A DNA stretch of 64,000 nt from Nocardia sp. NBC_01730 (GTDB lineage: Bacteria > Actinomycetota > Actinomycetes > Mycobacteriales > Mycobacteriaceae), in NCBI RefSeq assembly GCF_035920445.1, contig NZ_CP109162.1:7812001-7876000 (forward strand), read 5' to 3'. The notes below the pieces were generated by a model. The model saw only the letters and a program-made list of their open reading frames with translations. It made no database searches and had not been told where the DNA came from. Position 1 is the first letter of the stretch. Each line of letters begins with the position of its first letter. The translations under genes were made by a program, and so were the position numbers. Below are positions 1 through 64,000 of this stretch, piece by piece.

Positions 1-1
1 G

Positions 2-1165
2 GACCGCGCGCTCGAGAGCCGTGTGCTGCTGGTGCTGACCAAGTCCTACACCTATACGGGCGAACACGATCTGGCGCTGGTCGCTTACGGCAGGCTGCTA
101 CGCATCTACGACGACCACCCCGCCGAGCTGGGATCGATGACTCATTCGGTGCACTGGTACCTGAAGCCCTCGGTCGCGCTGCACCTCGAGTTCTGCGCGC
201 TGACCGGCAATGAGGCGCGCGGGCTGGAAATCCTCGCCGAACACGTGATCTGGCTCACCGACCCGGGCGCGAACACCGCCGCGCGGCTCGTGTTCGCGAC
301 CGGCGTCTGCGTGCTGCTGCGCAGACTTGTAAAGCTCGGCCTGAGCGATCTGCCGCTCGGGGCCGGGACCGTGGAATCGGTGCGTGCGGACCTGGAGGTC
401 GAGATCGGGGGCTTGTGCGCCCGATACGACACACGTAACGGAAACAGCACGGTCGGCCTGCGGACAGCCGCCCGGCTCGCCGCGCAACCGCTGCTGGACC
501 AGCTTCCGCTCGGCGTGCGCAGCGGGCTGCCCCATACGACGAGCGTCCCGGCCGCGGTTCCCACCGCCGGCGACTTCTCCGGCGATCGGGTCGCCGAGGC
601 GCGGCGGCTGGCCGAACTCGGTTCCGCCCGGCTCGCCGTCGCGCCCGAAGCGGCGGAGGCGCACCTGAGGGAGGCGCTGACGTTCGGCGCGGCGGTGCTG
701 CCCCAGGATCACCTCGCCCGGCTCGGCTCGCAACTTGTCATCGCGATCGCGAGTCGGCCGGACCGCGCGCTCGATTTGGCTGACGCCGCGGTCCGCGCCG
801 CCGCCCACTGGGAGGGCCTGTCCGAGCCGGACGTGCTGCACCACACCATGGTCGCCGCGCGCGCGTTCCACCGCGCAGGGCATCACGGCGAGGCGGTGGC
901 ATTGTTCGACCAGGCGTTCGCGGGAGCGGAGATTCCCTACCCGCCCGCCGAATTGGCCGTGGTGCGAGCGCAGTTCGGCCGATCCCTGACTGCGCTGAAC
1001 CGGCACCGCGACGCGGCGCACCACTTCATCGAGGGGGCTCGCCTCGTCGAGCACGACCCGGATCGCCAGGAGCTGCACGCCGATCTCGCGTGGTCGGCCG
1101 CCGCCGCTCTGGAGTGCTGTGGGCAGGACGACGAGGCGAGGGAAGGATCATGTCAGCTCGGCTGA
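2..1165 (+). CDS. TPR-repeat protein, C-terminal part
   Basis: The frame is open at the left edge of the window, so the N-terminus is missing; about 387 residues are visible. The protein is helical and rich in Ala and Leu, with regularly spaced motifs such as AEAHLREAL, AVALFDQAF and RDAAHHFIEGARL that look like tetratricopeptide repeats. Proteins of this kind in actinobacteria are often the C-terminal halves of large regulators or NTPase-TPR proteins, but no N-terminal domain is available to decide. The last TPR-like unit stops near position 1140 and is followed by a non-repeat tail, so the gene may be truncated at its 3' end. A 44-bp piece of it (1003-1046) recurs exactly at 4004-4047, beyond the P450 and AraC genes. 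The function is unknown. Confidence 0.6.
   Translation, partial: DRALESRVLLVLTKSYTYTGEHDLALVAYGRLLRIYDDHPAELGSMTHSVHWYLKPSVALHLEFCALTGNEARGLEILAEHVIWLTDPGANTAARLVFATGVCVLLRRLVKLGLSDLPLGAGTVESVRADLEVEIGGLCARYDTRNGNSTVGLRTAARLAAQPLLDQLPLGVRSGLPHTTSVPAAVPTAGDFSGDRVAEARRLAELGSARLAVAPEAAEAHLREALTFGAAVLPQDHLARLGSQLVIAIASRPDRALDLADAAVRAAAHWEGLSEPDVLHHTMVAARAFHRAGHHGEAVALFDQAFAGAEIPYPPAELAVVRAQFGRSLTALNRHRDAAHHFIEGARLVEHDPDRQELHADLAWSAAAALECCGQDDEAREGSCQLG
1003..1046. repeat. 44-bp direct repeat, copy 1 (inside the TPR gene)
   Basis: Positions 1003-1046 match 4004-4047 base for base, with abrupt loss of similarity on both sides. Copy 1 lies in the reading frame of the TPR gene and encodes HRDAAHHFIEGARL. 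The two copies bracket the P450 and AraC genes at a distance of 3,001 bp. Confidence 0.9.
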
Positions 1166-1418
1166 CGCTGGGCGATGGCGCGCACCGCAACCCGCCGATT
1201 GTCACGCACCGGCGTCCGTGCGGCATGTCGTTGCCGAAGCCGCCAACCAACTCTGCGGTCGGCGTGCGCCGACGCGAAACCGGCTTGTCTTCTTATGTTT
1301 TCGTGCTACTCGTACCGTTACGTGGCACGGAGGAGCCGGTGTCACTGCGCCACTGGTCGTCGACAGTCGATGCTGGTTGGGATTTCGATCCAATCCCTTT
1401 CTTCGTGGAGGTACCGTC

Positions 1419-2624
1419 GTGACCGAGTCCATCATCCAGCTACCAACGGCCGGGGAGTCGATTTTCGAGACATATGATCGAATCAGCCGCCGCGGCCCGG
1501 TCGTTCCGATCGAGCTTCCCGGCGGCGTGCCGGCCTGGATCGCAGTCAGTTATCAAGCGGTCAGCGAAGTCCTCGCCGGCGACGGCAGACTGTTCAGCAA
1601 GAACGCCGAGAACTGCCCGTCCCTGCACGACGGCACAATCCCGGCCGACTGGCCCTTGCGCGCACTCACCGACATCGACCACATGCTCAACAAGGACGGC
1701 GCCGACCATCGGCGGCTCCGCAAGACGATCAGCCAGGCGTTCACCCCGGGTAGGGTAGCCGCGCTCGAGCCGCGGATCCGGAAAATTGCAGCCAGGCTCA
1801 TCGACGACTTTCCCGACGGCGACGAGATCGACATAGTTTCCAGCTTCACCACACCATTTCCGGTGCGCGTCATCTGCGAACTGTTCGGTGTGCCGGAATC
1901 CGATCAGCCGCAGATTCGACAATGGTCGACCGCGGTCGTGTCGCACACGAGCACAGCCGAGGAAATGCAATCCGCGGTGCAGGGCATGATCGGTTACCTT
2001 GCCGAACTGCTCGAACGTAAGCGAACCGAACTGGGCGACGACCTCGCCTCCGCCTTGTTGCAGGCCAATGCGGAGAACGACCTGTCCACCGACGAGCTGG
2101 TCAATATGCTCTGGTTGGTAATCATCGCTGGGCATGAGACCACTGTCCATATGCTGGGCAATGCGGTGATAGCGCTGTGTGCCCATCCCGAACAACGAGC
2201 TATCGCCCTCGCAGCGGATCGATGGTCCGACGTCGTAGAGGAAACGCTGCGCTACCGTTCATCCGTACTCGCTCCATTCGTCCGATATGCACAAGGGGAT
2301 GTCACGGTCGCCGGAGTCCGGATCCCAGCAGGCAGCTTGGTGTTCTGGTACGGCAGTGTCGGAAGAGACCCGGAACACTATCCGAATGCCGACACGTTCG
2401 ACATCGATCATGACCACAGAGACCAACTGGCATTCGGCCGAGGACCACACTTCTGCCTCGGTGCCCCGCTGGCACGGCTGGAAAGCCGAATAGCGCTTTC
2501 CGCACTATTTACTCGGTACCCTCGGTTGAGCCTCGCCTGCGATCCGGAACATGTCCCATACGGTCCGCAGTTCATCACCGTCGGCCCACTGAGCGTTCCT
2601 GTTCGACTCGCTCCCACCGGATAA
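1419..2624 (+). CDS. Cytochrome P450 monooxygenase
   Basis: This is a soluble bacterial class I P450 of 401 residues, a usual length. The I-helix oxygen-binding motif AGHETT is at about residues 237-242. The ExxR motif is ETLR at about 275-278. The heme-binding loop is FGRGPHFCLG, with the Cys ligand near residue 346. The GTG at 1419 was chosen because GTGGAGG lies 7 nt upstream and the protein then begins where soluble P450s usually begin; the frame is open further upstream but that part has no P450 character. No ferredoxin or reductase is adjacent, so electrons must come from elsewhere. The substrate cannot be inferred. The gene is convergent with the AraC-family gene, and the pair lies between 44-bp direct repeats, which suggests acquired DNA. 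Confidence 0.93.
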   Translation: MTESIIQLPTAGESIFETYDRISRRGPVVPIELPGGVPAWIAVSYQAVSEVLAGDGRLFSKNAENCPSLHDGTIPADWPLRALTDIDHMLNKDGADHRRLRKTISQAFTPGRVAALEPRIRKIAARLIDDFPDGDEIDIVSSFTTPFPVRVICELFGVPESDQPQIRQWSTAVVSHTSTAEEMQSAVQGMIGYLAELLERKRTELGDDLASALLQANAENDLSTDELVNMLWLVIIAGHETTVHMLGNAVIALCAHPEQRAIALAADRWSDVVEETLRYRSSVLAPFVRYAQGDVTVAGVRIPAGSLVFWYGSVGRDPEHYPNADTFDIDHDHRDQLAFGRGPHFCLGAPLARLESRIALSALFTRYPRLSLACDPEHVPYGPQFITVGPLSVPVRLAPTG

Positions 2625-2688
2625 CTACGCGGGGGCCGGACCACGCGATCCGAGATCCGGCCCCTCGACGACGATGCTCGAACTCTGA

Positions 2689-3645
2689 TCAAGCACCGAT
2701 CTGCGGTACCCGCTGGTAGGCGAGTTCCGCCAGCCTCCGCCGCCGGAATTCGCCAGGAGTTTCGCCGTATCGCGCTTTGAACGCCGCAGAAAACCACGTC
2801 GGAGTGAAGCCGCTGCGGACAGCCACCTGTCGGATGGACATGGCATCCCGCGCAGGATTCTCCAGCATGTCGCGAGCCGCACGAAGCGTTTCGTCCTGAC
2901 GCACGTCTCGGTATGTCGTGCCGGACTGCTGTAGAACGAGCCGCAGTTTCCGCGGCGACCATCCGAGGGTGTGCGCTACCGCAGGCAATCGAAGGTCCCC
3001 GACGCCGACATTCTCCCGCACATATCGCCGGATGGCCTCGACTGCCTCCGGAAGGTGAGCCTGCTGAGGGTGTACATCGCCCAAAGACAGCATGCACAGC
3101 AGTTCGCTGATCCGCTCACAGATTGCATTGAATTCTCGGTCGGAAAGATTCGACTTCTCGGCATGTGCGCTACGGATCATGTCCTTTGCCACCCGCCCGA
3201 GCCCTGAGTTCATATCGAGTACCAGCCGCAGCCTTCCGGATGGTTTCACTCGATGGTCGATTTCCGCACGCGGTACTTGCAAGGCATAGGCTGATGAAGT
3301 CGGTACGTGTTTCAGGCATACCTCGTCGAATCCGGTCACCATAACGCTGCCGGGTGCCGCCTGCATTATCTCGTCGCCATACCGGATTGAATACGCGCCT
3401 CGCTCGGGAACGATTATCCAGTAGAATTCATCGCGCGGAGCCTTGCGAACACTTGATGCGGTACGGTGCGCAATCCGGTCACCGCGCTGATTCCAGTGCA
3501 CCATGCGATAGGCTGCCGTTTCCTGGCCGAACAGCTCCGCGTGCCATCGGTCTGGTTCACGGTACTTCTGCTCCATCGGAACGAAGCCGTTGCTGACCTC
3601 AGTCCAGGTTTTCGCATCATCCACGGTCAAGTCATAGTAATTCAC
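2689..3645 (-). CDS. AraC-family transcriptional regulator
   Basis: The C-terminal third has the two helix-turn-helix motifs of AraC/XylS proteins: LPAVAHTLGWSPRKLRLVLQ and, further on, IRQVAVRSGFTPTWFSAAFK followed by YGETPGEFRRRR. The N-terminal part resembles the ligand-sensing domain found in AraC regulators next to oxidative catabolic genes. The GTG at 3645 gives 318 residues, a normal length, and starts at NYYDLTVDD after a purine-rich stretch; a longer frame to 3762 exists but its N-terminus has unlikely composition. The gene converges on the P450 gene with about 64 bp between the stop codons, so control of the P450 is plausible but unproven. Confidence 0.85.
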   Translation of the reverse strand: MNYYDLTVDDAKTWTEVSNGFVPMEQKYREPDRWHAELFGQETAAYRMVHWNQRGDRIAHRTASSVRKAPRDEFYWIIVPERGAYSIRYGDEIMQAAPGSVMVTGFDEVCLKHVPTSSAYALQVPRAEIDHRVKPSGRLRLVLDMNSGLGRVAKDMIRSAHAEKSNLSDREFNAICERISELLCMLSLGDVHPQQAHLPEAVEAIRRYVRENVGVGDLRLPAVAHTLGWSPRKLRLVLQQSGTTYRDVRQDETLRAARDMLENPARDAMSIRQVAVRSGFTPTWFSAAFKARYGETPGEFRRRRLAELAYQRVPQIGA

Positions 3646-4092
3646 GGCAAGTACCGCCTCGTCTCCAACAGTCCATATGCAAATAGTGTGGGCTTGCCCG
3701 GTCGACGACAAGGGCCAGCAGTTCGAGCGTCGAGTCCATGGCCGGACCGGTGCCGAAAGCAATCACTACGTCGAGCTGCCAAGCAACACCATCGGTGACG
3801 TTCAAGGTGTAGAACGCGGCGGTACCGGTGTGCTACTGGGCGACGGACGCGGTCATGCAGTCTCCAGGGAAGCCATCGACAGGTGACACACGCGCTCGGC
3901 GAGCATGTGCCAGGCCAATGTCGATGGTTGACGCACGGCACATCACGATAATCGGTAGCCCTGCCCCGCACCAGAATTCGACGGCACGAAAACATACCGC
4001 CGAGCACCGCGACGCGGCGCACCACTTCATCGAGGGGGCTCGCCTCGCCGCGTTGGGTATGGGCTGGGGAGAGCCCGGAGGGCAAGTCGGGG
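3646..4092. other. Non-coding or degenerate stretch carrying the second 44-bp repeat
   Basis: No convincing gene is visible. Small open frames exist, but none has a ribosome binding site or recognisable domain. Near the right end lies the second copy of the 44-bp TPR-gene repeat; the same TPR frame runs on from it to a stop at about 4103, which looks like debris of a TPR gene. Confidence 0.5.
4004..4047. repeat. 44-bp direct repeat, copy 2
   Basis: Exact copy of 1003-1046. It again encodes HRDAAHHFIEGARL in an open frame, then diverges at once into unrelated codons and a stop near 4103. It looks like a fragment left by duplication or recombination involving the TPR gene. Confidence 0.9.
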
Positions 4093-4570
4093 TTATTCGA
4101 TAGCGGGGTCGATAATCGTGCTCAGATGCGTCGAGAGGTCGTCGACGAGGCGGTCGAGCAGGCAGATCAGGGGTGCGCTGATCGGATTCGGGCTATCCGG
4201 ACAGGGCTTGGTCGAACCAGTCGTTGACGACGTCCAGGTAGCGGCCGATGAGCTTTTCTCGGGATGTGGTGAGGGTGATCAGGCGGACGCGCTGATCGTC
4301 CGGATCGGAGACGCGTGTGACCAGTCGGCGCTGCTCGAGACTGTTCAGCTGCCGGGTGACGTGGGGGCCGGCGACCTGCATCCTGGCCGCGATTTCCCCG
4401 ACCCGCAGCGGCCGGGCCGACGGATTCGAGGATCACCAGGATGCTGACTATGGGCCGTTCCAGGGTAATACCTGCGGCGGCCGATGCCCGTCCTCGACGG
4501 CCTCGTCGATGTCCACGTCGACGATGCCGGCATCGGCAAGCAATGCGGTCAGGTCAGCGCGCAGCGTCAT
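4093..4570 (-). pseudogene. MarR-family regulator, disrupted by frameshifts
   Basis: Read on the minus strand from the ATG at 4570, pieces of one MarR protein occur in order but in different frames. They are MTLRADLTALLADAG; then ERPIVSILVILES after a shift near 4470; then RPLRVGEIAARMQVAG and VTRQLNSLEQRRLVTRVSD (the recognition helix and wing region) after a shift near 4415; then YLDVVNDWFDQALSG ending in a stop at 4193-4195; then LLDRLVDDLSTHL near 4100-4150. MarR proteins normally have about 140-160 residues as one chain with exactly this order. At least three lesions make a functional product unlikely unless the sequence contains errors. The target is unknown. Confidence 0.75.
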
Positions 4571-4903
4571 GCTTCTGCGGCGCGAAAGTTCTGGTTGTCC
4601 ATCGATGGGGTGACCGTTCGGGCGCACCGAAGCCCGCTCCCGAGCGCGAGAATGCCGAGTAGGCTGCGCACGATGCGGCGAGAGTACCCAGTGGTCGTTG
4701 CACTGCCAGTTCGTGCGCGGAGTTGACCTCCCGCGATAACCTGGCTCGGAAAGTGGCGGTCGGCAGCCGTGAGGATTGAGCACCCGGCGCACCGTTTCCG
4801 CCCCGGAGCAGGGTTCGCCGCGCGGGCGGTCGTCCACCGCCGACGCCCGCCCCCGCTGACCGACCCAGAGCAGGCCGAAGGCGACCCGTTAAGCTCGGCA
4901 GTC
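4571..4903. other. Intergenic region upstream of nadD
   Basis: No gene is supported here. A TAAGCT hexamer at 4890-4895, 8 nt before the nadD ATG, could be a -10 element for a nearly leaderless transcript. In related genomes proA often precedes nadD; here the preceding gene is the MarR pseudogene, so the operon appears to begin at nadD. Confidence 0.4.
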
Positions 4904-5545
4904 ATGCACGAAACAGGTCGGCGCCGCCGCAAGCTGGGCGTGATGGGCGGCACGTTCGACCCTATCCACCACGGTCACTTGGTCGCGGCCAGCGAGGTCG
5001 CGAACCGCTTCGACCTGGATGAAGTGATCTTCGTCCCAACCGGTCAGCCGTGGCAGAAGGCGCACAAACAGGTCAGCCCGGCCGAGGACCGGTATCTGAT
5101 GACCGTGATCGCGACCGCGTCCAACCCCCGGTTCTCGGTCAGCCGCATGGACATCGACCGTGGCAAGGTCACCTACACCGTAGATACGCTGCGGGAGATG
5201 CAAACGCAGAATCCCGACGCCGAGCTGTACTTCATCACCGGTGCTGACGCCTTGGCCAGCATCCTGACATGGCAGGATTGGGCGGAACTGTTCGAACTGG
5301 CGAAGTTCGTCGGGGTGAGCCGTCCGGGGTATGAGCTGAACACCGATCATCTCGAGGAGCATCTGCGGGATTTTCCGGCCGACGCGGTGACCATGATCGA
5401 GATCCCGGCGCTGGCGATCTCGTCGAGCGAATGCCGTCGCCGCGCCGCCGAGAACCGGCCGGTGTGGTACCTCGTCCCCGACGGGGTGGTGCAGTACATA
5501 TCGAAGCGGCACCTGTATGTGCCCGGAGCAGCGGAAGGTAGCTGA
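4904..5545 (+). CDS. nadD: Nicotinate-nucleotide adenylyltransferase
   Basis: NadD transfers AMP from ATP to nicotinate mononucleotide to form deamido-NAD in cytosolic NAD synthesis. The product has 213 residues, the expected length. The nucleotidyltransferase signature [11 protein letters not shown] is at residues 15-25 and the second ATP-binding motif appears as ISSSECRRR at about 172-180 (family form ISSTxIR). The ATG at 4904 places the first motif at the usual distance. It heads the run nadD-rsfS-gpgP-octT-degV, the same order as Rv2421c-Rv2417c in M. tuberculosis. Downstream it is linked to rsfS through a 17-codon open frame. Confidence 0.95.
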
Positions 5546-5547
5546 GC

Positions 5548-5601
5548 GTGAGCGAGCGCAGCGAGGTGCGGGCAATGAGTGTCAGCGAGGTGCGGGTATG
5601 A
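5548..5601 (+). CDS. 17-codon linker ORF (VSER type) between nadD and rsfS
   Basis: This frame starts with GTG two bases after the nadD stop and ends in TGA at 5599-5601, which overlaps the rsfS ATG as ATGA. The peptide is VSERSEVRAMSVSEVRV, with an internal repeat of SEVR that reflects a DNA duplication (the string AGCGAGGTGCGGG occurs twice, 24 bp apart). It could work as a translational coupling device rather than make a useful peptide. No homology is claimed. Confidence 0.35.
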   Translation: MSERSEVRAMSVSEVRV

Positions 5602-6008
5602 CCGCGTCGGTCGAGTCGGTGGAGATTGCGCAGGTCGCCGCGCGGGCGGCGGACGAGAAACTGGCGTCCGACGTGGTGGTGCTCGACGTGTCCGAGCAAC
5701 TGGTGATCACCGACTGCTTCGTGATCGCCTCCGCGCCCAACGAACGCCAGGTGAATGCCATCGTCGACAACGTGGAGGAGAAGCTGCGCGCGGCCGGGCA
5801 CAAGCCGGTCCGGCGTGAGGGCACCCGCGAAGGCCGTTGGGCACTGCTGGACTACGTCGACGTCGTGGTGCACATCCAGCACAACGACGAGCGCAATTTC
5901 TATGCGCTGGAACGTCTGTGGAAGGACTGCCCGGTCGTGCCGGTCGAGGGGATCACCGGCGGGCCGAAGGTTCGGGCCGGCGCGGCGACGGAGGACGAGG
6001 CCCGGTGA
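5598..6008 (+). CDS. rsfS: Ribosome silencing factor RsfS
   Basis: RsfS (Iojap family) binds ribosomal protein uL14 and blocks joining of the 30S and 50S subunits under nutrient limitation. The 136-residue protein has the family core: VITDCFVIASAPNERQVNAI in the first half, then GRWALLDYVDVVVHI and FYALERLW. The ATG at 5598 overlaps the stop of the upstream linker frame, and the region before it (GCGAGGTGCGGG) contains a weak Shine-Dalgarno sequence. The position directly after nadD matches Rv2420c and many other bacteria. Confidence 0.95.
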   Translation: MTASVESVEIAQVAARAADEKLASDVVVLDVSEQLVITDCFVIASAPNERQVNAIVDNVEEKLRAAGHKPVRREGTREGRWALLDYVDVVVHIQHNDERNFYALERLWKDCPVVPVEGITGGPKVRAGAATEDEAR

Positions 6009-6073
6009 GTGAACGAGCCGCCGCGACAACATGGTTCGCGGCCCCGCCTATGGTCGGCGAGGCGAGACCGTGA
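6005..6073 (+). CDS. 22-codon linker ORF (VSER type) between rsfS and gpgP
   Basis: The GTG at 6005 overlaps the rsfS stop (GTGA) and the frame's own TGA at 6071-6073 overlaps the gpgP GTG start (again GTGA). The peptide begins VSERAAATTW and ends GEARP. It shares the VSER start with the linker before rsfS and with the four-codon frame before holA. Exact stop/start overlaps at both ends suggest a coupling role. Confidence 0.35.
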   Translation: MSERAAATTWFAAPPMVGEARP

Positions 6074-6729
6074 GCAAGTACGCCGGAGTGCGCACCCTGA
6101 TCCTGTTGCGCCACGGGCAAACCGAATGGAATGCCACCGACCGGATGCAGGGCCAGATCGACACCGATCTCACCGAGCTGGGTCGCAGGCAGGCCAAAGA
6201 GGCGGCCCGCGAACTCGTCTCGCGCAACGCCATCGCGATCCTCTCCTCGGACCTGCGCCGTGCGTTCGACACCGCTACGGCGCTTGCCGACCACACCGGG
6301 CTGACCATCGCACCGGACACCCGGCTGCGGGAGACCGACCTGGGCGACTGGGAGGGATTGACCCACCTCGAGGTCGACGCCGACTACCCCGGTGCGCGGA
6401 TGGCGTGGCGGCTCGACGCGAGCTACACCCCGCCGAATGGCGAGAGCAAACTCGAGGTGGGCGCGCGATCGCTGCCGGTGGTCCAGGAATTGCTTGTCGA
6501 GCGGCAGGACTGGCCCGGCCGGACTATCATCCTGGTGGCGCACGGCGGGCTGATCGCTGCCCTCACGGCCGCGCTGCTCGACCTGCCGCCCCAGAACTGG
6601 CCCATCCTCGGAGGATTGGCCAATACCAGCTGGGTGCAGCTCAGCAGCCACGGCCCGAGCATCGAACAGCCCGGCTGGCGTCTGGATGTGTGGAACGCAG
6701 CGGCGAAGGTAGCACCCGATGTCCTCTGA
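6070..6729 (+). CDS. gpgP: Glucosyl-3-phosphoglycerate phosphatase
   Basis: This is a histidine phosphatase superfamily member of 219 residues. The catalytic LRHGQTEWN has its His at about residue 15; the acid residue lies in [10 protein letters not shown] (Glu near 88) and the second His in VAHGG (near 158). The N-terminal and C-terminal stretches, including WRLDVWNA and the final VL, closely follow M. tuberculosis Rv2419c (GpgP), which dephosphorylates glucosyl-3-phosphoglycerate in methylglucose lipopolysaccharide synthesis. The GTG at 6070 is supported by the GTGA overlap and by homologue length. The octT start lies inside its 3' end, so the two are co-translated. Confidence 0.92.
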
Positions 6730-8179
6730 AGAGCCGATCAGGTCGGTCCCTGACGAACTGTTCCGGAAGGTTTCGGCCAAGGCCGAACGACACTTGCCGG
6801 ACGCGTTGTTCGGTGGCCCGCCACCGGCTCAACGCGAATCCGGTGTCCAGCCCGAGGGGATGCCGTCGGGCGCGGTCGGTGCATCCGGTGCGGCGGAACA
6901 GTCATCCGCCGAGGACTCCGACGGAGCGGACGCGGCGGGTGACGCAGCGGTGGCTGTCGGAGGCGTCGGCGCGGAGGGTGGTGTCGAGGCTGTCGCCGTG
7001 GTGGAGTCGGTCACTCCGGCAACCGATTCCGCCGGACTCATGGGCGCCGAGACCGGCTCACCTGTCGCTGCCGTCGATAGCGACCGCACCCACGCCGACG
7101 AGCGTGCCGCCGGGGTCTTCGCCATCGACGCGGAGGTCGCCGCCGCCGCAGAGCCTGCGGCTGACACCGACCCTGCCGCCGACGTGGTCCGTGCCCTGGA
7201 TGCGGAGCTCGGATCTGATGCGGAGGTTGCCGGGGACGCGGAGGTTGCCGCCGTCGGCTTTGTTGCTGATGCGGAGGTTGCCGGGGACGCGGAGGTTGCC
7301 GCCGCCGGCTTTGTTGCTGATGCGGACGTAGTCCTCGCAGCGGAGTCGGCATCAGTTGCCGAGCCCGCCACTGACGTGGCGATTCGGGAAGTCGAGTTTG
7401 TCGGCGCGCCCGAATCCGTCGCTCCCACAGCGAAATCGGTGGGCACGGAAGAACCCGCCGAGCCGCGGAATTCTCCGCGTCCCATACTGCTGGTGATCGC
7501 CGACTCGCTCGCCTATTTCGGACCCAAGGGTGGGCTGCCCGCCGACGATCCGCGGATCTGGCCGAACCTGGTTGCCGCCGAATTGGATTGGGACGTCGAG
7601 CTGGTCGGCCGTATCGGCTGGACCTGCCGCGACGCCTACTGGGCGCTGATCGGTGATCCGCGCGTGTGGGCCGCGGTACCGCGCGCCGGTGCGGTGGTCT
7701 TCGCTGTCGGCGGCATGGACACGCTGCCCTCGCCGCTGCCGACCGCGCTGCGCGAGCTGATCCGTTACGTGCGCCCGCCCGCCATACGCCGCGCGGTCCG
7801 CGCCACCTATACCTGGTTGCAGCCGAAACTCTCGAAACTCCGCCGCCCCGTGGCGCTTCCGCCGAAGGTGAGCGTCGACTACCTGGAGCAGTCGCGCAAC
7901 GCGCTGGCTCAGTTGCGGCCCGATCTGCCGGTTGTCGCGGTGCTGCCGTCGGTGCATCGATGTGACGCCTACGGGCGCGTCCACTCCGGTCGGGAGCCCG
8001 CCGTCAAGGCGTTGCGAACCTGGTCGGGCCGCACCTCGGTGCCGCTGGTCGACCTCGCTGAAGCGGTGCGTGACAACATCTTCTCGGGCGAGGCGAATCC
8101 GGACGGCATCCACTGGGGCTGGGCCGGGCACACCGCCGTGGCCAACGCGATGGTGAAGACCTTGCAGGAGGTTCGGTAG
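6719..8179 (+). CDS. octT: SGNH acyltransferase (OctT-like) with a long N-terminal extension
   Basis: The C-terminal part (about residues 255-486) is an SGNH hydrolase-type domain like M. tuberculosis Rv2418c, the diglucosylglycerate octanoyltransferase of methylglucose lipopolysaccharide synthesis. The nucleophile Ser is in [10 protein letters not shown] (near 263) and the Asp/His pair is in [12 protein letters not shown] (near 462 and 465). The position after gpgP supports this. Unlike the roughly 245-residue mycobacterial protein, this one carries about 250 extra N-terminal residues. They are rich in Ala, Val, Asp and Glu, with imperfect repeats (two 17-residue units [16 protein letters not shown]) and no recognisable fold. 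The ATG at 6719 overlaps the end of gpgP by 11 bp. An internal start that makes only the enzyme domain cannot be excluded. Confidence 0.85.
7217..7318 (+). repeat. Two tandem 51-bp units in the octT N-terminal extension
   Basis: Units 7217-7267 and 7268-7318 differ by one base (GTC or GCC, Val or Ala) and keep the frame, each encoding 17 residues. A third partial unit starts at 7319. The near identity indicates recent expansion. Confidence 0.9.
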
Positions 8180-8182
8180 TCC

Positions 8183-9025
8183 GTGGCCGTCGTGGTCGTC
8201 ACCGATTCGTCCGCCAGCCTCCCTGCCGAACACGTCGACGAGCTGGATATCGTCGTCGCCCCGCTGCATGTCCTGATCGGTGACCGGGCGATCAGGGAAG
8301 GTGTGGATCCGGTCGACATCGACTATGCCGCGGACAGGGTGACCACATCCGCGGCGTCGCCGGGGGAGCTGCGCGCGTTGTACGAGGAGGCACTGGTGCG
8401 CAGCGGCGGCGACGGAGTTGTCGCGGTGCACCTTTCCCGGCAGCTGTCCGGAACCTGGGAGGCGGGTCGGCAGGCGGTGCGCGATATGGACGCCGCCGAC
8501 CGGGTGCGCCTGGTCGACTCGTTGGGCGCCGGGCTGGCGACCGGGCTGCCGGTGCTTGCCGCCGCGCGGCGGGCGCAGGCCGGGGCGCCACTGGACGTCG
8601 TCTATGACACGGCGGTCGCCGCTTCCAGTCGCGCCCGCTCGTTCATCCTGGTCAACCGCACAGAGCAGCTGCGACGTGGTGGCAGGCTGTCGTCCGCGGC
8701 GGCGTTCTTCGGCACGGAGTTGGTCACCAAGCCGCTGTTGCATATCGTCGAGGGTCGGCTCGAACTCCGCGAGAAGGTCCGCACCCGCTCCAAGGCGTAC
8801 GCGAAACTCGTCGCGGCAGCCGTCGATGCGGCAGGCGAGGACGGCGCGGCCGTCGCCGTCCAGCACCTCGGCGCCGCGGACGCGGCGCACACCGTCGCGA
8901 CCCAGCTGCGCGAACTCATCCCCGGCATCCGTGAACTCCTGATCACCGAATTCGGCCCCACCCTCGCCGTCCATCTCGGCCTCGGCGCCATCGGCGTTCT
9001 TGTCGTTCCCGGCGGCTGCGCCTGA
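8183..9025 (+). CDS. DegV family fatty-acid-binding protein
   Basis: The 280-residue protein has the DegV pattern: an N-terminal VVVVTDSSASLP strand, the VHLSRQLSGTWEAG motif, and FILVNRTEQLRRGGRLSSA before a second lobe containing TKPLLHI. DegV proteins hold a fatty acid in a cleft and in some bacteria present it to fatty acid kinase. The GTG at 8183 is 3 nt after the octT stop, with an AGGAGG inside the end of octT. The order octT-degV matches Rv2418c-Rv2417c. Confidence 0.9.
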   Translation: MAVVVVTDSSASLPAEHVDELDIVVAPLHVLIGDRAIREGVDPVDIDYAADRVTTSAASPGELRALYEEALVRSGGDGVVAVHLSRQLSGTWEAGRQAVRDMDAADRVRLVDSLGAGLATGLPVLAAARRAQAGAPLDVVYDTAVAASSRARSFILVNRTEQLRRGGRLSSAAAFFGTELVTKPLLHIVEGRLELREKVRTRSKAYAKLVAAAVDAAGEDGAAVAVQHLGAADAAHTVATQLRELIPGIRELLITEFGPTLAVHLGLGAIGVLVVPGGCA

Positions 9026-9079
9026 CCCGAACCAGCGATCTCGGTGATCCGAATTCGAGCACGGCGCGGGACTGACCGT

Positions 9080-9085
9080 TAGCGT
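9080..9085 (+). promoter_or_regulatory. Possible -10 element of a leaderless promoter
   Basis: TAGCGT fits the actinobacterial TANNNT -10 pattern and ends 6 nt before the ATG at 9092. That spacing would place the first transcribed base at the start codon. Confidence 0.4.
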
Positions 9086-9091
9086 CGAGGA

Positions 9092-9580
9092 ATGACGAGT
9101 TCCGCGATTCCGCCGATCCGTCCGTCTCTGACCGTGTCCTCGGTCGACTGGGAGCATCCCGACGCGGTGGCACTGCGTGCGGAGATGGCCGCTGAGGTCC
9201 GACCGCGCTACGCCCACCTGGAGCGGACGTTGCGCACCGACCCGCATACGGTCGATCCCGCCACCGTGCACCGCACCTTCGTCGCGTACTCGGATGAGCC
9301 CGTCGGCCACGCCGGGGTCCGCTGGAATGCCGACGATCTCGAAGTCAAGCGGATGTTCGTTCGTCCCGCACACCGTGGTTCCGGCGCCGCGGCGCTGCTC
9401 CTCGGCGCCGCAGAGGAGGCCGCCCGCGCGGCGGGCCGCCCGCGACTGATCTTGCAGACCGGTCACCTGCAACCGGAAGCGGTTCGCTTCTACCAACGCA
9501 ATGGCTACCATCGGATTCCGATTTTCTCGCCGTATGAGCCGCTGCCGTTGTCGAACTGCTTCGCCAAAGATCTGAGCTGA
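9092..9580 (+). CDS. GNAT family N-acetyltransferase
   Basis: The 162-residue protein has the GNAT acetyl-CoA-binding region VKRMFVRPAHRGSGAAALLL (pattern RxxGxG/A), followed by LILQTGHLQPEAVRFYQRNGY, the usual C-terminal beta strand and helix. The substrate is unknown. In M. tuberculosis the acetyltransferase eis occupies this place between degV and comEA; this protein is far shorter than Eis and is not its orthologue on visible features. It appears to have its own leaderless-type promoter. Confidence 0.88.
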   Translation: MTSSAIPPIRPSLTVSSVDWEHPDAVALRAEMAAEVRPRYAHLERTLRTDPHTVDPATVHRTFVAYSDEPVGHAGVRWNADDLEVKRMFVRPAHRGSGAAALLLGAAEEAARAAGRPRLILQTGHLQPEAVRFYQRNGYHRIPIFSPYEPLPLSNCFAKDLS

Positions 9581-9928
9581 CGTGTCGGATCAGCGGATTG
9601 CGGAGGAGGAACGGCGGGGCGCAGTCGGTGTCGGTGTCACGCCCGGGGCTCGCCGCAGCCGCTAACCCACATCTTCCTGCTCGGCGCAGGTAGTCGACTC
9701 GCCTCGTTCCTCGATAGCGGGCCGCCATTTTCGGACTCCTGTGCCGTTCGCCCACGGCGGTGATCAGGGCGCGGTGGAATCCTGTGACGGCCGAGCACGG
9801 CAAGGTATGCGCCGGCTTGCCGGGAACTCCGGATCGAGTTGTCCACAGCGCGGTGGCTATCAACAGGTTCATTGAATCGGCTGGTCGTGCAGGGCCTTTC
9901 GCCGTGCCGCGGCACTACCGTCGCCGCC
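9581..9928. other. Intergenic region before comEA
   Basis: No gene is supported. A TACCGT hexamer at 9916-9921 stands 7 nt before the comEA ATG and may be a leaderless-type -10. One DnaA-box-like TTGTCCACA lies at 9839-9847 but is isolated. Confidence 0.4.
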
Positions 9929-10903
9929 ATGTCACGACAGGACGAACGCGAGCGAGTGCGACGGCGGCTGGGCGACCTGACCGCCCGGATCGGCGCGAGC
10001 AGAACGGCTGGTGCGGGTATCGGTGCGGCCGGTCGGCCCGTCGGGGTGGGGCAGTGGGATCTCGAGCAGTTGCCCGCAGACCTGGCCCCGGCGGAGGAGA
10101 ACGGGCGCGAGGTCGGCCGCGTGCGGTCTCCCGGCTGGCTCGAGGAACCGGTTGCCGGCTCGGGTTGGCGGGATCGGCTTGTGCCGGTGCGGTTCCGGGG
10201 TGTTCGACTCGATCCGGGCCGTCGCGGTGTGCGGGCGCTGGTGGTGGTCGGGCTGGCCGCGATGGCGGTCGCCGCGGTGGTTGCGTTCCGTGAGCGTCCG
10301 ATAGCCCAGGCCGTTCCGCCGCTGCCCGCGATCCGGCCGACGGCCGCTTCGCGACCTGCCGGGGTTCTGTCGGCGAGCGTGGCCGCGCCGCCAGGTGCGT
10401 TGCCGGTGCACACTGATCCGGGCCAGCCGGCGACCGAACTGGTTGTCAGTGTCGTCGGGCTGGTCCATCGCACCGGCCTGGTCCGGCTGCCCGGGGGATC
10501 ACGGGTTGCCGACGCGATCGCCGCGGCAGGCGGCCCGACCGAGGGAGCCGACACCAGCGGCCTGAACCTGGCTCAGCGTCTGTCGGACGGAGACCAGGTG
10601 CTGGTCGGTCCCGTCGCACCGAACCCGGGTCTGCCGCAGCCCGGCAGATCGACGATCAGCGCGGGCGGTCGCGCACCGTCCGGCTCGTCGTCTTCCTCGG
10701 GCCGCCCGGCGGGCAGGGTCGACCTCAATGCCGCTTCGGAGACCGAACTCGACGCCCTTCCAGGTGTCGGCCCGGTCACCGCCCGCGCCATCGCCAGCTG
10801 GCGTACCACCCACGGGCGCTTCACCTCCGTGGAGCAACTCGGGGAGGTCGAGGGAATCGGCCCGGCCCGGCTGGCCCGGCTGCGCGATCTGGTGACGGTA
10901 TGA
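9929..10903 (+). CDS. comEA: ComEA-like DNA-binding protein with helix-hairpin-helix domain
   Basis: This is a membrane-anchored protein of 324 residues. A polar N-terminus of about 95 residues precedes one membrane segment (ALVVVGLAAMAVAAVVAF). A SLBB-like domain follows (ELVVSVVGLVHRTGLVRLPG), then a Ser/Gly linker, then a C-terminal double helix-hairpin-helix: VDLNAASETELDALPGVGPV and EVEGIGPARL. ComEA proteins bind DNA outside the membrane and hand it to ComEC. Its TGA overlaps the comEC ATG (ATGA), so the two are translationally coupled. The order matches Rv2415c-Rv2414c. Confidence 0.9.
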   Translation: MSRQDERERVRRRLGDLTARIGASRTAGAGIGAAGRPVGVGQWDLEQLPADLAPAEENGREVGRVRSPGWLEEPVAGSGWRDRLVPVRFRGVRLDPGRRGVRALVVVGLAAMAVAAVVAFRERPIAQAVPPLPAIRPTAASRPAGVLSASVAAPPGALPVHTDPGQPATELVVSVVGLVHRTGLVRLPGGSRVADAIAAAGGPTEGADTSGLNLAQRLSDGDQVLVGPVAPNPGLPQPGRSTISAGGRAPSGSSSSSGRPAGRVDLNAASETELDALPGVGPVTARAIASWRTTHGRFTSVEQLGEVEGIGPARLARLRDLVTV

Positions 10904-13857
10904 GGGGCGACTCGGACGGCGTGACCCGCTCGACGAGCGCAACAAATGCACGTTCGAACGGGGACGACGAGACTACGCACGCCGCCGGTCACAGTTCGGC
11001 TCGCGACGACGCCGATCCCGATGCCGCGCAGGTGCTCGATGCCAGGCTGTTGCCCGCGGCGCTGTGCTGCTGGGGAGCGACGATTGTGGCGTTGACGGCG
11101 GGGTGGAGGACGGGAGTGATGCTGGCCGCGGCGTTGGCCGTGTCGGCTATCGGGTTGTGGGTGCTGTTGCTATGGGCGATCGCGCACCGCGGTGAACGAT
11201 GGCGGGTCGTGGCGGTGGTGGCGCTCGCGGCTGTGGTGCTCGGCGCGGGATTCGCGGCCGCCGCGGCGTGGCGGGCGCATCGGGTGGCGACACATCCGCT
11301 GCGTGCGGCGTCAGGACAGTCGCTGCGCGTAGTAGTGACGCCGACCGACGATCCGAAAATGATGCGCGGCAAGACATTCGGCGGTGAAAAGCAGTGGGTG
11401 GTCCGGGCGGATCTGCGGGAGTATCGGCGCGGCGCCGCAACAGTTCGTGCCGGTGGCACGGTGGTGGTCCTCGCTACCGGAGAGGGGTGGGCCGAGCTGT
11501 CGCCCGGCAGGCCGGTCGAGTTCCTGGCGCGGGTGGATCAGCCGCGTCGAGCCGATCTCACCGTCGTGGCGCTGAGCGCGCAGGGACCTCCGAAGATCGT
11601 CGGGCCGCTGCCGTGGTGGCAAGGCGTCGCGGGCTCGGTGCGTGCCGATTTTGCGGCGGCGGCCGCACGGGTCCTGCCTGCCGACGCCGCGGGACTCCTG
11701 CCTGCGCTCGTCGTCGGCGACACCTCGGCGCTGCCCGCCCAGGTCCGCGACGAGTTCGATATCGCGGGGATGCAACACCTCTGTGTGGTCAGTGGCGCGA
11801 ACTTCACCATCCTCTTATCCGTTGTGTTGTTCGCCGTGCGGTTGCTGACCCTCGGCCCGCGTACTGCGGCGGTTGTCGCGGCGGTGGCGCTGGTCATGTT
11901 CGTAGTCGTCGCGCGTCCGGACCCGAGTGTGCTGCGTGCCGGGGCGATGGGTGCGATCACAGTGCTGGCCTTGATCACCGGTCGTCGGAAGCAGGCACTG
12001 CCCGCGCTGTGCGCCGCGACGATCGCGCTGCTCGCCTTATGGCCTGGACTTGCCGTGAACGCCGGTTTCGCTCTGTCGGTTGTCGCGACCGCCGGCCTGA
12101 TTCTGGTGGCGCCCAGCTGGGCCGATTGGTTGCGGGCCAGGGGTTGGTGGCGCGCGCCCGCCGAGATCGTCGCGGTGTCCGCGGGAGCTTTCGTGGTCAC
12201 CGCGCCGATCATGGTCGCACTCACGGGGCGGCTCAGCCTGGTCGCCATCCTCGCGAATGTTCTTGTGGCACCGGTCGTCGCGCCGATCACCGTAATCGGG
12301 GCAGGTGGTGCGGTTCTGTCCTGCCTCTGGTCGCCACTGGCCGGACTCGTTCTACGGTGCGCCGCTCCACCGATGTGGTGGTTGTTGTTCGTTGCCGAAC
12401 ATGCGGCTGCAGTACCCGGGGCGTCCGTCGCGGTGCCGGGCGGCCTCGCGGGTGGGCTGATCGCGGGCATCGTCGTCGCGGCCGCAATCGTGGCGCTGCG
12501 CTCGCGTGCTGTGCGTCGAATCGCCGCCGCGATGGCGCTCGGCGTCGCGGCGATCCTGATCCCGGTCCGCGTCTGGCATCCCGGGTGGCCACCGAACGGC
12601 TGGATCCTCGCGGCTTGCGACGTTGGTCAAGGCGACGGCCTTGCCCTCGCGGTCGGTCCCGGCGCCGCCGTGGTGATCGACGTCGGACCCGACCCGGGTC
12701 CGATCCGAACCTGTCTGGACCGCCTGAATATCGCGCAGATCCCCCTGCTTATCCTCACCCATCCGCACGCCGACCACATCGGCGGTCTCACCGGCGCTTT
12801 GCAGGACCGCGCGGTCGCCGCGATAGCTGTCGGTCTGCACGAACTCGACGGACTCCCACTGGCCATCGCACCCGAACACGCTCACCCGCCCCCTGGCGCC
12901 GACTCGGGCTGCGAATCAGGTGATGGCGCGACGTCGTCCGGCGAGCGGAGACATGCGGACTCCTGGCCCAGCCGTGCGCGCGACAGCCGCGTGGCGCCGA
13001 CAGGTGCGCGGTTCCGAACCAGCGACGGGCGCGACAGTGCTGTCGAAGGTCATACGGGTGCGCGGTTCCGTGCCGGTGGCAGGCGTGATCGTGCCGCTGG
13101 GGGTGCTGCGAGTGTGCGGTTCCGAAGTAACGGTGGCCGCGATAGCGCTATTGAGGGTAGTGCGGGTGTGCCGGTAGGCACTGACGTCCGGACGACATCC
13201 GTGGCCGAGTGGCGACTGCCCGGAGGCGACCGGATCGGCGGCGGCGCTTCGACGTGGGCGCACACTGCTTGCCGGCCTGCGGGATACGGGCCGGTGCCGA
13301 CGGTGAATCGGACCGGCAGCACGGACCCGCTGGTGCCGGTCGTGGGTCTGGGGCAGGTCGCGACCGTCGCCAGAAACGCAGGGGTGCCACTGTTGGAGCT
13401 GTCTGCCGGACACGTGTTGAGTTTCGGCGCGGTCGAACTCGAAGTGCTGGCGCCAACCCTGCATGGGCCGCGGCCCACCCGCGGAGCCGAAGCGGATGAC
13501 GCGAACGACCGCTCCGTCGTTGTCGTCGCCAGCACTCCCGCCGGTCGCATCCTGCTCACCGGGGATATCGAAGCACCCGCGCAGCGCGCGCTGATGCATG
13601 CCGGAATCCCCATCCAGGCCGACATCCTCAAGCTTCCGCACCACGGATCACGCACTACCACCCGGGATTTCCTCGACGCGGTGTGTCCACGCCTCGTGCT
13701 CGTCAGTGTCGGCACGAATAACACTTTCGGCCACCCGAACCCCGCCGTCCTCGCGGACCTGTCCGCGCTCGGTGCGACGGTGGCACGCACCGACCAGCAC
13801 GGAGACATCGCGATCGTCGGCGACGGGAGAATTCTGCACATCACGACCTCACGATGA
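10900..13857 (+). CDS. comEC: ComEC/Rec2 DNA uptake channel with an enlarged metallo-beta-lactamase domain
   Basis: This is a 985-residue polytopic membrane protein. Membrane segments occupy the first 120 residues, followed by an extracellular OB-like DUF4131 region. The competence domain, with the motif LCVVSGANFT and many membrane segments, comes next. A C-terminal metallo-beta-lactamase-like domain begins near residue 565, with THPHADHIGG near 619-628 and LKLPHHGSR later. ComEC carries single-stranded DNA across the membrane in competent bacteria; whether this organism is competent is unknown. Between residues about 660 and 810 there is an insertion of low-complexity sequence with three imperfect repeats of the type TGARFR..GRDSAVEG. 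It interrupts the lactamase-like domain between its Zn-type motif and the QVATVARNAGVPL segment. Confidence 0.9.
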   Translation: MRGDSDGVTRSTSATNARSNGDDETTHAAGHSSARDDADPDAAQVLDARLLPAALCCWGATIVALTAGWRTGVMLAAALAVSAIGLWVLLLWAIAHRGERWRVVAVVALAAVVLGAGFAAAAAWRAHRVATHPLRAASGQSLRVVVTPTDDPKMMRGKTFGGEKQWVVRADLREYRRGAATVRAGGTVVVLATGEGWAELSPGRPVEFLARVDQPRRADLTVVALSAQGPPKIVGPLPWWQGVAGSVRADFAAAAARVLPADAAGLLPALVVGDTSALPAQVRDEFDIAGMQHLCVVSGANFTILLSVVLFAVRLLTLGPRTAAVVAAVALVMFVVVARPDPSVLRAGAMGAITVLALITGRRKQALPALCAATIALLALWPGLAVNAGFALSVVATAGLILVAPSWADWLRARGWWRAPAEIVAVSAGAFVVTAPIMVALTGRLSLVAILANVLVAPVVAPITVIGAGGAVLSCLWSPLAGLVLRCAAPPMWWLLFVAEHAAAVPGASVAVPGGLAGGLIAGIVVAAAIVALRSRAVRRIAAAMALGVAAILIPVRVWHPGWPPNGWILAACDVGQGDGLALAVGPGAAVVIDVGPDPGPIRTCLDRLNIAQIPLLILTHPHADHIGGLTGALQDRAVAAIAVGLHELDGLPLAIAPEHAHPPPGADSGCESGDGATSSGERRHADSWPSRARDSRVAPTGARFRTSDGRDSAVEGHTGARFRAGGRRDRAAGGAASVRFRSNGGRDSAIEGSAGVPVGTDVRTTSVAEWRLPGGDRIGGGASTWAHTACRPAGYGPVPTVNRTGSTDPLVPVVGLGQVATVARNAGVPLLELSAGHVLSFGAVELEVLAPTLHGPRPTRGAEADDANDRSVVVVASTPAGRILLTGDIEAPAQRALMHAGIPIQADILKLPHHGSRTTTRDFLDAVCPRLVLVSVGTNNTFGHPNPAVLADLSALGATVARTDQHGDIAIVGDGRILHITTSR

Positions 13858-14011
13858 GTCACGAGGTCCGAAGGTGCTCATCGAACTGGTCGATGCGACT
13901 TCTCGATCGCGCTGAGGACCGCGAAGCATGGCGAACGCAGTCGAGATGTGCCCGCTGGCGTTCGGTGCGCACGGTTCCGGAGAGGTGCGCGGCGGTGAGT
14001 TCCCGGCGCCT

Positions 14012-14608
14012 TCAGCTGACTTCGGAGTCGGCCGTGGCGGCGAGCAAGGCGAGGGCAGCATCGCGGGCGTGCGAGCCCGTGTCGGACGCCCCGTGGTATG
14101 CGGCGACGACGGTCGCGCCCTCGACCAGCATGAGCAGCTGGCGTCCCAGCACGCCGGGGTCGGAGGCACCGGCCCGGACCGCGATGTCGGTGAACAGGTC
14201 GAGATACCGCGTCAGATGCCGCGCGGTGATGGCCCGCACATGTCGGTCGTGGTGCTGGGTGGCCGCGTTCACCATGGCGCAGCCCCGGAAAGTCGGCTCG
14301 CTGTACCACCGCTGGAGGGCATCGAAGACCGCCGCCACCTGCGCCGCGGGGTCGTCGCCCACGGCGGTGACGGCACCGACCAGCCACTCCATGACTCGGC
14401 GACTGCGCTCCTCCAGCATGGCCTGCACGAGGCCATCCTTGGTACCGAAATGCCGGTAGAGCGTCTCCTTCGACACCCCGAGGCGCGCGCACAGCTCAGC
14501 CACACCGACGCCGTCGAGCCCGCGCTCGTACAGGATCGGGGCGGCTGCTTCGAGGATGGCGGCGCGGGTGCGCCCCGGATCGATGGTCGAACCTTTGGCA
14601 ACTGGCAC
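14012..14608 (-). CDS. TetR/AcrR family regulator
   Basis: The 198-residue protein has an N-terminal HTH with GVAELCARLGVSKETLYRHF at about residues 34-53, the TetR signature, and a helical C-terminal ligand domain containing EPTFRGCAMVNAATQHHD, as in the TetR_C group often paired with small hydrolases or efflux pumps. It is divergent from an MFS remnant and an alpha/beta hydrolase. Two copies of a putative operator lie in the intergenic region just upstream of its start, so autoregulation and control of the divergent hydrolase are likely. Confidence 0.9.
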   Translation of the reverse strand: MPVAKGSTIDPGRTRAAILEAAAPILYERGLDGVGVAELCARLGVSKETLYRHFGTKDGLVQAMLEERSRRVMEWLVGAVTAVGDDPAAQVAAVFDALQRWYSEPTFRGCAMVNAATQHHDRHVRAITARHLTRYLDLFTDIAVRAGASDPGVLGRQLLMLVEGATVVAAYHGASDTGSHARDAALALLAATADSEVS

Positions 14609-14618
14609 CTTTTACATA

Positions 14619-14675
14619 GTACCGATCAGTTCGATCGCCTGCTAGGCTCGGATAGTCGTACCGATCGGTTCGATC
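14619..14675. promoter_or_regulatory. Two putative TetR operators
   Basis: Two 18-bp copies occur at 14619-14636 and 14658-14675 (GTACCGATCAGTTCGATC and GTACCGATCGGTTCGATC). They differ at one position and are 39 bp apart. The second contains the perfect palindrome ACCGATCGGT. The location between divergent promoters fits TetR-type repression. Confidence 0.6.
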
Positions 14676-14686
14676 TGAGGGGGTGT

Positions 14687-15000
14687 GATGTCGTCACCGA
14701 GTCGGCGTCGTCAGCGCGGCGGCACTTCGGCACGCCGTCTACCCACGTTGGCGGCCTTCACGACCGCGTTCGCGATCGGGCAGACCGTGGGTCCCTGGAG
14801 CGCCGGAATCCTCGCCGACCACACCTCCATCGCCGCCGCGGTGGCCTGGACCGCGATTCTGTGCACCGCCGCCGCCGCGATCTCGGCCACGCCTCCGCCG
14901 CGGACCGGATCGCCACGTGCGGCCGGTCGCCCGCCGCACTACGGCACCGTAACCGGACAGACAGTTCATCCCCTGCGCGACAACACAATCCGGCATTCTC
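14687..15000 (+). pseudogene. Remnant of an MFS transporter (YbfB/YjiJ-like), C-terminal end
   Basis: From about 14730 to 14900 the frame reads LAAFTTAFAIGQTVGPWSAG followed by ILADHTSIAAAVAWTAILC. This resembles the last two membrane helices of YbfB/YjiJ-type major facilitator transporters, which have about 400 residues. Nothing corresponding to the other ten helices is present, so it is a leftover fragment between the TetR gene and the hydrolase. The last part of the frame has no clear similarity. Confidence 0.5.
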
Positions 15001-15025
15001 ATCCGCTTCCCGAAGGAGAACAGCA

Positions 15026-15700
15026 GTGACGACCTTTGTCCTCGTACCCGGTATGTGCCACGGCGGATGGTGCTTCGAACAGCTCACCGAACAACTTCGC
15101 GCGCATGGCCACAACGTCTATCCACTGACCCTGACCGGCCTCGGCGAACGCAGTCACCTGCTGCGGACCGGGGTGAACCTGGACATCCACGTCCAGGACG
15201 TCGCCGGTGTGCTGGTCAGCGAGAACATACGAAACGCGGTGCTGGTCGGCCACAGTTATGGCGGCATGGTGATCACCGGTGCGGCCGATCGAAACCCGGA
15301 TCGAGTCGACTCGCTGGTGTATCTGGACGCCGTAGTACCCGGACACGGTGACTCCTGCTGGAGCCTGGTATCCGACCAGGAACGACAGTGGTACCTGGAC
15401 GTGGTGGAAACAGGCGATGCGGTGCGGCCGCTACCCTTCTTCGACCCGCGGGCGACCCCTCATCCGCTCGCCTCGGTGCTGCAACCACTCCAGCTCGCGA
15501 CCGATCTCACCCACATCCGCCGCAACGTGTACGTGTACGCCGCGGGATGGAAAGGCCAGTCCCCGTTCACTCCCCTCTACCAGCGCCTGCGAGAAGACCC
15601 GGCGTGGACAACTCACGCGCTGGACGCCGAGCACAACCTCATGCGCGACGCGCCGCACGACCTACTGAAAATCCTTCGCGAGATCGGAGAACCCAGCTGA
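15026..15700 (+). CDS. Alpha/beta fold hydrolase
   Basis: This is a cytosolic alpha/beta hydrolase of 224 residues. The oxyanion segment VLVPGMCHGGW opens the protein, the nucleophile elbow is GHSYGG (Ser near 77), and the catalytic His is probably in DAEHNLMRDAP (near 203). The group resembles short EstC/salicylate-esterase-like hydrolases. The GTG at 15026 is supported by GAAGGAG 7 nt upstream. The preceding transporter remnant and the divergent TetR gene suggest a small detoxification or ester-degradation unit whose transporter has been lost. The substrate is unknown. Confidence 0.88.
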   Translation: MTTFVLVPGMCHGGWCFEQLTEQLRAHGHNVYPLTLTGLGERSHLLRTGVNLDIHVQDVAGVLVSENIRNAVLVGHSYGGMVITGAADRNPDRVDSLVYLDAVVPGHGDSCWSLVSDQERQWYLDVVETGDAVRPLPFFDPRATPHPLASVLQPLQLATDLTHIRRNVYVYAAGWKGQSPFTPLYQRLREDPAWTTHALDAEHNLMRDAPHDLLKILREIGEPS

Positions 15701-15794
15701 CCGCCGCAGCGCACCGAATCGGCGGGAGCCGAGGTGGTTCGGCGGCTTCAGTCGGCCGACGAGGTGCCGGGCCCAGGGTGTCGGTGGAGGATCG

Positions 15795-15800
15795 TAGGAT
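15795..15800 (+). promoter_or_regulatory. Probable -10 element of a leaderless promoter before holA
   Basis: TAGGAT matches TANNNT and ends exactly 6 nt before the GTG at 15807, the spacing expected for transcription starting on the start codon. Confidence 0.55.
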
Positions 15801-15806
15801 CAGGCC

Positions 15807-15821
15807 GTGAGTGAGCGATGA
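15807..15821 (+). CDS. Four-codon leaderless frame VSER
   Basis: GTG-AGT-GAG-CGA-TGA begins at the predicted transcription start and its stop overlaps the ATG of the next small frame (ATGA). The VSER start is shared with the linkers before rsfS and gpgP. It may serve only to load ribosomes on a leaderless mRNA. Confidence 0.3.
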
Positions 15822-15895
15822 GCACAGCCGGGCGAATCACCGAGGCATGGCCCTCGGGCACGATGGAGTCGGGTGCCGGGAAGGCGCTGTGGTGA
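15818..15895 (+). CDS. 25-codon linker ORF upstream of holA
   Basis: The frame starts at the ATG overlapping the VSER stop and ends in TGA at 15893-15895, which overlaps the holA GTG at 15892 (GTGA). The peptide begins [11 protein letters not shown] and ends GKALW. It joins the leaderless VSER frame to holA without a gap. Confidence 0.35.
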
Positions 15896-16863
15896 GCGGG
15901 CGTCCCGCGCAGGTGCACCTGGCACTCGGGGAAGAAGAGCTGCTGGTCGAGCGCGCGTTGGCGGAGGTCACCGCCCAGGTGCGGGCGTCCGCGCCGGATG
16001 GGGACGCGGTGCCGGTGGATCGGCTGCGGGCGGGGGATGCGAGCACTGCCGAGCTGGCCGAACTGCTGAGCCCGTCGCTGTTTGCCGAGGATCGGGTGAT
16101 CATTCTCGAGGCAGCGGCCGAGGCTGGCAAAGACGCGGTCGCGGTGATCACCGAAGCGGCACAGGACCCGCCCGAGGGCGTAGTGCTGGTGGTCCTGCAC
16201 TCCGGGGGCGGCCGGGCCAAGGCCCTGGCGCCCGCGCTGCAGAAGGCTGGGGCCGTCACCCACGACTGCGCAAAGCTGACCAAGGCCACACAGCGGGTGG
16301 AGTTCGTTCGCGGCGAGTTCCGCAACGCCGGGGTCCGGGTGTCCGGCGAAGTCGTGCAGGTCATGTTGGAAGCGGTGGGCTCGGATCTGCGTGAGCTGGC
16401 GGCTGCGTGCGCGCAGCTGGCCGCCGACACCGGAGGCAAGATCGATATCGCGGCCGTGCGTCGCTACTACTCGGGGAAGGCCGAAGTCTCCGGGTTCGAT
16501 GTGGCCGAACTGGCCGTCGCGGGAGACCGCCCCGGCGCGATGGAGGCACTGCGCTGGGCGAACGACCGTGGCGTGCCGTACGTCCTGCTCGCCGACGCCC
16601 TCGCCGATTCGGTGCACACCATCGCGCGCGTCGGCTCGGCAGGCCGCGGCGACCCGTTCAAACTGGCCCAGCAGCTCGGCATGCCGCCATGGAAGGTGAA
16701 AAAGGCGCAGGCCCAAGCCCGCGGCTGGACCCCGGCTACCGTCGGCTCGGCCCTCCAGGTGGTCGCCACTCTCAACGCCGACGTCAAAGGCGGTGCCGCC
16801 GACGCCGCTTACGCCCTCGAACACGCACTTACCCAGATCCTGGACCTGCACGGCGCGAGCTGA
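15892..16863 (+). CDS. holA: DNA polymerase III delta subunit
   Basis: HolA is the clamp-loader subunit that opens the beta clamp. The 323-residue protein begins with [19 protein letters not shown], the degenerate nucleotide-binding segment of delta, and has ERVIILE-like ([14 protein letters not shown]) and [13 protein letters not shown] strands, followed by the helical collar domain ([19 protein letters not shown]). The GTG at 15892 gives a length close to M. tuberculosis Rv2413c and removes an upstream stretch with no homology. In M. tuberculosis comEC is its neighbour; here the TetR-hydrolase pair lies between them. Confidence 0.93.
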
Positions 16864-16986
16864 CGGAGGCGGACCAACCGTGGACTCCCGAGGTGGTTGC
16901 CGGATTCGCCTGGGCGGCTGTCGAAGCAAGTGGTGGTCACCCTCCGTCACCTCGATCCGTCTTCGGGTTGGGTGGACCCCGGACAC

Positions 16987-17625
16987 CTACAACCTGTTCG
17001 CGATTCGCTTCACACCCGTCCCGGTCACTCCGTCGAGCCCCGCCGTGCGCCCGGTCGCCATAAGCAGCAGGTCGCTCAGTGGTCCGCGAATCTCGTCTGT
17101 CCCGGCGCCTGCCGACCAGTCAGCATCGGTGGCTATCAGCCGAACGCCGTGCACCCGCTGCTCCGCGCCGTAGAACGGGCTGCGCAGCACATGTTCCAGC
17201 GCGACGACCGCCTGTTCGGTCGGCATCGCCCGCCCCCGCCCGAGCGGCCGCGCGATGTCCTGTCCATGGATCATGGTGTCCACCAAAGGATCCAGTGGAC
17301 CGGCTCCCGGCGCCCGCCGCGCCGACCCGGCGCCCTCGCGTAATTGCGCGATCAGCTCGGCGGGTGTGTAGCGGGCGGCGCGATCGCGCGCCATCCGCTC
17401 GGTCATCCGATTCCAGTTCCCCCGAGCCCGGATCATTCCGGCGATCGTCGGCCAGAAGGTGACCCGGTTGGACAGGGTGACGTGGGCCAGCACCTCGTGC
17501 ACGGTCCAACCGGAACACAGGGAGTCGGCCAACCACTCGTGTTCGTCCAGGTCGTCGAGGAATTCGGCGAGCCCGAGCCGTTCGGTGCGCGTCCACACCA
17601 TGATTTCGTCCAAATCCATCGTCAC
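16987..17625 (-). CDS. Maleylpyruvate isomerase / DinB-like family protein
   Basis: The 212-residue protein has the mycothiol-dependent maleylpyruvate isomerase N-terminal (TIGR03083-like) pattern: WTRTERLGLAEFLDDLDEHE near the start, SGWTVHEVLAHVT with a metal-binding His, and LVDTMIHGQDIARPL with a second His. These four-helix proteins are often mycothiol-dependent transferases or isomerases of unknown substrate. A GGAGAG sequence precedes the start. It converges with holA. Confidence 0.8.
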   Translation of the reverse strand: MTMDLDEIMVWTRTERLGLAEFLDDLDEHEWLADSLCSGWTVHEVLAHVTLSNRVTFWPTIAGMIRARGNWNRMTERMARDRAARYTPAELIAQLREGAGSARRAPGAGPLDPLVDTMIHGQDIARPLGRGRAMPTEQAVVALEHVLRSPFYGAEQRVHGVRLIATDADWSAGAGTDEIRGPLSDLLLMATGRTAGLDGVTGTGVKRIANRL

Positions 17626-17840
17626 TCTCCGCGGTCGGTGCTGTCACCGATGCAGACAGTTCGGCGGACCGGAATTCATCGACCCGCACCTGACGCGCCG
17701 ACGAGCCCGGCGATCGACAGGAAAGAGCCACTGTACGTCGCTCGGCTGAACAGGCTCTTCGTAACTGCGACGAATGGGCTCACGGCACACTGCGCCAGCC
17801 ACATCGGCTAGACCGCCGGTTTCGAGCGAAGCTGTTCAGG

Positions 17841-17874
17841 GGCGCTGCGCGTTCCGCAGCGAACACGCAGCGCC
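17841..17874. repeat. Imperfect hairpin, possible REP-like or terminator element
   Basis: Arms 17841-17853 and 17862-17874 pair over 13 bp with one mismatch around an 8-nt loop. An 18-nt part of it (17859-17876) also occurs exactly at 23568-23585, inside another hairpin region. Confidence 0.5.
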
Positions 17875-17881
17875 GCGGGCA

Positions 17882-18120
17882 CTACCGAACTAACACCGCG
17901 GTGGCGCGGCGCACCAGAGGCAGCACCAGCAGCAGCGTCGGAAACGCGATTGGCCAGGACACGGCCCAGGAACGCAGTCACACGCCGACCGCGACGCCGT
18001 CGCTCAGCAGGGAAACTATGCAGGTCATCGGATCGACAGCAGCATCGGCATGAGTACCGCCGCGTAGCGGGCGGGCAGTTTGCCGAAGCTGGTGCGGGAG
18101 TGGGTGTTCGCGGAATTCAT
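17882..18120 (-). pseudogene. DUF2798 membrane protein, disrupted
   Basis: From the ATG at 18120 the minus strand reads LPARYAAVLMPMLLSI, then after a frameshift MTCIVSLLSDGVAVG, then an in-frame stop, then SWAVSWPIAFPTLLLVLPLV to a stop at 17884-17882. DUF2798 proteins are about 75-80 residues with two membrane helices in this order. At least one frameshift and one internal stop indicate a decayed gene. Confidence 0.6.
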
Positions 18121-18283
18121 CGTTCGCTCCGAAAGTTCTCGTCAAGCAACGACTCCGCTGGGCGGCGAAGCCGGTGCGTTGGTTGACGTGAACGCTTACG
18201 GCGATGTGAGGTCGCGATGTGCGCGTAGGACAGCCCCATACGGCGGTGCAAGTCGCGGTCGCACCGCCGCACAGGGTTGATGA

Positions 18284-19354
18284 TCAGTCACGCCCTTCGA
18301 TTTTCAGGTCCCCGAAGGTGACGCTGCGCGTCATCGGGCGGGCGAGCATCTCGTGCGGGAAGCCGAGGTCGATGGCACTGGCCTGCTCCAGCCGGACGAG
18401 CTGGGCCGCGTCGAACTCGACGTCGAGCGCACCGAGGTTGTCCTCGAGCTGCGTGGCGGTGCGTGCGCCGATGATCGGCGACGTGACACCGGGGTTGCGC
18501 AGGGTCCAGGCCAACGCGACTTGCGAGGGGGTCGTGCCGATCTCGCCCGCGACCTCCTTCACCACATCGGCGATGGCGAGGCCGCGTTCGGTGAGCGAGC
18601 CGTTGGCCGCGGCGACATTCTTGCGGCTGCCCTCGGGCGAACCTTCCGCCTCGTGGTCCAGATCGGCGCGGCTGTATTTACCGGTGAGCACGCCGCTGGC
18701 CAGCGGCGACCACGGGATCACCCCGAGGCCAAGCTCACGCGCCATCGGGATGAGGTCGCGTTCCACGGTCCGCTCGATGAGGCTGTATTCGATCTGCAGC
18801 GCGATCAGCGGCGACCAGCCGCGTAGGTCGGCGATGGTCTGCATCCGGGAAACCTGCCAGGCCGGTGCGTCGGAGATGCCCACGTAGAGCACCTTGCCCG
18901 TGCGCACCAGGTCGTCCATGCCGCGCAGGATTTCCTCGACCGGGGTCAGGAAGTCCCAGGCGTGCAGGTAGAGCAGGTCGATGTAGTCGGTGTTCAGCCT
19001 GCGCAGGCTGGCCTCGACCGAGGCGAACATGCTCTTGCGGTGGTTGCCACCGGAATTCGGGTCGCCTGGGCGGCGCAGCATCGTGTACTTGGTTGCCAGC
19101 ACCAGGCTTTCGCGGTTGTCCGCGGTGAATTCGCCAAGCAGTTGCTCGGAGGTGCCGTTGGTGTACTGATTGGCCGTGTCGATGAAGTTGCCGCCGCGGT
19201 CGACGTAGGTGTCGAAGATCTTGCGTGCCTCGTCCTTGTCGGCGCCCCAGCCCCAGTCGGCGCCGAAGGTCATGGTGCCGAGGGACAGGGGAGACACCCG
19301 AAGACCTGAGCGGCCGAGCAGCCGGTAGGTGTCGAGGGTGCGGGCTCCGGACAT
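18284..19354 (-). CDS. Aldo/keto reductase
   Basis: The 356-residue NADPH-dependent oxidoreductase has a TIM-barrel fold. The protein starts YRLLGRSGLRVSPLSLGTMT, then FIDTANQYTNGTSEQLLGEF with the catalytic Asp and Tyr, YIDLLYLHAWD with the active-site His, and a C-terminal cofactor site GVTSPIIGARTATQLEDNL. The ATG at 19354 follows AAGGAGCTGGAC, a good ribosome binding site. The gene is divergent from the XRE-family regulator at 19638, the usual arrangement for a regulator and the reductase it controls. The natural substrate is unknown. Confidence 0.92.
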   Translation of the reverse strand: MSGARTLDTYRLLGRSGLRVSPLSLGTMTFGADWGWGADKDEARKIFDTYVDRGGNFIDTANQYTNGTSEQLLGEFTADNRESLVLATKYTMLRRPGDPNSGGNHRKSMFASVEASLRRLNTDYIDLLYLHAWDFLTPVEEILRGMDDLVRTGKVLYVGISDAPAWQVSRMQTIADLRGWSPLIALQIEYSLIERTVERDLIPMARELGLGVIPWSPLASGVLTGKYSRADLDHEAEGSPEGSRKNVAAANGSLTERGLAIADVVKEVAGEIGTTPSQVALAWTLRNPGVTSPIIGARTATQLEDNLGALDVEFDAAQLVRLEQASAIDLGFPHEMLARPMTRSVTFGDLKIEGRD

Positions 19355-19499
19355 GTCCAGCTCCTTGTCGTCGAGATGCTGTGTCGTCGGTACCCAGTCT
19401 TCAGCGGCGCGCGGGGCGGGGTAAGGGAGGCTTCTTCCTGGGAAAGCCAGTCCTAGGCAGCCGTAGGATCGACGGTGATGACTGGCACAGTGAATGCGA

Positions 19500-19649
19500 C
19501 AGCGCCGCGACTTCAGGCCTGGAGGCGGAAGCTTGCGTAACCACGGAGGGCCCGGGAGCGGCGCAGATCCAACACAGCGCCGCGACTTCAGGCCTGGAGG
19601 CGGAAGCTTGCGTAACCACGGAGGGCCCGGTAGCGGCGTGGATCGAACA
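19500..19649 (+). repeat. Two tandem 75-bp units at the start of the XRE gene
   Basis: Units 19500-19574 and 19575-19649 agree at 71 of 75 positions and keep an open frame that includes PGGGSLRNHGGPGSG twice. The core (GGAGGCGGAAGC, then TTGCGTAACCACGGAGGG) is related to the 77-bp units between cysH and cysD (32 of 39 core bases identical). It places a GGAGG tract just before a possible TTG start. Confidence 0.85.
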
Positions 19650-20486
19650 CAGGAACTGGCGGCCTTCCTGCGGGCTCGGCGAGAACGCCTGACCCCACGC
19701 GAGCTCGGATTGCCGCAGCGCAGACAGGCGCGGCGGACGCCGGGACTGCGGCGTGAGGAGGTCGCCGAGCGCGCTGGGGTGAGCACGGACTACATCGTGC
19801 GACTGGAACAGGGACGCGGGCTACGGCCGTCGGCGGAGGTACTAGAGGCGCTGTCGCAGGCGCTGCTGCTGAACGCCGACGAGCGCGCCTACCTGTTCGA
19901 CCTGGCGCGGCAGCGGCTGCCGAACAACGGCAAACCGAGCACGGTGCCGGCGCCCGCGCTGGCCATGCTGGTGCGCGATCTGTCGCCGTTGCCCGCGATG
20001 CTGGTGAATCACCGCTACGACATCCTGGCCTGGAACCGGGAGATGGCGCGGCTGATCACCGACTTCGGCGCCCTGCCCGAGCGGCAGCGCAACTCCATGT
20101 GGTTGTGTCTGATGGCCCCGGGCATGCGGGAGTTCTACGTCGAACGGGAACGCATCATTCGCGAGGGCATCGCGGATCTGCGCGCGGCCTGGGCCGCCCA
20201 CCCCGACGACCAGGTGCTGGCCGACCTGATCGGCGAGTTCACCGCGCACAGCCCCGAGTTCGAAGAAGCGTGGGCCCGCCACGACGTCCGAGTGCAGGGA
20301 CGCGGGAACAAGCCGCTACGCCATCCGGTGGTGGGTCCGCTGGTGGTCACCTACGAGGTCTTGATGCCGGTGCAGGATCCCGACCAGCGGATCGTCATCT
20401 ACCGGGCCGCGGACGAGGATTCCCAGACCGCGCTGGATCGACTGGCCGCCGATCCAGCCGTGACCGGGACTACTCCGCCGAGCTGA
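19638..20486 (+). CDS. XRE-family regulator with MmyB-like ligand domain
   Basis: The N-terminal Cro/C1-type HTH contains TPGLRREEVAERAGVSTDYI and RLEQGRGLRPSAEVLEAL. The C-terminal MLTR ligand-binding domain includes MLVNHRYDILAWNREM. This group of actinobacterial regulators often controls a divergent short-chain or aldo/keto reductase, as here. The start is uncertain: the GTG at 19638 gives 282 residues and fits the usual beginning (RTQELAAFLRARRE). However, the frame is open back to an ATG at 19494 through two 75-bp repeats, and a TTG at 19608 preceded by GGAGGCGGAAG would also be possible. It overlaps the convergent gene at 20470 by 17 bp. Confidence 0.88.
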   Translation: MDRTQELAAFLRARRERLTPRELGLPQRRQARRTPGLRREEVAERAGVSTDYIVRLEQGRGLRPSAEVLEALSQALLLNADERAYLFDLARQRLPNNGKPSTVPAPALAMLVRDLSPLPAMLVNHRYDILAWNREMARLITDFGALPERQRNSMWLCLMAPGMREFYVERERIIREGIADLRAAWAAHPDDQVLADLIGEFTAHSPEFEEAWARHDVRVQGRGNKPLRHPVVGPLVVTYEVLMPVQDPDQRIVIYRAADEDSQTALDRLAADPAVTGTTPPS

Positions 20487-20718
20487 GTACCACCAGCTCC
20501 TCGTCGTCCTCCGCGTCCTCGTAGCGGCTTTCCCACTCCTCGAAGGCTGGCACGTCCTCGTCCCGCGTGACGATCCACTCCAACGAGTAACCGCCGTCAT
20601 CGTCGGGAACCAGCACATTCTCGATCTTCAAGCCGAATCCGAGCACCTCGGCTGCCCGGATCACATCCGGCAGGTCCTCGGCGCGGACGACGGTCTGATT
20701 GGCATACACGGTTACCAT
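20470..20718 (-). CDS. Small conserved actinobacterial protein, unknown function
   Basis: The 82-residue acidic protein begins MVTVYANQTVVRAEDLPDVI and ends in a run of Glu and Asp. The ATG at 20718 is preceded by TACCAT with 7 nt between, a leaderless-type -10. Coding character is clear from third-position GC. No domain is recognised. It converges with and slightly overlaps the XRE gene. Confidence 0.6.
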   Translation of the reverse strand: MVTVYANQTVVRAEDLPDVIRAAEVLGFGLKIENVLVPDDDGGYSLEWIVTRDEDVPAFEEWESRYEDAEDDEELVVLSSAE

Positions 20719-20848
20719 GCGCCGAATGGTAGCTGGAACCATCGACACGGCGCGGGCTGATCCGGAATCCCCTGGAGAGTGCCAGGTCGGGAGCCGAGTG
20801 GACGAAGCACGGGTCCGCCGGAGTGTCGGCGACGCGGTCCGGGCACGA

Positions 20849-20883
20849 CAAAAGCCGCCGTGGTCATCGAGGCCACGGCGGCT
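20849..20883 (-). terminator. Intrinsic terminator of rpsT
   Basis: Arms 20853-20863 and 20873-20883 form a perfect 11-bp stem with a 9-nt loop; on the minus strand it is followed by a TTTTG tract. It lies 42 bp past the rpsT stop. Confidence 0.85.
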
Positions 20884-20925
20884 GCGTCAGAGCGTGGGGT
20901 GGTACCGGCGTGCGGTACCGGTGCG

Positions 20926-21186
20926 TCAGAGCTTGTTGAGGGCCAGCGCAAGGGCCGACTTCTTGTTGGCGGCCTGGTTGGCGTGGATGACGCCCTTCGA
21001 GGCGGCCTTGTCCAGCTTGCGGCTGGCGAACTGCAGACGCTCGGTGGCCTGCTCCTTGTCACCGGTGGCCGCGGCCTCCCGGAAGCTGCGGATGGCGGTG
21101 CGCAGCGCGGACTTGACCGACTGGTTGCGCTTGCGCGCTTCCTCGTTGGTACGGATCCGCTTCATCTGGGACTTGATGTTGGCCAC
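20926..21186 (-). CDS. rpsT: 30S ribosomal protein S20
   Basis: S20 binds 16S rRNA in the 30S subunit. The 86-residue basic protein begins [20 protein letters not shown] and contains [16 protein letters not shown], the family signatures. The GTG at 21186 is preceded by GAGGAAACAG, a good ribosome binding site. The gene is monocistronic, with a terminator directly downstream. In M. tuberculosis rpsT is likewise beside holA. Confidence 0.97.
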
Positions 21187-21545
21187 GCCTGTTTCCTCGT
21201 GTTCCTGTCTGGTGGGTGTCTGTCCTGAAAAGTTCGGGAGCGCGCGACACAACCCCGGGGTAAATGGGTAACGCAGCGCCGAAGATCGAGGGTACCAGTC
21301 GCCGTTCGGCACGCGAAATCGGTGCGTGTCCGTGCCGAAGAGCGGACGACCGATCCGTCCGGCCGCCGGAGTTCCACCCGGGAGTGACGCGAGGAATCTT
21401 CGGCGTGAACAGCCGGGCCGGTGCGGTCGGTCCGGATAGGCGGGCGGCGACTGTGCGCACCGACCTGGTATCCCGAGCCGGTACGTCTCCGACTATCCGC
21501 ACCGGAACCCGCCCGCCGAGATCGGCATAACGGTTGCCGAACAGT
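21187..21545. other. Intergenic region upstream of rpsT
   Basis: This region contains the rpsT leader and promoter on the minus strand. Open frames here have no recognisable domain or binding site. Nothing else is supported. Confidence 0.4.
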
Positions 21546-21740
21546 CCGCACGCCTGGATCGAGGCGTGGACCGGCGCCTGGTGGTGCTACGGCCCGACGA
21601 ACAACGTCACCAGCACTGAACAGCACGTTTCCGTGGGTGTCGGCCGCGATTATGTCGATGTTCCGCCTCTGGAGGGCATATTCTCCGGAGGTGACTCCAT
21701 CGATCTCGAAGTCGTTGTAGAGATCACTCGAGCGGCTCTG
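21546..21740 (+). pseudogene. Fragment of a transglutaminase-like protein, C-terminal end
   Basis: The frame reads HAWIEAWTGAWWCYGPTN, then HVSVGVGRDYVDVPPLEGIF and LEVVVEITR. This corresponds to the last 65 or so residues of bacterial transglutaminase-like cysteine proteases (catalytic His in HAW, Asp/Asn in the YGPTN segment, then the GVGRDYxDVPP hallmark). The rest of the roughly 280-residue protein, including the catalytic Cys, is absent. The frame runs without a stop into the aquaporin gene. Confidence 0.65.
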
Positions 21741-21800
21741 TTGTCGAAGCGGTACCACGGCTCGCAAGAGCACCATGTCTGGAACGCGGAAGGTGGACAG

Positions 21801-22589
21801 ATGTCTCCAACGGCTCAGGAAGTCGTGGAAGAGGTTGCCGAGAACAAACCGATTCCCGACAGCAAGAAATGGGGTGCCGAGGCGCTCGGCACCTTCGTCC
21901 TGGTTATCGGCGGCGCAGGCACGGCGGTGCTGGCGGGGGAGCGGGTCGGCGCGCTCGGGACTGCGCTGGCCTTCGGACTCACGCTGATGTTCCTGGTCTA
22001 CGCGATCGGGCCGATCTCGGGTTGCCATGTCAACCCGGCGGTCACGGTCGGGCAGTTGCTGCTCGGCCGGGTGGGCGCGGTGTCCGCGGCCGGGTACGTG
22101 ATCGCCCAGCTGATCGGCGGTTTCTTGGCAGGCCTCGTACTGTTCGCGCTGGCCAAGAATCTGCCATCCTACGACCGTTCGGTCGACGGGCTCGGCGCGA
22201 ACGGCTGGGGCGCGCACAGTCCGTCGGCGAAGACCGGGCCGCTCGGTGAGGTGGTCGTGCAGAACGGCTACGGGATGGCCGCCATGATCATCATCGAGGT
22301 GATGCTGACGGCGCTGCTAGTGTTCGTGGTGCTGGCCTCCACCGACCAGATCTCCGACGTGCCGCTTGCCGGGCTGTCCATCGGTGTCACGCTGGCGGTG
22401 ATCCACCTGGTCTCGATTCCGGTGGACGGCACCTCGGTCAACCCGGCCCGCAGTCTCGCCGTGGCCCCCTACCAGAACGGTGCGATGGGGCAGGTCTGGG
22501 CGTTCGTGTTGTTTCCGCTGATCGGCGGCGTGCTCGGCGCACTGGTATACGGCCTGCTGTACGGCCGTTCCCGCGAGATGCTCTCCTGA
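21801..22589 (+). CDS. Aquaporin / MIP family channel
   Basis: This is a six-helix membrane channel of 262 residues, the usual size. The two half-helix signatures are present: HVNPAVTVGQLL in the first half and TSVNPARSLAVAPY in the second. The Arg after the second NPA and small residues around it suit an AqpZ-like water channel, but glycerol transport cannot be excluded from sequence alone. The ATG at 21801 has GAAGGTGGA upstream. The open frame extends back into a transglutaminase fragment, which is not part of the channel. Confidence 0.93.
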   Translation: MSPTAQEVVEEVAENKPIPDSKKWGAEALGTFVLVIGGAGTAVLAGERVGALGTALAFGLTLMFLVYAIGPISGCHVNPAVTVGQLLLGRVGAVSAAGYVIAQLIGGFLAGLVLFALAKNLPSYDRSVDGLGANGWGAHSPSAKTGPLGEVVVQNGYGMAAMIIIEVMLTALLVFVVLASTDQISDVPLAGLSIGVTLAVIHLVSIPVDGTSVNPARSLAVAPYQNGAMGQVWAFVLFPLIGGVLGALVYGLLYGRSREMLS

Positions 22590-22617
22590 CGGCGTCGCTC
22601 CGGGCGATGCCGCCGAG

Positions 22618-22752
22618 GTGATCGTGTACACCGAGCCGGACGGTGGCCGATACCAGGAGGTGCGGCGCTACGCCTTCGGCCGCACCGGGCAACCGCCTGA
22701 TCCGATCGGCATCACGATCGACACCGCTCCGGCCCGGGACCAGGTCGACTGA
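22618..22752 (+). CDS. Possible small protein or gene remnant after the aquaporin
   Basis: A frame with strong third-position GC reads VIVYTEPDGGRYQEVRRYAF and ends ARDQVD before a TGA. Codons just upstream in the same frame (about 22590) also look coding, without a start. It may be the end of a lost gene. No family is recognised. Confidence 0.25.
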   Translation: MIVYTEPDGGRYQEVRRYAFGRTGQPPDPIGITIDTAPARDQVD

Positions 22753-22770
22753 CCCGTGCGCCGGAGCGGC

Positions 22771-23325
22771 TCAGCTCCATCGGTATTCGATCACCAGCCG
22801 GTGTGCGACCAAGTCGAAGGTCTTGCGCGGCAGGATCGCTCCCTCGCGGCGGATGCCCGCCTCCGGCACGTCGAGTACCCGGTCGAGCCGGACCCAGCTG
22901 GGTCGTTCGTCGTGGTCCCAGGACCCGCTGCCGATGCCGACCCAATTGTGGTCGTGCGCGCGTTCTGGATTCGACGACAGCATCAAGCCCAGCAGCGTGC
23001 GGTGGTCGCGGCCGACCACCAGCACCGGCCGGTCCTTGCCGTTGCTCGGATCCTCTTCGAAGGGCACCCAGGTCCACACGATCTCGCCCGGATCGGCCCG
23101 TCCGTCCAGCTGCGGCGAATAGACGATCTGTCGCGCCCGCTCGGCCGTCGGGACCGGTGTCGACGCGGCGGGCCGCACCGAGACGCCGCTGGGCGCGCGA
23201 CGCTGCGCCAGCGTCCCCACCAGTCGTTCCACCAGCTTGGGCCCCTGCTGCTTGACGATCTTGGGCCCCTGCTCCTTCGCGATGAGACCGAGTTGCTTGC
23301 CGAGAGAGTTCCAACTTCGGGCCAT
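22771..23325 (-). CDS. PemK/MazF-like protein
   Basis: The 184-residue protein has a basic helical N-terminus ([20 protein letters not shown]) and a C-terminal PemK-like SH3-type barrel containing [20 protein letters not shown] and [11 protein letters not shown]. MazF/PemK toxins cleave RNA, but longer forms without an adjacent antitoxin, like this one, are common in mycolic-acid bacteria and their activity is unproven. No antitoxin gene is visible next to it. The position, divergent from lepA, matches M. tuberculosis Rv2405. Confidence 0.78.
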
Positions 23326-23478
23326 CTCTGGAGAATAACGGCGCGCCCGCCTCTTCTCATCCGCGCCCGATCGGCCGTGTCGCCGGGGTCATCCGCGATC
23401 TGGGCGGCACATGATTTCGGAGTGCGTGGGCAAGCGGCGAGATTCTCAGCCCCGCCGGGTGCGAGTCTTACGAGCACC

Positions 23479-23594
23479 GTTCGCGGCCCGGCTCGCGTCC
23501 GAGTGGGCGAAGCGCATGCGACGCAGTCGCGAGTCTCGCCCGCTCGGACGCGAGCCATCAAGGGGCCGCGAACACGCAGCGCCGCAGGCGCTGC
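23479..23594. repeat. Large imperfect inverted repeat followed by a perfect hairpin
   Basis: GTTCGCGGCC at 23479-23488 pairs with 23564-23573, and 23490-23510 pairs with 23536-23556 with one mismatch in 21. Directly after it, GCAGCGCC at 23576-23583 pairs perfectly with 23587-23594 around a 3-nt loop and is followed by AAAA. It lies in the roughly 350-bp gap between the PemK-like gene and lepA, which otherwise holds no gene. Confidence 0.75.
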
Positions 23595-23679
23595 AAAACC
23601 AACAGAGCACCACTGGCGGAGCCTTCGCACTGCTCATGGGACGATGGACGGCAGTTTGCCGATACCCATGAGGAGTGGA

Positions 23680-25545
23680 GTGCCCGCCAGCTTCGCCGAC
23701 ACGACTTTCACCGATCCCACCCGGATCCGGAACTTCTGCATCATCGCGCACATCGACCACGGGAAGTCGACGCTGGCCGACCGGATGCTGCAACTGACCG
23801 GTGTGGTCGAGGAGCGGCAGATGCGCGCCCAGTATCTGGACCGGATGGATATCGAGCGCGAACGCGGCATCACGATCAAGGCCCAGAACGTGCGGCTGCC
23901 CTGGAAGCCCCGGACGGGGGAGAGCGCGGGCACCGATTTCGTGCTGCATCTCATCGACACGCCCGGTCACGTGGACTTCACCTACGAGGTGTCGCGTGCG
24001 CTGGAGGCGTGTGAGGGCGCGATCCTGCTGGTCGACGCCGCGCAGGGCATCGAGGCGCAGACGCTGGCCAACCTGTACCTGGCGTTGGACAAGGATCTGA
24101 CGGTCATCCCGGTGCTGAACAAGATCGACCTGCCCGCCGCCGACCCGGAGCGCTACGCCGCCGAGTTGGCGCACATCGTGGGTTGCGAGCCGTCGGACGT
24201 GCTGCGCGTGTCCGGCAAGACCGGCGAGGGCGTGGCCGACCTGCTCGACCAGGTGATCGCCCAGGTGCCGCCGCCGGTCGGCGACGCCGACGCGCCCGCC
24301 CGCGCGATGATCTTCGACTCGGTATACGACACCTACCGCGGCGTGGTCACCTACATCCGCGTGGTGGACGGCAAACTGACCCCGCGCCAGAAGATCAAGA
24401 TGATGTCCACCGGCGCCACACACGAGCTGCTGGAGATCGGCATCGTCTCCCCGGAGCCCAAGCCGACTCAGGGTCTCGGCGTCGGCGAGGTCGGCTACCT
24501 GATCACCGGCGTGAAGGACGTGCGTCAGTCGAAGGTCGGTGACACGGTGACCGGCGCGCGCGGCGGCGCGACCGAACCGCTCACCGGGTACCGCGAGCCG
24601 CGCCCGATGGTCTACTCCGGCCTCTACCCGGTGGACGGCTCCGACTACCCGGACCTGCGTGACGCTCTGGAGAAGCTCCAGCTCAACGACGCCGCGCTGA
24701 CCTACACCCCGGAGACTTCGGTCGCGCTCGGGTTCGGTTTCCGCTGCGGCTTCCTCGGACTGCTGCACATGGAGATCACCCGCGAGCGGTTGCAGCGCGA
24801 ATTCGACCTGGACCTGATCTCGACGGCGCCGAACGTGGTGTACCGGGTGGAGATGGAAGACGGTGCCGAGCAGGTTGTCACCAATCCCTCGTACTGGCCG
24901 GAAGGCAAGGTGCGCAACGTTTACGAGCCGATCGTGAAGTGCACCATCATCTCCCCGAGCGAGTTCATCGGCTCGATCATGGAGCTGTGCCAGTCCCGCC
25001 GCGGCGAGCTCGGCGGCATGGACTACCTGTCCGAGACCCGCGTCGAGTTGCGTTACACCATGCCGATGGCCGAGATCATCTTCGACTTCTTCGACTCGCT
25101 GAAGTCGCGCACCCGCGGGTACGCGAGTCTCGATTACGAAGAAGTAGGCGAGCAGGAGTCGCAACTGGTGAAGGTGGACATCCTGTTGCAGGGCGAGGCG
25201 GTGGACGCGTTCAGCGCGATCGTGCACAAGGACGCGGCCCAGGCCTACGGCCACAAGATGACCACCAAGCTGCGCGAGCTGATCCCACGCCAGCAGTTCG
25301 AGGTGCCGATCCAGGCCGCGATCGGCTCGAAGATCATCGCGCGCGAGAACATCAGGGCCATCCGCAAGGACGTGCTCGCGAAGTGCTACGGCGGCGATAT
25401 CAGCCGTAAGCGCAAGCTGCTGGAGAAGCAGAAGGAAGGCAAGAAGCGGATGAAGACGATCGGCCGCGTCGAGGTCCCGCAGGAAGCCTTCGTGGCCGCG
25501 CTGTCCTCGGATGCTGCCTCGGACAAACCGAAGGACAAGAAGTAG
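23680..25545 (+). CDS. lepA: Elongation factor 4 (LepA)
   Basis: LepA is a ribosome-associated GTPase of the EF-G family that acts in translation and ribosome assembly. The 621-residue protein has the P-loop [16 protein letters not shown], switch I ending [20 protein letters not shown], and [10 protein letters not shown]. The LepA-specific C-terminal domain contains [20 protein letters not shown]. Starts at 23644, 23668 (ATG) and 23680 (GTG) are possible; the GTG has AGGAG close upstream and fits most homologues. It ends 2 bp before the stop codon of the convergent histidine kinase gene. Confidence 0.97.
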
Positions 25546-25547
25546 CG

Positions 25548-26809
25548 CTAGCCCGGCACGCGTAGACGCACGCGCAAGCGGGTGCCCCCGAGCGGGCTTT
25601 CGTCGAGTTCGGCGGTGCCGGAATGCAGTTCGGCCTGCTGACGGACCAGGGCGAGCCCGAGGCCGGAGCCGGGGGAGCCGGGCCCCTTGACGAACCGGTC
25701 GAAGGCGGCGGCGCGCACGCTGTCCGGGACGCCGCGACCGTCGTCGTCGACGCGGATCTCCACGGTGCCCTCCGGTCCCGGTTCGGCAGTCACCATGACG
25801 GTGTCGGCGAGGCCGTGCTGGACGGCGTTGGCCGCGGCATTGGTGACGATGAGCATGATGCCGCCGGGCAGCCCGGTGACCGTGATCGGCGTGCATTCGA
25901 CGAGTTCGATGCGGACGTCGGGGTGCCTGCGCTGCGCGTCCTGCACCGCGCGATCCAGGGTCTCGCAGAGGTCGAACGGCTCGAAGACATCCGGTTGGGT
26001 GAGCTCGCCGACCGCGAGGCGTTCCAGGTCGGTCAGCATGTTCTCGATCTGTTGCTCGGCGAAGAGCACTTCGGACAAGATCGCGCCGCGCTGTTCTGCG
26101 GGAATCTCCTTGGTTGCCAACACATGAAGGTCGGTGCGCAGGGCGGTCAGCGGCGTGCGCAGTTCGTGCGCGCAGACGGCGGCGAAGTCGCGTGCACCGG
26201 TCAGCGCCCGGTGGGTGGCGCGATGGGCGGCCTCGAGCCGGGCCAGCATGCGGGTGATGGCGTCGGAAAGTTCCTCGGCTTCCCGCGCACCACGACCCGA
26301 CAGCGGGGGCAGCTCCTCCAGGGTGTCGATGCCGTGCGTGGCATCGGCCAGCCTGCGCAGCGGCCGGGCGGCGTAGCCGGCCAGGAACCAGCCGAGCACG
26401 GCGGCCAACAGTGCGCCGGCCACGCCGATACCCAGACCGATCCGCTGGCTGCGATGGATGGCCGCGTCCACTGTCCCGCGGTCGGGATGGAGTGCGACGA
26501 GCACGCCGGGCAGCCCATCCACCCTGGTGATCGCGGCGTCGCCGGGCCCGCCGGGCCCGCGTGGGACAGCCGAGTCCGCGGGCGCCTGCTGGGGGGCGAC
26601 GGTGACCACCATCGGTGGAATTGCCGGCGCCGGAGCGGCTTTGAGCGGCGGTGCGATCCGAACGGCCATCGACGAGACGGTCTCGTCCAGCTGGCGCTCG
26701 CCGGTCGCGCCCAGCAGGGCGGCGAAGGTGACCGTCAGGGTGAGCGCAACCAGCGCGGCGACGAAACCGGACACCACGGCAACCCGGGTGCGCAGCGACG
26801 GAGATCTGT

Positions 26810-26813
<4 letters not shown>
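25548..26813 (-). CDS. Sensor histidine kinase, PrrB-like
   Basis: This is a membrane kinase of 421 residues. Membrane helices lie at about 12-35 and 125-145, flanking a Pro-rich periplasmic loop. A HAMP segment comes next. The dimerisation domain has [16 protein letters not shown] (phospho-His near 216), followed by an HATPase with [19 protein letters not shown] and GSGLGLALV. The overall pattern (SLRTRV start, [25 protein letters not shown]) is close to M. tuberculosis PrrB (Rv0902c), but the setting differs, so it may be a paralogue. Its ATG overlaps the regulator's stop (ATGA). Confidence 0.92.
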
Positions 26814-27502
<689 letters not shown>

Positions 27503-27514
27503 GGTGTCAATCTA

Positions 27515-27531
27515 ATCTCACAGTCTGAGAT
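27515..27531. promoter_or_regulatory. Inverted repeat upstream of the response regulator
   Basis: ATCTCA and TGAGAT are separated by 5 nt and centred about 20 bp before the regulator ATG, in the gap behind the secreted-protein gene. Autoregulation is a guess. Confidence 0.3.
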
Positions 27532-27538
27532 CGGCGGG

Positions 27539-28012
27539 TCAGTTGCCGGTGCCGCCCGGCGCGGGACGGGCGGCACCAAGGGGCGGTGCGGGCATCCTCT
27601 CGACACGCGCGCCGGGCGGAATCACGACGGCCCGCGACGGATCCGGTGACCCGCACACCAATGCCGCGTCGTCGGTTGGTGTGTCCGGTGTGTAGCGCTC
27701 GATCCTGACGTGCGGATGGTCACCGCCCTGCGGGGCGAGCGGCGGGGCGGCCGGGGTCATCGGCGTGCCGGGCGGGAGGATCGGCGTGCCGGGCGGAGCG
27801 ATCAGGATGCCGGGTAGAGGAAGGACCGGCGTGCCGGGCGGCGACGCGTCCGCCCGGATGCAGACGACGACCTCGCCGGGAGCGGCGGGCTGGACCCACG
27901 GCGCGTCGGCCGCGGCGGCACCCGCGGTCAGCGCGGTCGCCGCGGCGGCAACGCAGGCTCCAGTGAGGACGACGGCGATGCGCGCCCGAGGGCGCCCGGT
28001 TGATGCGGCCAT
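27539..28012 (-). CDS. Secreted Pro-rich protein, unknown function
   Basis: The 157-residue protein has a Sec signal peptide (RARIAVVLTGACVAAAATAL, cleavage likely after TAGAAAADA) and a mature part rich in Pro and Gly with repeated PPGTP units. Two Cys in the mature chain could form a disulphide. It lies 36 bp upstream of the PrrA-like regulator on the same strand, so it may be part of that operon or its target. Confidence 0.65.
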   Translation of the reverse strand: MAASTGRPRARIAVVLTGACVAAAATALTAGAAAADAPWVQPAAPGEVVVCIRADASPPGTPVLPLPGILIAPPGTPILPPGTPMTPAAPPLAPQGGDHPHVRIERYTPDTPTDDAALVCGSPDPSRAVVIPPGARVERMPAPPLGAARPAPGGTGN

Positions 28013-28397
28013 GGTGCTGTCTCCTTCGCGATGCTGCCGACCCTCTGGTTCGGCGAATTCGACAGTAGGGAGCGGATCTTCAGCACTCCTCAGGCCGCTG
28101 TTAGAGATTTGTTAGTTCTCGCCCATTCGGCGGGCGGATGATCGGCGCAACCACGGGAAAGCGCCGGGGCACCTGGCGATGGTGCGTTTTCGAGACCGCG
28201 TCCAGTTCGTAAAGCCACCCGAAATAGGGCTTTCGTTCCTGTTATCGCTGATGGCAAGGTCATGTTGCTCGCCACAGTCGTATTCTCTACAGTCCTGAAG
28301 AATGTGACAGGCGAGTATTCCCGAAATATTGTTAGGTGATCTTCACTTGGTCGGTCCGGCGCGGTGAGGATGCTGGACACCCGAGAGCGGAGTTTCT
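28013..28397. other. Divergent intergenic region
   Basis: This 385-bp region separates the minus-strand two-component operon from the collagen-like gene and must hold promoters for both. It is less GC-rich than its surroundings. No gene is supported. Confidence 0.4.
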
Positions 28398-30770
28398 ATG
28401 ACGCGTGATCTGCCCTTCGACGACGACACCGAAGCGGCCGAACGCGCGGGTGACACCGCCTATCGTGTGGCAACCGGCGTTGCGCGGGTCGCGCGTGCGG
28501 GCGCGTACGTCACGGGCGGCGCTCTCGTAGCCGCGAACGGCGGTGGTGTTCCCGCGCAGCCGGGCGAGTCCCGGCTCGACAGCTGGAACACCGGCTGGGC
28601 GCACAACAGCGACCCCGATCCCGACGAGCCGAGCCCGGTGATCACCTTCCCGGACCCCGTGGTGGAGCCTGCGCCGTTCACGCCGCATCCACCGATCACC
28701 CCTGTCCCACAGGGTGGGGGTACACCAGGCTTCACACTGCACGTTGACGTTCGCGTCGACGTTCATGTCGACGTCGGCGGTACCGGTAACGCGCCGATGC
28801 ACACGTTCGACAACGAGTACAGCGGAACCGATGCGGGCGTGCCGACGCCGACCCCGCTGGGTGCCGACGATGGCGGGCACGGAATGCAGCTGCCCGGATC
28901 CTCCGGTGACGGTTTCCCGGGGCTGGGCGGAATCCCTGGTGTGCCAGGCATCTCTCCTGCGCCGGGTATCCCTGGTATCCCTGGCGTGCCGGGTATGTCA
29001 GGTTTCCCGGGTATGCCAGGTATGTCGGGTATCCCTGGTCTGCCAGGTATGCCCGGCTTCGCCGGTCACCATGCCGGGCTGCCGATCGCCGAAACGGGCG
29101 GCTTGGTGTCCGACGAACTGCCGACGGCTGACTCCGCCCGCACCGAATCGTCCGGTGATGCCGACCTTCCCGGCGGCCACGGCTTCGGTCTGCCCGGCCA
29201 CGGACTCGGCCAGGCCGGGCACGGCTTCGGCCTGCCCGGCGCGCACGGCTTCGCCGCGCCCGGCTCCACGATCTTCGACCTGCCCGGTAGCAACGGCCTG
29301 GGTGCGACGCCGACGGCGGCAGATCCGTTCGACGGCATCGGCGTGGGCGGCGACGGGCTCGGGGTTTTCGTCGGCACGCAGTGGTCGGCCGAATTCGGAC
29401 TCGGCCCGAACGGGGCCTACGTCACTTCGGAGCTGGAGGTCGACGTCGCCGTTGGACACGTCGGAGACCAGCTCGACGAGTTCACCGGCTGGATCACCGA
29501 CGGCATGCGCGTGCCGGACGGCACCGGCCGCATGCTCACCGAGGCGCAGTCGCCGGGCCAGGGCAATCCCGGTCTCGCCGGCGGTGTGACGATGCCCACC
29601 GCAGGCACGTCCGCCGGGCAGTTCTCGGCGGCGCAGCCGGTCGCCCAGCCGCTGGCGGCGTCGATGCCGATCGCCGCCGGCCCCGCTCCGGCCCCTTCGG
29701 TGGCGCCCGCCGCGTCCGTCGCCCCCGCCGCCACAGTGGCCCCGGCCCAGGCCGCGGCCGCCGCCGCTCCGGTCGTCGTGGCCACCCCGTTGCAGACCAT
29801 CATCCAGCCGGACGCCGCCTCCACGCCGATCGCGAATGTGCTTGCCGCGCCGGAGGGTTCGTCGGTGCTGACGGCTCCGGCCGCGGCCGTCCCCGCGTTG
29901 TTCGACGCGGTGCGGCCGACGCCCGTGGTGAAGCCCGCGCCGGTGACCGATTCGCATCCGTCCGACCCGACCCAGTCGCCCATCGCAACGGTGACCACGC
30001 CGACGACGATCATCAAGACCATGCCGCCGCCGGTCATCTCCGACCACGTCACCACGCCGGTCATCCCGTCCGTGCCGAAAACGCCGGACTACGACATCAC
30101 GAAAACGCCGGGCGCGGGCGTCACCACGGTGCCGAATGGCGGTGTCACCGGTCCGGACGTGACGATTACCAAGCCGCCCGGCGCGACGATCACCAACACC
30201 CCGGGGCACTCGACGCCCACACCGGACGACGACGTGACGACCCCGGGCGGCACCGGCCGTCCGAGCACCGGGCCGGGTACCTCGCACAGCACCCAGCCGA
30301 CCAACGACGTGCCGACCAACGAACTGCCGACCAACGACGTGCCGACCAATGAACTGCCGACCGACGACGTGCCGACCGCGCCGCGTCCGTCCGAGCCGAC
30401 GTACTCCGCGCCGGAGCAGCCGACCGTCGCGCCGACATACAGCGCACCCGCTCACCCGCCCACTGTCGGCATCGATCCGCCCACCCCGGTCGCGCCCACC
30501 CACATCGCTCCCGCGCCGACCCACATACCCGCGCCGGTCAAGCCACCGGTCATCGACCCCAAGCCGCACGGGATCTCCGCGCCGCTCGCGGTCGACCATT
30601 CCGCCGACCCCGGTTTCGCTCCGCTCCCTATCGCCGACCACACGTTCGGCGACCACTCGGTGCTCGCCATGGTCTCAGGCGGCAGCCTGTCCGGTGCACT
30701 GCTGCCGGAGACGACCATGACCGAGACGCACCACATGGCGTTCGGCGGGCTGGACTTCCCGCTCATGTAG
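28398..30770 (+). CDS. Large low-complexity protein with collagen-like segment, next to a dynamin-like GTPase
   Basis: The 790-residue protein has no signal peptide or membrane helix. An N-terminal part of about 65 residues (TEAAERAGDTAYRVATGVARV) is followed by Asp/Pro-rich sequence and a stretch of VDVRVDVHVDV. A collagen-like run of Gly-X-Pro/Gly-X-Ser triplets lies at about 174-224 (GIPGIPGVPGMSGFPGMPG). Gly/His-rich and Ala/Pro-rich parts follow. A Thr/Pro-rich region has five DVPTNELPT-type repeats at about 635-660, and the C-terminus contains ADHTFGDHSVLAMVSGG. The place ahead of a dynamin-like gene recalls iniB before iniA in mycobacteria, although sequence similarity to IniB is not evident. 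The function is unknown. Confidence 0.7.
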   Translation: MTRDLPFDDDTEAAERAGDTAYRVATGVARVARAGAYVTGGALVAANGGGVPAQPGESRLDSWNTGWAHNSDPDPDEPSPVITFPDPVVEPAPFTPHPPITPVPQGGGTPGFTLHVDVRVDVHVDVGGTGNAPMHTFDNEYSGTDAGVPTPTPLGADDGGHGMQLPGSSGDGFPGLGGIPGVPGISPAPGIPGIPGVPGMSGFPGMPGMSGIPGLPGMPGFAGHHAGLPIAETGGLVSDELPTADSARTESSGDADLPGGHGFGLPGHGLGQAGHGFGLPGAHGFAAPGSTIFDLPGSNGLGATPTAADPFDGIGVGGDGLGVFVGTQWSAEFGLGPNGAYVTSELEVDVAVGHVGDQLDEFTGWITDGMRVPDGTGRMLTEAQSPGQGNPGLAGGVTMPTAGTSAGQFSAAQPVAQPLAASMPIAAGPAPAPSVAPAASVAPAATVAPAQAAAAAAPVVVATPLQTIIQPDAASTPIANVLAAPEGSSVLTAPAAAVPALFDAVRPTPVVKPAPVTDSHPSDPTQSPIATVTTPTTIIKTMPPPVISDHVTTPVIPSVPKTPDYDITKTPGAGVTTVPNGGVTGPDVTITKPPGATITNTPGHSTPTPDDDVTTPGGTGRPSTGPGTSHSTQPTNDVPTNELPTNDVPTNELPTDDVPTAPRPSEPTYSAPEQPTVAPTYSAPAHPPTVGIDPPTPVAPTHIAPAPTHIPAPVKPPVIDPKPHGISAPLAVDHSADPGFAPLPIADHTFGDHSVLAMVSGGSLSGALLPETTMTETHHMAFGGLDFPLM

Positions 30771-30849
30771 CTGCGCCGAAAGATTGGACGACTGCGGAGT
30801 ATTCGCAGGGGGTATATCGATCAAGAGTCACCGAGAGTAAGGAGGAGGG

Positions 30850-32655
30850 TTGTCTGCCGCTGCCGGGCTGAAGGCCGCGACCGTGAAACATCCGGACGCG
30901 ATGGCCCCGCTCATCCGAATACTCGACGAACTGCGGGAGACGGCCCGATTCGCGGGACGCGACGACCTCGGTAGTCGGCTGAACATGGTCCACGCCAGGG
31001 TGACCGATCCGCGAGTGCGGCTCGTGGTCGTCGGCGAGCCGAAGAACGGCATGAGCACGCTGGTCAACGGCCTGGTCGGCGCGTCGGTCAGCGCGACGAA
31101 CAGCGATCTGAGCATCCCGGTGATCGTCGAGTACGGTCCGGAGGCGACCGCAACGCTGGTGCGTCAGACCGAGCTGGGCCGCACCGAGCGCCAGTCGGTC
31201 GATCCGCTCGATCCCGGCCCGGCGCTGGCCGCCCAGGGCGTCGTGCGGGCCGAGTTCACCCATCCGGGCCCGCTGCTCGCTGACGGAGTCGTAGTCATGG
31301 ACGCGCCGGGCGCGCTGGGCGACAACCGGACCACCTGGTCGATGATCGCCGCCGCCGACGCCGTGCTCTACGTCGGCAACGCGGGCGCGGAGCTGACCAT
31401 GGAGCAGATCGCCCAGCTGCAGCGCATCCAGCAGATCTGCCCCACCGTGGTGTGCGTGCTGAACAAGATCGACGTGTCCCCGAACTGGTCGCACACCCAG
31501 CAGCGGAACCGGGAACTGCTCGACGCGGCGGGTCTGGGTTTCGCGGTGGCGCCGGTGTCGGCGGCGCTGCACCGGCAGGCGGGACAGTCCGGCGACCACC
31601 AGCGCGACATCGAATCCGGTGTGCCCCAACTGATCGACCACCTGCGCGACTATGTGGTCGCCCGCGCCGACGCGGTCGCGCTGGAAGCAGCGGTGCAGGA
31701 CATCCGCCTGGTCGGAGACCACCTCGCAGTGACGTTGCGTACCGAGTCCGAGGCGCTGCGCGATACGCGTCGCAGGGCCGAGATCACCGGCCAGCTCGTC
31801 CGTGCCCGCGACGAGGCCGATCAGCTGCGGCAGCGCACGGCGAACTGGCAGGTCGCCCTGGTCGACGGCAGTACGGAGCTGATGGCCGATATCGAGCATG
31901 ATCTGCGCCACCGACTGCGCAGCCTGATCCGCGACGCGGAAGCCGAGATCGCCAAGTCCGACCCGGCTCGCCGATGGAGGGACTTCGGCGCCGACCTGGA
32001 CGCACGGATCTGCGAAGCGGTCGAGGAGAACTTCGCCGTGGCGCACTACCGCTCCATGGAGCTGAGCGAGCAGGTGGCCGCGAAGTTCCCGGCCGACAAC
32101 CACGCCGCGCCACTACTGGATCTGCGCCTGGCCGACCCGGACGAGGTGCTCCGGCACGTGCAGCCCCTGGAACCGCTGGAGAGCGCGAAAGCTGGTGTCA
32201 CCCAGCAGTTCCTGACCGGTTTGCGTGGGTCCTACGGCGGCATCCTGATGGTCGGTCTCGCCACCAGCCTGCTCGGCATGTCGCTGGTGAACTGGTACTC
32301 GGCGGGCGCGGGCGTGCTGCTCGGCGTCAACGCGCTGTGGGACGACCGCAAGAACCGCAAGCTGCGCAGGCGCGCCGAGGCCAAGGTCGCGGTCGCCCGG
32401 CTGATGGACGACGTGATCTTCCAGGTCGGAAAGGAATCGCGCAACCGCTTGCGTGGCATGCAGCGGGTGTTGCGCGACTACTTCACCGACATCGCGACGG
32501 AGGCATCGCGCCGCGCGGACGAGGCGCTGCGCGTCGCAGAGGAGGCCTACGGGAAGTACGGCGATCACAGGGAGGAACGAATCGCCGACCTCGACGCGCG
32601 GCTCCGCAAGCTGCGCGCGCTTCGTGCGGAAGCCGACGACCTCGTCGCCGAGTAA
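30850..32655 (+). CDS. Dynamin-like GTPase family protein (IniA-like) with altered P-loop
   Basis: The 601-residue protein has an N-terminal GTPase domain and a long helical stalk. The C-terminal third contains a membrane hairpin-like segment (GGILMVGLATSLLGMSLVNW) and a charged helical tail. The G4 motif NKID is intact and G3 reads DAPGALG. The P-loop is GEPKNGMST where dynamins have GxxxxGKS/T: the Lys is replaced by Met (codon ATG at about 31051), so GTP binding or hydrolysis is doubtful. The TTG at 30850 is chosen because AAGGAGG precedes it. The likely role is membrane remodelling or stress, as for IniA/IniC, with the collagen-like gene upstream as partner. It is convergent with the trehalase gene. 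Confidence 0.8.
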   Translation: MSAAAGLKAATVKHPDAMAPLIRILDELRETARFAGRDDLGSRLNMVHARVTDPRVRLVVVGEPKNGMSTLVNGLVGASVSATNSDLSIPVIVEYGPEATATLVRQTELGRTERQSVDPLDPGPALAAQGVVRAEFTHPGPLLADGVVVMDAPGALGDNRTTWSMIAAADAVLYVGNAGAELTMEQIAQLQRIQQICPTVVCVLNKIDVSPNWSHTQQRNRELLDAAGLGFAVAPVSAALHRQAGQSGDHQRDIESGVPQLIDHLRDYVVARADAVALEAAVQDIRLVGDHLAVTLRTESEALRDTRRRAEITGQLVRARDEADQLRQRTANWQVALVDGSTELMADIEHDLRHRLRSLIRDAEAEIAKSDPARRWRDFGADLDARICEAVEENFAVAHYRSMELSEQVAAKFPADNHAAPLLDLRLADPDEVLRHVQPLEPLESAKAGVTQQFLTGLRGSYGGILMVGLATSLLGMSLVNWYSAGAGVLLGVNALWDDRKNRKLRRRAEAKVAVARLMDDVIFQVGKESRNRLRGMQRVLRDYFTDIATEASRRADEALRVAEEAYGKYGDHREERIADLDARLRKLRALRAEADDLVAE

Positions 32656-32679
32656 GCAGCTATCGACCGGAGGGGTCGG

Positions 32680-34668
32680 TCAGATCGGATGGCCCTGTGG
32701 CGTGTGCGCGGGCTGGAATTGGCCCGCGTGCCGGGATTCTTCGGCCCTGATCACATGCGTTAGGGCGTTGATCAGCGCCAGGTGGGTGAACGCCTGCGGG
32801 AAGTTGCCGAGGTGGCGGCCGCTGCGCGGATCGATCTCCTCGGCGTAGAGGCCCAGCGGGCTGGCGAAGCCGAGCAGCCGCTCGCACAGATGCCTGGCCC
32901 GCTGGATTTCGCCGATCTCCACCAGCGCGGACACCAGCCAGAACGAGCAGATCGTGAAAGTTCCTTCCGTGCCGGTCAATCCGTCGTCGGTGGTCTCGGT
33001 CCGATACCGCAGCACGAGGCCGTTCTCGGTGAGCCGATCGGCGATGGACAGCACTGTGGCGCGCACCCGGTGATCCTCCGACGGCAGGAAGCGGGTGAGT
33101 ATCACCAGCAGCAGTGAGGCGTCCAGGGTGTCGCCACCGTAGGTCTGGGTGAACACGCCTTCGGAGTTCACGCCGTTGGCGAGGATGTCGGCCTTGATCT
33201 CCTCGGCGATGGTGTACCACTCGGTGGCGTGCTCGTACTGACCGTGCAGCTCGGCGAGCTTCGCGCCGCGGTCCAGTGCCACCCAACACATCACCTTGGA
33301 GGAGGTGAAGTGCTGCGGCTCGCCGCGAATCTCCCAGATGCCGCGGTCGGGTTCCTTCCAGTGCGCGATGGCCGCGTGCACCTGGCGAACCAGCAACGGC
33401 CACAAGGTCTCCGGTACCTGCTGGCGCGACTTCACATGCAGGTACACCGCGTCGAGCATGGTGCCCCAGATATCGTGCTGGTCCTGGTTGTAGGCGCCGT
33501 TGCCGGTCCGCACCGGCCGGGCGTTGTCGTAGCCGCCGAGGTGGTCGAGGATGCTCTCGGTGATATCGCGCTCGCCGCCGATGCCGTAGAGCACCTGCAG
33601 CGGGACGGGTTCGCCGTTCTCGCCGGTGGTCGCGTCGTTGAGGAAGGCGAAGAAGTCGTTGGCCTCGCGGTCGAGGCCGAGCGTGTACAGGCCCCACAGC
33701 GCGAAGCTGGCGTCCCGTACCCAGGTGTATCGGTAGTCCCAATTACGTTGTCCGCCAGGTGTTTCCGGCAGTGAGGTCGTCGCCGCGGCCAGCAGCGCTC
33801 CGGTCGGCGCGTAGGTGAGGCCCTTCAGTGTCAGCGCACTGCGCTGTAAGTAGTCGCGCCACGGATGATCCGGGAAGTTGCCGAGCGTGATCCACTGGCG
33901 CCAGCACTCGGTGGTCTGCCACATCCGCTGCGCGGCCTCCTCGAAGGTGCGCGGCGCGGGCAGCTCCGACCAGGTGAGCGCGACGAAGACCTCGTCGCCC
34001 TCCTGCATCCTGGTGCGGGCGCGCGCCTCCCTGCCCTCCAAGCCGAGGCGCAGATCGGTGGTGAGCACCAGACTCGGGCCCGCGCTCGGGTCGTCGCTGC
34101 GGACCGCGGTCGCCTCCTCGTACACCTTGCCGGTGTACTCCCAGCGCGCGGTGGCGCGGTGGTACTCGAATGCGGGCTCGCAGCTCATCTCGAGCTCCAC
34201 CGTCCCGCTCACGCATTTCACCGTGCGCAGCAGCAAGTGCTCGGCATCCCAGTCCATCGGCGTGCGCCGGTGCGTCTTGCTGCGCTGGTCGTTGTTGTGC
34301 CACGGCCCGAGCGCCAGCGCGTCGCGCACGATCAGCCACCCGGTGTCGGTCTGCCAGGTGGTCTCCAGGATCATCCCGCCGGGCAGGTAGCGGCGGGCGG
34401 CGGGCACGCTGACGCCGTAAGGTCCGATCCGGAAGTGCCCGGCGCTGCGGTCCAGCATCGAGCCGAAGACGCTCGGCGAATCCGGTCGTGGTACGCACAT
34501 CCATTCGACCGCGCCGTTGCTGGCGACCAGACAGCAGGTCTCGCAGTCGGACAAGAAGGCGTAGTCGTCGATCGGGGGATAGGCGCGGTAGTGCCGCGTT
34601 TCGGTCAATGAACTCGGCACCGGCAGGTCGTACGGTTCGTCGACGGTGAGATCATCGGAGGACGCCAT
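32680..34668 (-). CDS. Glycoside hydrolase family 15 protein, probable trehalase
   Basis: The 662-residue protein has an N-terminal beta-sandwich (DDYAFLSDCETCCLVASNGA, with VEWMCVPRPDSPSVFG) and an (alpha/alpha)6 catalytic barrel containing QRNWDYRYTWVRDASFALWG, WEIRGEPQHFTSSKVMCWVA and LYAEEIDPRSGRHLGNFPQA, the GH15 hallmark regions that hold the two catalytic Glu. It is the positional and sequence counterpart of M. tuberculosis Rv2402, a family in which the mycobacterial proteins were shown to hydrolyse trehalose; glucoamylase activity is the alternative. There is no signal peptide, so it acts in the cytosol. Confidence 0.88.
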   Translation of the reverse strand: MASSDDLTVDEPYDLPVPSSLTETRHYRAYPPIDDYAFLSDCETCCLVASNGAVEWMCVPRPDSPSVFGSMLDRSAGHFRIGPYGVSVPAARRYLPGGMILETTWQTDTGWLIVRDALALGPWHNNDQRSKTHRRTPMDWDAEHLLLRTVKCVSGTVELEMSCEPAFEYHRATARWEYTGKVYEEATAVRSDDPSAGPSLVLTTDLRLGLEGREARARTRMQEGDEVFVALTWSELPAPRTFEEAAQRMWQTTECWRQWITLGNFPDHPWRDYLQRSALTLKGLTYAPTGALLAAATTSLPETPGGQRNWDYRYTWVRDASFALWGLYTLGLDREANDFFAFLNDATTGENGEPVPLQVLYGIGGERDITESILDHLGGYDNARPVRTGNGAYNQDQHDIWGTMLDAVYLHVKSRQQVPETLWPLLVRQVHAAIAHWKEPDRGIWEIRGEPQHFTSSKVMCWVALDRGAKLAELHGQYEHATEWYTIAEEIKADILANGVNSEGVFTQTYGGDTLDASLLLVILTRFLPSEDHRVRATVLSIADRLTENGLVLRYRTETTDDGLTGTEGTFTICSFWLVSALVEIGEIQRARHLCERLLGFASPLGLYAEEIDPRSGRHLGNFPQAFTHLALINALTHVIRAEESRHAGQFQPAHTPQGHPI

Positions 34669-34766
34669 TCCCCCATCTTCGGACCGATCCGTGCCTGTCG
34701 TCTACTGCTACGGCATCTTGTCGGTCCCTGGGTGGTCGGTCTTGAAGCGCACCTGGGCGGACCTAC

Positions 34767-34772
34767 TAGGCT
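34767..34772 (+). promoter_or_regulatory. Probable -10 of a leaderless promoter
   Basis: TAGGCT matches TANNNT and ends exactly 6 nt before the GTG at 34779. Confidence 0.5.
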
Positions 34773-34778
34773 GGAGTC

Positions 34779-35051
34779 GTGCATCGGATCGCAGGTTGGT
34801 GGGACGGCTTCGAGCTGTGGGTTGCGGGACTGCCGTTCATTCCGCAGTTCCTCGTGGTCCTCGTGGGCATGGTTCCGATCAGCTTCGCCATCGCCTATGG
34901 GCTGGACCGCATTCTGCGCTCCGTGCTGCGCATGCTCGACCGCAGGAACGCCGCCTTGACGACGTCGCCCGCGATGAGGTCCGGTTCGGCCGAACCCGAG
35001 CTGGTCGTCACCGCCGAGAACCGTCAGCCCGTGCAGAGCGGGGCGCGTTGA
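34779..35051 (+). CDS. Small membrane protein, Rv2401A-like position
   Basis: The 90-residue protein has one or two membrane segments (LPFIPQFLVVLVGMVPISFA, continuing IAYGLDRI) and a basic cytosolic tail. The GTG start sits behind a leaderless-type -10. The location between the trehalase and the sulfate importer corresponds to the small membrane protein Rv2401A of M. tuberculosis. Its TGA overlaps the ATG of the next small gene (TGATG). Confidence 0.65.
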   Translation: MHRIAGWWDGFELWVAGLPFIPQFLVVLVGMVPISFAIAYGLDRILRSVLRMLDRRNAALTTSPAMRSGSAEPELVVTAENRQPVQSGAR

Positions 35052-35128
35052 TGCCTCGTTCACGGGTCCAGCTCGCGCTGGTCGCTCTGCTCGTGCTCGT
35101 CGTCGTCGCCTGGTTGTTCACCCGCTGA
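35051..35128 (+). CDS. 25-residue single-helix membrane peptide
   Basis: The frame MPRSRVQLALVALLVLVVV ending AWLFTR encodes a basic start followed by one hydrophobic helix. Its ATG shares bases with the preceding stop codon (TGATG), which implies coupled translation. Being almost pure membrane helix, it could be a real micro-protein acting with the 90-residue protein. Confidence 0.5.
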   Translation: MPRSRVQLALVALLVLVVVAWLFTR

Positions 35129-35135
35129 GCGCCGG

Positions 35136-36191
35136 TTAGTTCTCGCCCGTCCGCCAGTCGTTGAACCGCTTGCCAAGCTTCGAGACCGTGTCGCCGACTT
35201 CGTGTGCGACCGTGCTCGCCGCCGAGCCGACATCCCTGCCGAGGGTGCGCACGGTCCGGATCAGCGGGTCCTCCGACTGGTCGAAGTTCGCCTTGTAGGC
35301 GCGAGCCGCCTCCTTCATCTCGTCGCCGATCCGGGTGTTCTTGTCCTGTTCGCGGCGGGGATAAGCGCCTGCGAGCATGCGGTCGTAGTCGCCGCTCTGA
35401 ATCCAGCGGCGCAACTCGGCGGCGCGCAGCACGGAGAACGGGTGGCTCTGCAGTTCCAGGTTGAGCAGTTTGAGCACCCCGTCGCGCAGGTCGCCGGACC
35501 GCTCGTAGTCGTCGGCCTGGGCCAGGAATGCCCCGCGGTCCATCTCCTTGATCCAGGTGCCGCCTGCCGTCTTCATGTGCACCCGCACCGAGGCCTCGAC
35601 GTCCTGGCCGCACAGCAGTCCGGCGCGGTCGCCGGACAGCTCGGACTTGCGGCTCCACTCCATCAGTGCCGCGACGATGGCGCGCAGCGCCCAGCCACCC
35701 ACCGGCATCCATCCGACGCTCGCCGTGATCCGCAGCAGGTGCATCAGCATGGTGCGATACACCGCGTGCCCGGACAGCGCGTGCCCGAGCTCATGACCGA
35801 CCACGAAGCGCAGTTCCTCGGTGTCCATCAGGTCGATCAGTCCGGTTGTCAGCACGATGAACGGCTGGTCCATTCCGATGGTGAAGGCGTTCACCTGCGG
35901 GCTCTGCAGCACGAACAGCTCCGGCGTCGTGCGCGCGTCGAGGATCTCCATGCAATCCCAGCGCAGCTGGTGCAGTGTGCGGAATTGACGCTCATCCACC
36001 CGGACCGCGGTGGCCAGGTAAAGCAGCCGGTGCTGGCGCTCCCGCAGCAAACCCGAAAGCGTCCGCAGCACGACGTCGAACCCCGACAGCGAGCGCAGCA
36101 TCACCAGGGCGGTGCGGTCCGCGGGGTGTTCCCATGCGCGCGTGCTGATGCCGGGGAACCGGGTGCGGACACGGTCTGGGCTGATAGTCAT
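35136..36191 (-). CDS. M48 family metallopeptidase
   Basis: This is a zinc protease of 351 residues. The HExxH site is VVGHELGHALSGH, with the third ligand expected in SRKSELSGDRAGL. VNAFTIGMDQPFIVLTTGLI precedes the site, as in HtpX/Oma1-type M48 enzymes. The membrane segment around LLRITASVGWMPVGGWALRA is weak. The C-terminal 60 residues are charged and helical. A G-rich ribosome binding site precedes the ATG at 36191. It may act in membrane protein quality control; the substrate is unknown. Confidence 0.88.
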   Translation of the reverse strand: MTISPDRVRTRFPGISTRAWEHPADRTALVMLRSLSGFDVVLRTLSGLLRERQHRLLYLATAVRVDERQFRTLHQLRWDCMEILDARTTPELFVLQSPQVNAFTIGMDQPFIVLTTGLIDLMDTEELRFVVGHELGHALSGHAVYRTMLMHLLRITASVGWMPVGGWALRAIVAALMEWSRKSELSGDRAGLLCGQDVEASVRVHMKTAGGTWIKEMDRGAFLAQADDYERSGDLRDGVLKLLNLELQSHPFSVLRAAELRRWIQSGDYDRMLAGAYPRREQDKNTRIGDEMKEAARAYKANFDQSEDPLIRTVRTLGRDVGSAASTVAHEVGDTVSKLGKRFNDWRTGEN

Positions 36192-36248
36192 GGGATACCC
36201 CCCTTTATGTCGAAACTCTATGATTCGAACTCAGACGCCGTGCTCTGC

Positions 36249-36254
36249 TACAGT
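36249..36254 (+). promoter_or_regulatory. Probable -10 of a leaderless promoter before the sulfate importer
   Basis: TACAGT matches TANNNT and ends 6 nt before the GTG at 36261, so transcription would start on the leader-peptide start codon. Confidence 0.55.
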
Positions 36255-36260
36255 CTGCCC

Positions 36261-36350
36261 GTGTCTTCGAGTTCCGTCCCGCAGGTCCGCCATGAATTGG
36301 CGTTGATCGCTATCGGAGATCTCGCGGTCGCGGACATCCTCTGTCGCTGA
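36261..36350 (+). CDS. Putative cysteine-responsive leader peptide upstream of subI
   Basis: This is a 29-codon frame that opens VSSSSVPQVRHELAL and ends ADILCR just before the stop. Short leader peptides with a His/Glu-Leu core and a Cys-Arg end are common upstream of sulfur-assimilation genes in actinobacteria, where ribosome stalling at Cys codons can regulate the operon. Here there is a single Cys three codons before the stop. The palindrome GAACCCGGGTTC lies 4 bp after it. The -10 placement suggests a leaderless transcript. The attenuation role is an inference. Confidence 0.55.
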   Translation: MSSSSVPQVRHELALIAIGDLAVADILCR

Positions 36351-36353
36351 TCG

Positions 36354-36365
36354 GAACCCGGGTTC
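36354..36365. promoter_or_regulatory. 12-bp perfect palindrome after the leader peptide
   Basis: GAACCCGGGTTC lies between the leader-peptide stop and subI. It may be a protein-binding site or part of an mRNA structure linked to attenuation. Confidence 0.35.
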
Positions 36366-36554
36366 TGCTGCGCTTCCCTGCCCCGTAGACTGGCGCGCAA
36401 CTTTTCCGCAGACGTACCCGAACCCTGGCGGCCGATTCGGCCGACGATCGCGCCATCGCCATAACACGGGCGACAGGTCTACTGATTACCGCAATGTCTC
36501 CGCCACCGATGACCACTACCGGACAATGGCGGTCCGCAGGAAAGGCCAACCCTG

Positions 36555-37601
36555 ATGTCTCGCAATTCCTGGCTCTCTTCGCGTCGACGCTACGGCGCCG
36601 TCGCACTCACTGCGCTCGCGGCAATCGCGCTCACCGCGTGCGGCGGCGGAGCCAGCGACTCGACCGGGGGAGGCGGAGCCGACGGCAGCGGTGGCACCCT
36701 CAACCTCTATGCCTACGCGGTGCCGAAGCCCGGCTTCGACAAAGTGATCCCTGAGTTCAACAAGACCGAGCAGGGCAAAGGCATCCAGATCCAGCAGTCC
36801 TACGGCGCTTCGGGCGACCAGTCCCGCAAGGTGAAGGACGGCGCCGAGGCCGACATCGTGAACTTCTCCGTCGAGCCCGACATCACCCGCCTCGTCGACG
36901 CAGGCCTGGTGGACGCGAGCTGGAATGCCGACGCCGCCAAGGGGATTCCGTTCGGCTCGGTCGTCGCGATCGTGGTCCGCAAGGGCAACCCGAAGGGCAT
37001 CAAAGATTGGGACGACCTGCTGAAGCCGGGCGTCGAAGTGGTCACACCGAACCCGTTCAGCTCGGGTTCGGCCAAGTGGAACCTGCTCGCGCCGTACGCG
37101 GCCAAGAGCGACGGTGGCAAGAACCCGCAGGCGGGCCTGGACTATCTGAGCCAGCTGATCTCCAAGGAGCACGTGAAGGTGCAGCCGAAGTCGGGCCGCG
37201 AGGCGACCGAGACCTTCCTGCAGGGCACCGGTGACGTGCTGCTGAGCTACGAGAACGAGGCGATCTTCTCGGAGCGCAACGGTGACCCGATCGAGCACAC
37301 CGTCCCGCCGGTCACCTTCAAGATCGAAAACCCGGTCGCGGTGCTGAAGAACAGTAAGAACCAGGAGAAGGCCGTCGCCTTCCGCGACTTCTTGTTCACC
37401 ACCGAGGGGCAGAAGGCGTGGGCCGCGGCCGGTTTCCGGCCGGTCGACCCGACGGTGGCCGCCGACTACGCCGCGGACTTCCCGAGACCCCAGAAGCTGT
37501 GGACGATCGCCGACCTCGGTGGCTGGAAGAGCGTGGACAAGGAGCTGTTCACCCCGAACACCGGCTCCGTCGCGGTGATCTACGACAAAGCGACCAAGTA
37601 A
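36555..37601 (+). CDS. subI: Sulfate-binding lipoprotein
   Basis: This is the extracytoplasmic solute-binding protein of the sulfate/thiosulfate ABC importer, 348 residues. The lipoprotein signal ends LTALAAIALTAC with the Cys near residue 29. The mature part has the Sbp/CysP features LNLYAYAVPKPGF, QSYGASGDQSRKV, NPFSSGSAKWNLLAPYA and ETFLQGTGDVLLSYENEAIF. It is the first gene of subI-cysT-cysW-cysA, as Rv2400c-Rv2397c. The 360-bp leader contains a putative leader peptide, so expression probably responds to cysteine supply. Confidence 0.95.
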   Translation: MSRNSWLSSRRRYGAVALTALAAIALTACGGGASDSTGGGGADGSGGTLNLYAYAVPKPGFDKVIPEFNKTEQGKGIQIQQSYGASGDQSRKVKDGAEADIVNFSVEPDITRLVDAGLVDASWNADAAKGIPFGSVVAIVVRKGNPKGIKDWDDLLKPGVEVVTPNPFSSGSAKWNLLAPYAAKSDGGKNPQAGLDYLSQLISKEHVKVQPKSGREATETFLQGTGDVLLSYENEAIFSERNGDPIEHTVPPVTFKIENPVAVLKNSKNQEKAVAFRDFLFTTEGQKAWAAAGFRPVDPTVAADYAADFPRPQKLWTIADLGGWKSVDKELFTPNTGSVAVIYDKATK

Positions 37602-37635
37602 CCGGGCGTTTTCGGACACGGGAAACAGAACGATC

Positions 37636-38478
37636 GTGACTGACAGCAGTAATGCCGGACGCTGGAATTGGTCGTGGCTGCGCGTGACCGGCTCGGTGGG
37701 CCCGCTCGGCATCGCCACCGCGGTGCTGTGGCTCAGCATCATCGTGCTGCTGCCGCTGGCCGCGCTCACCGTGACCAGCTTCGAGGACGGCTGGTCCGGC
37801 TTCTGGGACGCGGTCACCGCACCCGCCGCGCTGGACTCGCTCCGTATCACCGTGCTGGTGTCGGTGGTGGTGGGGCTGATCAACGTGGTGATGGGCACGC
37901 TGATCGCCTGGGTGCTGGTCCGCGACGAGTTCCCCGGCAAAGGCATCGTCAACGCGTTGATCGATCTACCGTTCGCGCTGCCGACAATCGTGGCGAGCAT
38001 CGTGCTGCTAGCGCTGTATGGGCCGCAGAGCCCGATCGATATCCACCTCAACGCCACGCAGCCCGGTCTGGTCGTGGCATTGGCGTTCGTCACCCTGCCG
38101 TTCGTGGTGCGTTCGGTGCAGCCGGTGCTCATCGAGGCCGACCTCGAGGTCGAGCAGGCCGCGCTCTCGCTCGGCGCGGACAACTGGACCACCTTCCGCC
38201 GGATCGTGCTGCCTACGCTGGCGCCCGCGATCATCAGCGGTGGTGGCTTGGCCTTCGCCCGCGCGATCGGCGAATACGGGTCGGTGGTGCTGATCGGCGG
38301 CGCCATTCCGCGCAAGACGGAGATGGCTTCGCAGTACATCCAGAAGCAGATCGAGATCGACCGGCCGGTGAACGCGGCGGCCGTCTCGGTCGCGCTGCTG
38401 GCCATCTCGTTCGCGACGCTGCTTGTGCTGCGGCTGTTCGCCGAACGCGCCGCGCGCAAGGAGCAGGCGACCCGATGA
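37636..38478 (+). CDS. cysT: Sulfate ABC transporter permease CysT
   Basis: The 280-residue inner-membrane permease has about six membrane segments and the EAA loop EQAALSLGADNWTTFRRIVL, which contacts the ATPase. FAREGEYGSVVLIGG-like sequence (ARAIGEYGSVVLIGGAIP) follows it, as in CysT/CysU. The GTG start follows subI by 34 bp. Its stop overlaps the first of two tandem 24-codon frames that separate it from cysW, an arrangement not known from the standard operon. Confidence 0.94.
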   Translation: MTDSSNAGRWNWSWLRVTGSVGPLGIATAVLWLSIIVLLPLAALTVTSFEDGWSGFWDAVTAPAALDSLRITVLVSVVVGLINVVMGTLIAWVLVRDEFPGKGIVNALIDLPFALPTIVASIVLLALYGPQSPIDIHLNATQPGLVVALAFVTLPFVVRSVQPVLIEADLEVEQAALSLGADNWTTFRRIVLPTLAPAIISGGGLAFARAIGEYGSVVLIGGAIPRKTEMASQYIQKQIEIDRPVNAAAVSVALLAISFATLLVLRLFAERAARKEQATR

Positions 38479-38549
38479 GACATAATCGCGCAGCGCTCGT
38501 CGCGTCGCCGGGGTGCGGGAACGCCCGCAGGATGGAGCCGACCCGATGA
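38475..38549 (+). CDS. Tandem linker ORF 1 between cysT and cysW (24 codons)
   Basis: The ATG at 38475 overlaps the cysT stop (ATGA) and its own TGA overlaps the ATG of linker 2 (ATGA). The peptide starts MRHNRAALVASPGCGN and ends RRMEPTR. It is one of two copies with a 71-bp period. One Cys codon is present in the middle. It may act as a translational relay between the two permease genes. Confidence 0.45.
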   Translation: MRHNRAALVASPGCGNARRMEPTR

Positions 38550-38616
38550 GACGTAATCGCGCGGCGCTCGTCGGGCGGCCGGGGTGCGGGAACGCCCGCA
38601 GGATGGAGCCGACCCG
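38475..38616 (+). repeat. Two tandem 71-bp units at the cysT-cysW junction
   Basis: Units 38475-38545 and 38546-38616 agree at 66 of 71 positions. Each begins with ATGAGAC and ends GAGCCGACCCG. That end resembles the tail of cysT (GGCGACCCG before ATGA), so the unit may have arisen by duplication across the junction. Confidence 0.9.
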
Positions 38617-38620
38617 ATGA
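38546..38620 (+). CDS. Tandem linker ORF 2 between cysT and cysW (24 codons)
   Basis: This is the second copy, starting MRRNRAALVGRPGCGN and ending RRMEPTR. Its TGA overlaps the cysW ATG at 38617 (ATGA). The five base differences from copy 1 all preserve the frame, and all 24 codons remain open. Confidence 0.45.
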   Translation: MRRNRAALVGRPGCGNARRMEPTR

Positions 38621-39423
38621 AACCGTCCGCACCGACTCGCGTCGCACTTCGGACGGTGGCGCTGGGCTATCTGTTCGTGCTGCTGCTTCTGCCGTTGATC
38701 ATCATTCTGTGGCGCACCTTCGAGCGGGGCGTCGGCGCGTTCATCGACTCGATCAGCACGCCCGCGGCCATCTCGGCCTTCCAACTGTCGATTCTCATCG
38801 TGGCGATCGTCGTTCCGGTGAACGTCGTCTTCGGCATCGTCACCGCGATCGCGCTGGTCCGCGGAAAGTTCCCCGGCCGTAGCCTGGTCCAGGGCATCGT
38901 GGACCTGCCGTTCGCGGTCTCGCCGGTGGTGGTCGGCGTGTCGCTGATCCTGCTGTGGGGTGCGGGCGGCTGGTTCGGCGGGCTGGAAGACCTGGGACTC
39001 GAGGTGATCTTCAACTTGCCCGGCATGGTGATCGCCACCATCTTCGTCACGCTGCCGTTCGTGGTGCGCGAGGTCGAGCCGGTGCTCCACGAGATCGGCG
39101 ACGACCAGGAGCAGGCCGCGGCCACCCTCGGCGCGTCTCGATGGCAGACATTCTGGCGAATCACTTTGCCTTCGATCCGGTGGGGCCTCACCTATGGTGT
39201 GGTGCTCACGGTGGCTCGTGCGCTCGGGGAGTTCGGCGCGGTGATCATGGTGTCCTCCGCCCTTCCCGGCAAGTCGCTGACGCTGACGCTGCTCGTGCAC
39301 GGTCGATACATCAACGACCACAACACGTTCGGCGCCTACGCCGCCGCAACGTTGCTGATGGGCATCGCTCTCGTCAGTCTCCTGCTGATGACCCTCCTCG
39401 AACGTAAGCGGGGCACCAAGTGA
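38617..39423 (+). CDS. cysW: Sulfate ABC transporter permease CysW
   Basis: This is the second permease of the importer, 268 residues with about six membrane helices. The EAA loop is [20 protein letters not shown] and is followed by [17 protein letters not shown]. The ATG at 38617 overlaps the stop of the second tandem linker frame. Its stop overlaps the cysA GTG (GTGA), so all downstream genes are translationally coupled. Confidence 0.94.
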
Positions 39424-40415
39424 TCACCGTGACCAACGCGAAGAAGAACTACGGCTCGTTCGCGGCCCTGGACGACGTCACCATCGACATCCCGTCCGGT
39501 GAGCTGACCGCACTGCTCGGCCCCTCGGGCTCGGGCAAGTCGACGCTGCTGCGCTCGATCGCCGGGCTCGAGTCGCTGGACTCCGGCGTGGTCACCATCG
39601 CGGGTCGCGACGTCACCCGGGTTGCGCCGCAGAAGCGCGACATCGGCTTCGTGTTCCAGCATTACGCTGCGTTCAAGCACATGACGGTGCGCGACAATGT
39701 GGCGTTCGGCCTGAAGATCCGCAAGCGCCCCAAAAGCGAGATCAGCAAGCGCGTCGACGAACTGCTGGGCATCGTAGGGCTGGAAGGCTTCCAGCACCGC
39801 TACCCGGCGCAGCTGTCGGGAGGGCAGCGGCAGCGCATGGCGCTGGCTCGCGCGCTGGCCGTCGACCCGCAAGTACTGCTGTTGGACGAGCCGTTCGGCG
39901 CGCTGGACGCCAAGGTCCGGGCAGACCTGCGCACCTGGCTGCGCCGCCTGCACGAGGAAGTCCACGTGACCACCGTGCTGGTCACGCACGACCAGGAGGA
40001 GGCGCTCGACGTCGCCGACCGGATCGCGGTGATGAACAAGGGCCGTATCGAGCAGATCGGCAGCCCGGAGGACGTGTACGACCGTCCCGCCAACGAGTTC
40101 GTCATGTCCTTCCTCGGCGCGGTGGCCCGGCTGAACGGACATCTGGTGCGCCCGCACGACATTCGCGTCGGCCGCGACCCGGGCATGGCGCTTGCCGAGC
40201 ACGAGGGCACCGCAGAATCGGCGGGCGTCACAAGGGCGACTGTGGAGCGCGTGGTCCATCTCGGTTTCGAGGTGCGTGTCGAACTGCGTAATGCCGCGAC
40301 CGGCGACCTGTTCGCCGCGCAGGTCACCCGCGGTGACGCGGAGGCACTGCGGCTGTCGGACGGCGAGACCGTCTACGCCCGCGCCACCCGTATCCCGGAA
40401 CTGCCTACGCATTAG
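39420..40415 (+). CDS. cysA: Sulfate ABC transporter ATP-binding protein
   Basis: This ATPase of 331 residues powers SubI-CysTW. The Walker A motif is GPSGSGKST at about residues 34-42, the Q-loop is [13 protein letters not shown], the signature is [15 protein letters not shown], Walker B is [12 protein letters not shown], and the H-loop is VTHDQEEA. The C-terminal TOBE-like regulatory part (about 235-331) is short but complete. The GTG at 39420 overlaps the cysW stop. A strong terminator follows at 40438, closing the operon. Confidence 0.96.
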
Positions 40416-40437
40416 CGGTCGGCGCGAATTCGGCCAA

Positions 40438-40461
40438 CGGCGCGTCGTTCTCGACGCGCCG
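40438..40461 (+). terminator. Terminator hairpin after cysA
   Basis: A perfect 10-bp stem (40438-40447 with 40452-40461) has a TTCT loop, 22 bp past the cysA stop. There is no clear T-run, as is common in actinobacteria. Confidence 0.7.
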
Positions 40462-40975
40462 CATGTCGTTTGGCAGCTGAAATGTAGCTGAGCCTCTCGA
40501 TTTCTCGGCGGATGCCGTCTCGTGCCGGCATGAGCGGCAGTCCCCTGCCGCACTGAAATCGCCGGGGACGGCTACCTTTCGCGGTCGGAAATCGCGCCGG
40601 GCACGGCTTCCGCATCGGTTCGGCATGGTTCCGGAAGTGGTGCTTCGATCTGGTTCAGCTAATTGCTCGCTTCCATCTAACTGGAGATGTTGACGCAGTT
40701 GAGAAGGCATCACTGCGAAATTTGCGCGGTGATGTCCGCTTATTGGCAAACGTCGGGTTTGCCTCGCCGAACCCCGCGTGCCGCAAGGAAATCCGACCGG
40801 TCGGCCTGTGTTGGAGGCGGCGCGCGGGTGGGCCGATCGATGGGTCGAGATGTCCGAAGCGGGTCGGAACAGGCGGCATGCGGACAATCGGTTGTCCGGG
40901 GTTGGCACCGAGATCGCGGAGTGGTTGCCTGGACGGCGTTCGAAGCAAATCGGCACGGCGATCAGGTGGATTGCG
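40462..40975. other. Intergenic region before the first Hsp70-like gene
   Basis: About 510 bp without a supported gene. The reading frame of the Hsp70-like gene is open back to about 40778, but the upstream codons lack similarity to the paralogue in this window and are treated as non-coding leader. Confidence 0.4.
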
Positions 40976-42139
40976 ATGGCGGTTGGTCTCGGTTTGAGCA
41001 TCGGTACGGTGAACACGGTTTCCGCTCTGGCGGAGGAAGGTTCGGCCAAGGCTCCGCCGGGGCCACGCAAAAAGCTGCGCCCGCAGGCGATTACCCGCCG
41101 CACCACGCTGACCTTTTACAGCACGGGAGTGGCCAGGGTCGGCATGATTCCCCGGCACGGTCGCGCGATCACCGAATTCGCCGACCTCACCCAGCGCTCG
41201 ACCATCCGTGCGCGGGTCGCGCGCCGAACGCTCTCGCCGGCGAATCTCGTCGCGACGGTCGCCGAGTGCGTGATCCGCGAGGTGCTGCACGATCATCCGT
41301 CGCGCGGCGCCGGTGTCGGCATCGCGTTGACCCATCCGGCCCGCTATACCGACGAGCAGGTGGGGGAGCTACGTGCCGCGCTGGACGCCGCGGACCTCAC
41401 CCAGGTGACCTTGGTCGCCGAACCCATCGCGGCGGCAACCTGGCTCGAGGCCGATCGCGGCCCGCTCATGCCCGGCCTCGCGCTGGTCTACGATCTCGGC
41501 GGCGCTGGTCTAGACGTCACACTGGTCCGGGTCGGCGTGGGACGTCCGCGCAATCCGATCGTCGGTGAGTCGTTGCGCTCCACCGAGTTCGGTGGACGCG
41601 CGTTCGGGGCGCGGTGTGCCGAACGCGCCGGGCAGGGTCTGCCCTCGTCCTCGATAACGGAGTCGGTCGCTGATGCCGACGAACTGCGTTCGGCGCATAT
41701 CAAGAAGTCCCTCGAACTCGTCTACCGCTGCCTGCGGACCGCGGACGTCACCATGGCCGACGTCGACCGTGTCCTCGTGGTCGGCGGTGCGGCCCGGCCC
41801 GCGGAGGTGGCTCGAGTGCTCGCGGACGAGCTTGCCAGGCCGGTGATCACCGCGCCGGACCCGGAGCGCACCATCGCCGACGGCGCCGCGATCATCGGGC
41901 GCATGGCGGCGGCCGAGGCGGATGCGGAGGCCGAGGTGCCGTCCGACCAGCGTCGGGGTGGCCGCCGCAGGGGCGCCGGTCGTCCCGCGGCCGCCCGTGC
42001 CCTGTTCCTGTCGGGTCGGGCCAAACGCCGGTTGGCCAGAGGCGCCGTCGTCACGGCGCTGTCGCTGGCCGGTGTCGGTCTGTCCGTCGTGCCCAGTGAC
42101 GGGGTGATCGTGGGGTTGTCGCAGGTTGGGCTGCGGTAG
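40976..42139 (+). CDS. Hsp70/DnaK-like ATPase-domain protein
   Basis: The 387-residue protein is related to the nucleotide-binding domain of Hsp70 but lacks the substrate-binding half. It begins MAVGLGLSIGTVNTVSAL (phosphate-1 loop in place of the GIDLGTTNS of DnaK). It has VAEPIAAATWLE, VYDLGGAGLDVTLVRVG (phosphate 2) and VLVVGGAARPAEV (adenosine motif), and ends with a hydrophobic segment (GAVVTALSLAGVGLSVVPSD) that could anchor it in the membrane. AGGTGG lies 5 nt before the ATG at 40976. A paralogue with a long tail is at 46300. Such proteins are widespread in Nocardia-type bacteria; their role is unknown. Confidence 0.82.
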   Translation: MAVGLGLSIGTVNTVSALAEEGSAKAPPGPRKKLRPQAITRRTTLTFYSTGVARVGMIPRHGRAITEFADLTQRSTIRARVARRTLSPANLVATVAECVIREVLHDHPSRGAGVGIALTHPARYTDEQVGELRAALDAADLTQVTLVAEPIAAATWLEADRGPLMPGLALVYDLGGAGLDVTLVRVGVGRPRNPIVGESLRSTEFGGRAFGARCAERAGQGLPSSSITESVADADELRSAHIKKSLELVYRCLRTADVTMADVDRVLVVGGAARPAEVARVLADELARPVITAPDPERTIADGAAIIGRMAAAEADAEAEVPSDQRRGGRRRGAGRPAAARALFLSGRAKRRLARGAVVTALSLAGVGLSVVPSDGVIVGLSQVGLR

Positions 42140-42145
42140 CGGGCT

Positions 42146-42184
42146 GTCCGGCGATGCCCGCGATGAGGGCGGGCATCGCCGGAC
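42146..42184. terminator. Strong terminator hairpin
   Basis: GTCCGGCGATGCCCGC at 42146-42161 pairs perfectly over 16 bp with 42169-42184 around a 7-nt loop, 6 bp past the Hsp70-like stop. Confidence 0.85.
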
Positions 42185-42266
42185 CACCCTGGCGACTGCT
42201 GGGTTGACGTAACTCTCCGTTGGTGTAACTATGGGATACAGGTAAAAGTCCCACCCAGGAGAGGCA

Positions 42267-43283
42267 GTGACGACGATGTCCACAGCCGTGACGCCCACAG
42301 TTGATCCCGATCTGGCGAAGGCGCAGGAATACGCCGCGAAGCTGCTGCTGCTCTCCGAGGGATCGGTCGACAAGCACTTCGACCCGTTCGAGGACATCGA
42401 CTGGGACAACCCCGACTTCGCTGTCGACGCAGGTGAAAATCGCTGGATCCTGCCCGTGTCCGCCGATACCCTCGGCCGCCACCCCTGGTACCAGGCGTTG
42501 CCGACCGAAGCGAAGATCGCGGTCGGCAAGTATCGGCAGTCCAATATCGCCAAGGTCGGCCTGCAGTTCGAGTCGATCCTGATCAGCGGCATGGTTATCC
42601 ATAACTTCGGCCTGCCCAACGGATCGCCGGAGTTCCGGTACTGCTCCCACGAAATGATCGAGGAGCACAACCACACGCTGATGTTCCAGGAGATGGTCAA
42701 CCGGATCGGGCTGGACGTTCCCGGGATGGGTCCGCTGGTCAGCAAGTTCAAGTACTTGGGCGCGCCGGTGGCGGCCTGGTTCCCGAACCTGTTCTTCATG
42801 GCGGTGCTGGCCGGTGAGGAGCCGATCGACCACATCCAGAAACAGATCCTGCGCTCGGGCGAAGAGGTGCACCCGATCATGCGCGGGGTCATGGCCATCC
42901 ATGTGGCGGAAGAGGCGCGGCACATCTCCTTTGCGCACGAGTTCCTGAAGAACCATGTGCCCCAGACGAAACCGGGCCAGAAGTTCGTGTTGTCGCTGGC
43001 CATGCCGATCGTCATGTGGATCCTCGGGCGCGCCATCGTGACGCCGCCACGGTCGTTCTTCAAGAAGTTCGATATCCCGGGGAAGGTACGCAAGGAGCTC
43101 TTCTACGGGTCCGGGGAGGCCAAACAGGTCTTCAGTGACTACTTCTGCGATGTGCGTACCCTGGCCAAGGACATCGGGCTGATCAACCCGGCTGCCAAGG
43201 CGGTCTGGAAGCTGCTCCAGATCGATGGCCACACCACCCGGTACCGCTCCGAGCCGCGGCGCGCCGCGAGCAAGGTCGCCTGA
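42267..43283 (+). CDS. AurF-type diiron oxygenase
   Basis: The 338-residue protein of the AurF/p-aminobenzoate N-oxygenase family is ferritin-like. Metal-ligand helices include SHEMIEEHNHTLMFQEM and HVAEEARHISFAHEFL (E/H ligands in an ExxH pattern). Known AurF enzymes oxidise aryl amines to nitro groups using two irons, but many actinobacterial members have unknown substrates. The GTG at 42267 follows GGAGAGGCA. It is 7 bp upstream of a ferredoxin/ferredoxin reductase fusion, the likely electron source. A promoter-like TATGGGATAC lies at 42231-42240. Confidence 0.88.
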   Translation: MTTMSTAVTPTVDPDLAKAQEYAAKLLLLSEGSVDKHFDPFEDIDWDNPDFAVDAGENRWILPVSADTLGRHPWYQALPTEAKIAVGKYRQSNIAKVGLQFESILISGMVIHNFGLPNGSPEFRYCSHEMIEEHNHTLMFQEMVNRIGLDVPGMGPLVSKFKYLGAPVAAWFPNLFFMAVLAGEEPIDHIQKQILRSGEEVHPIMRGVMAIHVAEEARHISFAHEFLKNHVPQTKPGQKFVLSLAMPIVMWILGRAIVTPPRSFFKKFDIPGKVRKELFYGSGEAKQVFSDYFCDVRTLAKDIGLINPAAKAVWKLLQIDGHTTRYRSEPRRAASKVA

Positions 43284-43290
43284 GCCGACC

Positions 43291-44874
43291 ATGCCCTACG
43301 TCGTCACCCAGTCCTGCTGCAGCGACGCGTCCTGCGTGTACGCCTGCCCGGTCAACTGCATCCATCCCACACCCGACGAACCGGACTTTCTGACGGCGGA
43401 GATGCTGTACGTGGACCCCGAGGCGTGCGTCGACTGCGGCGCCTGTGCCAGCGCGTGCCCGGTCGACGCCATCGTGTCATCGAAGAAGCTGACCGAGGAG
43501 CAGAAGCCGTTCATCGAGATCAACGCGGACTTCTACCGCCAGACGCGCCCGCGCCCGCTGCTGGCGCGCCCGGTCCCCGCCGCGGAGATTCATACCGAGC
43601 GGCAGCCGCTCCGGGTAGCGATCGTGGGGTCAGGGCCGTCGGCGATCTACGCGGCCGACGAGTTGCTGACGCAGCCCGATGTGTCGGTGACCGTGTTCGA
43701 TCGGCTGCCGGTGCCCTACGGGCTCGCCAGGCACGGCGTCGCGCCCGACCACGCCAAGACCCGCAAGGTCAGCGAACTGTTCGACGTGATCTCGGCGCAG
43801 CCGGGGTTCGGGTCATACCTGAATGTCGAGATCGGGGCACACATTTCGCAGGCCGAACTGCTCGACCACTTCCACGCGGTGATCTACGCGGTGGGTGCGT
43901 CGTCGGATCGCAAACTCGGCATCCCGGGTGAACGGCTGGCGGGCAGCGTCTCGGCCACCGACTTCGTCGCCTGGTACAACGGGCATCCCGATCACGCCGC
44001 CCGCGTCTTCGACTTGTCCGGGCAGCGTGCGGTGATCGTCGGCAACGGCAACGTCGCCTTGGACGTGGCGCGCATTCTGACCAGCGACCCCGACGCGCTG
44101 GCCGACACCGATATCGCCCCCTACGCGCTGCGCGCGTTGCGGGAGAGCAAGCTCGAGGAAGTGGTCGTGCTCGGCCGCCGCGGTCCGCTCGAATCCGCGT
44201 TCACCGTGCCGGAATTCGTCGGACTGCTCGGCTCCGATGCGGACGTCGTGATCGAGGGCGAGCTACCCGAGCTCGGTGCGGAGCTGCCCTATCAGGTCGA
44301 ACAGAAGCTGCGGTTGCTGCACAGCCTGCGCACCCGCCCGGGCGGCAAGGGCAAGCGGATCGTGTTCCGGTACCTGTCCGCACCCACCGGGATTCTCGGC
44401 ACCGACCGGGTGACCGGCATCGAGGTCGGCCGCACCGACCTCGTCATCGATCCGGACGGACGCGTCCGCGCGGTGGCGACGGGAGCGACCGATCGGCTCG
44501 ACGCGGGCTTGGTCCTCACCTCGGTCGGCTACCGCGGCGTTCCGGTGCCAGGTCTGCCGTTCGACGAGAGCGCGGCCGTGATTCCGAACCAGGACGGGCG
44601 GGTGCTGGACCGCGTAGGCGGTGCGGTGCTGCCGGGCAGCTACGTCACCGGCTGGATCAAGCGCGGTCCCACCGGCTTCATCGGCACCAACAAGTCCTGC
44701 GCGCAGGAGACGGTGCGGCAGCTCGCCGCGGACTTCAACGCGGGCCGGCTGCCCGAACCCACCGGCACCGCGGCGGAGTTCGACCGCCTGGTGCGTCGGC
44801 GTCGGCCCGCGGTCCACGCCGGGGGAGCCGTCGCTCGCCCGAGCCGGGTCCGCCGTCTGCTGGCCCGCACCTGA
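43291..44874 (+). CDS. Ferredoxin fused to ferredoxin-NADP reductase (FprB-like)
   Basis: The 527-residue protein has an N-terminal 7Fe-type ferredoxin (CCSDASCVYACPVNC and CVDCGACASACPVDA) joined to an adrenodoxin-reductase-like flavoprotein. The FAD motif is VAIVGSGPSAIYAADEL, followed by PVPYGLARHGVAPDH, the NADPH motif AVIVGNGNVALDVARIL, and GPTGFIGTNKSCAQETV near the end. It resembles M. tuberculosis FprB (Rv0886). The gene directly follows the AurF-type oxygenase, so it probably reduces that diiron enzyme. A perfect hairpin terminator follows. Confidence 0.93.
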   Translation: MPYVVTQSCCSDASCVYACPVNCIHPTPDEPDFLTAEMLYVDPEACVDCGACASACPVDAIVSSKKLTEEQKPFIEINADFYRQTRPRPLLARPVPAAEIHTERQPLRVAIVGSGPSAIYAADELLTQPDVSVTVFDRLPVPYGLARHGVAPDHAKTRKVSELFDVISAQPGFGSYLNVEIGAHISQAELLDHFHAVIYAVGASSDRKLGIPGERLAGSVSATDFVAWYNGHPDHAARVFDLSGQRAVIVGNGNVALDVARILTSDPDALADTDIAPYALRALRESKLEEVVVLGRRGPLESAFTVPEFVGLLGSDADVVIEGELPELGAELPYQVEQKLRLLHSLRTRPGGKGKRIVFRYLSAPTGILGTDRVTGIEVGRTDLVIDPDGRVRAVATGATDRLDAGLVLTSVGYRGVPVPGLPFDESAAVIPNQDGRVLDRVGGAVLPGSYVTGWIKRGPTGFIGTNKSCAQETVRQLAADFNAGRLPEPTGTAAEFDRLVRRRRPAVHAGGAVARPSRVRRLLART

Positions 44875-44884
44875 CCGAAGCCCG

Positions 44885-44917
44885 CCTCGAGGTACCACCA
44901 CCGCCGGTACCTCGAGG
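44885..44917. terminator. Bidirectional terminator between convergent genes
   Basis: CCTCGAGGTACC at 44885-44896 pairs perfectly with 44906-44917 (12 bp, 9-nt loop), between the FprB-like gene and the convergent SDR gene. A second palindrome, ATATCGCGATAT, follows at 44922-44933. Confidence 0.8.
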
Positions 44918-45032
44918 TCCCATATCGCGATATTTCGCTTCGAGCGTCCGCTGTTTCGGCCACAGGCCCACGCGATGAAGGCGTGGATCAGGTGTCCGGC
45001 CTTCGGCGCTCGCGGCGACCGAACCTGGATGG

Positions 45033-45794
45033 TCAGCGCGCGGTGAACCCGCCGTCGACGGCCAGCGCCGCACCGGTGACGAAGCTCGCCTCGCGGCTGA
45101 GCAGGTACGCGCAGAACGACGCGATCTCCTCCGGCGTGCTGATCCGGCCCAGCGGGTGCAGCGCCGCGATGGTCGCCACACCCTCGGGCGTCGCACCCAT
45201 CGAGTTCCGGAACGCCGGTGTGTCTACCGCCCCGGACACCAGTGCGTTGACCCGAATACCCTTGTCGGCAGCCTCCAACGCCACCGCCCTGGTCAACCCG
45301 ACCACGCCGTGCTTGGCCGCCACATACGGCGCCACCGAGCCCATTCCGACCACACCGAGATTCGAGGCGTTGTTCAGGATTGCCCCGCCGCCTGAGGCGA
45401 CCAGCGCGGGAACCTGGTGCCGCAGGCCGTAGTACACACTGGTGAGGTTGAGCTCCAAGTCGGCGCGCCAGCCCGGCTCCTCGATCGCTTCGATCGGCCC
45501 GAACGCGTGCACTGCGCCCGCATTGTTGAATGCCGCGTCCAGACGGCCGTACTCGGACAGCGCCGCCTGGGTCAGACGCGCCACGTCCTGCTCCACCGTG
45601 ACATCGGTCGGCACGAATAGCGCCCGGCCACCGGACGCGCGGATGTCGGCGGCCACCTGTTCGCCCGCGTCCTTGCCACGCGCGCCGAGCACGACCGCGG
45701 CGCCTTCGCTCGCGACCCGCATCGCCACCGCCTTGCCCACTCCCGAGCTGGCGCCGGTGACCAGGACGACCTGCTCGGCGAATCGTGTTCCCAT
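45033..45794 (-). CDS. Short-chain dehydrogenase/reductase
   Basis: This NAD(P)-dependent oxidoreductase has 253 residues. The cofactor motif is TGASSGVG near the start, followed by NNAGAVHAFG, the catalytic Ser in ILNNASNLG, and Tyr-Lys in YVAAK. The C-terminal end EASFVTGAALAVDGGFTAR is typical of classical SDRs of the FabG type. The ATG at 45794 has AAAGGGAGTGGAGAG upstream. It is a stand-alone gene. The substrate is unknown. Confidence 0.92.
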   Translation of the reverse strand: MGTRFAEQVVLVTGASSGVGKAVAMRVASEGAAVVLGARGKDAGEQVAADIRASGGRALFVPTDVTVEQDVARLTQAALSEYGRLDAAFNNAGAVHAFGPIEAIEEPGWRADLELNLTSVYYGLRHQVPALVASGGGAILNNASNLGVVGMGSVAPYVAAKHGVVGLTRAVALEAADKGIRVNALVSGAVDTPAFRNSMGATPEGVATIAALHPLGRISTPEEIASFCAYLLSREASFVTGAALAVDGGFTAR

Positions 45795-46299
45795 CTCTCC
45801 ACTCCCTTTCCACTCGCGCGATCTCACCTCGGCGGTGGGTCGCGCTGTCGAGTCAAGCGGTCGGGAGCGGCCGGGGCTGGCGTATATCGGACTTCGCGTT
45901 TGACGTATCAATAGTCGCTCCAGCGTGGCCGCTCCATGAAATCCCCTGCGGCGGCAATGATCTGGTTACCGACCGGTAGGTGTCGACCACGTGGTGTGGT
46001 TCTGGCCGGGAAAGCCGTCCTCCGGTTGGGTTAAGGCCGCAATATGTCAATCGCTATGAAGTAGCGGAAACATGCGGTGTGCAGTCGAATTGGTGTGTCG
46101 AGGGCGCTGAACTCATGTCCTTCAATGCTTCTACCTGGCGATTCAGAGCAATCATCGCGAGCGGCGAAACACTGCATATCAATTGCGCATATGTATTGAC
46201 CCGAAGCAGCTAACCTGTACTCGCTGTTTGGAAGACGACCGCGGCCACATGGTTCTCCGATGTGATGGACGTGGTCACGGTGCGTTGACGGGATAGCAG
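45795..46299. other. AT-richer intergenic region
   Basis: About 500 bp with clearly lower GC than the genes around it and no supported gene. A TTGACC at 46196-46201 could be a -35 element for the Hsp70-like gene downstream. Confidence 0.4.
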
Positions 46300-48786
46300 A
46301 TGGCCACAGGTCTGGGTTTCAGCATCGGTGCAGTGAACTCCGTGACGGCTTCGGTCACCGGAGAGCACACTCGTCCCGTGGTGCGTTCGCGGCGCACTGC
46401 GGTGACATTCGACAGCACAGGTGGGCTCCGTATCGGCGGAATTTCCCAGTTCGCCATGGCGGTGCAGAATTTCGCCGATCTGAGCCGCGACCCGGATCCC
46501 GTGATCGTCGGGGGCCGTATCTGGTCGCCCGCCAACCTCGTTGCCGCGGTGGTGAACGAACTGCGCGCGGCCGAGCCCGGCGCATGCGCGTCCGGTGTCA
46601 TAGCGACCTATCCGGCAAGCTATTCCGACAAGCAGGTCGCGCTGCTGCGCCAGGCACTGGACCTATCCGGGGGAGGTGATGTGCTGCTGGTTCCCGAACC
46701 GGTGGCGGCGGCCGAATGGTTGGAACACGAGCAGGGCCCGCTGAAGTCGAGCTTCGTCCTGGTCTACGACCTCGGCGGCACCAGCCTCGACGTGACCGTC
46801 GTGCGCGTCGGCCCGGATTGGGACAACCATCCGATGATCGGAAAGCCGGTACGCTCCTACGATTTCGGCGGCAGGCCGCTGGGGTCGATGATCGCGCGGT
46901 ACGCCCCGAACGCCACGTCCCGGTCCGCGGGCGTGTCGATGACGTCGATCGTCGACATCGACGGGCTGCGCACCGCACATGTGCAGGACTCGCTCGAGGT
47001 GGTTCGTGCCTGCGTCCGGGAGGCAGGGATCACGATGTCCGACATCGGTCGTGTCCTCCTGGTCGGTGGCGCGTCCCGGCCCGCCGAAGTGGCGTGCACG
47101 CTCGCCGAACTCGGCCGCCCCGTGGTGATTTCGGCTGACCCCGGGCAGACTGTCGCAGCAGGCGCCGCCCTCATGGCGGCGCGGACCATGGCACTCGGCG
47201 CGTCCGGCGGTCGGGCCGTCGCGCCGCGCGTGGCCGTGTTATCCAGCGCCGCTGTGGTTTCCGCGGTCGCCATGTCGGCAGTCACCGTCTTCGGCGGTCC
47301 CACGGTTCCCGACCTGTCGCCGATGCTCGACCGCCTACCGGATATCGACGCGCCGACCGACGCCATGTTGTACGACGCGCGAGGCGAGGCCGCCGAGGCA
47401 TGGTCCTGGATGGCCGGCCCCGTGCGATGGAACTCAGGGCAGGTGATGCCCTCGTTCGTTTCGCCGCGAGCCTCCGCGTACAGCCGGTTCATCAAGCCGG
47501 CGCCCCGCAGCACGACGTATGGCCCTTCGGCGCCCGACTCTCCGGGCGGCTCGCATCGCGAACCTCGAACCTGCTGCGGCCCGGAGGGATCCCGAGGCGG
47601 GACGTATTCGAACCCGGCCTATTTCGTAAACCCACTGCCGTTCGGTCCGTTCGTCCACCGCATTCCTGAAGTCCCCGATCAGCCGCCGGTGCCTGCTCAG
47701 CCGCCGGTGCCTGCTCAGCCGCCGGTGCCTGCTCAGCCGCCGGTGCCTGCTCAGCCGCCGGTGCCTGCTCAGCCGCCGGTGCCCGCTCAGCCTCCCGTGC
47801 CCGGTCGGCCGCCGGTACCTGCTCAGCCGCCGGTGCCTGCTCAGCCGCCGGTGCCCGCTCAGCCTCCCGTGCCCGGTCGGCCGCCGGTACCTGCTCGGCC
47901 GCCCGCGTCGGGTACCGAGACGCCGCCCGCACCGTCTGTAGGGGTGCCGGTCCCGGCACCGGGCGCGACCGCACCCGCGCCCCAGCCAGGTTCGAGACCT
48001 CAGGTCCCGAATCCCGGGTCCACCCCGACCGTCCCCGGCGCGACAACGCCGGGTCATTCGACCGACGCTCCATCCCCCGGGGGTGTGTCCGGCACTCCGG
48101 CATCCGGAACGGATGGTGGAAACCAGGGCGGCTCCTCCGGCACGACCTCACCGGGCGACTCCTCCTCCGGCGGCGCTTCAACCGGTGGCGCGTCGTCGGA
48201 AACGTCTGATGGAACCTCAACCGGTGGAACATCTTCGGGCAACGGCACCCCCGGCAGTACCACCTCCGGAGGTTTCTCGACAGGTGGTTCCTCCTCGGAC
48301 AGTTCTACTGGTGGTCCCGCGGGTGCGTCGTCGGGTAATTCCACAGGAGGAACGTCGACCGGTGGCTCCACGTCGGGTGGTAGTTCTGGGCGTCCGTCTT
48401 CCGGTGGTGCGTCTTCGGCCGGAAACTTGCCGGGCGGTTCGTCTTCCGGTGGTGCGGCGGGGCGTCCTGGTTTGGGCGGGGGGTCGACCTCCGGCGGTGC
48501 GTCGTCCGGTGGGTCTACGTCGGGTGGTGGTACTGGGCGTCCGTCTTCCGGTGGTGCGTCTTCGGCCGGAAACTTGCCGGGCGGTTCGTCTTCCGGTGGT
48601 GCGGCGGGGCGTCCTGGTTTGGGCGGGGGGTCGACCTCCGGCGGTGCGTCGTCCGGTGGGTCTACGTCGGGTGGTAGTTCTGGGCGTCCGTCTTCCGGTG
48701 GTGCGTCTTCGGCCGGAAACTCGCCGGGCGGTTCGTTTTCCGGTGGCGTCGGTGGCGCAGGCGGGGGCGGGGCTCGCGGTCGTTAG
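46300..48786 (+). CDS. Hsp70-like protein with membrane helix and long Pro- then Ser/Gly-rich tail
   Basis: The 828-residue protein is a paralogue of the one at 40976. The N-terminal 300 residues are an Hsp70-type ATPase-like domain: MATGLGFSIGAVNSV at the start, VPEPVAAAEWLEHE, VYDLGGTSLDVTVVRVG and VLLVGGASRPAEV. A membrane segment (RVAVLSSAAVVSAVAMSAVT) lies at about 310-330. The rest is extracytoplasmic if the helix spans the membrane: about 130 ordinary residues, a run of QPPVPA repeats (about 461-534), then Ser/Gly/Thr-rich sequence with 49-residue repeats to the end. The substrate-binding half of Hsp70 is absent. This may be a sensor or cell-wall-spanning protein; the function is unknown. 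Confidence 0.82.
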   Translation: MATGLGFSIGAVNSVTASVTGEHTRPVVRSRRTAVTFDSTGGLRIGGISQFAMAVQNFADLSRDPDPVIVGGRIWSPANLVAAVVNELRAAEPGACASGVIATYPASYSDKQVALLRQALDLSGGGDVLLVPEPVAAAEWLEHEQGPLKSSFVLVYDLGGTSLDVTVVRVGPDWDNHPMIGKPVRSYDFGGRPLGSMIARYAPNATSRSAGVSMTSIVDIDGLRTAHVQDSLEVVRACVREAGITMSDIGRVLLVGGASRPAEVACTLAELGRPVVISADPGQTVAAGAALMAARTMALGASGGRAVAPRVAVLSSAAVVSAVAMSAVTVFGGPTVPDLSPMLDRLPDIDAPTDAMLYDARGEAAEAWSWMAGPVRWNSGQVMPSFVSPRASAYSRFIKPAPRSTTYGPSAPDSPGGSHREPRTCCGPEGSRGGTYSNPAYFVNPLPFGPFVHRIPEVPDQPPVPAQPPVPAQPPVPAQPPVPAQPPVPAQPPVPAQPPVPGRPPVPAQPPVPAQPPVPAQPPVPGRPPVPARPPASGTETPPAPSVGVPVPAPGATAPAPQPGSRPQVPNPGSTPTVPGATTPGHSTDAPSPGGVSGTPASGTDGGNQGGSSGTTSPGDSSSGGASTGGASSETSDGTSTGGTSSGNGTPGSTTSGGFSTGGSSSDSSTGGPAGASSGNSTGGTSTGGSTSGGSSGRPSSGGASSAGNLPGGSSSGGAAGRPGLGGGSTSGGASSGGSTSGGGTGRPSSGGASSAGNLPGGSSSGGAAGRPGLGGGSTSGGASSGGSTSGGSSGRPSSGGASSAGNSPGGSFSGGVGGAGGGGARGR
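47680..47902 (+). repeat. 18-bp tandem repeats encoding QPPVPA
   Basis: About twelve units of the 18-bp string CAGCCGCCGGTGCCTGCT and close variants occur in frame, some reading RPPVPA or QPPVPG. They form a rigid Pro-rich spacer, as seen in wall-spanning proteins. Confidence 0.9.
48388..48760 (+). repeat. 147-bp tandem repeats in the Ser/Gly-rich tail
   Basis: Units start at 48388, 48535 and 48682 (the last is partial), period 147 bp or 49 codons, almost identical at the DNA level. Each begins GRPSSGGASSAGNLPGGSSS. The near identity indicates recent expansion or active homogenisation. Confidence 0.92.
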
Positions 48787-48884
48787 ACCCTGGCCGAGTC
48801 GGCGCCGAATCCTCGGGCGCGAGTGGAGATCTCGGTGTTGTTGATCTGCTGACGAGCGCCGGGCTCCGGAGGCACAATGGGCTG

Positions 48885-49679
48885 GTGGTATCCGGGGGAC
48901 CCCAGCTGATCGCGCTGGACGTGGATGGGACGCTGCTGGACACCGGGACACCGGTCAGTGCGCGCGTGATCGCTGCCGTGCGCGGGGCCGTCGAGGCAGG
49001 CGCGCATGTCGTGGTGACGACCGGGCGCACCCTGCTGACGACGCGTCCGGTGCTCACCGAACTCGGTTTGTACGAAGGGCACGCGTTGTGCTCGAACGGT
49101 GCGGTGCACATCGACGTGGCGAAGGCGGAGCCGGTCGCCGTGCAGGCCTTCGACCCCGCACCGGCCGTCACCGCGCTGCGTGCGCTGTTCCCGGAAATGA
49201 TCTTCGCCGTGGAGAAGGTCGGCATCGGAACCTGGGCCACCGGTATCAGTCCGGGCGAGTTCTCGATCGGGGAGTACCTGCTCGTCGACCACCACGCGTT
49301 GAGCAGCGAACCCACCCCGCGGCTGAACGGCTGGTGGCCGGCCGGTTCGCTGGCGGAGATGCTCCGTGCGCTGCGCACCCTCCAGGTGCCGGGAGCGAGC
49401 TGGGTGCACGGTGAGTTCGGCCCGTGGCTGACCGTCGCCCGTCAGGGTGTGTCCAAGGGGTGGGCGCTGGAGCGGCTGCGCATGTCCCTCGGCATTCCGC
49501 ACGACGCGACCTTGGCTATCGGCGACGGCTACAACGACCGCGAGATGCTCCGTTGGGCAGCGCATTCCGTGGCGATGGCGAATGCCCCCGCAGAAGTGCA
49601 GAGCCTTGCCGACGAGGTCACAGACCACGTACTCGAGGACGGCGTCGCGACCGTATTGGAGCGTTGGTTCCATGCCTGA
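48885..49679 (+). CDS. HAD-family hydrolase, Cof type
   Basis: The 264-residue phosphatase is of the HAD IIB subfamily. Motif I is LIALDVDGTLLDT, motif II is VVTTGRT, the conserved Lys is in RQGVSKGWALERL, and motif IV is IGDGYNDREMLRWAAHSVAM. Such enzymes dephosphorylate sugar phosphates or related metabolites. The GTG at 48885 lies 6 nt after CACAAT, possibly a weak leaderless -10. Confidence 0.9.
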   Translation: MVSGGPQLIALDVDGTLLDTGTPVSARVIAAVRGAVEAGAHVVVTTGRTLLTTRPVLTELGLYEGHALCSNGAVHIDVAKAEPVAVQAFDPAPAVTALRALFPEMIFAVEKVGIGTWATGISPGEFSIGEYLLVDHHALSSEPTPRLNGWWPAGSLAEMLRALRTLQVPGASWVHGEFGPWLTVARQGVSKGWALERLRMSLGIPHDATLAIGDGYNDREMLRWAAHSVAMANAPAEVQSLADEVTDHVLEDGVATVLERWFHA

Positions 49680-49740
49680 CGTGGTCGCCCTTTCGTCGGC
49701 TCACGCCGATCGTGGTCGGAGTGGTGAAAGCATGGACTGC

Positions 49741-50505
49741 TCAGGCCAGGTCGATCCGGACCGCGATCGGCGTGGTCGGCTGTAGCGAACCATCGGTGGG
49801 TTCGGTGGTGATCACGACGAACGCGGTGTCGTCGCGCAGGTCGGCCACCTGCTCGGTGCGCCCGCCCGCGGTGTGCATCATTCCGGCCGATCGCGGTGCG
49901 CCTGCGGTGGGAATCAGCCACAGCTGGTAGCCGTGTTCGCGGTCCAGCGTGGGCAGGCCGACGGCCGAGACGACCATCTTGCCCGCACTGTGCGACACCA
50001 GTGCTGTTGCCGAGCCGCCCTCGGTCACCACAGTGCCCTTGCGGGTGACGGTATCGGCCGCACTGCGCACCTGCTCCGTTGCGACTGTGGCGTCACCGTT
50101 CGCGGCCCGACCGACCAGCGCGTACCCGGCGATCGTCACGAGCGCGACCGCCACCGCCGTCGCGGTGCCGATCACGACTTGCGTCGCCCACGGGTGGCGG
50201 GCGGGCAGCGGTGCGGTGTCGTCGTCCCTGAACAGCTCCAGCGGCGGCAGGATGTGCGTATGGCCGAGCGCGTCGGGTTGGGGCAGGATGCCGGCGCGGC
50301 CGAGTACGTCGAGCGGTGGCATGATCCGGGTCGAGTCCAGCTCGTCACGTCCTTCGGCGGACAACTCCCCGCGTGTGCGGCTATCGGCGAGCGCCCGGTC
50401 CTGCATGGACTTGTCGTCCCCATGGACCATGTCCGGGGTGTTTGCTGTGCCGGTGACGCCATCGGCGCCCAAGGCGCCGTGTACTGCTCGGGCGCGGATG
50501 ACCAT
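49741..50505 (-). CDS. Anti-sigma factor domain protein (RskA C-terminal type)
   Basis: In this 254-residue protein, the N-terminal 110 residues are cytosolic and polar, one membrane helix follows (VVIGTATAVAVALVTIAGYA), and the extracytoplasmic C-terminal domain matches the RskA anti-sigma-K domain (VVSAVGLPTLDREHGYQLWL, then GAPRSAGMM). The usual N-terminal anti-sigma zinc domain is not recognisable and no sigma factor gene is adjacent, so the cytosolic partner is unclear. The ATG at 50505 has GGAAGGA 6 nt upstream. Confidence 0.75.
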   Translation of the reverse strand: MVIRARAVHGALGADGVTGTANTPDMVHGDDKSMQDRALADSRTRGELSAEGRDELDSTRIMPPLDVLGRAGILPQPDALGHTHILPPLELFRDDDTAPLPARHPWATQVVIGTATAVAVALVTIAGYALVGRAANGDATVATEQVRSAADTVTRKGTVVTEGGSATALVSHSAGKMVVSAVGLPTLDREHGYQLWLIPTAGAPRSAGMMHTAGGRTEQVADLRDDTAFVVITTEPTDGSLQPTTPIAVRIDLA

Positions 50506-50733
50506 ACGGTGTCCTTCCAAGCCTGACCAAGCCGGATGCCGTCTGTGCAGCGACGGCGGGTGTGCGGCCGATCATATGACGAAGATCGAACCGCAACCAT
50601 TTGGTTACCCGGCGCGCCGCCGATGTCGTCCCACCTGAGATGGTGTCGCGGTGTAGGCGACCGGTTGGGAAGCGTTGCGGGGCACGGCGCCCGCAAACGA
50701 ATACCCGCCCGGCGCCATCCGCCGCGGCTCGGG

Positions 50734-51144
50734 TTACGCCGGGCCGGTTTCGGCGAGGATCTCGAGGTAGTGCGGGTTCGTCATCAGGCCGAGGACGTTG
50801 CCGAACGGGTCGACCACAGAGGCGGTCACGAAACCTGTGCCTGCGCCGCGCTCGGTGATGGGGTCATACTCCTTCGCGCCGAGCTCGAGCAGCCGGTCGA
50901 CCGTTGCCCGCAGATCGTCGACATGCCAGTTGACGATGGCGCCGCCCGGCTCGTTGCGCGCACCCGCCGGCGCGTAGGCGCGGTTCACGATGCCGAATTC
51001 GTGTTGGTAGTCGCCGATGCGGAACTCGTAGTAGCCGTTGGGAACATGGAAGTAGGGCTCGACGCCCAGGAACTCGGTGTACCAGTCCTTCGCGGCCTCC
51101 AGGTCGTCGGCGTAAAAGGTGCTCGTCGCCATTCCTCGCAGCAT
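50734..51144 (-). CDS. VOC family protein (glyoxalase/bleomycin-resistance fold)
   Basis: The 136-residue protein has two beta-alpha-beta-beta-beta halves: FYADDLEAAKDWYTEFLGVE in the first and VDDLRATVDRLLELGAKEYD with VVDPFGNVLGLM in the second. Metal ligands and substrate cannot be deduced. GAAGGAG precedes the ATG at 51144. It is divergent from a WYL-domain regulator, and a perfect palindrome between them is a likely operator. Confidence 0.9.
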   Translation of the reverse strand: MLRGMATSTFYADDLEAAKDWYTEFLGVEPYFHVPNGYYEFRIGDYQHEFGIVNRAYAPAGARNEPGGAIVNWHVDDLRATVDRLLELGAKEYDPITERGAGTGFVTASVVDPFGNVLGLMTNPHYLEILAETGPA

Positions 51145-51198
51145 GTCAGATCTCCTTCGGTGTGCTCGTTCGTGTTTGTGAAACCATCATCCGACTTG

Positions 51199-51221
51199 AA
51201 GTGCTCATCAAATGAGCACTT
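51199..51221. promoter_or_regulatory. Perfect 23-bp palindrome between the VOC and WYL genes
   Basis: AAGTGCTCAT and ATGAGCACTT are separated by CAA, with no mismatch. It lies 20 bp before the regulator start and 55 bp before the VOC gene start, the place for an operator that controls both. Confidence 0.75.
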
Positions 51222-51241
51222 TTTTCGGCAGAATTGTGTGC

Positions 51242-52216
51242 ATGCGAGCGGACAGATTGGTGGCGATCCTGCTGATGATGCAGACCCGCGGACGGGTGAC
51301 CGCCGCGCAGGTCGCCACGGAACTCGAGACCTCGGTGGCCACCGCGCGCCGCGATCTCGAGGCGCTGTCGGCGGCCGGTGTGCCGGTGTACCCGCAGCCC
51401 GGTCGCGGCGGTGGCTGGACGCTGGTCGGCGGTGCGCGCACCGACCTGAGCGGGTTGACCGCGGGGGAGGCGCGTGCGTTGTTCCTGCTGGCAGGTCCGT
51501 CCGCGGGCGCGGTGCCGGAGGTGAAATCAGCGCTGCGCAAACTGGTCCGGGCGCTGCCGCAACCCTTTCGCGGAGACGCGGAGGCGGCGGCCGACGCCAT
51601 CGTGATCGACCAGGCCCGCTGGGGTGCGAACGACCGGCAGCTGCCGCCGGTCGTGACCTTGCTGCAGCGAGCGGTGGTGCAGCGCACCAAGGTTCGGCTG
51701 CACTACGCCGACCGGGCAGGCGAGCGCTCCGAGCGTCTCGTCGACCCATGGGGTCTGGTCGACAAGGACGCCATCTGGTACTTGGTGGCTGGAACCGAGC
51801 GTGGGCAGCGGACCTTTTGTGTCGATCGCATCGCAGAGGCGATCCCGACCGACGAAAAGTCGCACCGCCCCGCCGGTTTCGATCTTTCTGTCGCTTGGGA
51901 GCAGGTGGTCGACGAGATGGAACAGCGCCGCGCGACCACCGCCGCGACCGTTCTCGTCCCCGAGCGCCTGCTGCCCGTCCTGCGCGACCAGCAGGGCAGG
52001 AACTGCGTCGTGGACGGCCCCACCGACGACGGCCGCGTCCAGGTCCGCATCACCGCCCCGACCGCGTGGATGATCGCTCAGCAACTGGCCGGATGGGGCG
52101 CTTCGCTCGAAGTCCTCGGTCCGCCCGACGTCCGTGTCGAACTGGCCCGCCTCGGCGCCGAACTGGTCGACCGCTACCGGCCGACCGCTGACGGCCGGAC
52201 GAGCGGGATATGCTGA
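51242..52216 (+). CDS. YafY-type HTH/WYL-domain transcriptional regulator
   Basis: The 324-residue protein has an N-terminal DeoR-like HTH (RVTAAQVATELETSVATARR), then a WYL domain with ERLVDPWGLVDKDAIWYLVA and RTFCVDRIAEAI, and a WCX-like C-terminus (PTAWMIAQQLAGWGASLEVL). WYL regulators bind small ligands or nucleic acid through this domain. The ATG at 51242 was preferred over one at 51212, which lies inside the palindrome. Control of the divergent VOC gene is likely. Confidence 0.92.
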   Translation: MRADRLVAILLMMQTRGRVTAAQVATELETSVATARRDLEALSAAGVPVYPQPGRGGGWTLVGGARTDLSGLTAGEARALFLLAGPSAGAVPEVKSALRKLVRALPQPFRGDAEAAADAIVIDQARWGANDRQLPPVVTLLQRAVVQRTKVRLHYADRAGERSERLVDPWGLVDKDAIWYLVAGTERGQRTFCVDRIAEAIPTDEKSHRPAGFDLSVAWEQVVDEMEQRRATTAATVLVPERLLPVLRDQQGRNCVVDGPTDDGRVQVRITAPTAWMIAQQLAGWGASLEVLGPPDVRVELARLGAELVDRYRPTADGRTSGIC

Positions 52217-52609
52217 CCGACCACTCACCGATCGCCATCAACCGGTCCCGCCTGCGGCGAGCGAGGCGTCTGCACTGAGCACGACGAGGCGCGACAGGCG
52301 ACAGGCGGTCGGCGGTCGGCGGTCGGCGCGGCGGTGGTCAGCGGCTCGTTCAAGGTCTAGCGGAAGGTCACGCTCGCTGAGCTCGGTGCGGGCTCGCGTG
52401 CGCCCCTGCACTGCTGACCGCGGCGGAGGTGGCGCCGATCCGGCCGGCTGAGTTTCTATCACCCGGTCGGCGGCGCACCCTCGACCAGGGGCATGGATTT
52501 GCCGATCCTGTACACGGTAAGCCGCCGAAGCGGGCAGCCGCGCCAATCGCCGCTGGCGTGGTTCGCCGTCGCGTTGGCGGGTCGTTCCAACGAGTTTGCC
52601 TTTGACGAC
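52217..52609. other. Convergent intergenic region
   Basis: About 390 bp between the WYL gene and the desaturase. It contains a short run of GGTCGGC-type tandem repeats around 52300-52330 but no supported gene. Confidence 0.4.
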
Positions 52610-53932
52610 CTACCAGCCGCAGCTCTTCGGCTTGCCGACGGCCCGGATTTTGGTTCCCCGCGAAGAGCGCGAGTGTGCACCGCTACTGTCCGACTGTATT
52701 GATTTGACCTTGGCGAGTGCCGTGCGAAGGCCACGGCGCTTGCCGGTGACGGGGTCAGCCGGAAGCCGATCCGATGTCGCATGCTGGCTCGATACGCCTA
52801 TGAATTTGAGTTCGGATCTGGTCTCAGGCGCGTCGTCAACGGTGCGACGCAACAACCCATCGGGCAGCGCAAGTTTGTGGACCGTCCGCAATGCCTGAAA
52901 AAATTGCTTGGTCAGCGAACCACTGGTGTAGGGCAAGTCGTATTCGTCACACAGCGCACGTACCCGCACCGCGATCTCGGCATAACGGTTACTCGGCAGG
53001 TCGGGAAACAGATGATGCTCGATCTGATAGCTGAGATTTCCTGACATGAATGCCAGCACCGGCCCCGCCTCGAAGTTGGCGGTGCCGAGTAGTTGCCGGA
53101 GATACCACTCACCACGGGTTTCGTTGTCGAACTCCTCGATAGTGAACTTCTCCGCACCGTCGGGGAAGTGCCCGCACATGATGACGATGAACGACCACAG
53201 GTTCCGCAGCAGCAGCGCGGTGGCATTGGCGCCGAGCGTTTGTATGAACGCTGGACCTGTCAGCGCCGGATAGAAGACGAAGTCTTTGCCGAGTTGACGG
53301 GCGATCTTTTGCGCGAACTCCCTGTTCGGCTTCGATAACAACCGCTGGCGTTGGCGCGATGTGTGCGTGAACCGGCGTTCCAGCGCCCAGTCGTGCACCG
53401 AGATCGCCCACTCGAAAAACGCCGCGACAACTAGGCTCGACACCGGTTGGAACAGGTGAACCGGACGCCACGGTTCGTCACGAGTCATTCGCATGACGAC
53501 GAAGCTCAGATCCTCGTCCATGCCGAAGACATTGGTGTATGTGTGGTGGAAGTGGTTGTGCGACCGCTTCCAATGCGCCGACGTACCGACGAAATCCCAC
53601 TCCCACGACGTGGAATGAATCTCCGGATCGTTCATCCAATCCCACTGACCGTGGCTGATGTTGTGTCCGAGCTCCATCATTTCGATGATCTTCGCGAGAG
53701 CCAACATCGCTGTGCCCGCCAGCCATGCCGGTCGCTTTCGACTCGCGAACAACGTCAATCGTCCGCCCAACTCCAGCATTCGCTGTGCTCTGATCGCACG
53801 CAGAATATAATTGGCATCGCGTTTATCTAGTGACAATTCGATGTCTCGACGAATCGCGTCCAGTTTCTTGCACAGGGCATCGATATCTGCTTGGTTCAGA
53901 TGGGAAAACGTCTTTATGTCCGTGATCGCCAC
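52610..53932 (-). CDS. Membrane fatty-acid/acyl-CoA desaturase
   Basis: The 440-residue di-iron membrane desaturase has the three His boxes: GHNISHGQW (near 90), HWKRSHNHFHH (near 120-130) and SYQIEHHLFPDLPSNRY (near 305). Membrane segments lie between them. The family includes M. tuberculosis DesA3 (Rv3229c), which makes oleoyl-CoA. The C-terminal 70 residues beyond the desaturase domain are polar and Ser/Arg-rich. The GTG at 53932 has AAAGGAC upstream. No oxidoreductase partner is adjacent. Confidence 0.9.
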   Translation of the reverse strand: MAITDIKTFSHLNQADIDALCKKLDAIRRDIELSLDKRDANYILRAIRAQRMLELGGRLTLFASRKRPAWLAGTAMLALAKIIEMMELGHNISHGQWDWMNDPEIHSTSWEWDFVGTSAHWKRSHNHFHHTYTNVFGMDEDLSFVVMRMTRDEPWRPVHLFQPVSSLVVAAFFEWAISVHDWALERRFTHTSRQRQRLLSKPNREFAQKIARQLGKDFVFYPALTGPAFIQTLGANATALLLRNLWSFIVIMCGHFPDGAEKFTIEEFDNETRGEWYLRQLLGTANFEAGPVLAFMSGNLSYQIEHHLFPDLPSNRYAEIAVRVRALCDEYDLPYTSGSLTKQFFQALRTVHKLALPDGLLRRTVDDAPETRSELKFIGVSSQHATSDRLPADPVTGKRRGLRTALAKVKSIQSDSSGAHSRSSRGTKIRAVGKPKSCGW

Positions 53933-54102
53933 GGGAGTCCTTTCTAATGCTTGGAGCGTTCACTCGTTGCCGTCGAGTGCCATAGGGCAGGCAGGGCGGG
54001 ATCGACAGAAATCCGCCGCGGGCTCGGGGCCTCACCGGCGCTGCTGAAGCCACCGTGAAACGCGAAGCGACAAGCATCCGCACCTCATGTCCCGGTCTAC
54101 CG

Positions 54103-55092
54103 CTATTGCCGCGCTCCGAGCGCCGCGGCATCTTCGGCCGGTGACACCAGCATCAGCTCACCGAGTACATCTGGATCGACGACGGCGAAGAGTTGGTCGG
54201 TGGTGCGGGTGTCGATCCACGTTGCCGCGATGTCGTACCCGTGGTCGAAGAGCTCCTCGGGCGAACGCGTCGGGGATTGCAGCGCCGACCCATATGGCAA
54301 TTCGGCGAAAATGGTTCGCGCGCAAAGATTTTCGTCACGGAAAGGTCGTGGACGACGGGAAATCATCGGCAGTGACGAGTGGGCCAATGGGAGGAGTAGC
54401 CCGCCGCGGCTGTAGTGCGGCTCAGGGCCGTAGAGGTCGAGAACGAGCGCGGGATGAGACCCGAATACCTCACACGGGACACGATGGTGTGTTCCGCCGT
54501 CGAAGATGTGATCGAGCGCGGTGGCGGCAGGGAAGGCCCCCGGTATCCGTGTCGCCGCGACCAGTGCATCGGCGACGGGCATATCGGTCAAGCCCAGCTT
54601 CGGCAAATCCTGTGGAAGGAATAACGTGCCGTGCTCACCCGAGTAGACTGGAATAATCAACGAGGAAACGATCCCCGACGGCTGCCGCCGAGCCAGGTTC
54701 GGTTCCAGCACGAAATCAGCGAACGTCCGATCGCCGACAACCGCGTGTGCGAGTTCGCGTAGGCGAGCATCGGGGTAGAGCGTGCGTTTGGTCAACATCG
54801 CGCGAAGGCTTCGGTTGCCGACTACTTCGCTTGCCGGATGATCGACGGCGATCTGACGTAGCTGCGTGCGACTCATTCCCAAAGCTGCGGCGGCGGCCCC
54901 GATAGCCCCTCCGCTGACACCTAGTACGACTGGCTGAATGGGTGTCGGCCGTGTGACACCACGATCCGCCAGTATTTTCGCCCTCCTGGAATTCAAACTA
55001 TCCACGGTGCCATTGACCATCCCCGACATAAGAGCGAGGTTGAGTCCGGCTACACCGGCCAGAATGCGAACCGTCACCAGTTCCTCAATCAA
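54103..55092 (-). CDS. Patatin-like phospholipase family protein
   Basis: The 329-residue protein has the lipase elbow GVSGGAIGAAAAAL (G-x-S-G-G) and, later, a putative catalytic Asp in FDGGTHHRVP (DGG). The order and spacing fit patatins, although the oxyanion Gly-rich loop before the Ser is poorly kept, so activity is uncertain. The TTG start at 55092 is supported by GAAGGAT upstream. It lies on the same strand as the upstream PucR gene and downstream desaturase, so lipid remodelling is a possible common theme. Confidence 0.7.
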   Translation of the reverse strand: MIEELVTVRILAGVAGLNLALMSGMVNGTVDSLNSRRAKILADRGVTRPTPIQPVVLGVSGGAIGAAAAALGMSRTQLRQIAVDHPASEVVGNRSLRAMLTKRTLYPDARLRELAHAVVGDRTFADFVLEPNLARRQPSGIVSSLIIPVYSGEHGTLFLPQDLPKLGLTDMPVADALVAATRIPGAFPAATALDHIFDGGTHHRVPCEVFGSHPALVLDLYGPEPHYSRGGLLLPLAHSSLPMISRRPRPFRDENLCARTIFAELPYGSALQSPTRSPEELFDHGYDIAATWIDTRTTDQLFAVVDPDVLGELMLVSPAEDAAALGARQ

Positions 55093-55388
55093 CAGACTAT
55101 CCTTCTCGAAATCGAATCAGTTCGGATCGCAAAGAATTTCGTAACGCAGGCGGTAATGCCTATCAACCCGGCGAATGGTCTCGCCGCCGGCCCCGACCTC
55201 GATCGAAGGAGATCGCCCACCACTGGTCGTTCTATTGTCGGCCGCTCGCGCCGAAATACTCGCTGTGACCTACCGCATTCGCCCACATCGAAATCCATGA
55301 TTCCGACGTCATCCATTTCGCGGTATTCGTAACGCTTTTCTGCCGGTGAGGTAGCACCGCGTACCCTGCATGCAGAATTGGCAGATAA

Positions 55389-56702
55389 TCAGGACGGTCG
55401 ACGTAGGACGGTGGCACCGAGGAAGTGGCAGACCTGCAAGGCCAGCGCGATATCGAGTTTGTCATGTGGGGCGGTGCCGGCGCGGGTGGCCTCGATCGCC
55501 TTGGTGATGCGGTATTTGACTGTATTGCGGTGCAGAGTGAGGATTTGGGCAGTGCGCACATGGCTTTCGCTGGTGGTGTAGTAGGTGCTGAGGGTGCGGC
55601 GCAGAGTGGCTGCCTGGTCGGTGTCGACGGCCAGTTCGCCCAGGACTTCACGGACCCACGCGCGGGTGGAGTCCAGGTCCTTGGCCAGCAAGGAGACGAC
55701 GGCGACACCGGGATCGCCGAAGCCGACGATTGTATGCGAGGACGGGATCCCGGGAACGCCGGCGACGAAGTATGCGGCGATGGCCTGTTGATGAGAGCGG
55801 CGGAATCCGCCGAGTGCGTGTCCGGGCAGTCCGACCGTCAGTCGCACCCCGTCGGCGGGATCCACCATGGCGTGCAGTTCGGTGGTATTGATCACCGGGT
55901 AGCGGTGGCCGAACGGTAGCCACGCCCATGCTGTGTGGCGGTCGATGGCGGTGACCAGTGCCGGGCCCTCGGCGTGCAGGCCACGGGCGAGCGTCCGCGC
56001 CTGGGTGTCCAGGAGGTTCAGGGTGCTCGGTTGCTCATGGCCGGGGCGCCACAGGATGAGAGCCAGATGGGTTTGGTCGAGCTGGTAGCCGGTCTCGGTC
56101 TCGAAGGCAGTTGTATCGGCTGTGTCCACGGACAGCACGGCGTACACGGTGGAGGAGTGCACGCTGCCGCGGGCGTTCGTCCACCGGCTGCGCTCAGCCT
56201 CGTAGGCGTCCAAGACGTGGAGGGTGATCCATTCGACGTAGGTGTAGATGATCTCGGTGAGCCTCTTGACGACGGCGAGCGCGAGTGGCGCAGGCAGGCG
56301 GAGGCGATCGATCTCATCGTGGCAAATCCGCAGCATGTCGTTCTGGCCCATGTGGTACGCGCGTACCAGCGAATGGGACGGAACTTCGCGCTGGGCGAGT
56401 CGTAATGCGTTTTCGACGGCCGCGGTGGTGGGTTGCAAATGGTCGACGAGAATATCGTTGGCTAAGACATGGATGAGGGTGGTGACGTTGCCGTGCACAC
56501 TGGCCTCGAACATCTCCACCAATCGTGGGTCGTTGTCGAGGTGGTCGACTTCTCGCGCAATCATGGCGCTCATCGCCTGGGCGATCTCCCGTTCGCGCGA
56601 CTTCAGCGTGCGTGCGATGTCCGCTATGACCGCGACGGCATCGTCCATGGCCGGGACCTGGGACAACTGGCGCTGATGGGGCGGGCTGGGAAAGGCGGTC
56701 AT
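55389..56702 (-). CDS. PucR/CdaR-type transcriptional regulator
   Basis: The 437-residue protein has an N-terminal helical RsbRD-like sensor part, a central GGDEF-like degenerate region, and a C-terminal HTH_30 domain with STYYTTSESHVRTAQILTLH and RNTVKYRITKAIEAT. This architecture is abundant in Nocardia and Rhodococcus. The ATG at 56702 has AGGAGG 8 nt upstream and overlaps the stop of a preceding 62-codon frame (ATGA). It may control the neighbouring lipid genes or the broken DUF3556 gene. Confidence 0.88.
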   Translation of the reverse strand: MTAFPSPPHQRQLSQVPAMDDAVAVIADIARTLKSREREIAQAMSAMIAREVDHLDNDPRLVEMFEASVHGNVTTLIHVLANDILVDHLQPTTAAVENALRLAQREVPSHSLVRAYHMGQNDMLRICHDEIDRLRLPAPLALAVVKRLTEIIYTYVEWITLHVLDAYEAERSRWTNARGSVHSSTVYAVLSVDTADTTAFETETGYQLDQTHLALILWRPGHEQPSTLNLLDTQARTLARGLHAEGPALVTAIDRHTAWAWLPFGHRYPVINTTELHAMVDPADGVRLTVGLPGHALGGFRRSHQQAIAAYFVAGVPGIPSSHTIVGFGDPGVAVVSLLAKDLDSTRAWVREVLGELAVDTDQAATLRRTLSTYYTTSESHVRTAQILTLHRNTVKYRITKAIEATRAGTAPHDKLDIALALQVCHFLGATVLRRPS

Positions 56703-56887
56703 AGGTGCGCCTCCTGCGTGACTCGCGAACGAGGAGGTGTCCGCGGATGCCGCAGTGCCGAACTTCGCCGACTGCGGTGGATGACGGTCGACTGTCTCCG
56801 CCAGTCGACCTTCGACACCGTGCCGGGATACGCGGACGGCTGCGGCGAGCCATCGGGCTCGCCGACGACGACAACGGCTGTGATCAC
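56699..56887 (-). CDS. 62-codon linker ORF upstream of the PucR gene
   Basis: The GTG at 56887 overlaps the stop of the preceding short frame (GTGA) and the TGA overlaps the PucR ATG (ATGA). The peptide starts VITAVVVVGEPDGSPQ and ends RVTQEAHL; it is basic in its second half. No family is recognised. Confidence 0.3.
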   Translation of the reverse strand: MITAVVVVGEPDGSPQPSAYPGTVSKVDWRRQSTVIHRSRRSSALRHPRTPPRSRVTQEAHL

Positions 56888-56928
56888 GTCCGCCGAACCT
56901 CGGCGGTCGAGGATGCGGGGTCGTGCAT
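56884..56928 (-). CDS. 14-codon ORF at the head of the PucR linker chain
   Basis: The frame MHDPASSTAEVRRT follows CAGGAG by 5 nt and ends in a TGA that overlaps the next frame's GTG. It lies where the DUF3556 remnant ends. Confidence 0.3.
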   Translation of the reverse strand: MHDPASSTAEVRRT

Positions 56929-57649
56929 AGAGACTCCTGCAGATCGGTCTGGTTGAAGACCGGGTCGGTATGCGAGTCCAACACCCACTCCACGTCGCAT
57001 GGAATCGGGCTGTTGGGCAACCAGAGCTGTTCGGCGACCGCGTCGGCGACCCGGTCGGTGCCGGTCTCGATCGTTCCGAGTGCGGCGTCGATGACATTAT
57101 CGCGTTGGGTAGTGTTGCGCATGGGCTGAGATTCGATCAAGGCGACCAGGAATTCACTTGGCGCAAAAATGGCAGCGGCGTAGGGTGGCGGCAATCAGCC
57201 ATTCGCCGCGTAGATGGTTGTCGCCGAAGTCGAAGGCGACCAAGCTGCTGCAGCTGAACTCGGCCTCTCGCAGCACGTACTTGTCGATGTCGGGACGGAC
57301 GCTGCGGAGCATGGGGGATAGAAGTTCCCGGCCTTGGGAGTGCATGGCCCGGAACCCGAGTGGCTGGTGCATGGCTACGTCGGCGACGTCGGGCGGATAG
57401 CTGGTCAGGAGTTGAGTGCGGGTAATCGGGGCGGGCCAGGGTATGAACTGGTTCATTTCGTCCTCGGCGCATGATTCCGCCGATATAGAGGAAGGGCAAT
57501 TTGACTATATAGACAGTGTGAACCATTTTCGGTGCGCTGAACCCGCATTCGACCCAGTGTGTGGTAACTACGCACATCCGGCCCACGAGGGGTCGTTGCT
57601 GGAACGTCGGCGGGTCGACCGGCGGAAGATCTCCTGTGGTGAATCCCAT
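56929..57649 (-). pseudogene. DUF3556 family membrane protein, internally deleted and frameshifted
   Basis: A gene start with a perfect ribosome binding site (GAGGAGG) encodes MGFTTGDLPPVDPPTF followed by VGRMCVVTTHWVECGF and MVHTVYIVKL, the usual beginning of DUF3556 proteins (about 550-600 residues). After about 55 codons the similarity jumps, in another frame, to a late part: FIPWPAPITRTQLLTSYPPD, REAEFSCSSLVAFDFGD, and then, after a further shift at a T5 tract near 57165, APSEFLVALIESQPM and ALGTIETGTDRVADAVAEQL. Several hundred middle residues are missing. The family assignment rests on remembered sequence patterns. Confidence 0.55.
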
Positions 57650-58330
57650 ATTTCCTCCTCAGGAGACCGCGAGCGCAAAAGTAATTCATGGAAAAGAAAT
57701 TCGGATGGCGTCTGTGCCGCCGAAACGGCCACATCGAGGGGGCCGCGAAGGGCCCGAACCGCTCGGTGAACTCTCGGACATCCTTGTCCAGGCATATACG
57801 GATCACCCGATTCGGAAGCGCGTTGCCATGTGAAATGTTTAATGGTCGCAGCCGTGACCTCGACCATTTTCGAATTGCTATGGAGTATGAGGATAATGGC
57901 CGTCTCCAAGGTCGGAAAGGTCCTGAGGGCACACACTTTCGGGCTGGCTTTGTGCTTTCTGCACACCCGTCGCCTGGGTGGTGCGGGGTCATCATGTCGA
58001 GTGTGAGGTCGAACGTGCGTGTCGATCACGCTCGGGCCTGCGGCCAGATTGCGAACGGAACACATTGTCGCACAAGCTCGTTCGCGTTCATGGGAGTTCC
58101 GCACGAGCTGATCCGGGGTGCCGCGGCGCGGGCCGTTGAGGGTGGCTCCAGGCCGCCATGACCGCAGTCGTGCTCGACCGGTACGTCGATCTGGCGACGA
58201 CACCAGCAAGAAGCAAAGCTGGGCGGAGAACCGGCACCAATTATGGAGATTCCGTGCGCAAGCTCCGGGTCTGGGATGTGAGAGTATCGCTCGAGCGAGG
58301 CTTGCCAATTCGACGGATAACGGAGCAGCG
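57650..58330. other. Intergenic region
   Basis: About 680 bp without a supported gene. Open frames on both strands lack ribosome binding sites and recognisable domains. It should contain the promoter of the former DUF3556 gene (minus) and of the gene at 58331 (plus). Confidence 0.4.
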
Positions 58331-59224
58331 ATGGTATCGGACCCACTTAAGTCCTGGCATGACGGGCTCTTCTTTCTCCTGCTCGGCCTGAGCGATAGAG
58401 ACCTGAAGGACAGTGGGGTCCGGCTCGATTACTCGCGGCACTCCTTTGCAGAGTTGGAGCAAGAGATCCTGAAGCGCTTCGCCTCACCGAACGACCTGGA
58501 ACGGATTGCGCCGCCAGAGACCCTCAACGGCCTGACCGCCTATGTCGGTGAGACCCTCATGCGCGCGGCGGGAGGGAAGTGGTCCTGGGGACAGAACCGA
58601 CCAGCACTCCGAAGGGGGGACGGGCCGGTCGTGTGCGCGGATCCCGCGCTCGCGCTGGCGCCGGTCGCGCCATTGGATCTCGTGATCGACGCCGTGGCCG
58701 CCCGATCCGGCGACCGGCTGACCCAGGCCTTCGATCGCTGGTTGCGCGCTGTCGCCGCCCACCGTGCCACGGACCCGTCGTGGCGGCCGGAAAAGGAGCG
58801 GACGATGGCGGACGATCCGAAAGAGGAAACAGACGCTCTCCGAGCCTGGCTGGACGAACAGGAGGCGGGATTCCCGGCATGGGTGGCCGACTATGGTGCC
58901 GACCTCGTATGGGACTTCGACCCCGCGACCCTTCCGGTTCTCGAGGAGGTGCTACGCGGGTCCGTGCCGTCCCCCGCCGAACTGGGCGGGCCGGAGCGCA
59001 GAAGGTTCAGGGACGGTGCGGCGTGGTACCTCGGCGAGACATTCCGACGGCACCTAGGCGGAAGGTGGACCAAACTGCAGAAGGCGGGTAACCGGAACTT
59101 CCCGTTCGTCAAAGACCTCGGACCGCGACAATCCTTCCGGATCACACCTGTGCTGGCCTTGGAATCCGCTATCGCGGAACCCGCTTCCCTGTCCAAGCGC
59201 TTCGTGAAAGTGTCGGAATCCTAG
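58331..59224 (+). CDS. Unknown protein with two similar halves
   Basis: This is a 297-residue soluble protein of unrecognised family. Two related segments occur: LNGLTAYVGETLMRAAGGKW (about 64-83) with ALALAPVAPLDLVIDAVAAR following, and DGAAWYLGETFRRHLGGRW (about 230-250) with ITPVLALESAIAEP following. The pattern is a duplicated domain in which a Y-x-GET helix leads to GG-(K/R)-W, then a hydrophobic helix. The ATG at 58331 has GGAGCAG upstream. No catalytic motif, signal peptide or membrane helix is visible. It may be related to immunity-type or DUF helical-repeat proteins. Confidence 0.6.
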   Translation: MVSDPLKSWHDGLFFLLLGLSDRDLKDSGVRLDYSRHSFAELEQEILKRFASPNDLERIAPPETLNGLTAYVGETLMRAAGGKWSWGQNRPALRRGDGPVVCADPALALAPVAPLDLVIDAVAARSGDRLTQAFDRWLRAVAAHRATDPSWRPEKERTMADDPKEETDALRAWLDEQEAGFPAWVADYGADLVWDFDPATLPVLEEVLRGSVPSPAELGGPERRRFRDGAAWYLGETFRRHLGGRWTKLQKAGNRNFPFVKDLGPRQSFRITPVLALESAIAEPASLSKRFVKVSES

Positions 59225-59890
59225 GGCGGGCATACTCGAGTCGGTTGAGAGCGGCCATCATCCCGCCCTCAACCGACTTCGAGACACGCCCTGGTCGTCT
59301 CGCCCCACGGCGGTCGGAATCGCAGGCCGAAGAGGCCGCCATCCTCGCCATGATCGGTCAGGCGTTGCGGCAGAACGAAGTCGTCGCCGCGCAGCAGTCG
59401 TCCGGCAACGGGCACCCGGTGATCGTCGCCACCGCGGCGTCGCTCCATCGGTCGGTCTCAGAGAGCGGCGATCCCGTCGATGGTGCCGCGCTTGGTTTCG
59501 CGGCAGTGGAGGAAGCGGGACGTATCGGGTCGGCGCGGCTCGCAGGCGACATCCGGGCGATCCATGCCGCCTCGAGTATCGATCACGCAGACGTTCAGGC
59601 TTTGCGTAGCAGCGCAGGGCAGCTAGTTGGGATCGACGGGAGCGCAACCAGCCGCAGCTTCGAATCGCCATGTGGCACCGCGTCCGCACTTATCCGGACG
59701 CCGATACGCATCGGCTGCTTGCCGAAGAATGCCGGCTGCTGCCGAAGAACTCGGAATGGATCCGTCGGCGAAGCTCAACGATCTGCAGCAGGGCATTCTC
59801 CTGAGCTGAGCGTGCCGCGCAGTGGCCGGATGCTGATCACACCCTCAGCCTCTGCGGCTGCCGTTTCGGTGATCCGCAGAAACCCCGCGG
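59225..59890. other. Region with degenerate coding sequence
   Basis: Open plus-strand frames here are Ala-rich but lack starts with binding sites. One part near 59330-59640 looks protein-like without similarity I can name. The end carries a fragment resembling a BTAD domain. Confidence 0.4.
59736..59809 (+). pseudogene. Fragment resembling the end of a BTAD (SARP-type) regulator domain
   Basis: The frame reads AAEELGMDPSAKLNDLQQGI followed by a stop. This matches the last helices of bacterial transcriptional activator domains (consensus like EELGIDPGPALRxLHQRIL). The rest of the regulator is not visible in frame, so it is a remnant. Confidence 0.45.
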
Positions 59891-60799
59891 TCAGGCCGAG
59901 AGCGCGTGCGGTTCGGCGATCGCCGTGTGATAGCGGTCCAGGATGACGTCGGTGAGGGCCGGGTGTGGGCCGAGGACGTCGGCGTGGATCGCGTGCGGCG
60001 CCGCGCCGACCAGGCGGTCGGTCAGCCGGCCGGGGGCGAGGAACCAGGGCGCGACGAAAACGCGGCCCGCGCCATCGGCACGCAGTGCCGCAATGGCCTC
60101 GGCCACCGACGGTTCGGTGGTGGCGAAGCAGATCTCGGTGCGCCATCCGGTGAGCGCGGCGAGCCGACCGGCCACCTCGGCGGTGCGCGCATTGGCGGTG
60201 GCCGAGGACGAGCCGACCGCCGCGACCGCTATGCCGAGGCGACGATCCGCCAAGGGGTGCACGGCATCTCGCGCGGAGCAGGCGGCCAGGACGCGATCCC
60301 GCAATGCGGCGATCAGTCCGATGTCCGGGCCGAGTACGTCGGCCTGGGTCAGCCGCAGCTGCGGCTGACGGGCACGGGCCGTATCGAGCAGACCGGGCAG
60401 GTCCACTCTGGCGTGGAAGGCGCTGCCGAGCAGCAGCGGCGTCACCACCGCGTGCCTGTGTCCCTGGGCCGCGACACCATCCACGACCTGCTCGACCGAG
60501 GGCGCATTGAGATCGAGGAAGGCGAGCCGGACATCGATATCCGGGCGTGCGGCCGCGACGGCGGCGACGACCGCCGACACCGTCGCCGCCGACCGCGGAT
60601 CACGACTGCCGTGGGCCACTGCGATCAGCGCGGGCGGCTTCGAGGCGGTCACACCACCGATCATGGCGGGTGGGTAGCCGAGCCAGGTGGTCGCATAACC
60701 CGATCGGGCGGTAACCCGGACTGCCGCGGCGCCGGATGGCGCCGGGCCGGACCGGCGCACGGTCGGCGCGGCGCCGAAGGGGGCTTGCGTGGGCGGCAT
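59891..60799 (-). CDS. che1: CbiX-type sirohydrochlorin chelatase (Che1-like)
   Basis: The 302-residue protein has two CbiX/SirB halves: ALIAVAHGSRDPRSAATVSA with the metal-binding His, and later VFVAPWFLAPGRLTDRLVG. It would insert Fe or Co into sirohydrochlorin; in this operon Fe for siroheme is most likely, because NirA needs siroheme. The ATG at 60799 is 1 nt after the cysN stop, implying coupling, but a start near 60665 (MIGGVTASKPPALIAVAHGS) would also give a complete domain. The position next to the cys genes matches M. tuberculosis Rv2393. Confidence 0.88.
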   Translation of the reverse strand: MPPTQAPFGAAPTVRRSGPAPSGAAAVRVTARSGYATTWLGYPPAMIGGVTASKPPALIAVAHGSRDPRSAATVSAVVAAVAAARPDIDVRLAFLDLNAPSVEQVVDGVAAQGHRHAVVTPLLLGSAFHARVDLPGLLDTARARQPQLRLTQADVLGPDIGLIAALRDRVLAACSARDAVHPLADRRLGIAVAAVGSSSATANARTAEVAGRLAALTGWRTEICFATTEPSVAEAIAALRADGAGRVFVAPWFLAPGRLTDRLVGAAPHAIHADVLGPHPALTDVILDRYHTAIAEPHALSA

Positions 60800-60800
60800 C

Positions 60801-62096
60801 TCAGGCTCCGGCGCCGACCTCGACCGCGGTCAGCACATCGCCGACCAGTCCGGCGGCCAGCGTATTTCCGCCGGACGGGTCGATCAGCAGGAAGCTGCCG
60901 GTGTGTCGGTTCACCCGGTAGTCGTCGGCCGCGATCGGCTCGGCGACCCGCACCGAGATGCGCCCGATGTCGTTGAGCGCCAACGACTCCGGATTCGGGT
61001 CGGCGGCGAGGCGCTGCTCGTCGAAGCGCTCGAGGAGAGTGCCGACGATCGCCTGGGTGGTTCGGGTGCCGTGCTTGAGCAGCAGGCGTGCGCCGGGTCG
61101 CAACGGCTTGTCACCCAGCCAGCAGACGGTCGCGTCGAACGTGTCGATCGGCTCCGGCGCGTCGGCGACCGAGGCGATGATGTCGCCGCGCGAGACGTCG
61201 ACCTCGTCGGCCAGGATCAGTGTGACGCTGCGGCCGGTCTGCGCGACCGCGAGCTCGCCGTCCGGGGTGTCGATTCGCTCGACGGTGGTGCGGATACCGG
61301 AGGGCAGCACGACGATCTCGTCGCCCGGCGCGACCGTGCCCGCCGCGATCTGTCCCGCGTAGCCGCGGTAGTCCGGGTATTCGGAGGTGCGCGGCCGGAT
61401 CACGTACTGCACCGGGAACCGGAGTCCCAGTGCGTGATTGCCGGTACTGTCGGCGTCGACCGGTACCGACTCCAGATGCTCGATCAGCGAGGGACCGCTG
61501 TAGTACGGGGTGTTGTCCGAGCGAGTGGCGATGTTGTCGCCGTGCAGCGCCGATACCGGGATCTCCAGCACGTCCTCGCTCGACCAGCCCAGCCTGCCGG
61601 TGAGTTCGGTGAACTCCGCGGAGATGTCGGCGAACACGGTGGCGGCGTCGTCGACCAAGTCGATCTTGTTCACCGCGAGCACCAGCTTCGGCACGCCGAG
61701 CAGCGCGAGCACCGCGGCGTGCCTGCGGGTCTGCTCGATGACGCCCTTGCGCGCGTCGACCAGCAGGATCACCAGCTGCGCGGTGGACGCGCCGGATACG
61801 GTGTTGCGGGTGTACTGCACGTGCCCGGGGGTGTCCGCGAGCACGAAAGAACGCCGCGGCGTAGCGAAGTAGCGATAGGCGACATCGATGGTAATGCCCT
61901 GTTCGCGTTCCGCGCGCAGCCCGTCCACGAGCAGCGAAAGATCAGGTGTGGCAAGACCTTTGTCCACCGACGCGCGCGTGACGGCGTCGATCTGGTCGGC
62001 CAGTACGGATTTCGTGTCGTAGAGCAGGCGTCCGACCAGAGTGGACTTGCCGTCGTCGACAGAACCGGCGGTGGCCAGCCTCAATAGGTCGGACAT
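60801..62096 (-). CDS. cysN: Sulfate adenylyltransferase subunit 1 (GTPase)
   Basis: CysN uses GTP hydrolysis to drive APS synthesis by CysD. The 431-residue protein has the P-loop GSVDDGKSTLVGRLL, the switch regions DVAYRYFATPRRSF and DTPGHVQYTRN, and NKIDLVDD, followed by two EF-Tu-like beta barrels. It ends without an APS kinase (CysC) domain, unlike the CysNC fusion of M. tuberculosis, so this pathway appears to run through APS directly, in line with the APS-type CysH here. The ATG is 1 nt after the cysD stop. Confidence 0.95.
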   Translation of the reverse strand: MSDLLRLATAGSVDDGKSTLVGRLLYDTKSVLADQIDAVTRASVDKGLATPDLSLLVDGLRAEREQGITIDVAYRYFATPRRSFVLADTPGHVQYTRNTVSGASTAQLVILLVDARKGVIEQTRRHAAVLALLGVPKLVLAVNKIDLVDDAATVFADISAEFTELTGRLGWSSEDVLEIPVSALHGDNIATRSDNTPYYSGPSLIEHLESVPVDADSTGNHALGLRFPVQYVIRPRTSEYPDYRGYAGQIAAGTVAPGDEIVVLPSGIRTTVERIDTPDGELAVAQTGRSVTLILADEVDVSRGDIIASVADAPEPIDTFDATVCWLGDKPLRPGARLLLKHGTRTTQAIVGTLLERFDEQRLAADPNPESLALNDIGRISVRVAEPIAADDYRVNRHTGSFLLIDPSGGNTLAAGLVGDVLTAVEVGAGA

Positions 62097-62097
62097 G

Positions 62098-63030
62098 TCA
62101 GAAATAACCCTCTCGTTTGCGGTCTTCCATCGCGGCCTCCGACACTCGGTCGTCCCCACGAGTCGCACCGCGTTCGGTCAGACGAGACGCGGCGACCTCG
62201 GCGAGGATCGCGTCGTTGTCGGCTGCTTCGGAAAGAATGGCGCCGGTGGACGATCCGTCACCGACGGTGCGGTAGCGCACCGACCGGGTCTGCAGCACCT
62301 CGCCGTCGCGCGGGCCGCCCCACACTCCCGGCGTCATCCACATGCCGTCGCGCTGGTACACCGGACGCTCGTGCGTGTAGTAGATGCTCGCCAGATCGAT
62401 GTCCTCGCGGGCGATGTAGCGCCAGATGTCCAGCTCGGTCCAGTTGCTCAGCGGGAATACGCGCACATGTTCGCCCGGTGCGTGCCGCCCGTTGTAGAGG
62501 TTCCACAGCTCCGGGCGCTGCCGCTTCGGGTCCCACTGTCCGAACGCGTTGCGCAGTGAGAAGATCCGCTCCTTGGCGCGCGAGCGCTCCTCATCGCGAC
62601 GGCCACCGCCGAATACGGCGTCGAAGCGGTTCTCGCTGATCGCGTCCAGCAGCGGGACGGTCTGCAGCGGGTTGCGGATGCCGTCGGGACGCTCGGTGAG
62701 CCGCCCGTCGGCCAGATAGTCCTCCACCTTGGCCACGTACAGGCGCAGGCCGTAGCGCTCGACCACCTTGTCCCGGAACTCGAGCACCTCGGGCAGGTTG
62801 TGCCCGGTATCCACGTGCAGCAGCGCGAATGGCAGCGGCGCGGGCCAGAAGGCTTTGAGCGCAAGGTGCAGCAGCACGGTGGAGTCCTTGCCGCCGGAGA
62901 ACAGGATCACCGGCCGCTCGAACTCGCCCGCCACCTCGCGGAAGACGTGGATCGACTCGGACTCCAGCGCGGCGAGCGTGTCGAAATCGCTGATGCCGAG
63001 GAAACGTTCGCTTGGGATGGTTTCGGTCAT
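62098..63030 (-). CDS. cysD: Sulfate adenylyltransferase subunit 2
   Basis: This catalytic subunit forms adenosine 5'-phosphosulfate from ATP and sulfate. The 310-residue protein has the PP-loop VILFSGGKDSTVLLHLA near residues 40-56, then LLHVDTGHNLPEVLEFRD, and WTELDIWRYIAREDIDLASI in the second half. Its ATG at 63030 overlaps the stop of the second of two tandem 26-codon frames that separate it from cysH. The first residues, MTE, match the first residues of both linker peptides. Confidence 0.96.
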   Translation of the reverse strand: MTETIPSERFLGISDFDTLAALESESIHVFREVAGEFERPVILFSGGKDSTVLLHLALKAFWPAPLPFALLHVDTGHNLPEVLEFRDKVVERYGLRLYVAKVEDYLADGRLTERPDGIRNPLQTVPLLDAISENRFDAVFGGGRRDEERSRAKERIFSLRNAFGQWDPKRQRPELWNLYNGRHAPGEHVRVFPLSNWTELDIWRYIAREDIDLASIYYTHERPVYQRDGMWMTPGVWGGPRDGEVLQTRSVRYRTVGDGSSTGAILSEAADNDAILAEVAASRLTERGATRGDDRVSEAAMEDRKREGYF

Positions 63031-63107
63031 GCTGTGTCCCTCTCTGCATGCCCGAGGTGCCCTGCGTGGTTACGCATGCTGCCTCCTCCGGGCCCTGACT
63101 CGGTCAT
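63027..63107 (-). CDS. Tandem linker ORF 2 between cysH and cysD (26 codons)
   Basis: The frame starts at the ATG overlapping the stop of linker 1 and ends in a TGA overlapping the cysD ATG (ATGA both times). The peptide starts MTESGPGGGSMRNHAGHLGH and ends ERDTA. An internal ATG preceded by GGAGGAGG (reading MRNHAG) offers a second, better-placed start. It has a 77-bp period with linker 1. Confidence 0.45.
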   Translation of the reverse strand: MTESGPGGGSMRNHAGHLGHAERDTA

Positions 63108-63184
63108 GCTGTGTCTTTCTTTGCATGCCCGAGGTGCCCTGCGTGGTTACGCATGCTGCCTCCTCCGGGCCCTGACTCGGTCAT
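63031..63184 (-). repeat. Two tandem 77-bp units at the cysH-cysD junction
   Basis: Units 63108-63184 and 63031-63107 agree at 74 of 77 positions. The core GGAGGAGGCAGC, then ATGCGTAACCACGCAGGG, is related to the 75-bp units at 19500-19649. Confidence 0.92.
63104..63184 (-). CDS. Tandem linker ORF 1 between cysH and cysD (26 codons)
   Basis: The ATG at 63184 overlaps the cysH stop (ATGA). The peptide starts MTESGPGGGSMRNHAGHLGH and ends KKDTA. It differs from linker 2 by three bases, all in the last few codons. Together the two frames keep ribosomes in a continuous stop/start relay from cysH to cysD. Confidence 0.45.
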   Translation of the reverse strand: MTESGPGGGSMRNHAGHLGHAKKDTA

Positions 63185-63909
63185 GCTGTGTGCAACCCGC
63201 ATTCGGTCTTGGCGAGGCCGGCCCAGCGGCCGCTTCGCGGATCGGATCCCGCCTCCGGCTTTCGTGTGCACGGAGCGCAGCCGATAGACGGATATCCCTC
63301 CTCCACCAGGGGATTGACCAGGATGCCGTGCTGTTCGATAAAGTCCTGCATCTCGTCGTCGGACCACGGCGCGATCGGGTTGATCTTCACCAGCCCGAAC
63401 GCCTCGTCGAACGAGATGAGCGGCGCGTTCGCCCGCGTCGGCGCCTCGACCCGGCGGATGCCGGTGACCCAGGCGTTGTACCCGGCGAGCGATTTCTGCA
63501 ACGGGGCGACCTTGCGCAGCCGGCAGCACTCGTTCGGCTCGCGGGCGAACAAATCCATGCCCAGCAGCCGATCTTGTTCGGCAACAGTGTGTTCTGGGCG
63601 GACGTCGATCACGTTCACCCCGTACACCACCTCTACCGCGTCCCTCGTGCCGATGGTCTCGGCGAAGTGGTAGCCGGTGTCTAAGAAAAGCACCGACAGC
63701 GCCTCCGATTTGTCCTTATGGACCTCGGCGGCCAAGTGCACCAGCACGCCGTCCTGCATGTTGGAGGCGACGATGTAGCTCGCACCGAAGGTGTCTTCGG
63801 TCCACTGCAGGAGTTCGCTCGCCGAGGCGCCGTCGAGCTCGGCCGCGCCGCGTGCGGCGATGGCTCGTAGCTCGTCTTCGGACAGCTTTTCCGCGAGTTG
63901 GGTTGTCAC
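63181..63909 (-). CDS. cysH: Adenosine 5'-phosphosulfate reductase
   Basis: CysH reduces APS to sulfite with thioredoxin. The 242-residue protein has the sulfonucleotide-binding region SVLFLDTGYHFAETIGTRDA. Four iron-sulfur Cys lie in ECCRLRKV and IGCAPCTRK, which marks the APS-specific type. The catalytic Cys is in the C-terminal KTECGLH. The GTG at 63909 follows GGGAGATC and removes an upstream stretch without homology. It directly follows nirA, as Rv2391-Rv2392, and its stop overlaps the first linker frame. Confidence 0.95.
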   Translation of the reverse strand: MTTQLAEKLSEDELRAIAARGAAELDGASASELLQWTEDTFGASYIVASNMQDGVLVHLAAEVHKDKSEALSVLFLDTGYHFAETIGTRDAVEVVYGVNVIDVRPEHTVAEQDRLLGMDLFAREPNECCRLRKVAPLQKSLAGYNAWVTGIRRVEAPTRANAPLISFDEAFGLVKINPIAPWSDDEMQDFIEQHGILVNPLVEEGYPSIGCAPCTRKPEAGSDPRSGRWAGLAKTECGLHTA

Positions 63910-63929
63910 AATTGATCTCCCGTCGAGAC

Positions 63930-64000
63930 TTATTTCAAGTCGGCTTCGTCGGCGCGAACCGCCCACTGGGCGAATCGCTCACCGTCCTCGCGGTGCTTGA
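63930..64000 (-). CDS. nirA: C-terminal end of sulfite reductase (NirA), partial
   Basis: The last 22 codons of a gene that continues past the right edge read HREDGERFAQWAVRADEADL before a TAA. The ending resembles the end of ferredoxin-sulfite reductases, and the position 20 bp upstream of cysH matches Rv2391 (nirA). The identity rests mainly on context. Confidence 0.6.
   Translation of the reverse strand, partial: KHREDGERFAQWAVRADEADLK

Follow-up and report, generated by a model that had tools for sequence, protein, structure and literature searches.

The two 77-bp repeats that separate cysH from cysD in Nocardia sp. NBC_01730 are best read as a tandem pair of units of a small, non-autonomous mobile element of Nocardia resembling the mycobacterial interspersed repetitive units (MIRU), an interpretation to which we assign a probability of roughly 0.8. 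A unit placed on an ATGA holds an open frame from its left ATGA to its right ATGA; thus, the upstream stop directly precedes a start, and the downstream start lies inside the stop of the unit. Filled and empty sites coexist between species. The hairpin arms of the unit match each other within each locus, with a sequence that varies from one locus to the next. In several cases, the 3' arm complements bases that the target contained while still empty.

The junction is composed of the following parts, with positions given for the window, i.e. the whole 64-kb stretch of DNA that was analysed:

63181–63966, minus strand: cysH ORF (ORF list and NCBIfam); start codon uncertain, last codons CAC ACA GCA TGA
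63104–63184, minus strand: micro-ORF of unit 1, encoding MTESGPGGGSMRNHAGHLGHAKKDTA and a stop; its ATGA are common to the cysH stop and to unit 2
63027–63107, minus strand: micro-ORF of unit 2, encoding MTESGPGGGSMRNHAGHLGHAERDTA and a stop; the stop ATGA overlaps the cysD start
63134–63173, minus strand: conserved core of unit 1 (profile match and alignment)
63057–63096, minus strand: conserved core of unit 2 (profile match and alignment)
63176–63186, minus strand: outer (5') arm of unit 1, GCATGACCGAG (sequence and arm-pairing count)
63123–63133, minus strand: inner (3') arm of unit 1, CTCGGGCATGC, pairing with the 5' arm with one A-G mismatch
63099–63109, minus strand: outer (5') arm of unit 2 (sequence and arm-pairing count)
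63046–63056, minus strand: inner (3') arm of unit 2 (sequence and arm-pairing count)
63031–63045, minus strand: spacer of unit 2, AGAGAGGGACACAGC, purine-rich and Shine-Dalgarno-like by eye, 5' of the cysD ATG
62098–63030, minus strand: cysD (TIGR02039)

The flanking proteins match CysH, CysD and then CysN in NCBIfam, and the terminal bases of the cysH ORF read ATGA on the minus strand. TRF reports a period of 77 with 2.2 copies and 96% matches at 63023–63191. Together with the ORF list this agrees with the first-pass annotation, which had described two 77-bp copies, each a 26-codon frame, with ATGA at every joint from cysH to cysD. A self-contained internal start, encoding MRNHAGHLGH, had also been proposed for each frame. 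The underlying motif, GGAGGAGG followed by CAGC and ATG, is present in both copies of the window, but the ATG is found in only one of 24 occupied cysH–cysD junctions; the triplet at this position is CTG alone in 13, CTG and CAG in one, CCG in three, GTG in three, CTA in one and TCG in one, and is unscored in one. An Rfam scan of the window returned no match at the gathering threshold. The predicted fold of the cysH–cysD unit is unremarkable (z −1.15), and that of one repeat subtype does not surpass shuffled sequences (z 0.24).

Chains of at least two A/GTGA-linked micro-ORFs of 15–40 codons between long ORFs, sought in the window only, occur at two places, the cysH–cysD junction and 38475–38617. 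The first-pass annotation had suggested a count against a shuffled model; for the window, sequences resampled with a third-order Markov model contain 0.43 such chains on average and at most 4 in 60 resamplings. The criterion by itself is therefore weak evidence. One-step micro-ORF chains, of which the window holds 8, compare with a resampled mean of 4.6 and a maximum of 13. It is the genome-wide dispersal of the unit, not its chaining, that decisively settles the reality of the repeat.

The other chain belongs to a different element:

38475–38620, plus strand: second repeat, period 71, with an ATGA relay in the other sulfur operon (TRF, genome matches and chain scan)

The surrounding genes are presumably a sulfate-permease-like pair. 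The sequence here had been called unrelated to that between cysH and cysD, and correctly so, as it is part of a separate dispersed repeat with 16 genome matches at E < 0.005, some of which are adjacent units of one array. The copies inspected open with ATGAG and have CTCATC, or a sequence close to it, inside; the relay was tested for the copy at 38475 alone. A Y1-transposase-like fragment (G000:C1:4637793-4637885; L501) lies about 1.3 kb from copies of this second repeat at 4636287–4636475. The window also contains another array of the cysH–cysD family:

19499–19652, plus strand: array of the cysH–cysD repeat family, period 75 (TRF, sequence and profile matches)

It has GCGCCGCG-type arms in place of ATGA and is located, as judged by eye, upstream of a helix-turn-helix-like ORF. 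Long tandem arrays at 47679–47903 and 48353–48746 (18/72 bp and 147 bp) resemble repeat-rich segments of proteins.

The cysH–cysD unit is 71–78 bp long and consists of a hairpin, in which two short arms surround a conserved core of about 40 nt, and of a spacer that usually ends in ACACAGC. In the 8.68-Mb genome of the strain, the 158-bp junction used as a query has 46 matches, and a profile (R1) of the 43-nt core has at least 127 at E ≤ 1, a count that is likely an underestimate with the best 150 of 11527 candidates scored. Among the candidates scored, the 112 best R1 matches (down to E 6.9e-6) form 65 loci, of which 37 are single, 16 double, 8 triple, 1 fourfold and 3 fivefold. Judging from the protein ends, we take the neighbours of other copies to include mtrA/mtrB-, atpG/atpD- and rpoA/rplQ-like genes as well as genes of ABC transporters. 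Part of the copies sits inside coding frames, a class called heuristically by GC3, which gave 8 sense and 2 antisense loci in one run and 27, some of them doubtful, in the other; no conclusion is drawn from these numbers. Two loci of the strain, L105 and L115, possess the same rare arm (GGTCTGTGCGG, GTCTGTGCGG) and are seemingly in frame within polyketide-synthase-like genes.

Beyond this strain, the exact core pattern is found in at least 120 stretches of named genomes, and all 80 named among the matches listed are from Nocardia. A 150-bp stretch of the junction is matched at E ≤ 1e-12, anywhere in the genome, in 108 of 148 genomes of the genus. R1 matches occur in 19 of 151 sampled genomes of the family. 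Ten of these 19 are from the same genus, G053 is from another one, and each of the other eight has one weak match. Matches per genome range from 12 to at least 42 in the 10 genomes of the genus, the present one included, and number at least 42 in G053. As far as tested, the core is thus shared by Nocardia and one or more further genera of the family. Viral contigs contain no exact match to the core, and phage records have no stretch similar to the repeat; plasmid records gave one match, a 2.66-Mb replicon of Nocardia farcinica with four places, the best of which is without an annotated gene. For PF01797, the family of REP-associated tyrosine transposases and the one transposase family sought, the genome has three incomplete matches that pass the cut-off (covering 58, 43 and 30 of 121 positions), and nothing links them to the repeats. 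Our search of the open-access literature found no repeat family of this kind in Nocardia, and passages of PMC13186243 and PMC10969869 make no mention of one.

Comparison of the cysH–cysD junction between genomes provided the empty sites. Junctions were fetched via CysD from genomes of the genus, mainly those with the best CysD matches; of 112 loci obtained, 110 show the cysH end, corresponding to 108 genomes (G018 and G031 being counted once). The joint is empty in 82 of the 108 genomes, and in all 82 the two genes overlap directly by ATGA. One or more units are present in 24 genomes (one unit in 18, two in four, three in one, and a degenerate form in L329), while two genomes (L297 and L336) have short in-frame 18-bp pieces that look like scars of an insertion. 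Two such 18-bp pieces adjoin a full unit in L301. The copy-number comparison that had been suggested for this junction thus yields 0–3 units, the genomes differing by whole units. In L358, the arms fit the cysD start of that genome, ATGACCA, and not ATGACCG, and this cysD start resembles that of a group of empty relatives; from these sequences the unit looks like a separate insertion at the same point.

Filled and empty forms were also found at other sites, where a scripted comparison covered the loci that fit the flank patterns (10 of 30 for the L136 site, 14 of 30 for the L125 site and 27 of 30 for the aroE-like site). At a joint between what we take to be ABC-transporter genes (L136 site), the empty L438 reads GTGTGGGATGACGG and filled sites carry a 71-bp insert flanked by ATGA. 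At the L125-site joint, empty sites read, for example, CTGGGCCTGTGACC, and the filled site of our strain has a GCCTG direct repeat. Two sites other than cysH–cysD therefore show, where stop and start meet, an insert flanked by a 4–5-bp direct repeat, ATGA in one case and GCCTG in the other. Within a presumably aroE-like gene, the same stretch is 72 nt longer in four genomes that bear the core than in twelve that lack it, and eleven more genomes without the core have intermediate lengths. At a fourth joint, our strain alone among those read has the unit, the empty forms being GATATGAGCGAGG or GGTATGAGT. Direct repeats extending past the start codon are weak overall (5.00 versus 4.56, sd 0.18, for 41 unusual loci; 6.64 versus 6.40, sd 0.23, for 38 ATGA loci), and terminal direct repeats of 7–9 bp were set aside as a general rule because the locus scores support them weakly. 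Other short inserts or degenerate forms, unlike the family core, occur at ATGA in L415, L419 and L413 (ABC-transporter joint) and in L333 (cysH–cysD), which may mean that certain stop/start joints attract more than one type of element.

Occupation of a joint leaves the path of translation formally open in most cases. cysH ends in ATGA in 21 of the 26 occupied or scarred cysH–cysD junctions, and 20 of these 21, which are related by descent and not independent events, relay or fuse in frame into cysD. The ATGA chaining, the 3n−1 periods and the retention of phase on copy multiplication read from the window by the first-pass annotation are borne out in this comparison. Some of the fusions are 159-nt frames built of 78-bp units. 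In L358, the frame overshoots the usual cysD ATG, and a restart is possible only at a later GTG. The remaining five junctions have CTGA, the overlapping start being lost.

Within the genome of the strain, chains were tested at 22 of the 65 loci, selected on the basis of the left arm or the flanking ORFs. At fifteen of them, a long upstream ORF terminates in the A/GTGA of the unit and a co-directional ORF follows downstream, and at 14 of these the chain reaches an in-frame start of the downstream ORF by relay or fusion, a count that accepts any in-frame ATG, GTG or TTG as start, which favours success, and that has no formal null. Outside the 15 are L116, which has no co-directional gene next to it and no relay, L107, L121 and L158, which lack a long upstream ORF and all relay, and L125, L126 and L148, which have no A/GTGA at the tested place. 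Steps between units are 71, 74 or 77, except for a step of 75 in L135 and L150, where the unit is fused to the next frame, and one of 72 in L160. L160 is also the exception among the 15 loci: its last frame is 4 nt longer and overlaps the gene by 8 nt instead of 4. Core-to-core periods are all 3n−1 in four, all 3n in three and all 3n+1 in two of nine multi-copy loci classed as other, and all 3n in seven and 3n−1 in two of nine loci placed in ORFs by the heuristic GC3 call. The core is read in three frames (RRRQ.., GGGS.RNHGG or EAAARVTTQG), and the frame that meets TAA or TGA in GCGTAACC/GCGTGACC is open in units with GCGTCACC or an extra base. As all three reading frames of the core are in use and yet the chain nearly always meets the next start, it is phase, not peptide, that is kept, and with it, to judge from these comparisons, the passage of ribosomes appears to be preserved. 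Ribosomes finishing cysH would restart on the micro-ORF and then pass to cysD, a handover that may allow the insertion to be tolerated in a coupled operon; the micro-ORF peptide itself would be without function.

In 19 units, of which 18 have an arm containing ATGA, the two arms pair at 172 of 190 positions, compared with 161.3 (sd 2.5) after exchange of arms between units, and one of 2000 shuffles reaches 172. A wider set, assembled from the 65 regions of our strain and 120 loci of named genomes, comprises 183 distinct copies or arrays, of which 153 are left once those with similar flanks are taken out. The arm score of 119 non-redundant single copies is 7.46 for own pairs versus 4.86 (sd 0.12; 40 shuffles) between loci, and 41 single copies with unusual arms score 7.15 versus 4.49 (sd 0.18) after exchange; examples are CAGTGCTCCCG/CGGGAGCACTG (L238) and CGGCCCGATCGG/CCGATCGGGCCG (L243). 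Own-pair scores above exchanged scores indicate that the two arms change jointly from locus to locus. Consensus RNA folding of a mixed alignment detected little covariation (term −0.3), probably because MAFFT misaligned the arms.

The 3' arm also fits the site as it was before insertion. In L440, the arm CACAGGCCCAG is the complement of 11 exact bases, CTGGGCCTGTG, in empty relatives; the left flank of L440 today reads CTCGG, one base off. At the ABC-transporter joint, the arm ATCCCAC is complementary to the target GTGGGAT, and at the fourth joint, the arm CGCTCATACC is complementary to GGTATGAGCG, the empty forms containing GATATGAGCG or GGTATGAG. Over six filled/empty pairs, the target score averages 7.6 at the own site versus 4.9 off-site, where the off-site values include cross-scores of 11 and 6 from a pair with a common empty site; in two of the six pairs (L136 and, in our strain, L125) the top-scoring complement differs from the stretch named by eye. 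Where the target is TCATGA (L358 and L322, and in our strain L131), the arm still ends in CATGC, so that the match is incomplete. Locus-varying, self-matching arms whose inner member is complementary to the pre-insertion target are, as a feature, new here.

Several other explanations of the cysH–cysD chain have to be weighed. That ATGA overlaps are simply common in GC-rich genomes and the repeats a random duplication would agree with the one-step chains of the window, which lie inside the resampled spread, but a conserved core dispersed in many genomes of the genus and the existence of empty sites refute a chance duplication and leave this explanation practically no weight. It is very improbable that the micro-ORFs form a sulfur- or cysteine-responsive leader that senses the sulfur supply and controls cysD. 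Such a leader would make sense of two sulfur-gene joints in one 64-kb window that bear these chains; however, the same unit occupies 65 places in the genome beside varied neighbours and is absent from cysH–cysD in 82 of 108 genomes, two facts that also leave a sulfur-specific relay, as a reading of the first-pass annotation, unsupported. Moreover, neither of the two frames contains a cysteine codon, and no peptide is conserved, given that other loci use three different frames of the core. We also consider it unlikely that the hairpin or an added ribosome-binding site tunes the downstream gene with copy number as a dial. The purine-rich end of the spacer just 5' of the next ATG, the range of 0–3 copies at cysH–cysD and compensatory arm changes between genomes at this one joint (CACATGA/CATGTG in L053, L325 and L326; CCTGA/CAGGC in L047, L059, L330, L337 and L318) would be compatible with tuning, but the patchy presence of the unit, the scar-like 18-bp pieces in L297 and L336 and beside the full unit of L301, and the location of part of the copies inside ORFs argue against it.

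With a mobile repeat as the preferred reading of the junction, the fit between arm and site calls for an explanation of its own: the arm may guide the element to its target, be written from the target or be corrected to it later. Quasi-palindrome correction is a template switch between arms that turns an imperfect palindrome into a perfect one, and it is a serious possibility, though short of likely, that polymerase template switching of this type perfects the palindrome after insertion with no special transposition step. At cysH–cysD, TCATGA prevails among empty sites and GCATGA among occupied ones, as would be expected had the flank been adjusted to the arm CATGC, and compensatory arm pairs arise within one joint. 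L440 speaks against later correction, since its 11-base match is to the empty-site sequence and its own left flank is now one base off; an arm that fits the empty site and not the present flank points to an early, target-led copy. Slightly less probable is the tentative proposal that insertion copies some 7–11 bases of the target, inverted, into the 3' arm of the element, each copy thereby mirroring its site. If true, this would amount to a guide that reprograms itself or to a hairpin step templated by the target, and would leave a readable record of the sequence before insertion; we know of no small bacterial repeat with such a target-copying step. Doubtful, in our view, is a fixed guide, i.e. 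a 3' arm that chooses complementary targets with nothing being rewritten. It would agree with the fact that certain arm classes (GCATGACCGG, GCATGAGCGG, GGCGGGAGCG) and ATGA targets recur, but many loci with one-off arms are still self-matching, and at the L125 site two occupied versions both fit the local target, with offsets that differ slightly between them.

Mycobacterial interspersed repetitive units were reportedly described by Supply et al. in 1997. In the passages of PMC12548453 that deal with them, they are mobile, inserted at start codons and equipped with an ORF coupled by a −4 spacing, with little effect on expression; PMC2734929 gives a length of 40–100 bp and 41 places in strain H37Rv. 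The Nocardia units of 71–78 bp are likewise scattered and often in tandem (112 matches at 65 loci, 28 of them with 2–5 copies), lie on stop/start overlaps with an ORF of their own coupled at −4 nt (relay or in-frame fusion in 14 of 15 and 20 of 21 cases) with many copies elsewhere, and appear mobile on account of the empty sites in relatives. They differ from MIRU in host and, as far as the R1 search of 151 genomes of the family goes, apparently in sequence family; the locus-varying, self-complementary and target-fitting arms of the Nocardia repeat may be a further difference. With REP and REPIN elements the family has in common short, scattered hairpin repeats in about a hundred copies or more, but the Nocardia repeat carries a frame and is sense-oriented on stop/start overlaps at relay joints. 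Like a MITE it is a small non-autonomous insert, with a target-site duplication at L136 (ATGA) and L125 (GCCTG) that is weak elsewhere, but a fixed terminal inverted repeat is missing, the arms varying by locus around a constant centre. Rickettsia palindromic elements are palindromic repeats that are also inserted in frame within genes. They belong to another host, and the best-studied sites of the Nocardia repeat are stop/start joints. These elements are named in the abbreviation list of PMC10969869.

A Nocardia counterpart of MIRU may be of practical and of mechanistic interest. MIRU-type repeats are widely used in strain typing, and the arrays described here could serve the same purpose in Nocardia. 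For MIRU-type repeats, we know of no mechanism of movement. With about a hundred copies in one genome, counterpart filled and empty sites in many species, and arms mirroring their targets, the Nocardia family makes the insertion step testable by strain comparison and by plasmid assays of a simple kind. The phase rule seen where genes join, in turn, is a natural test of how strongly selection acts on translational coupling.
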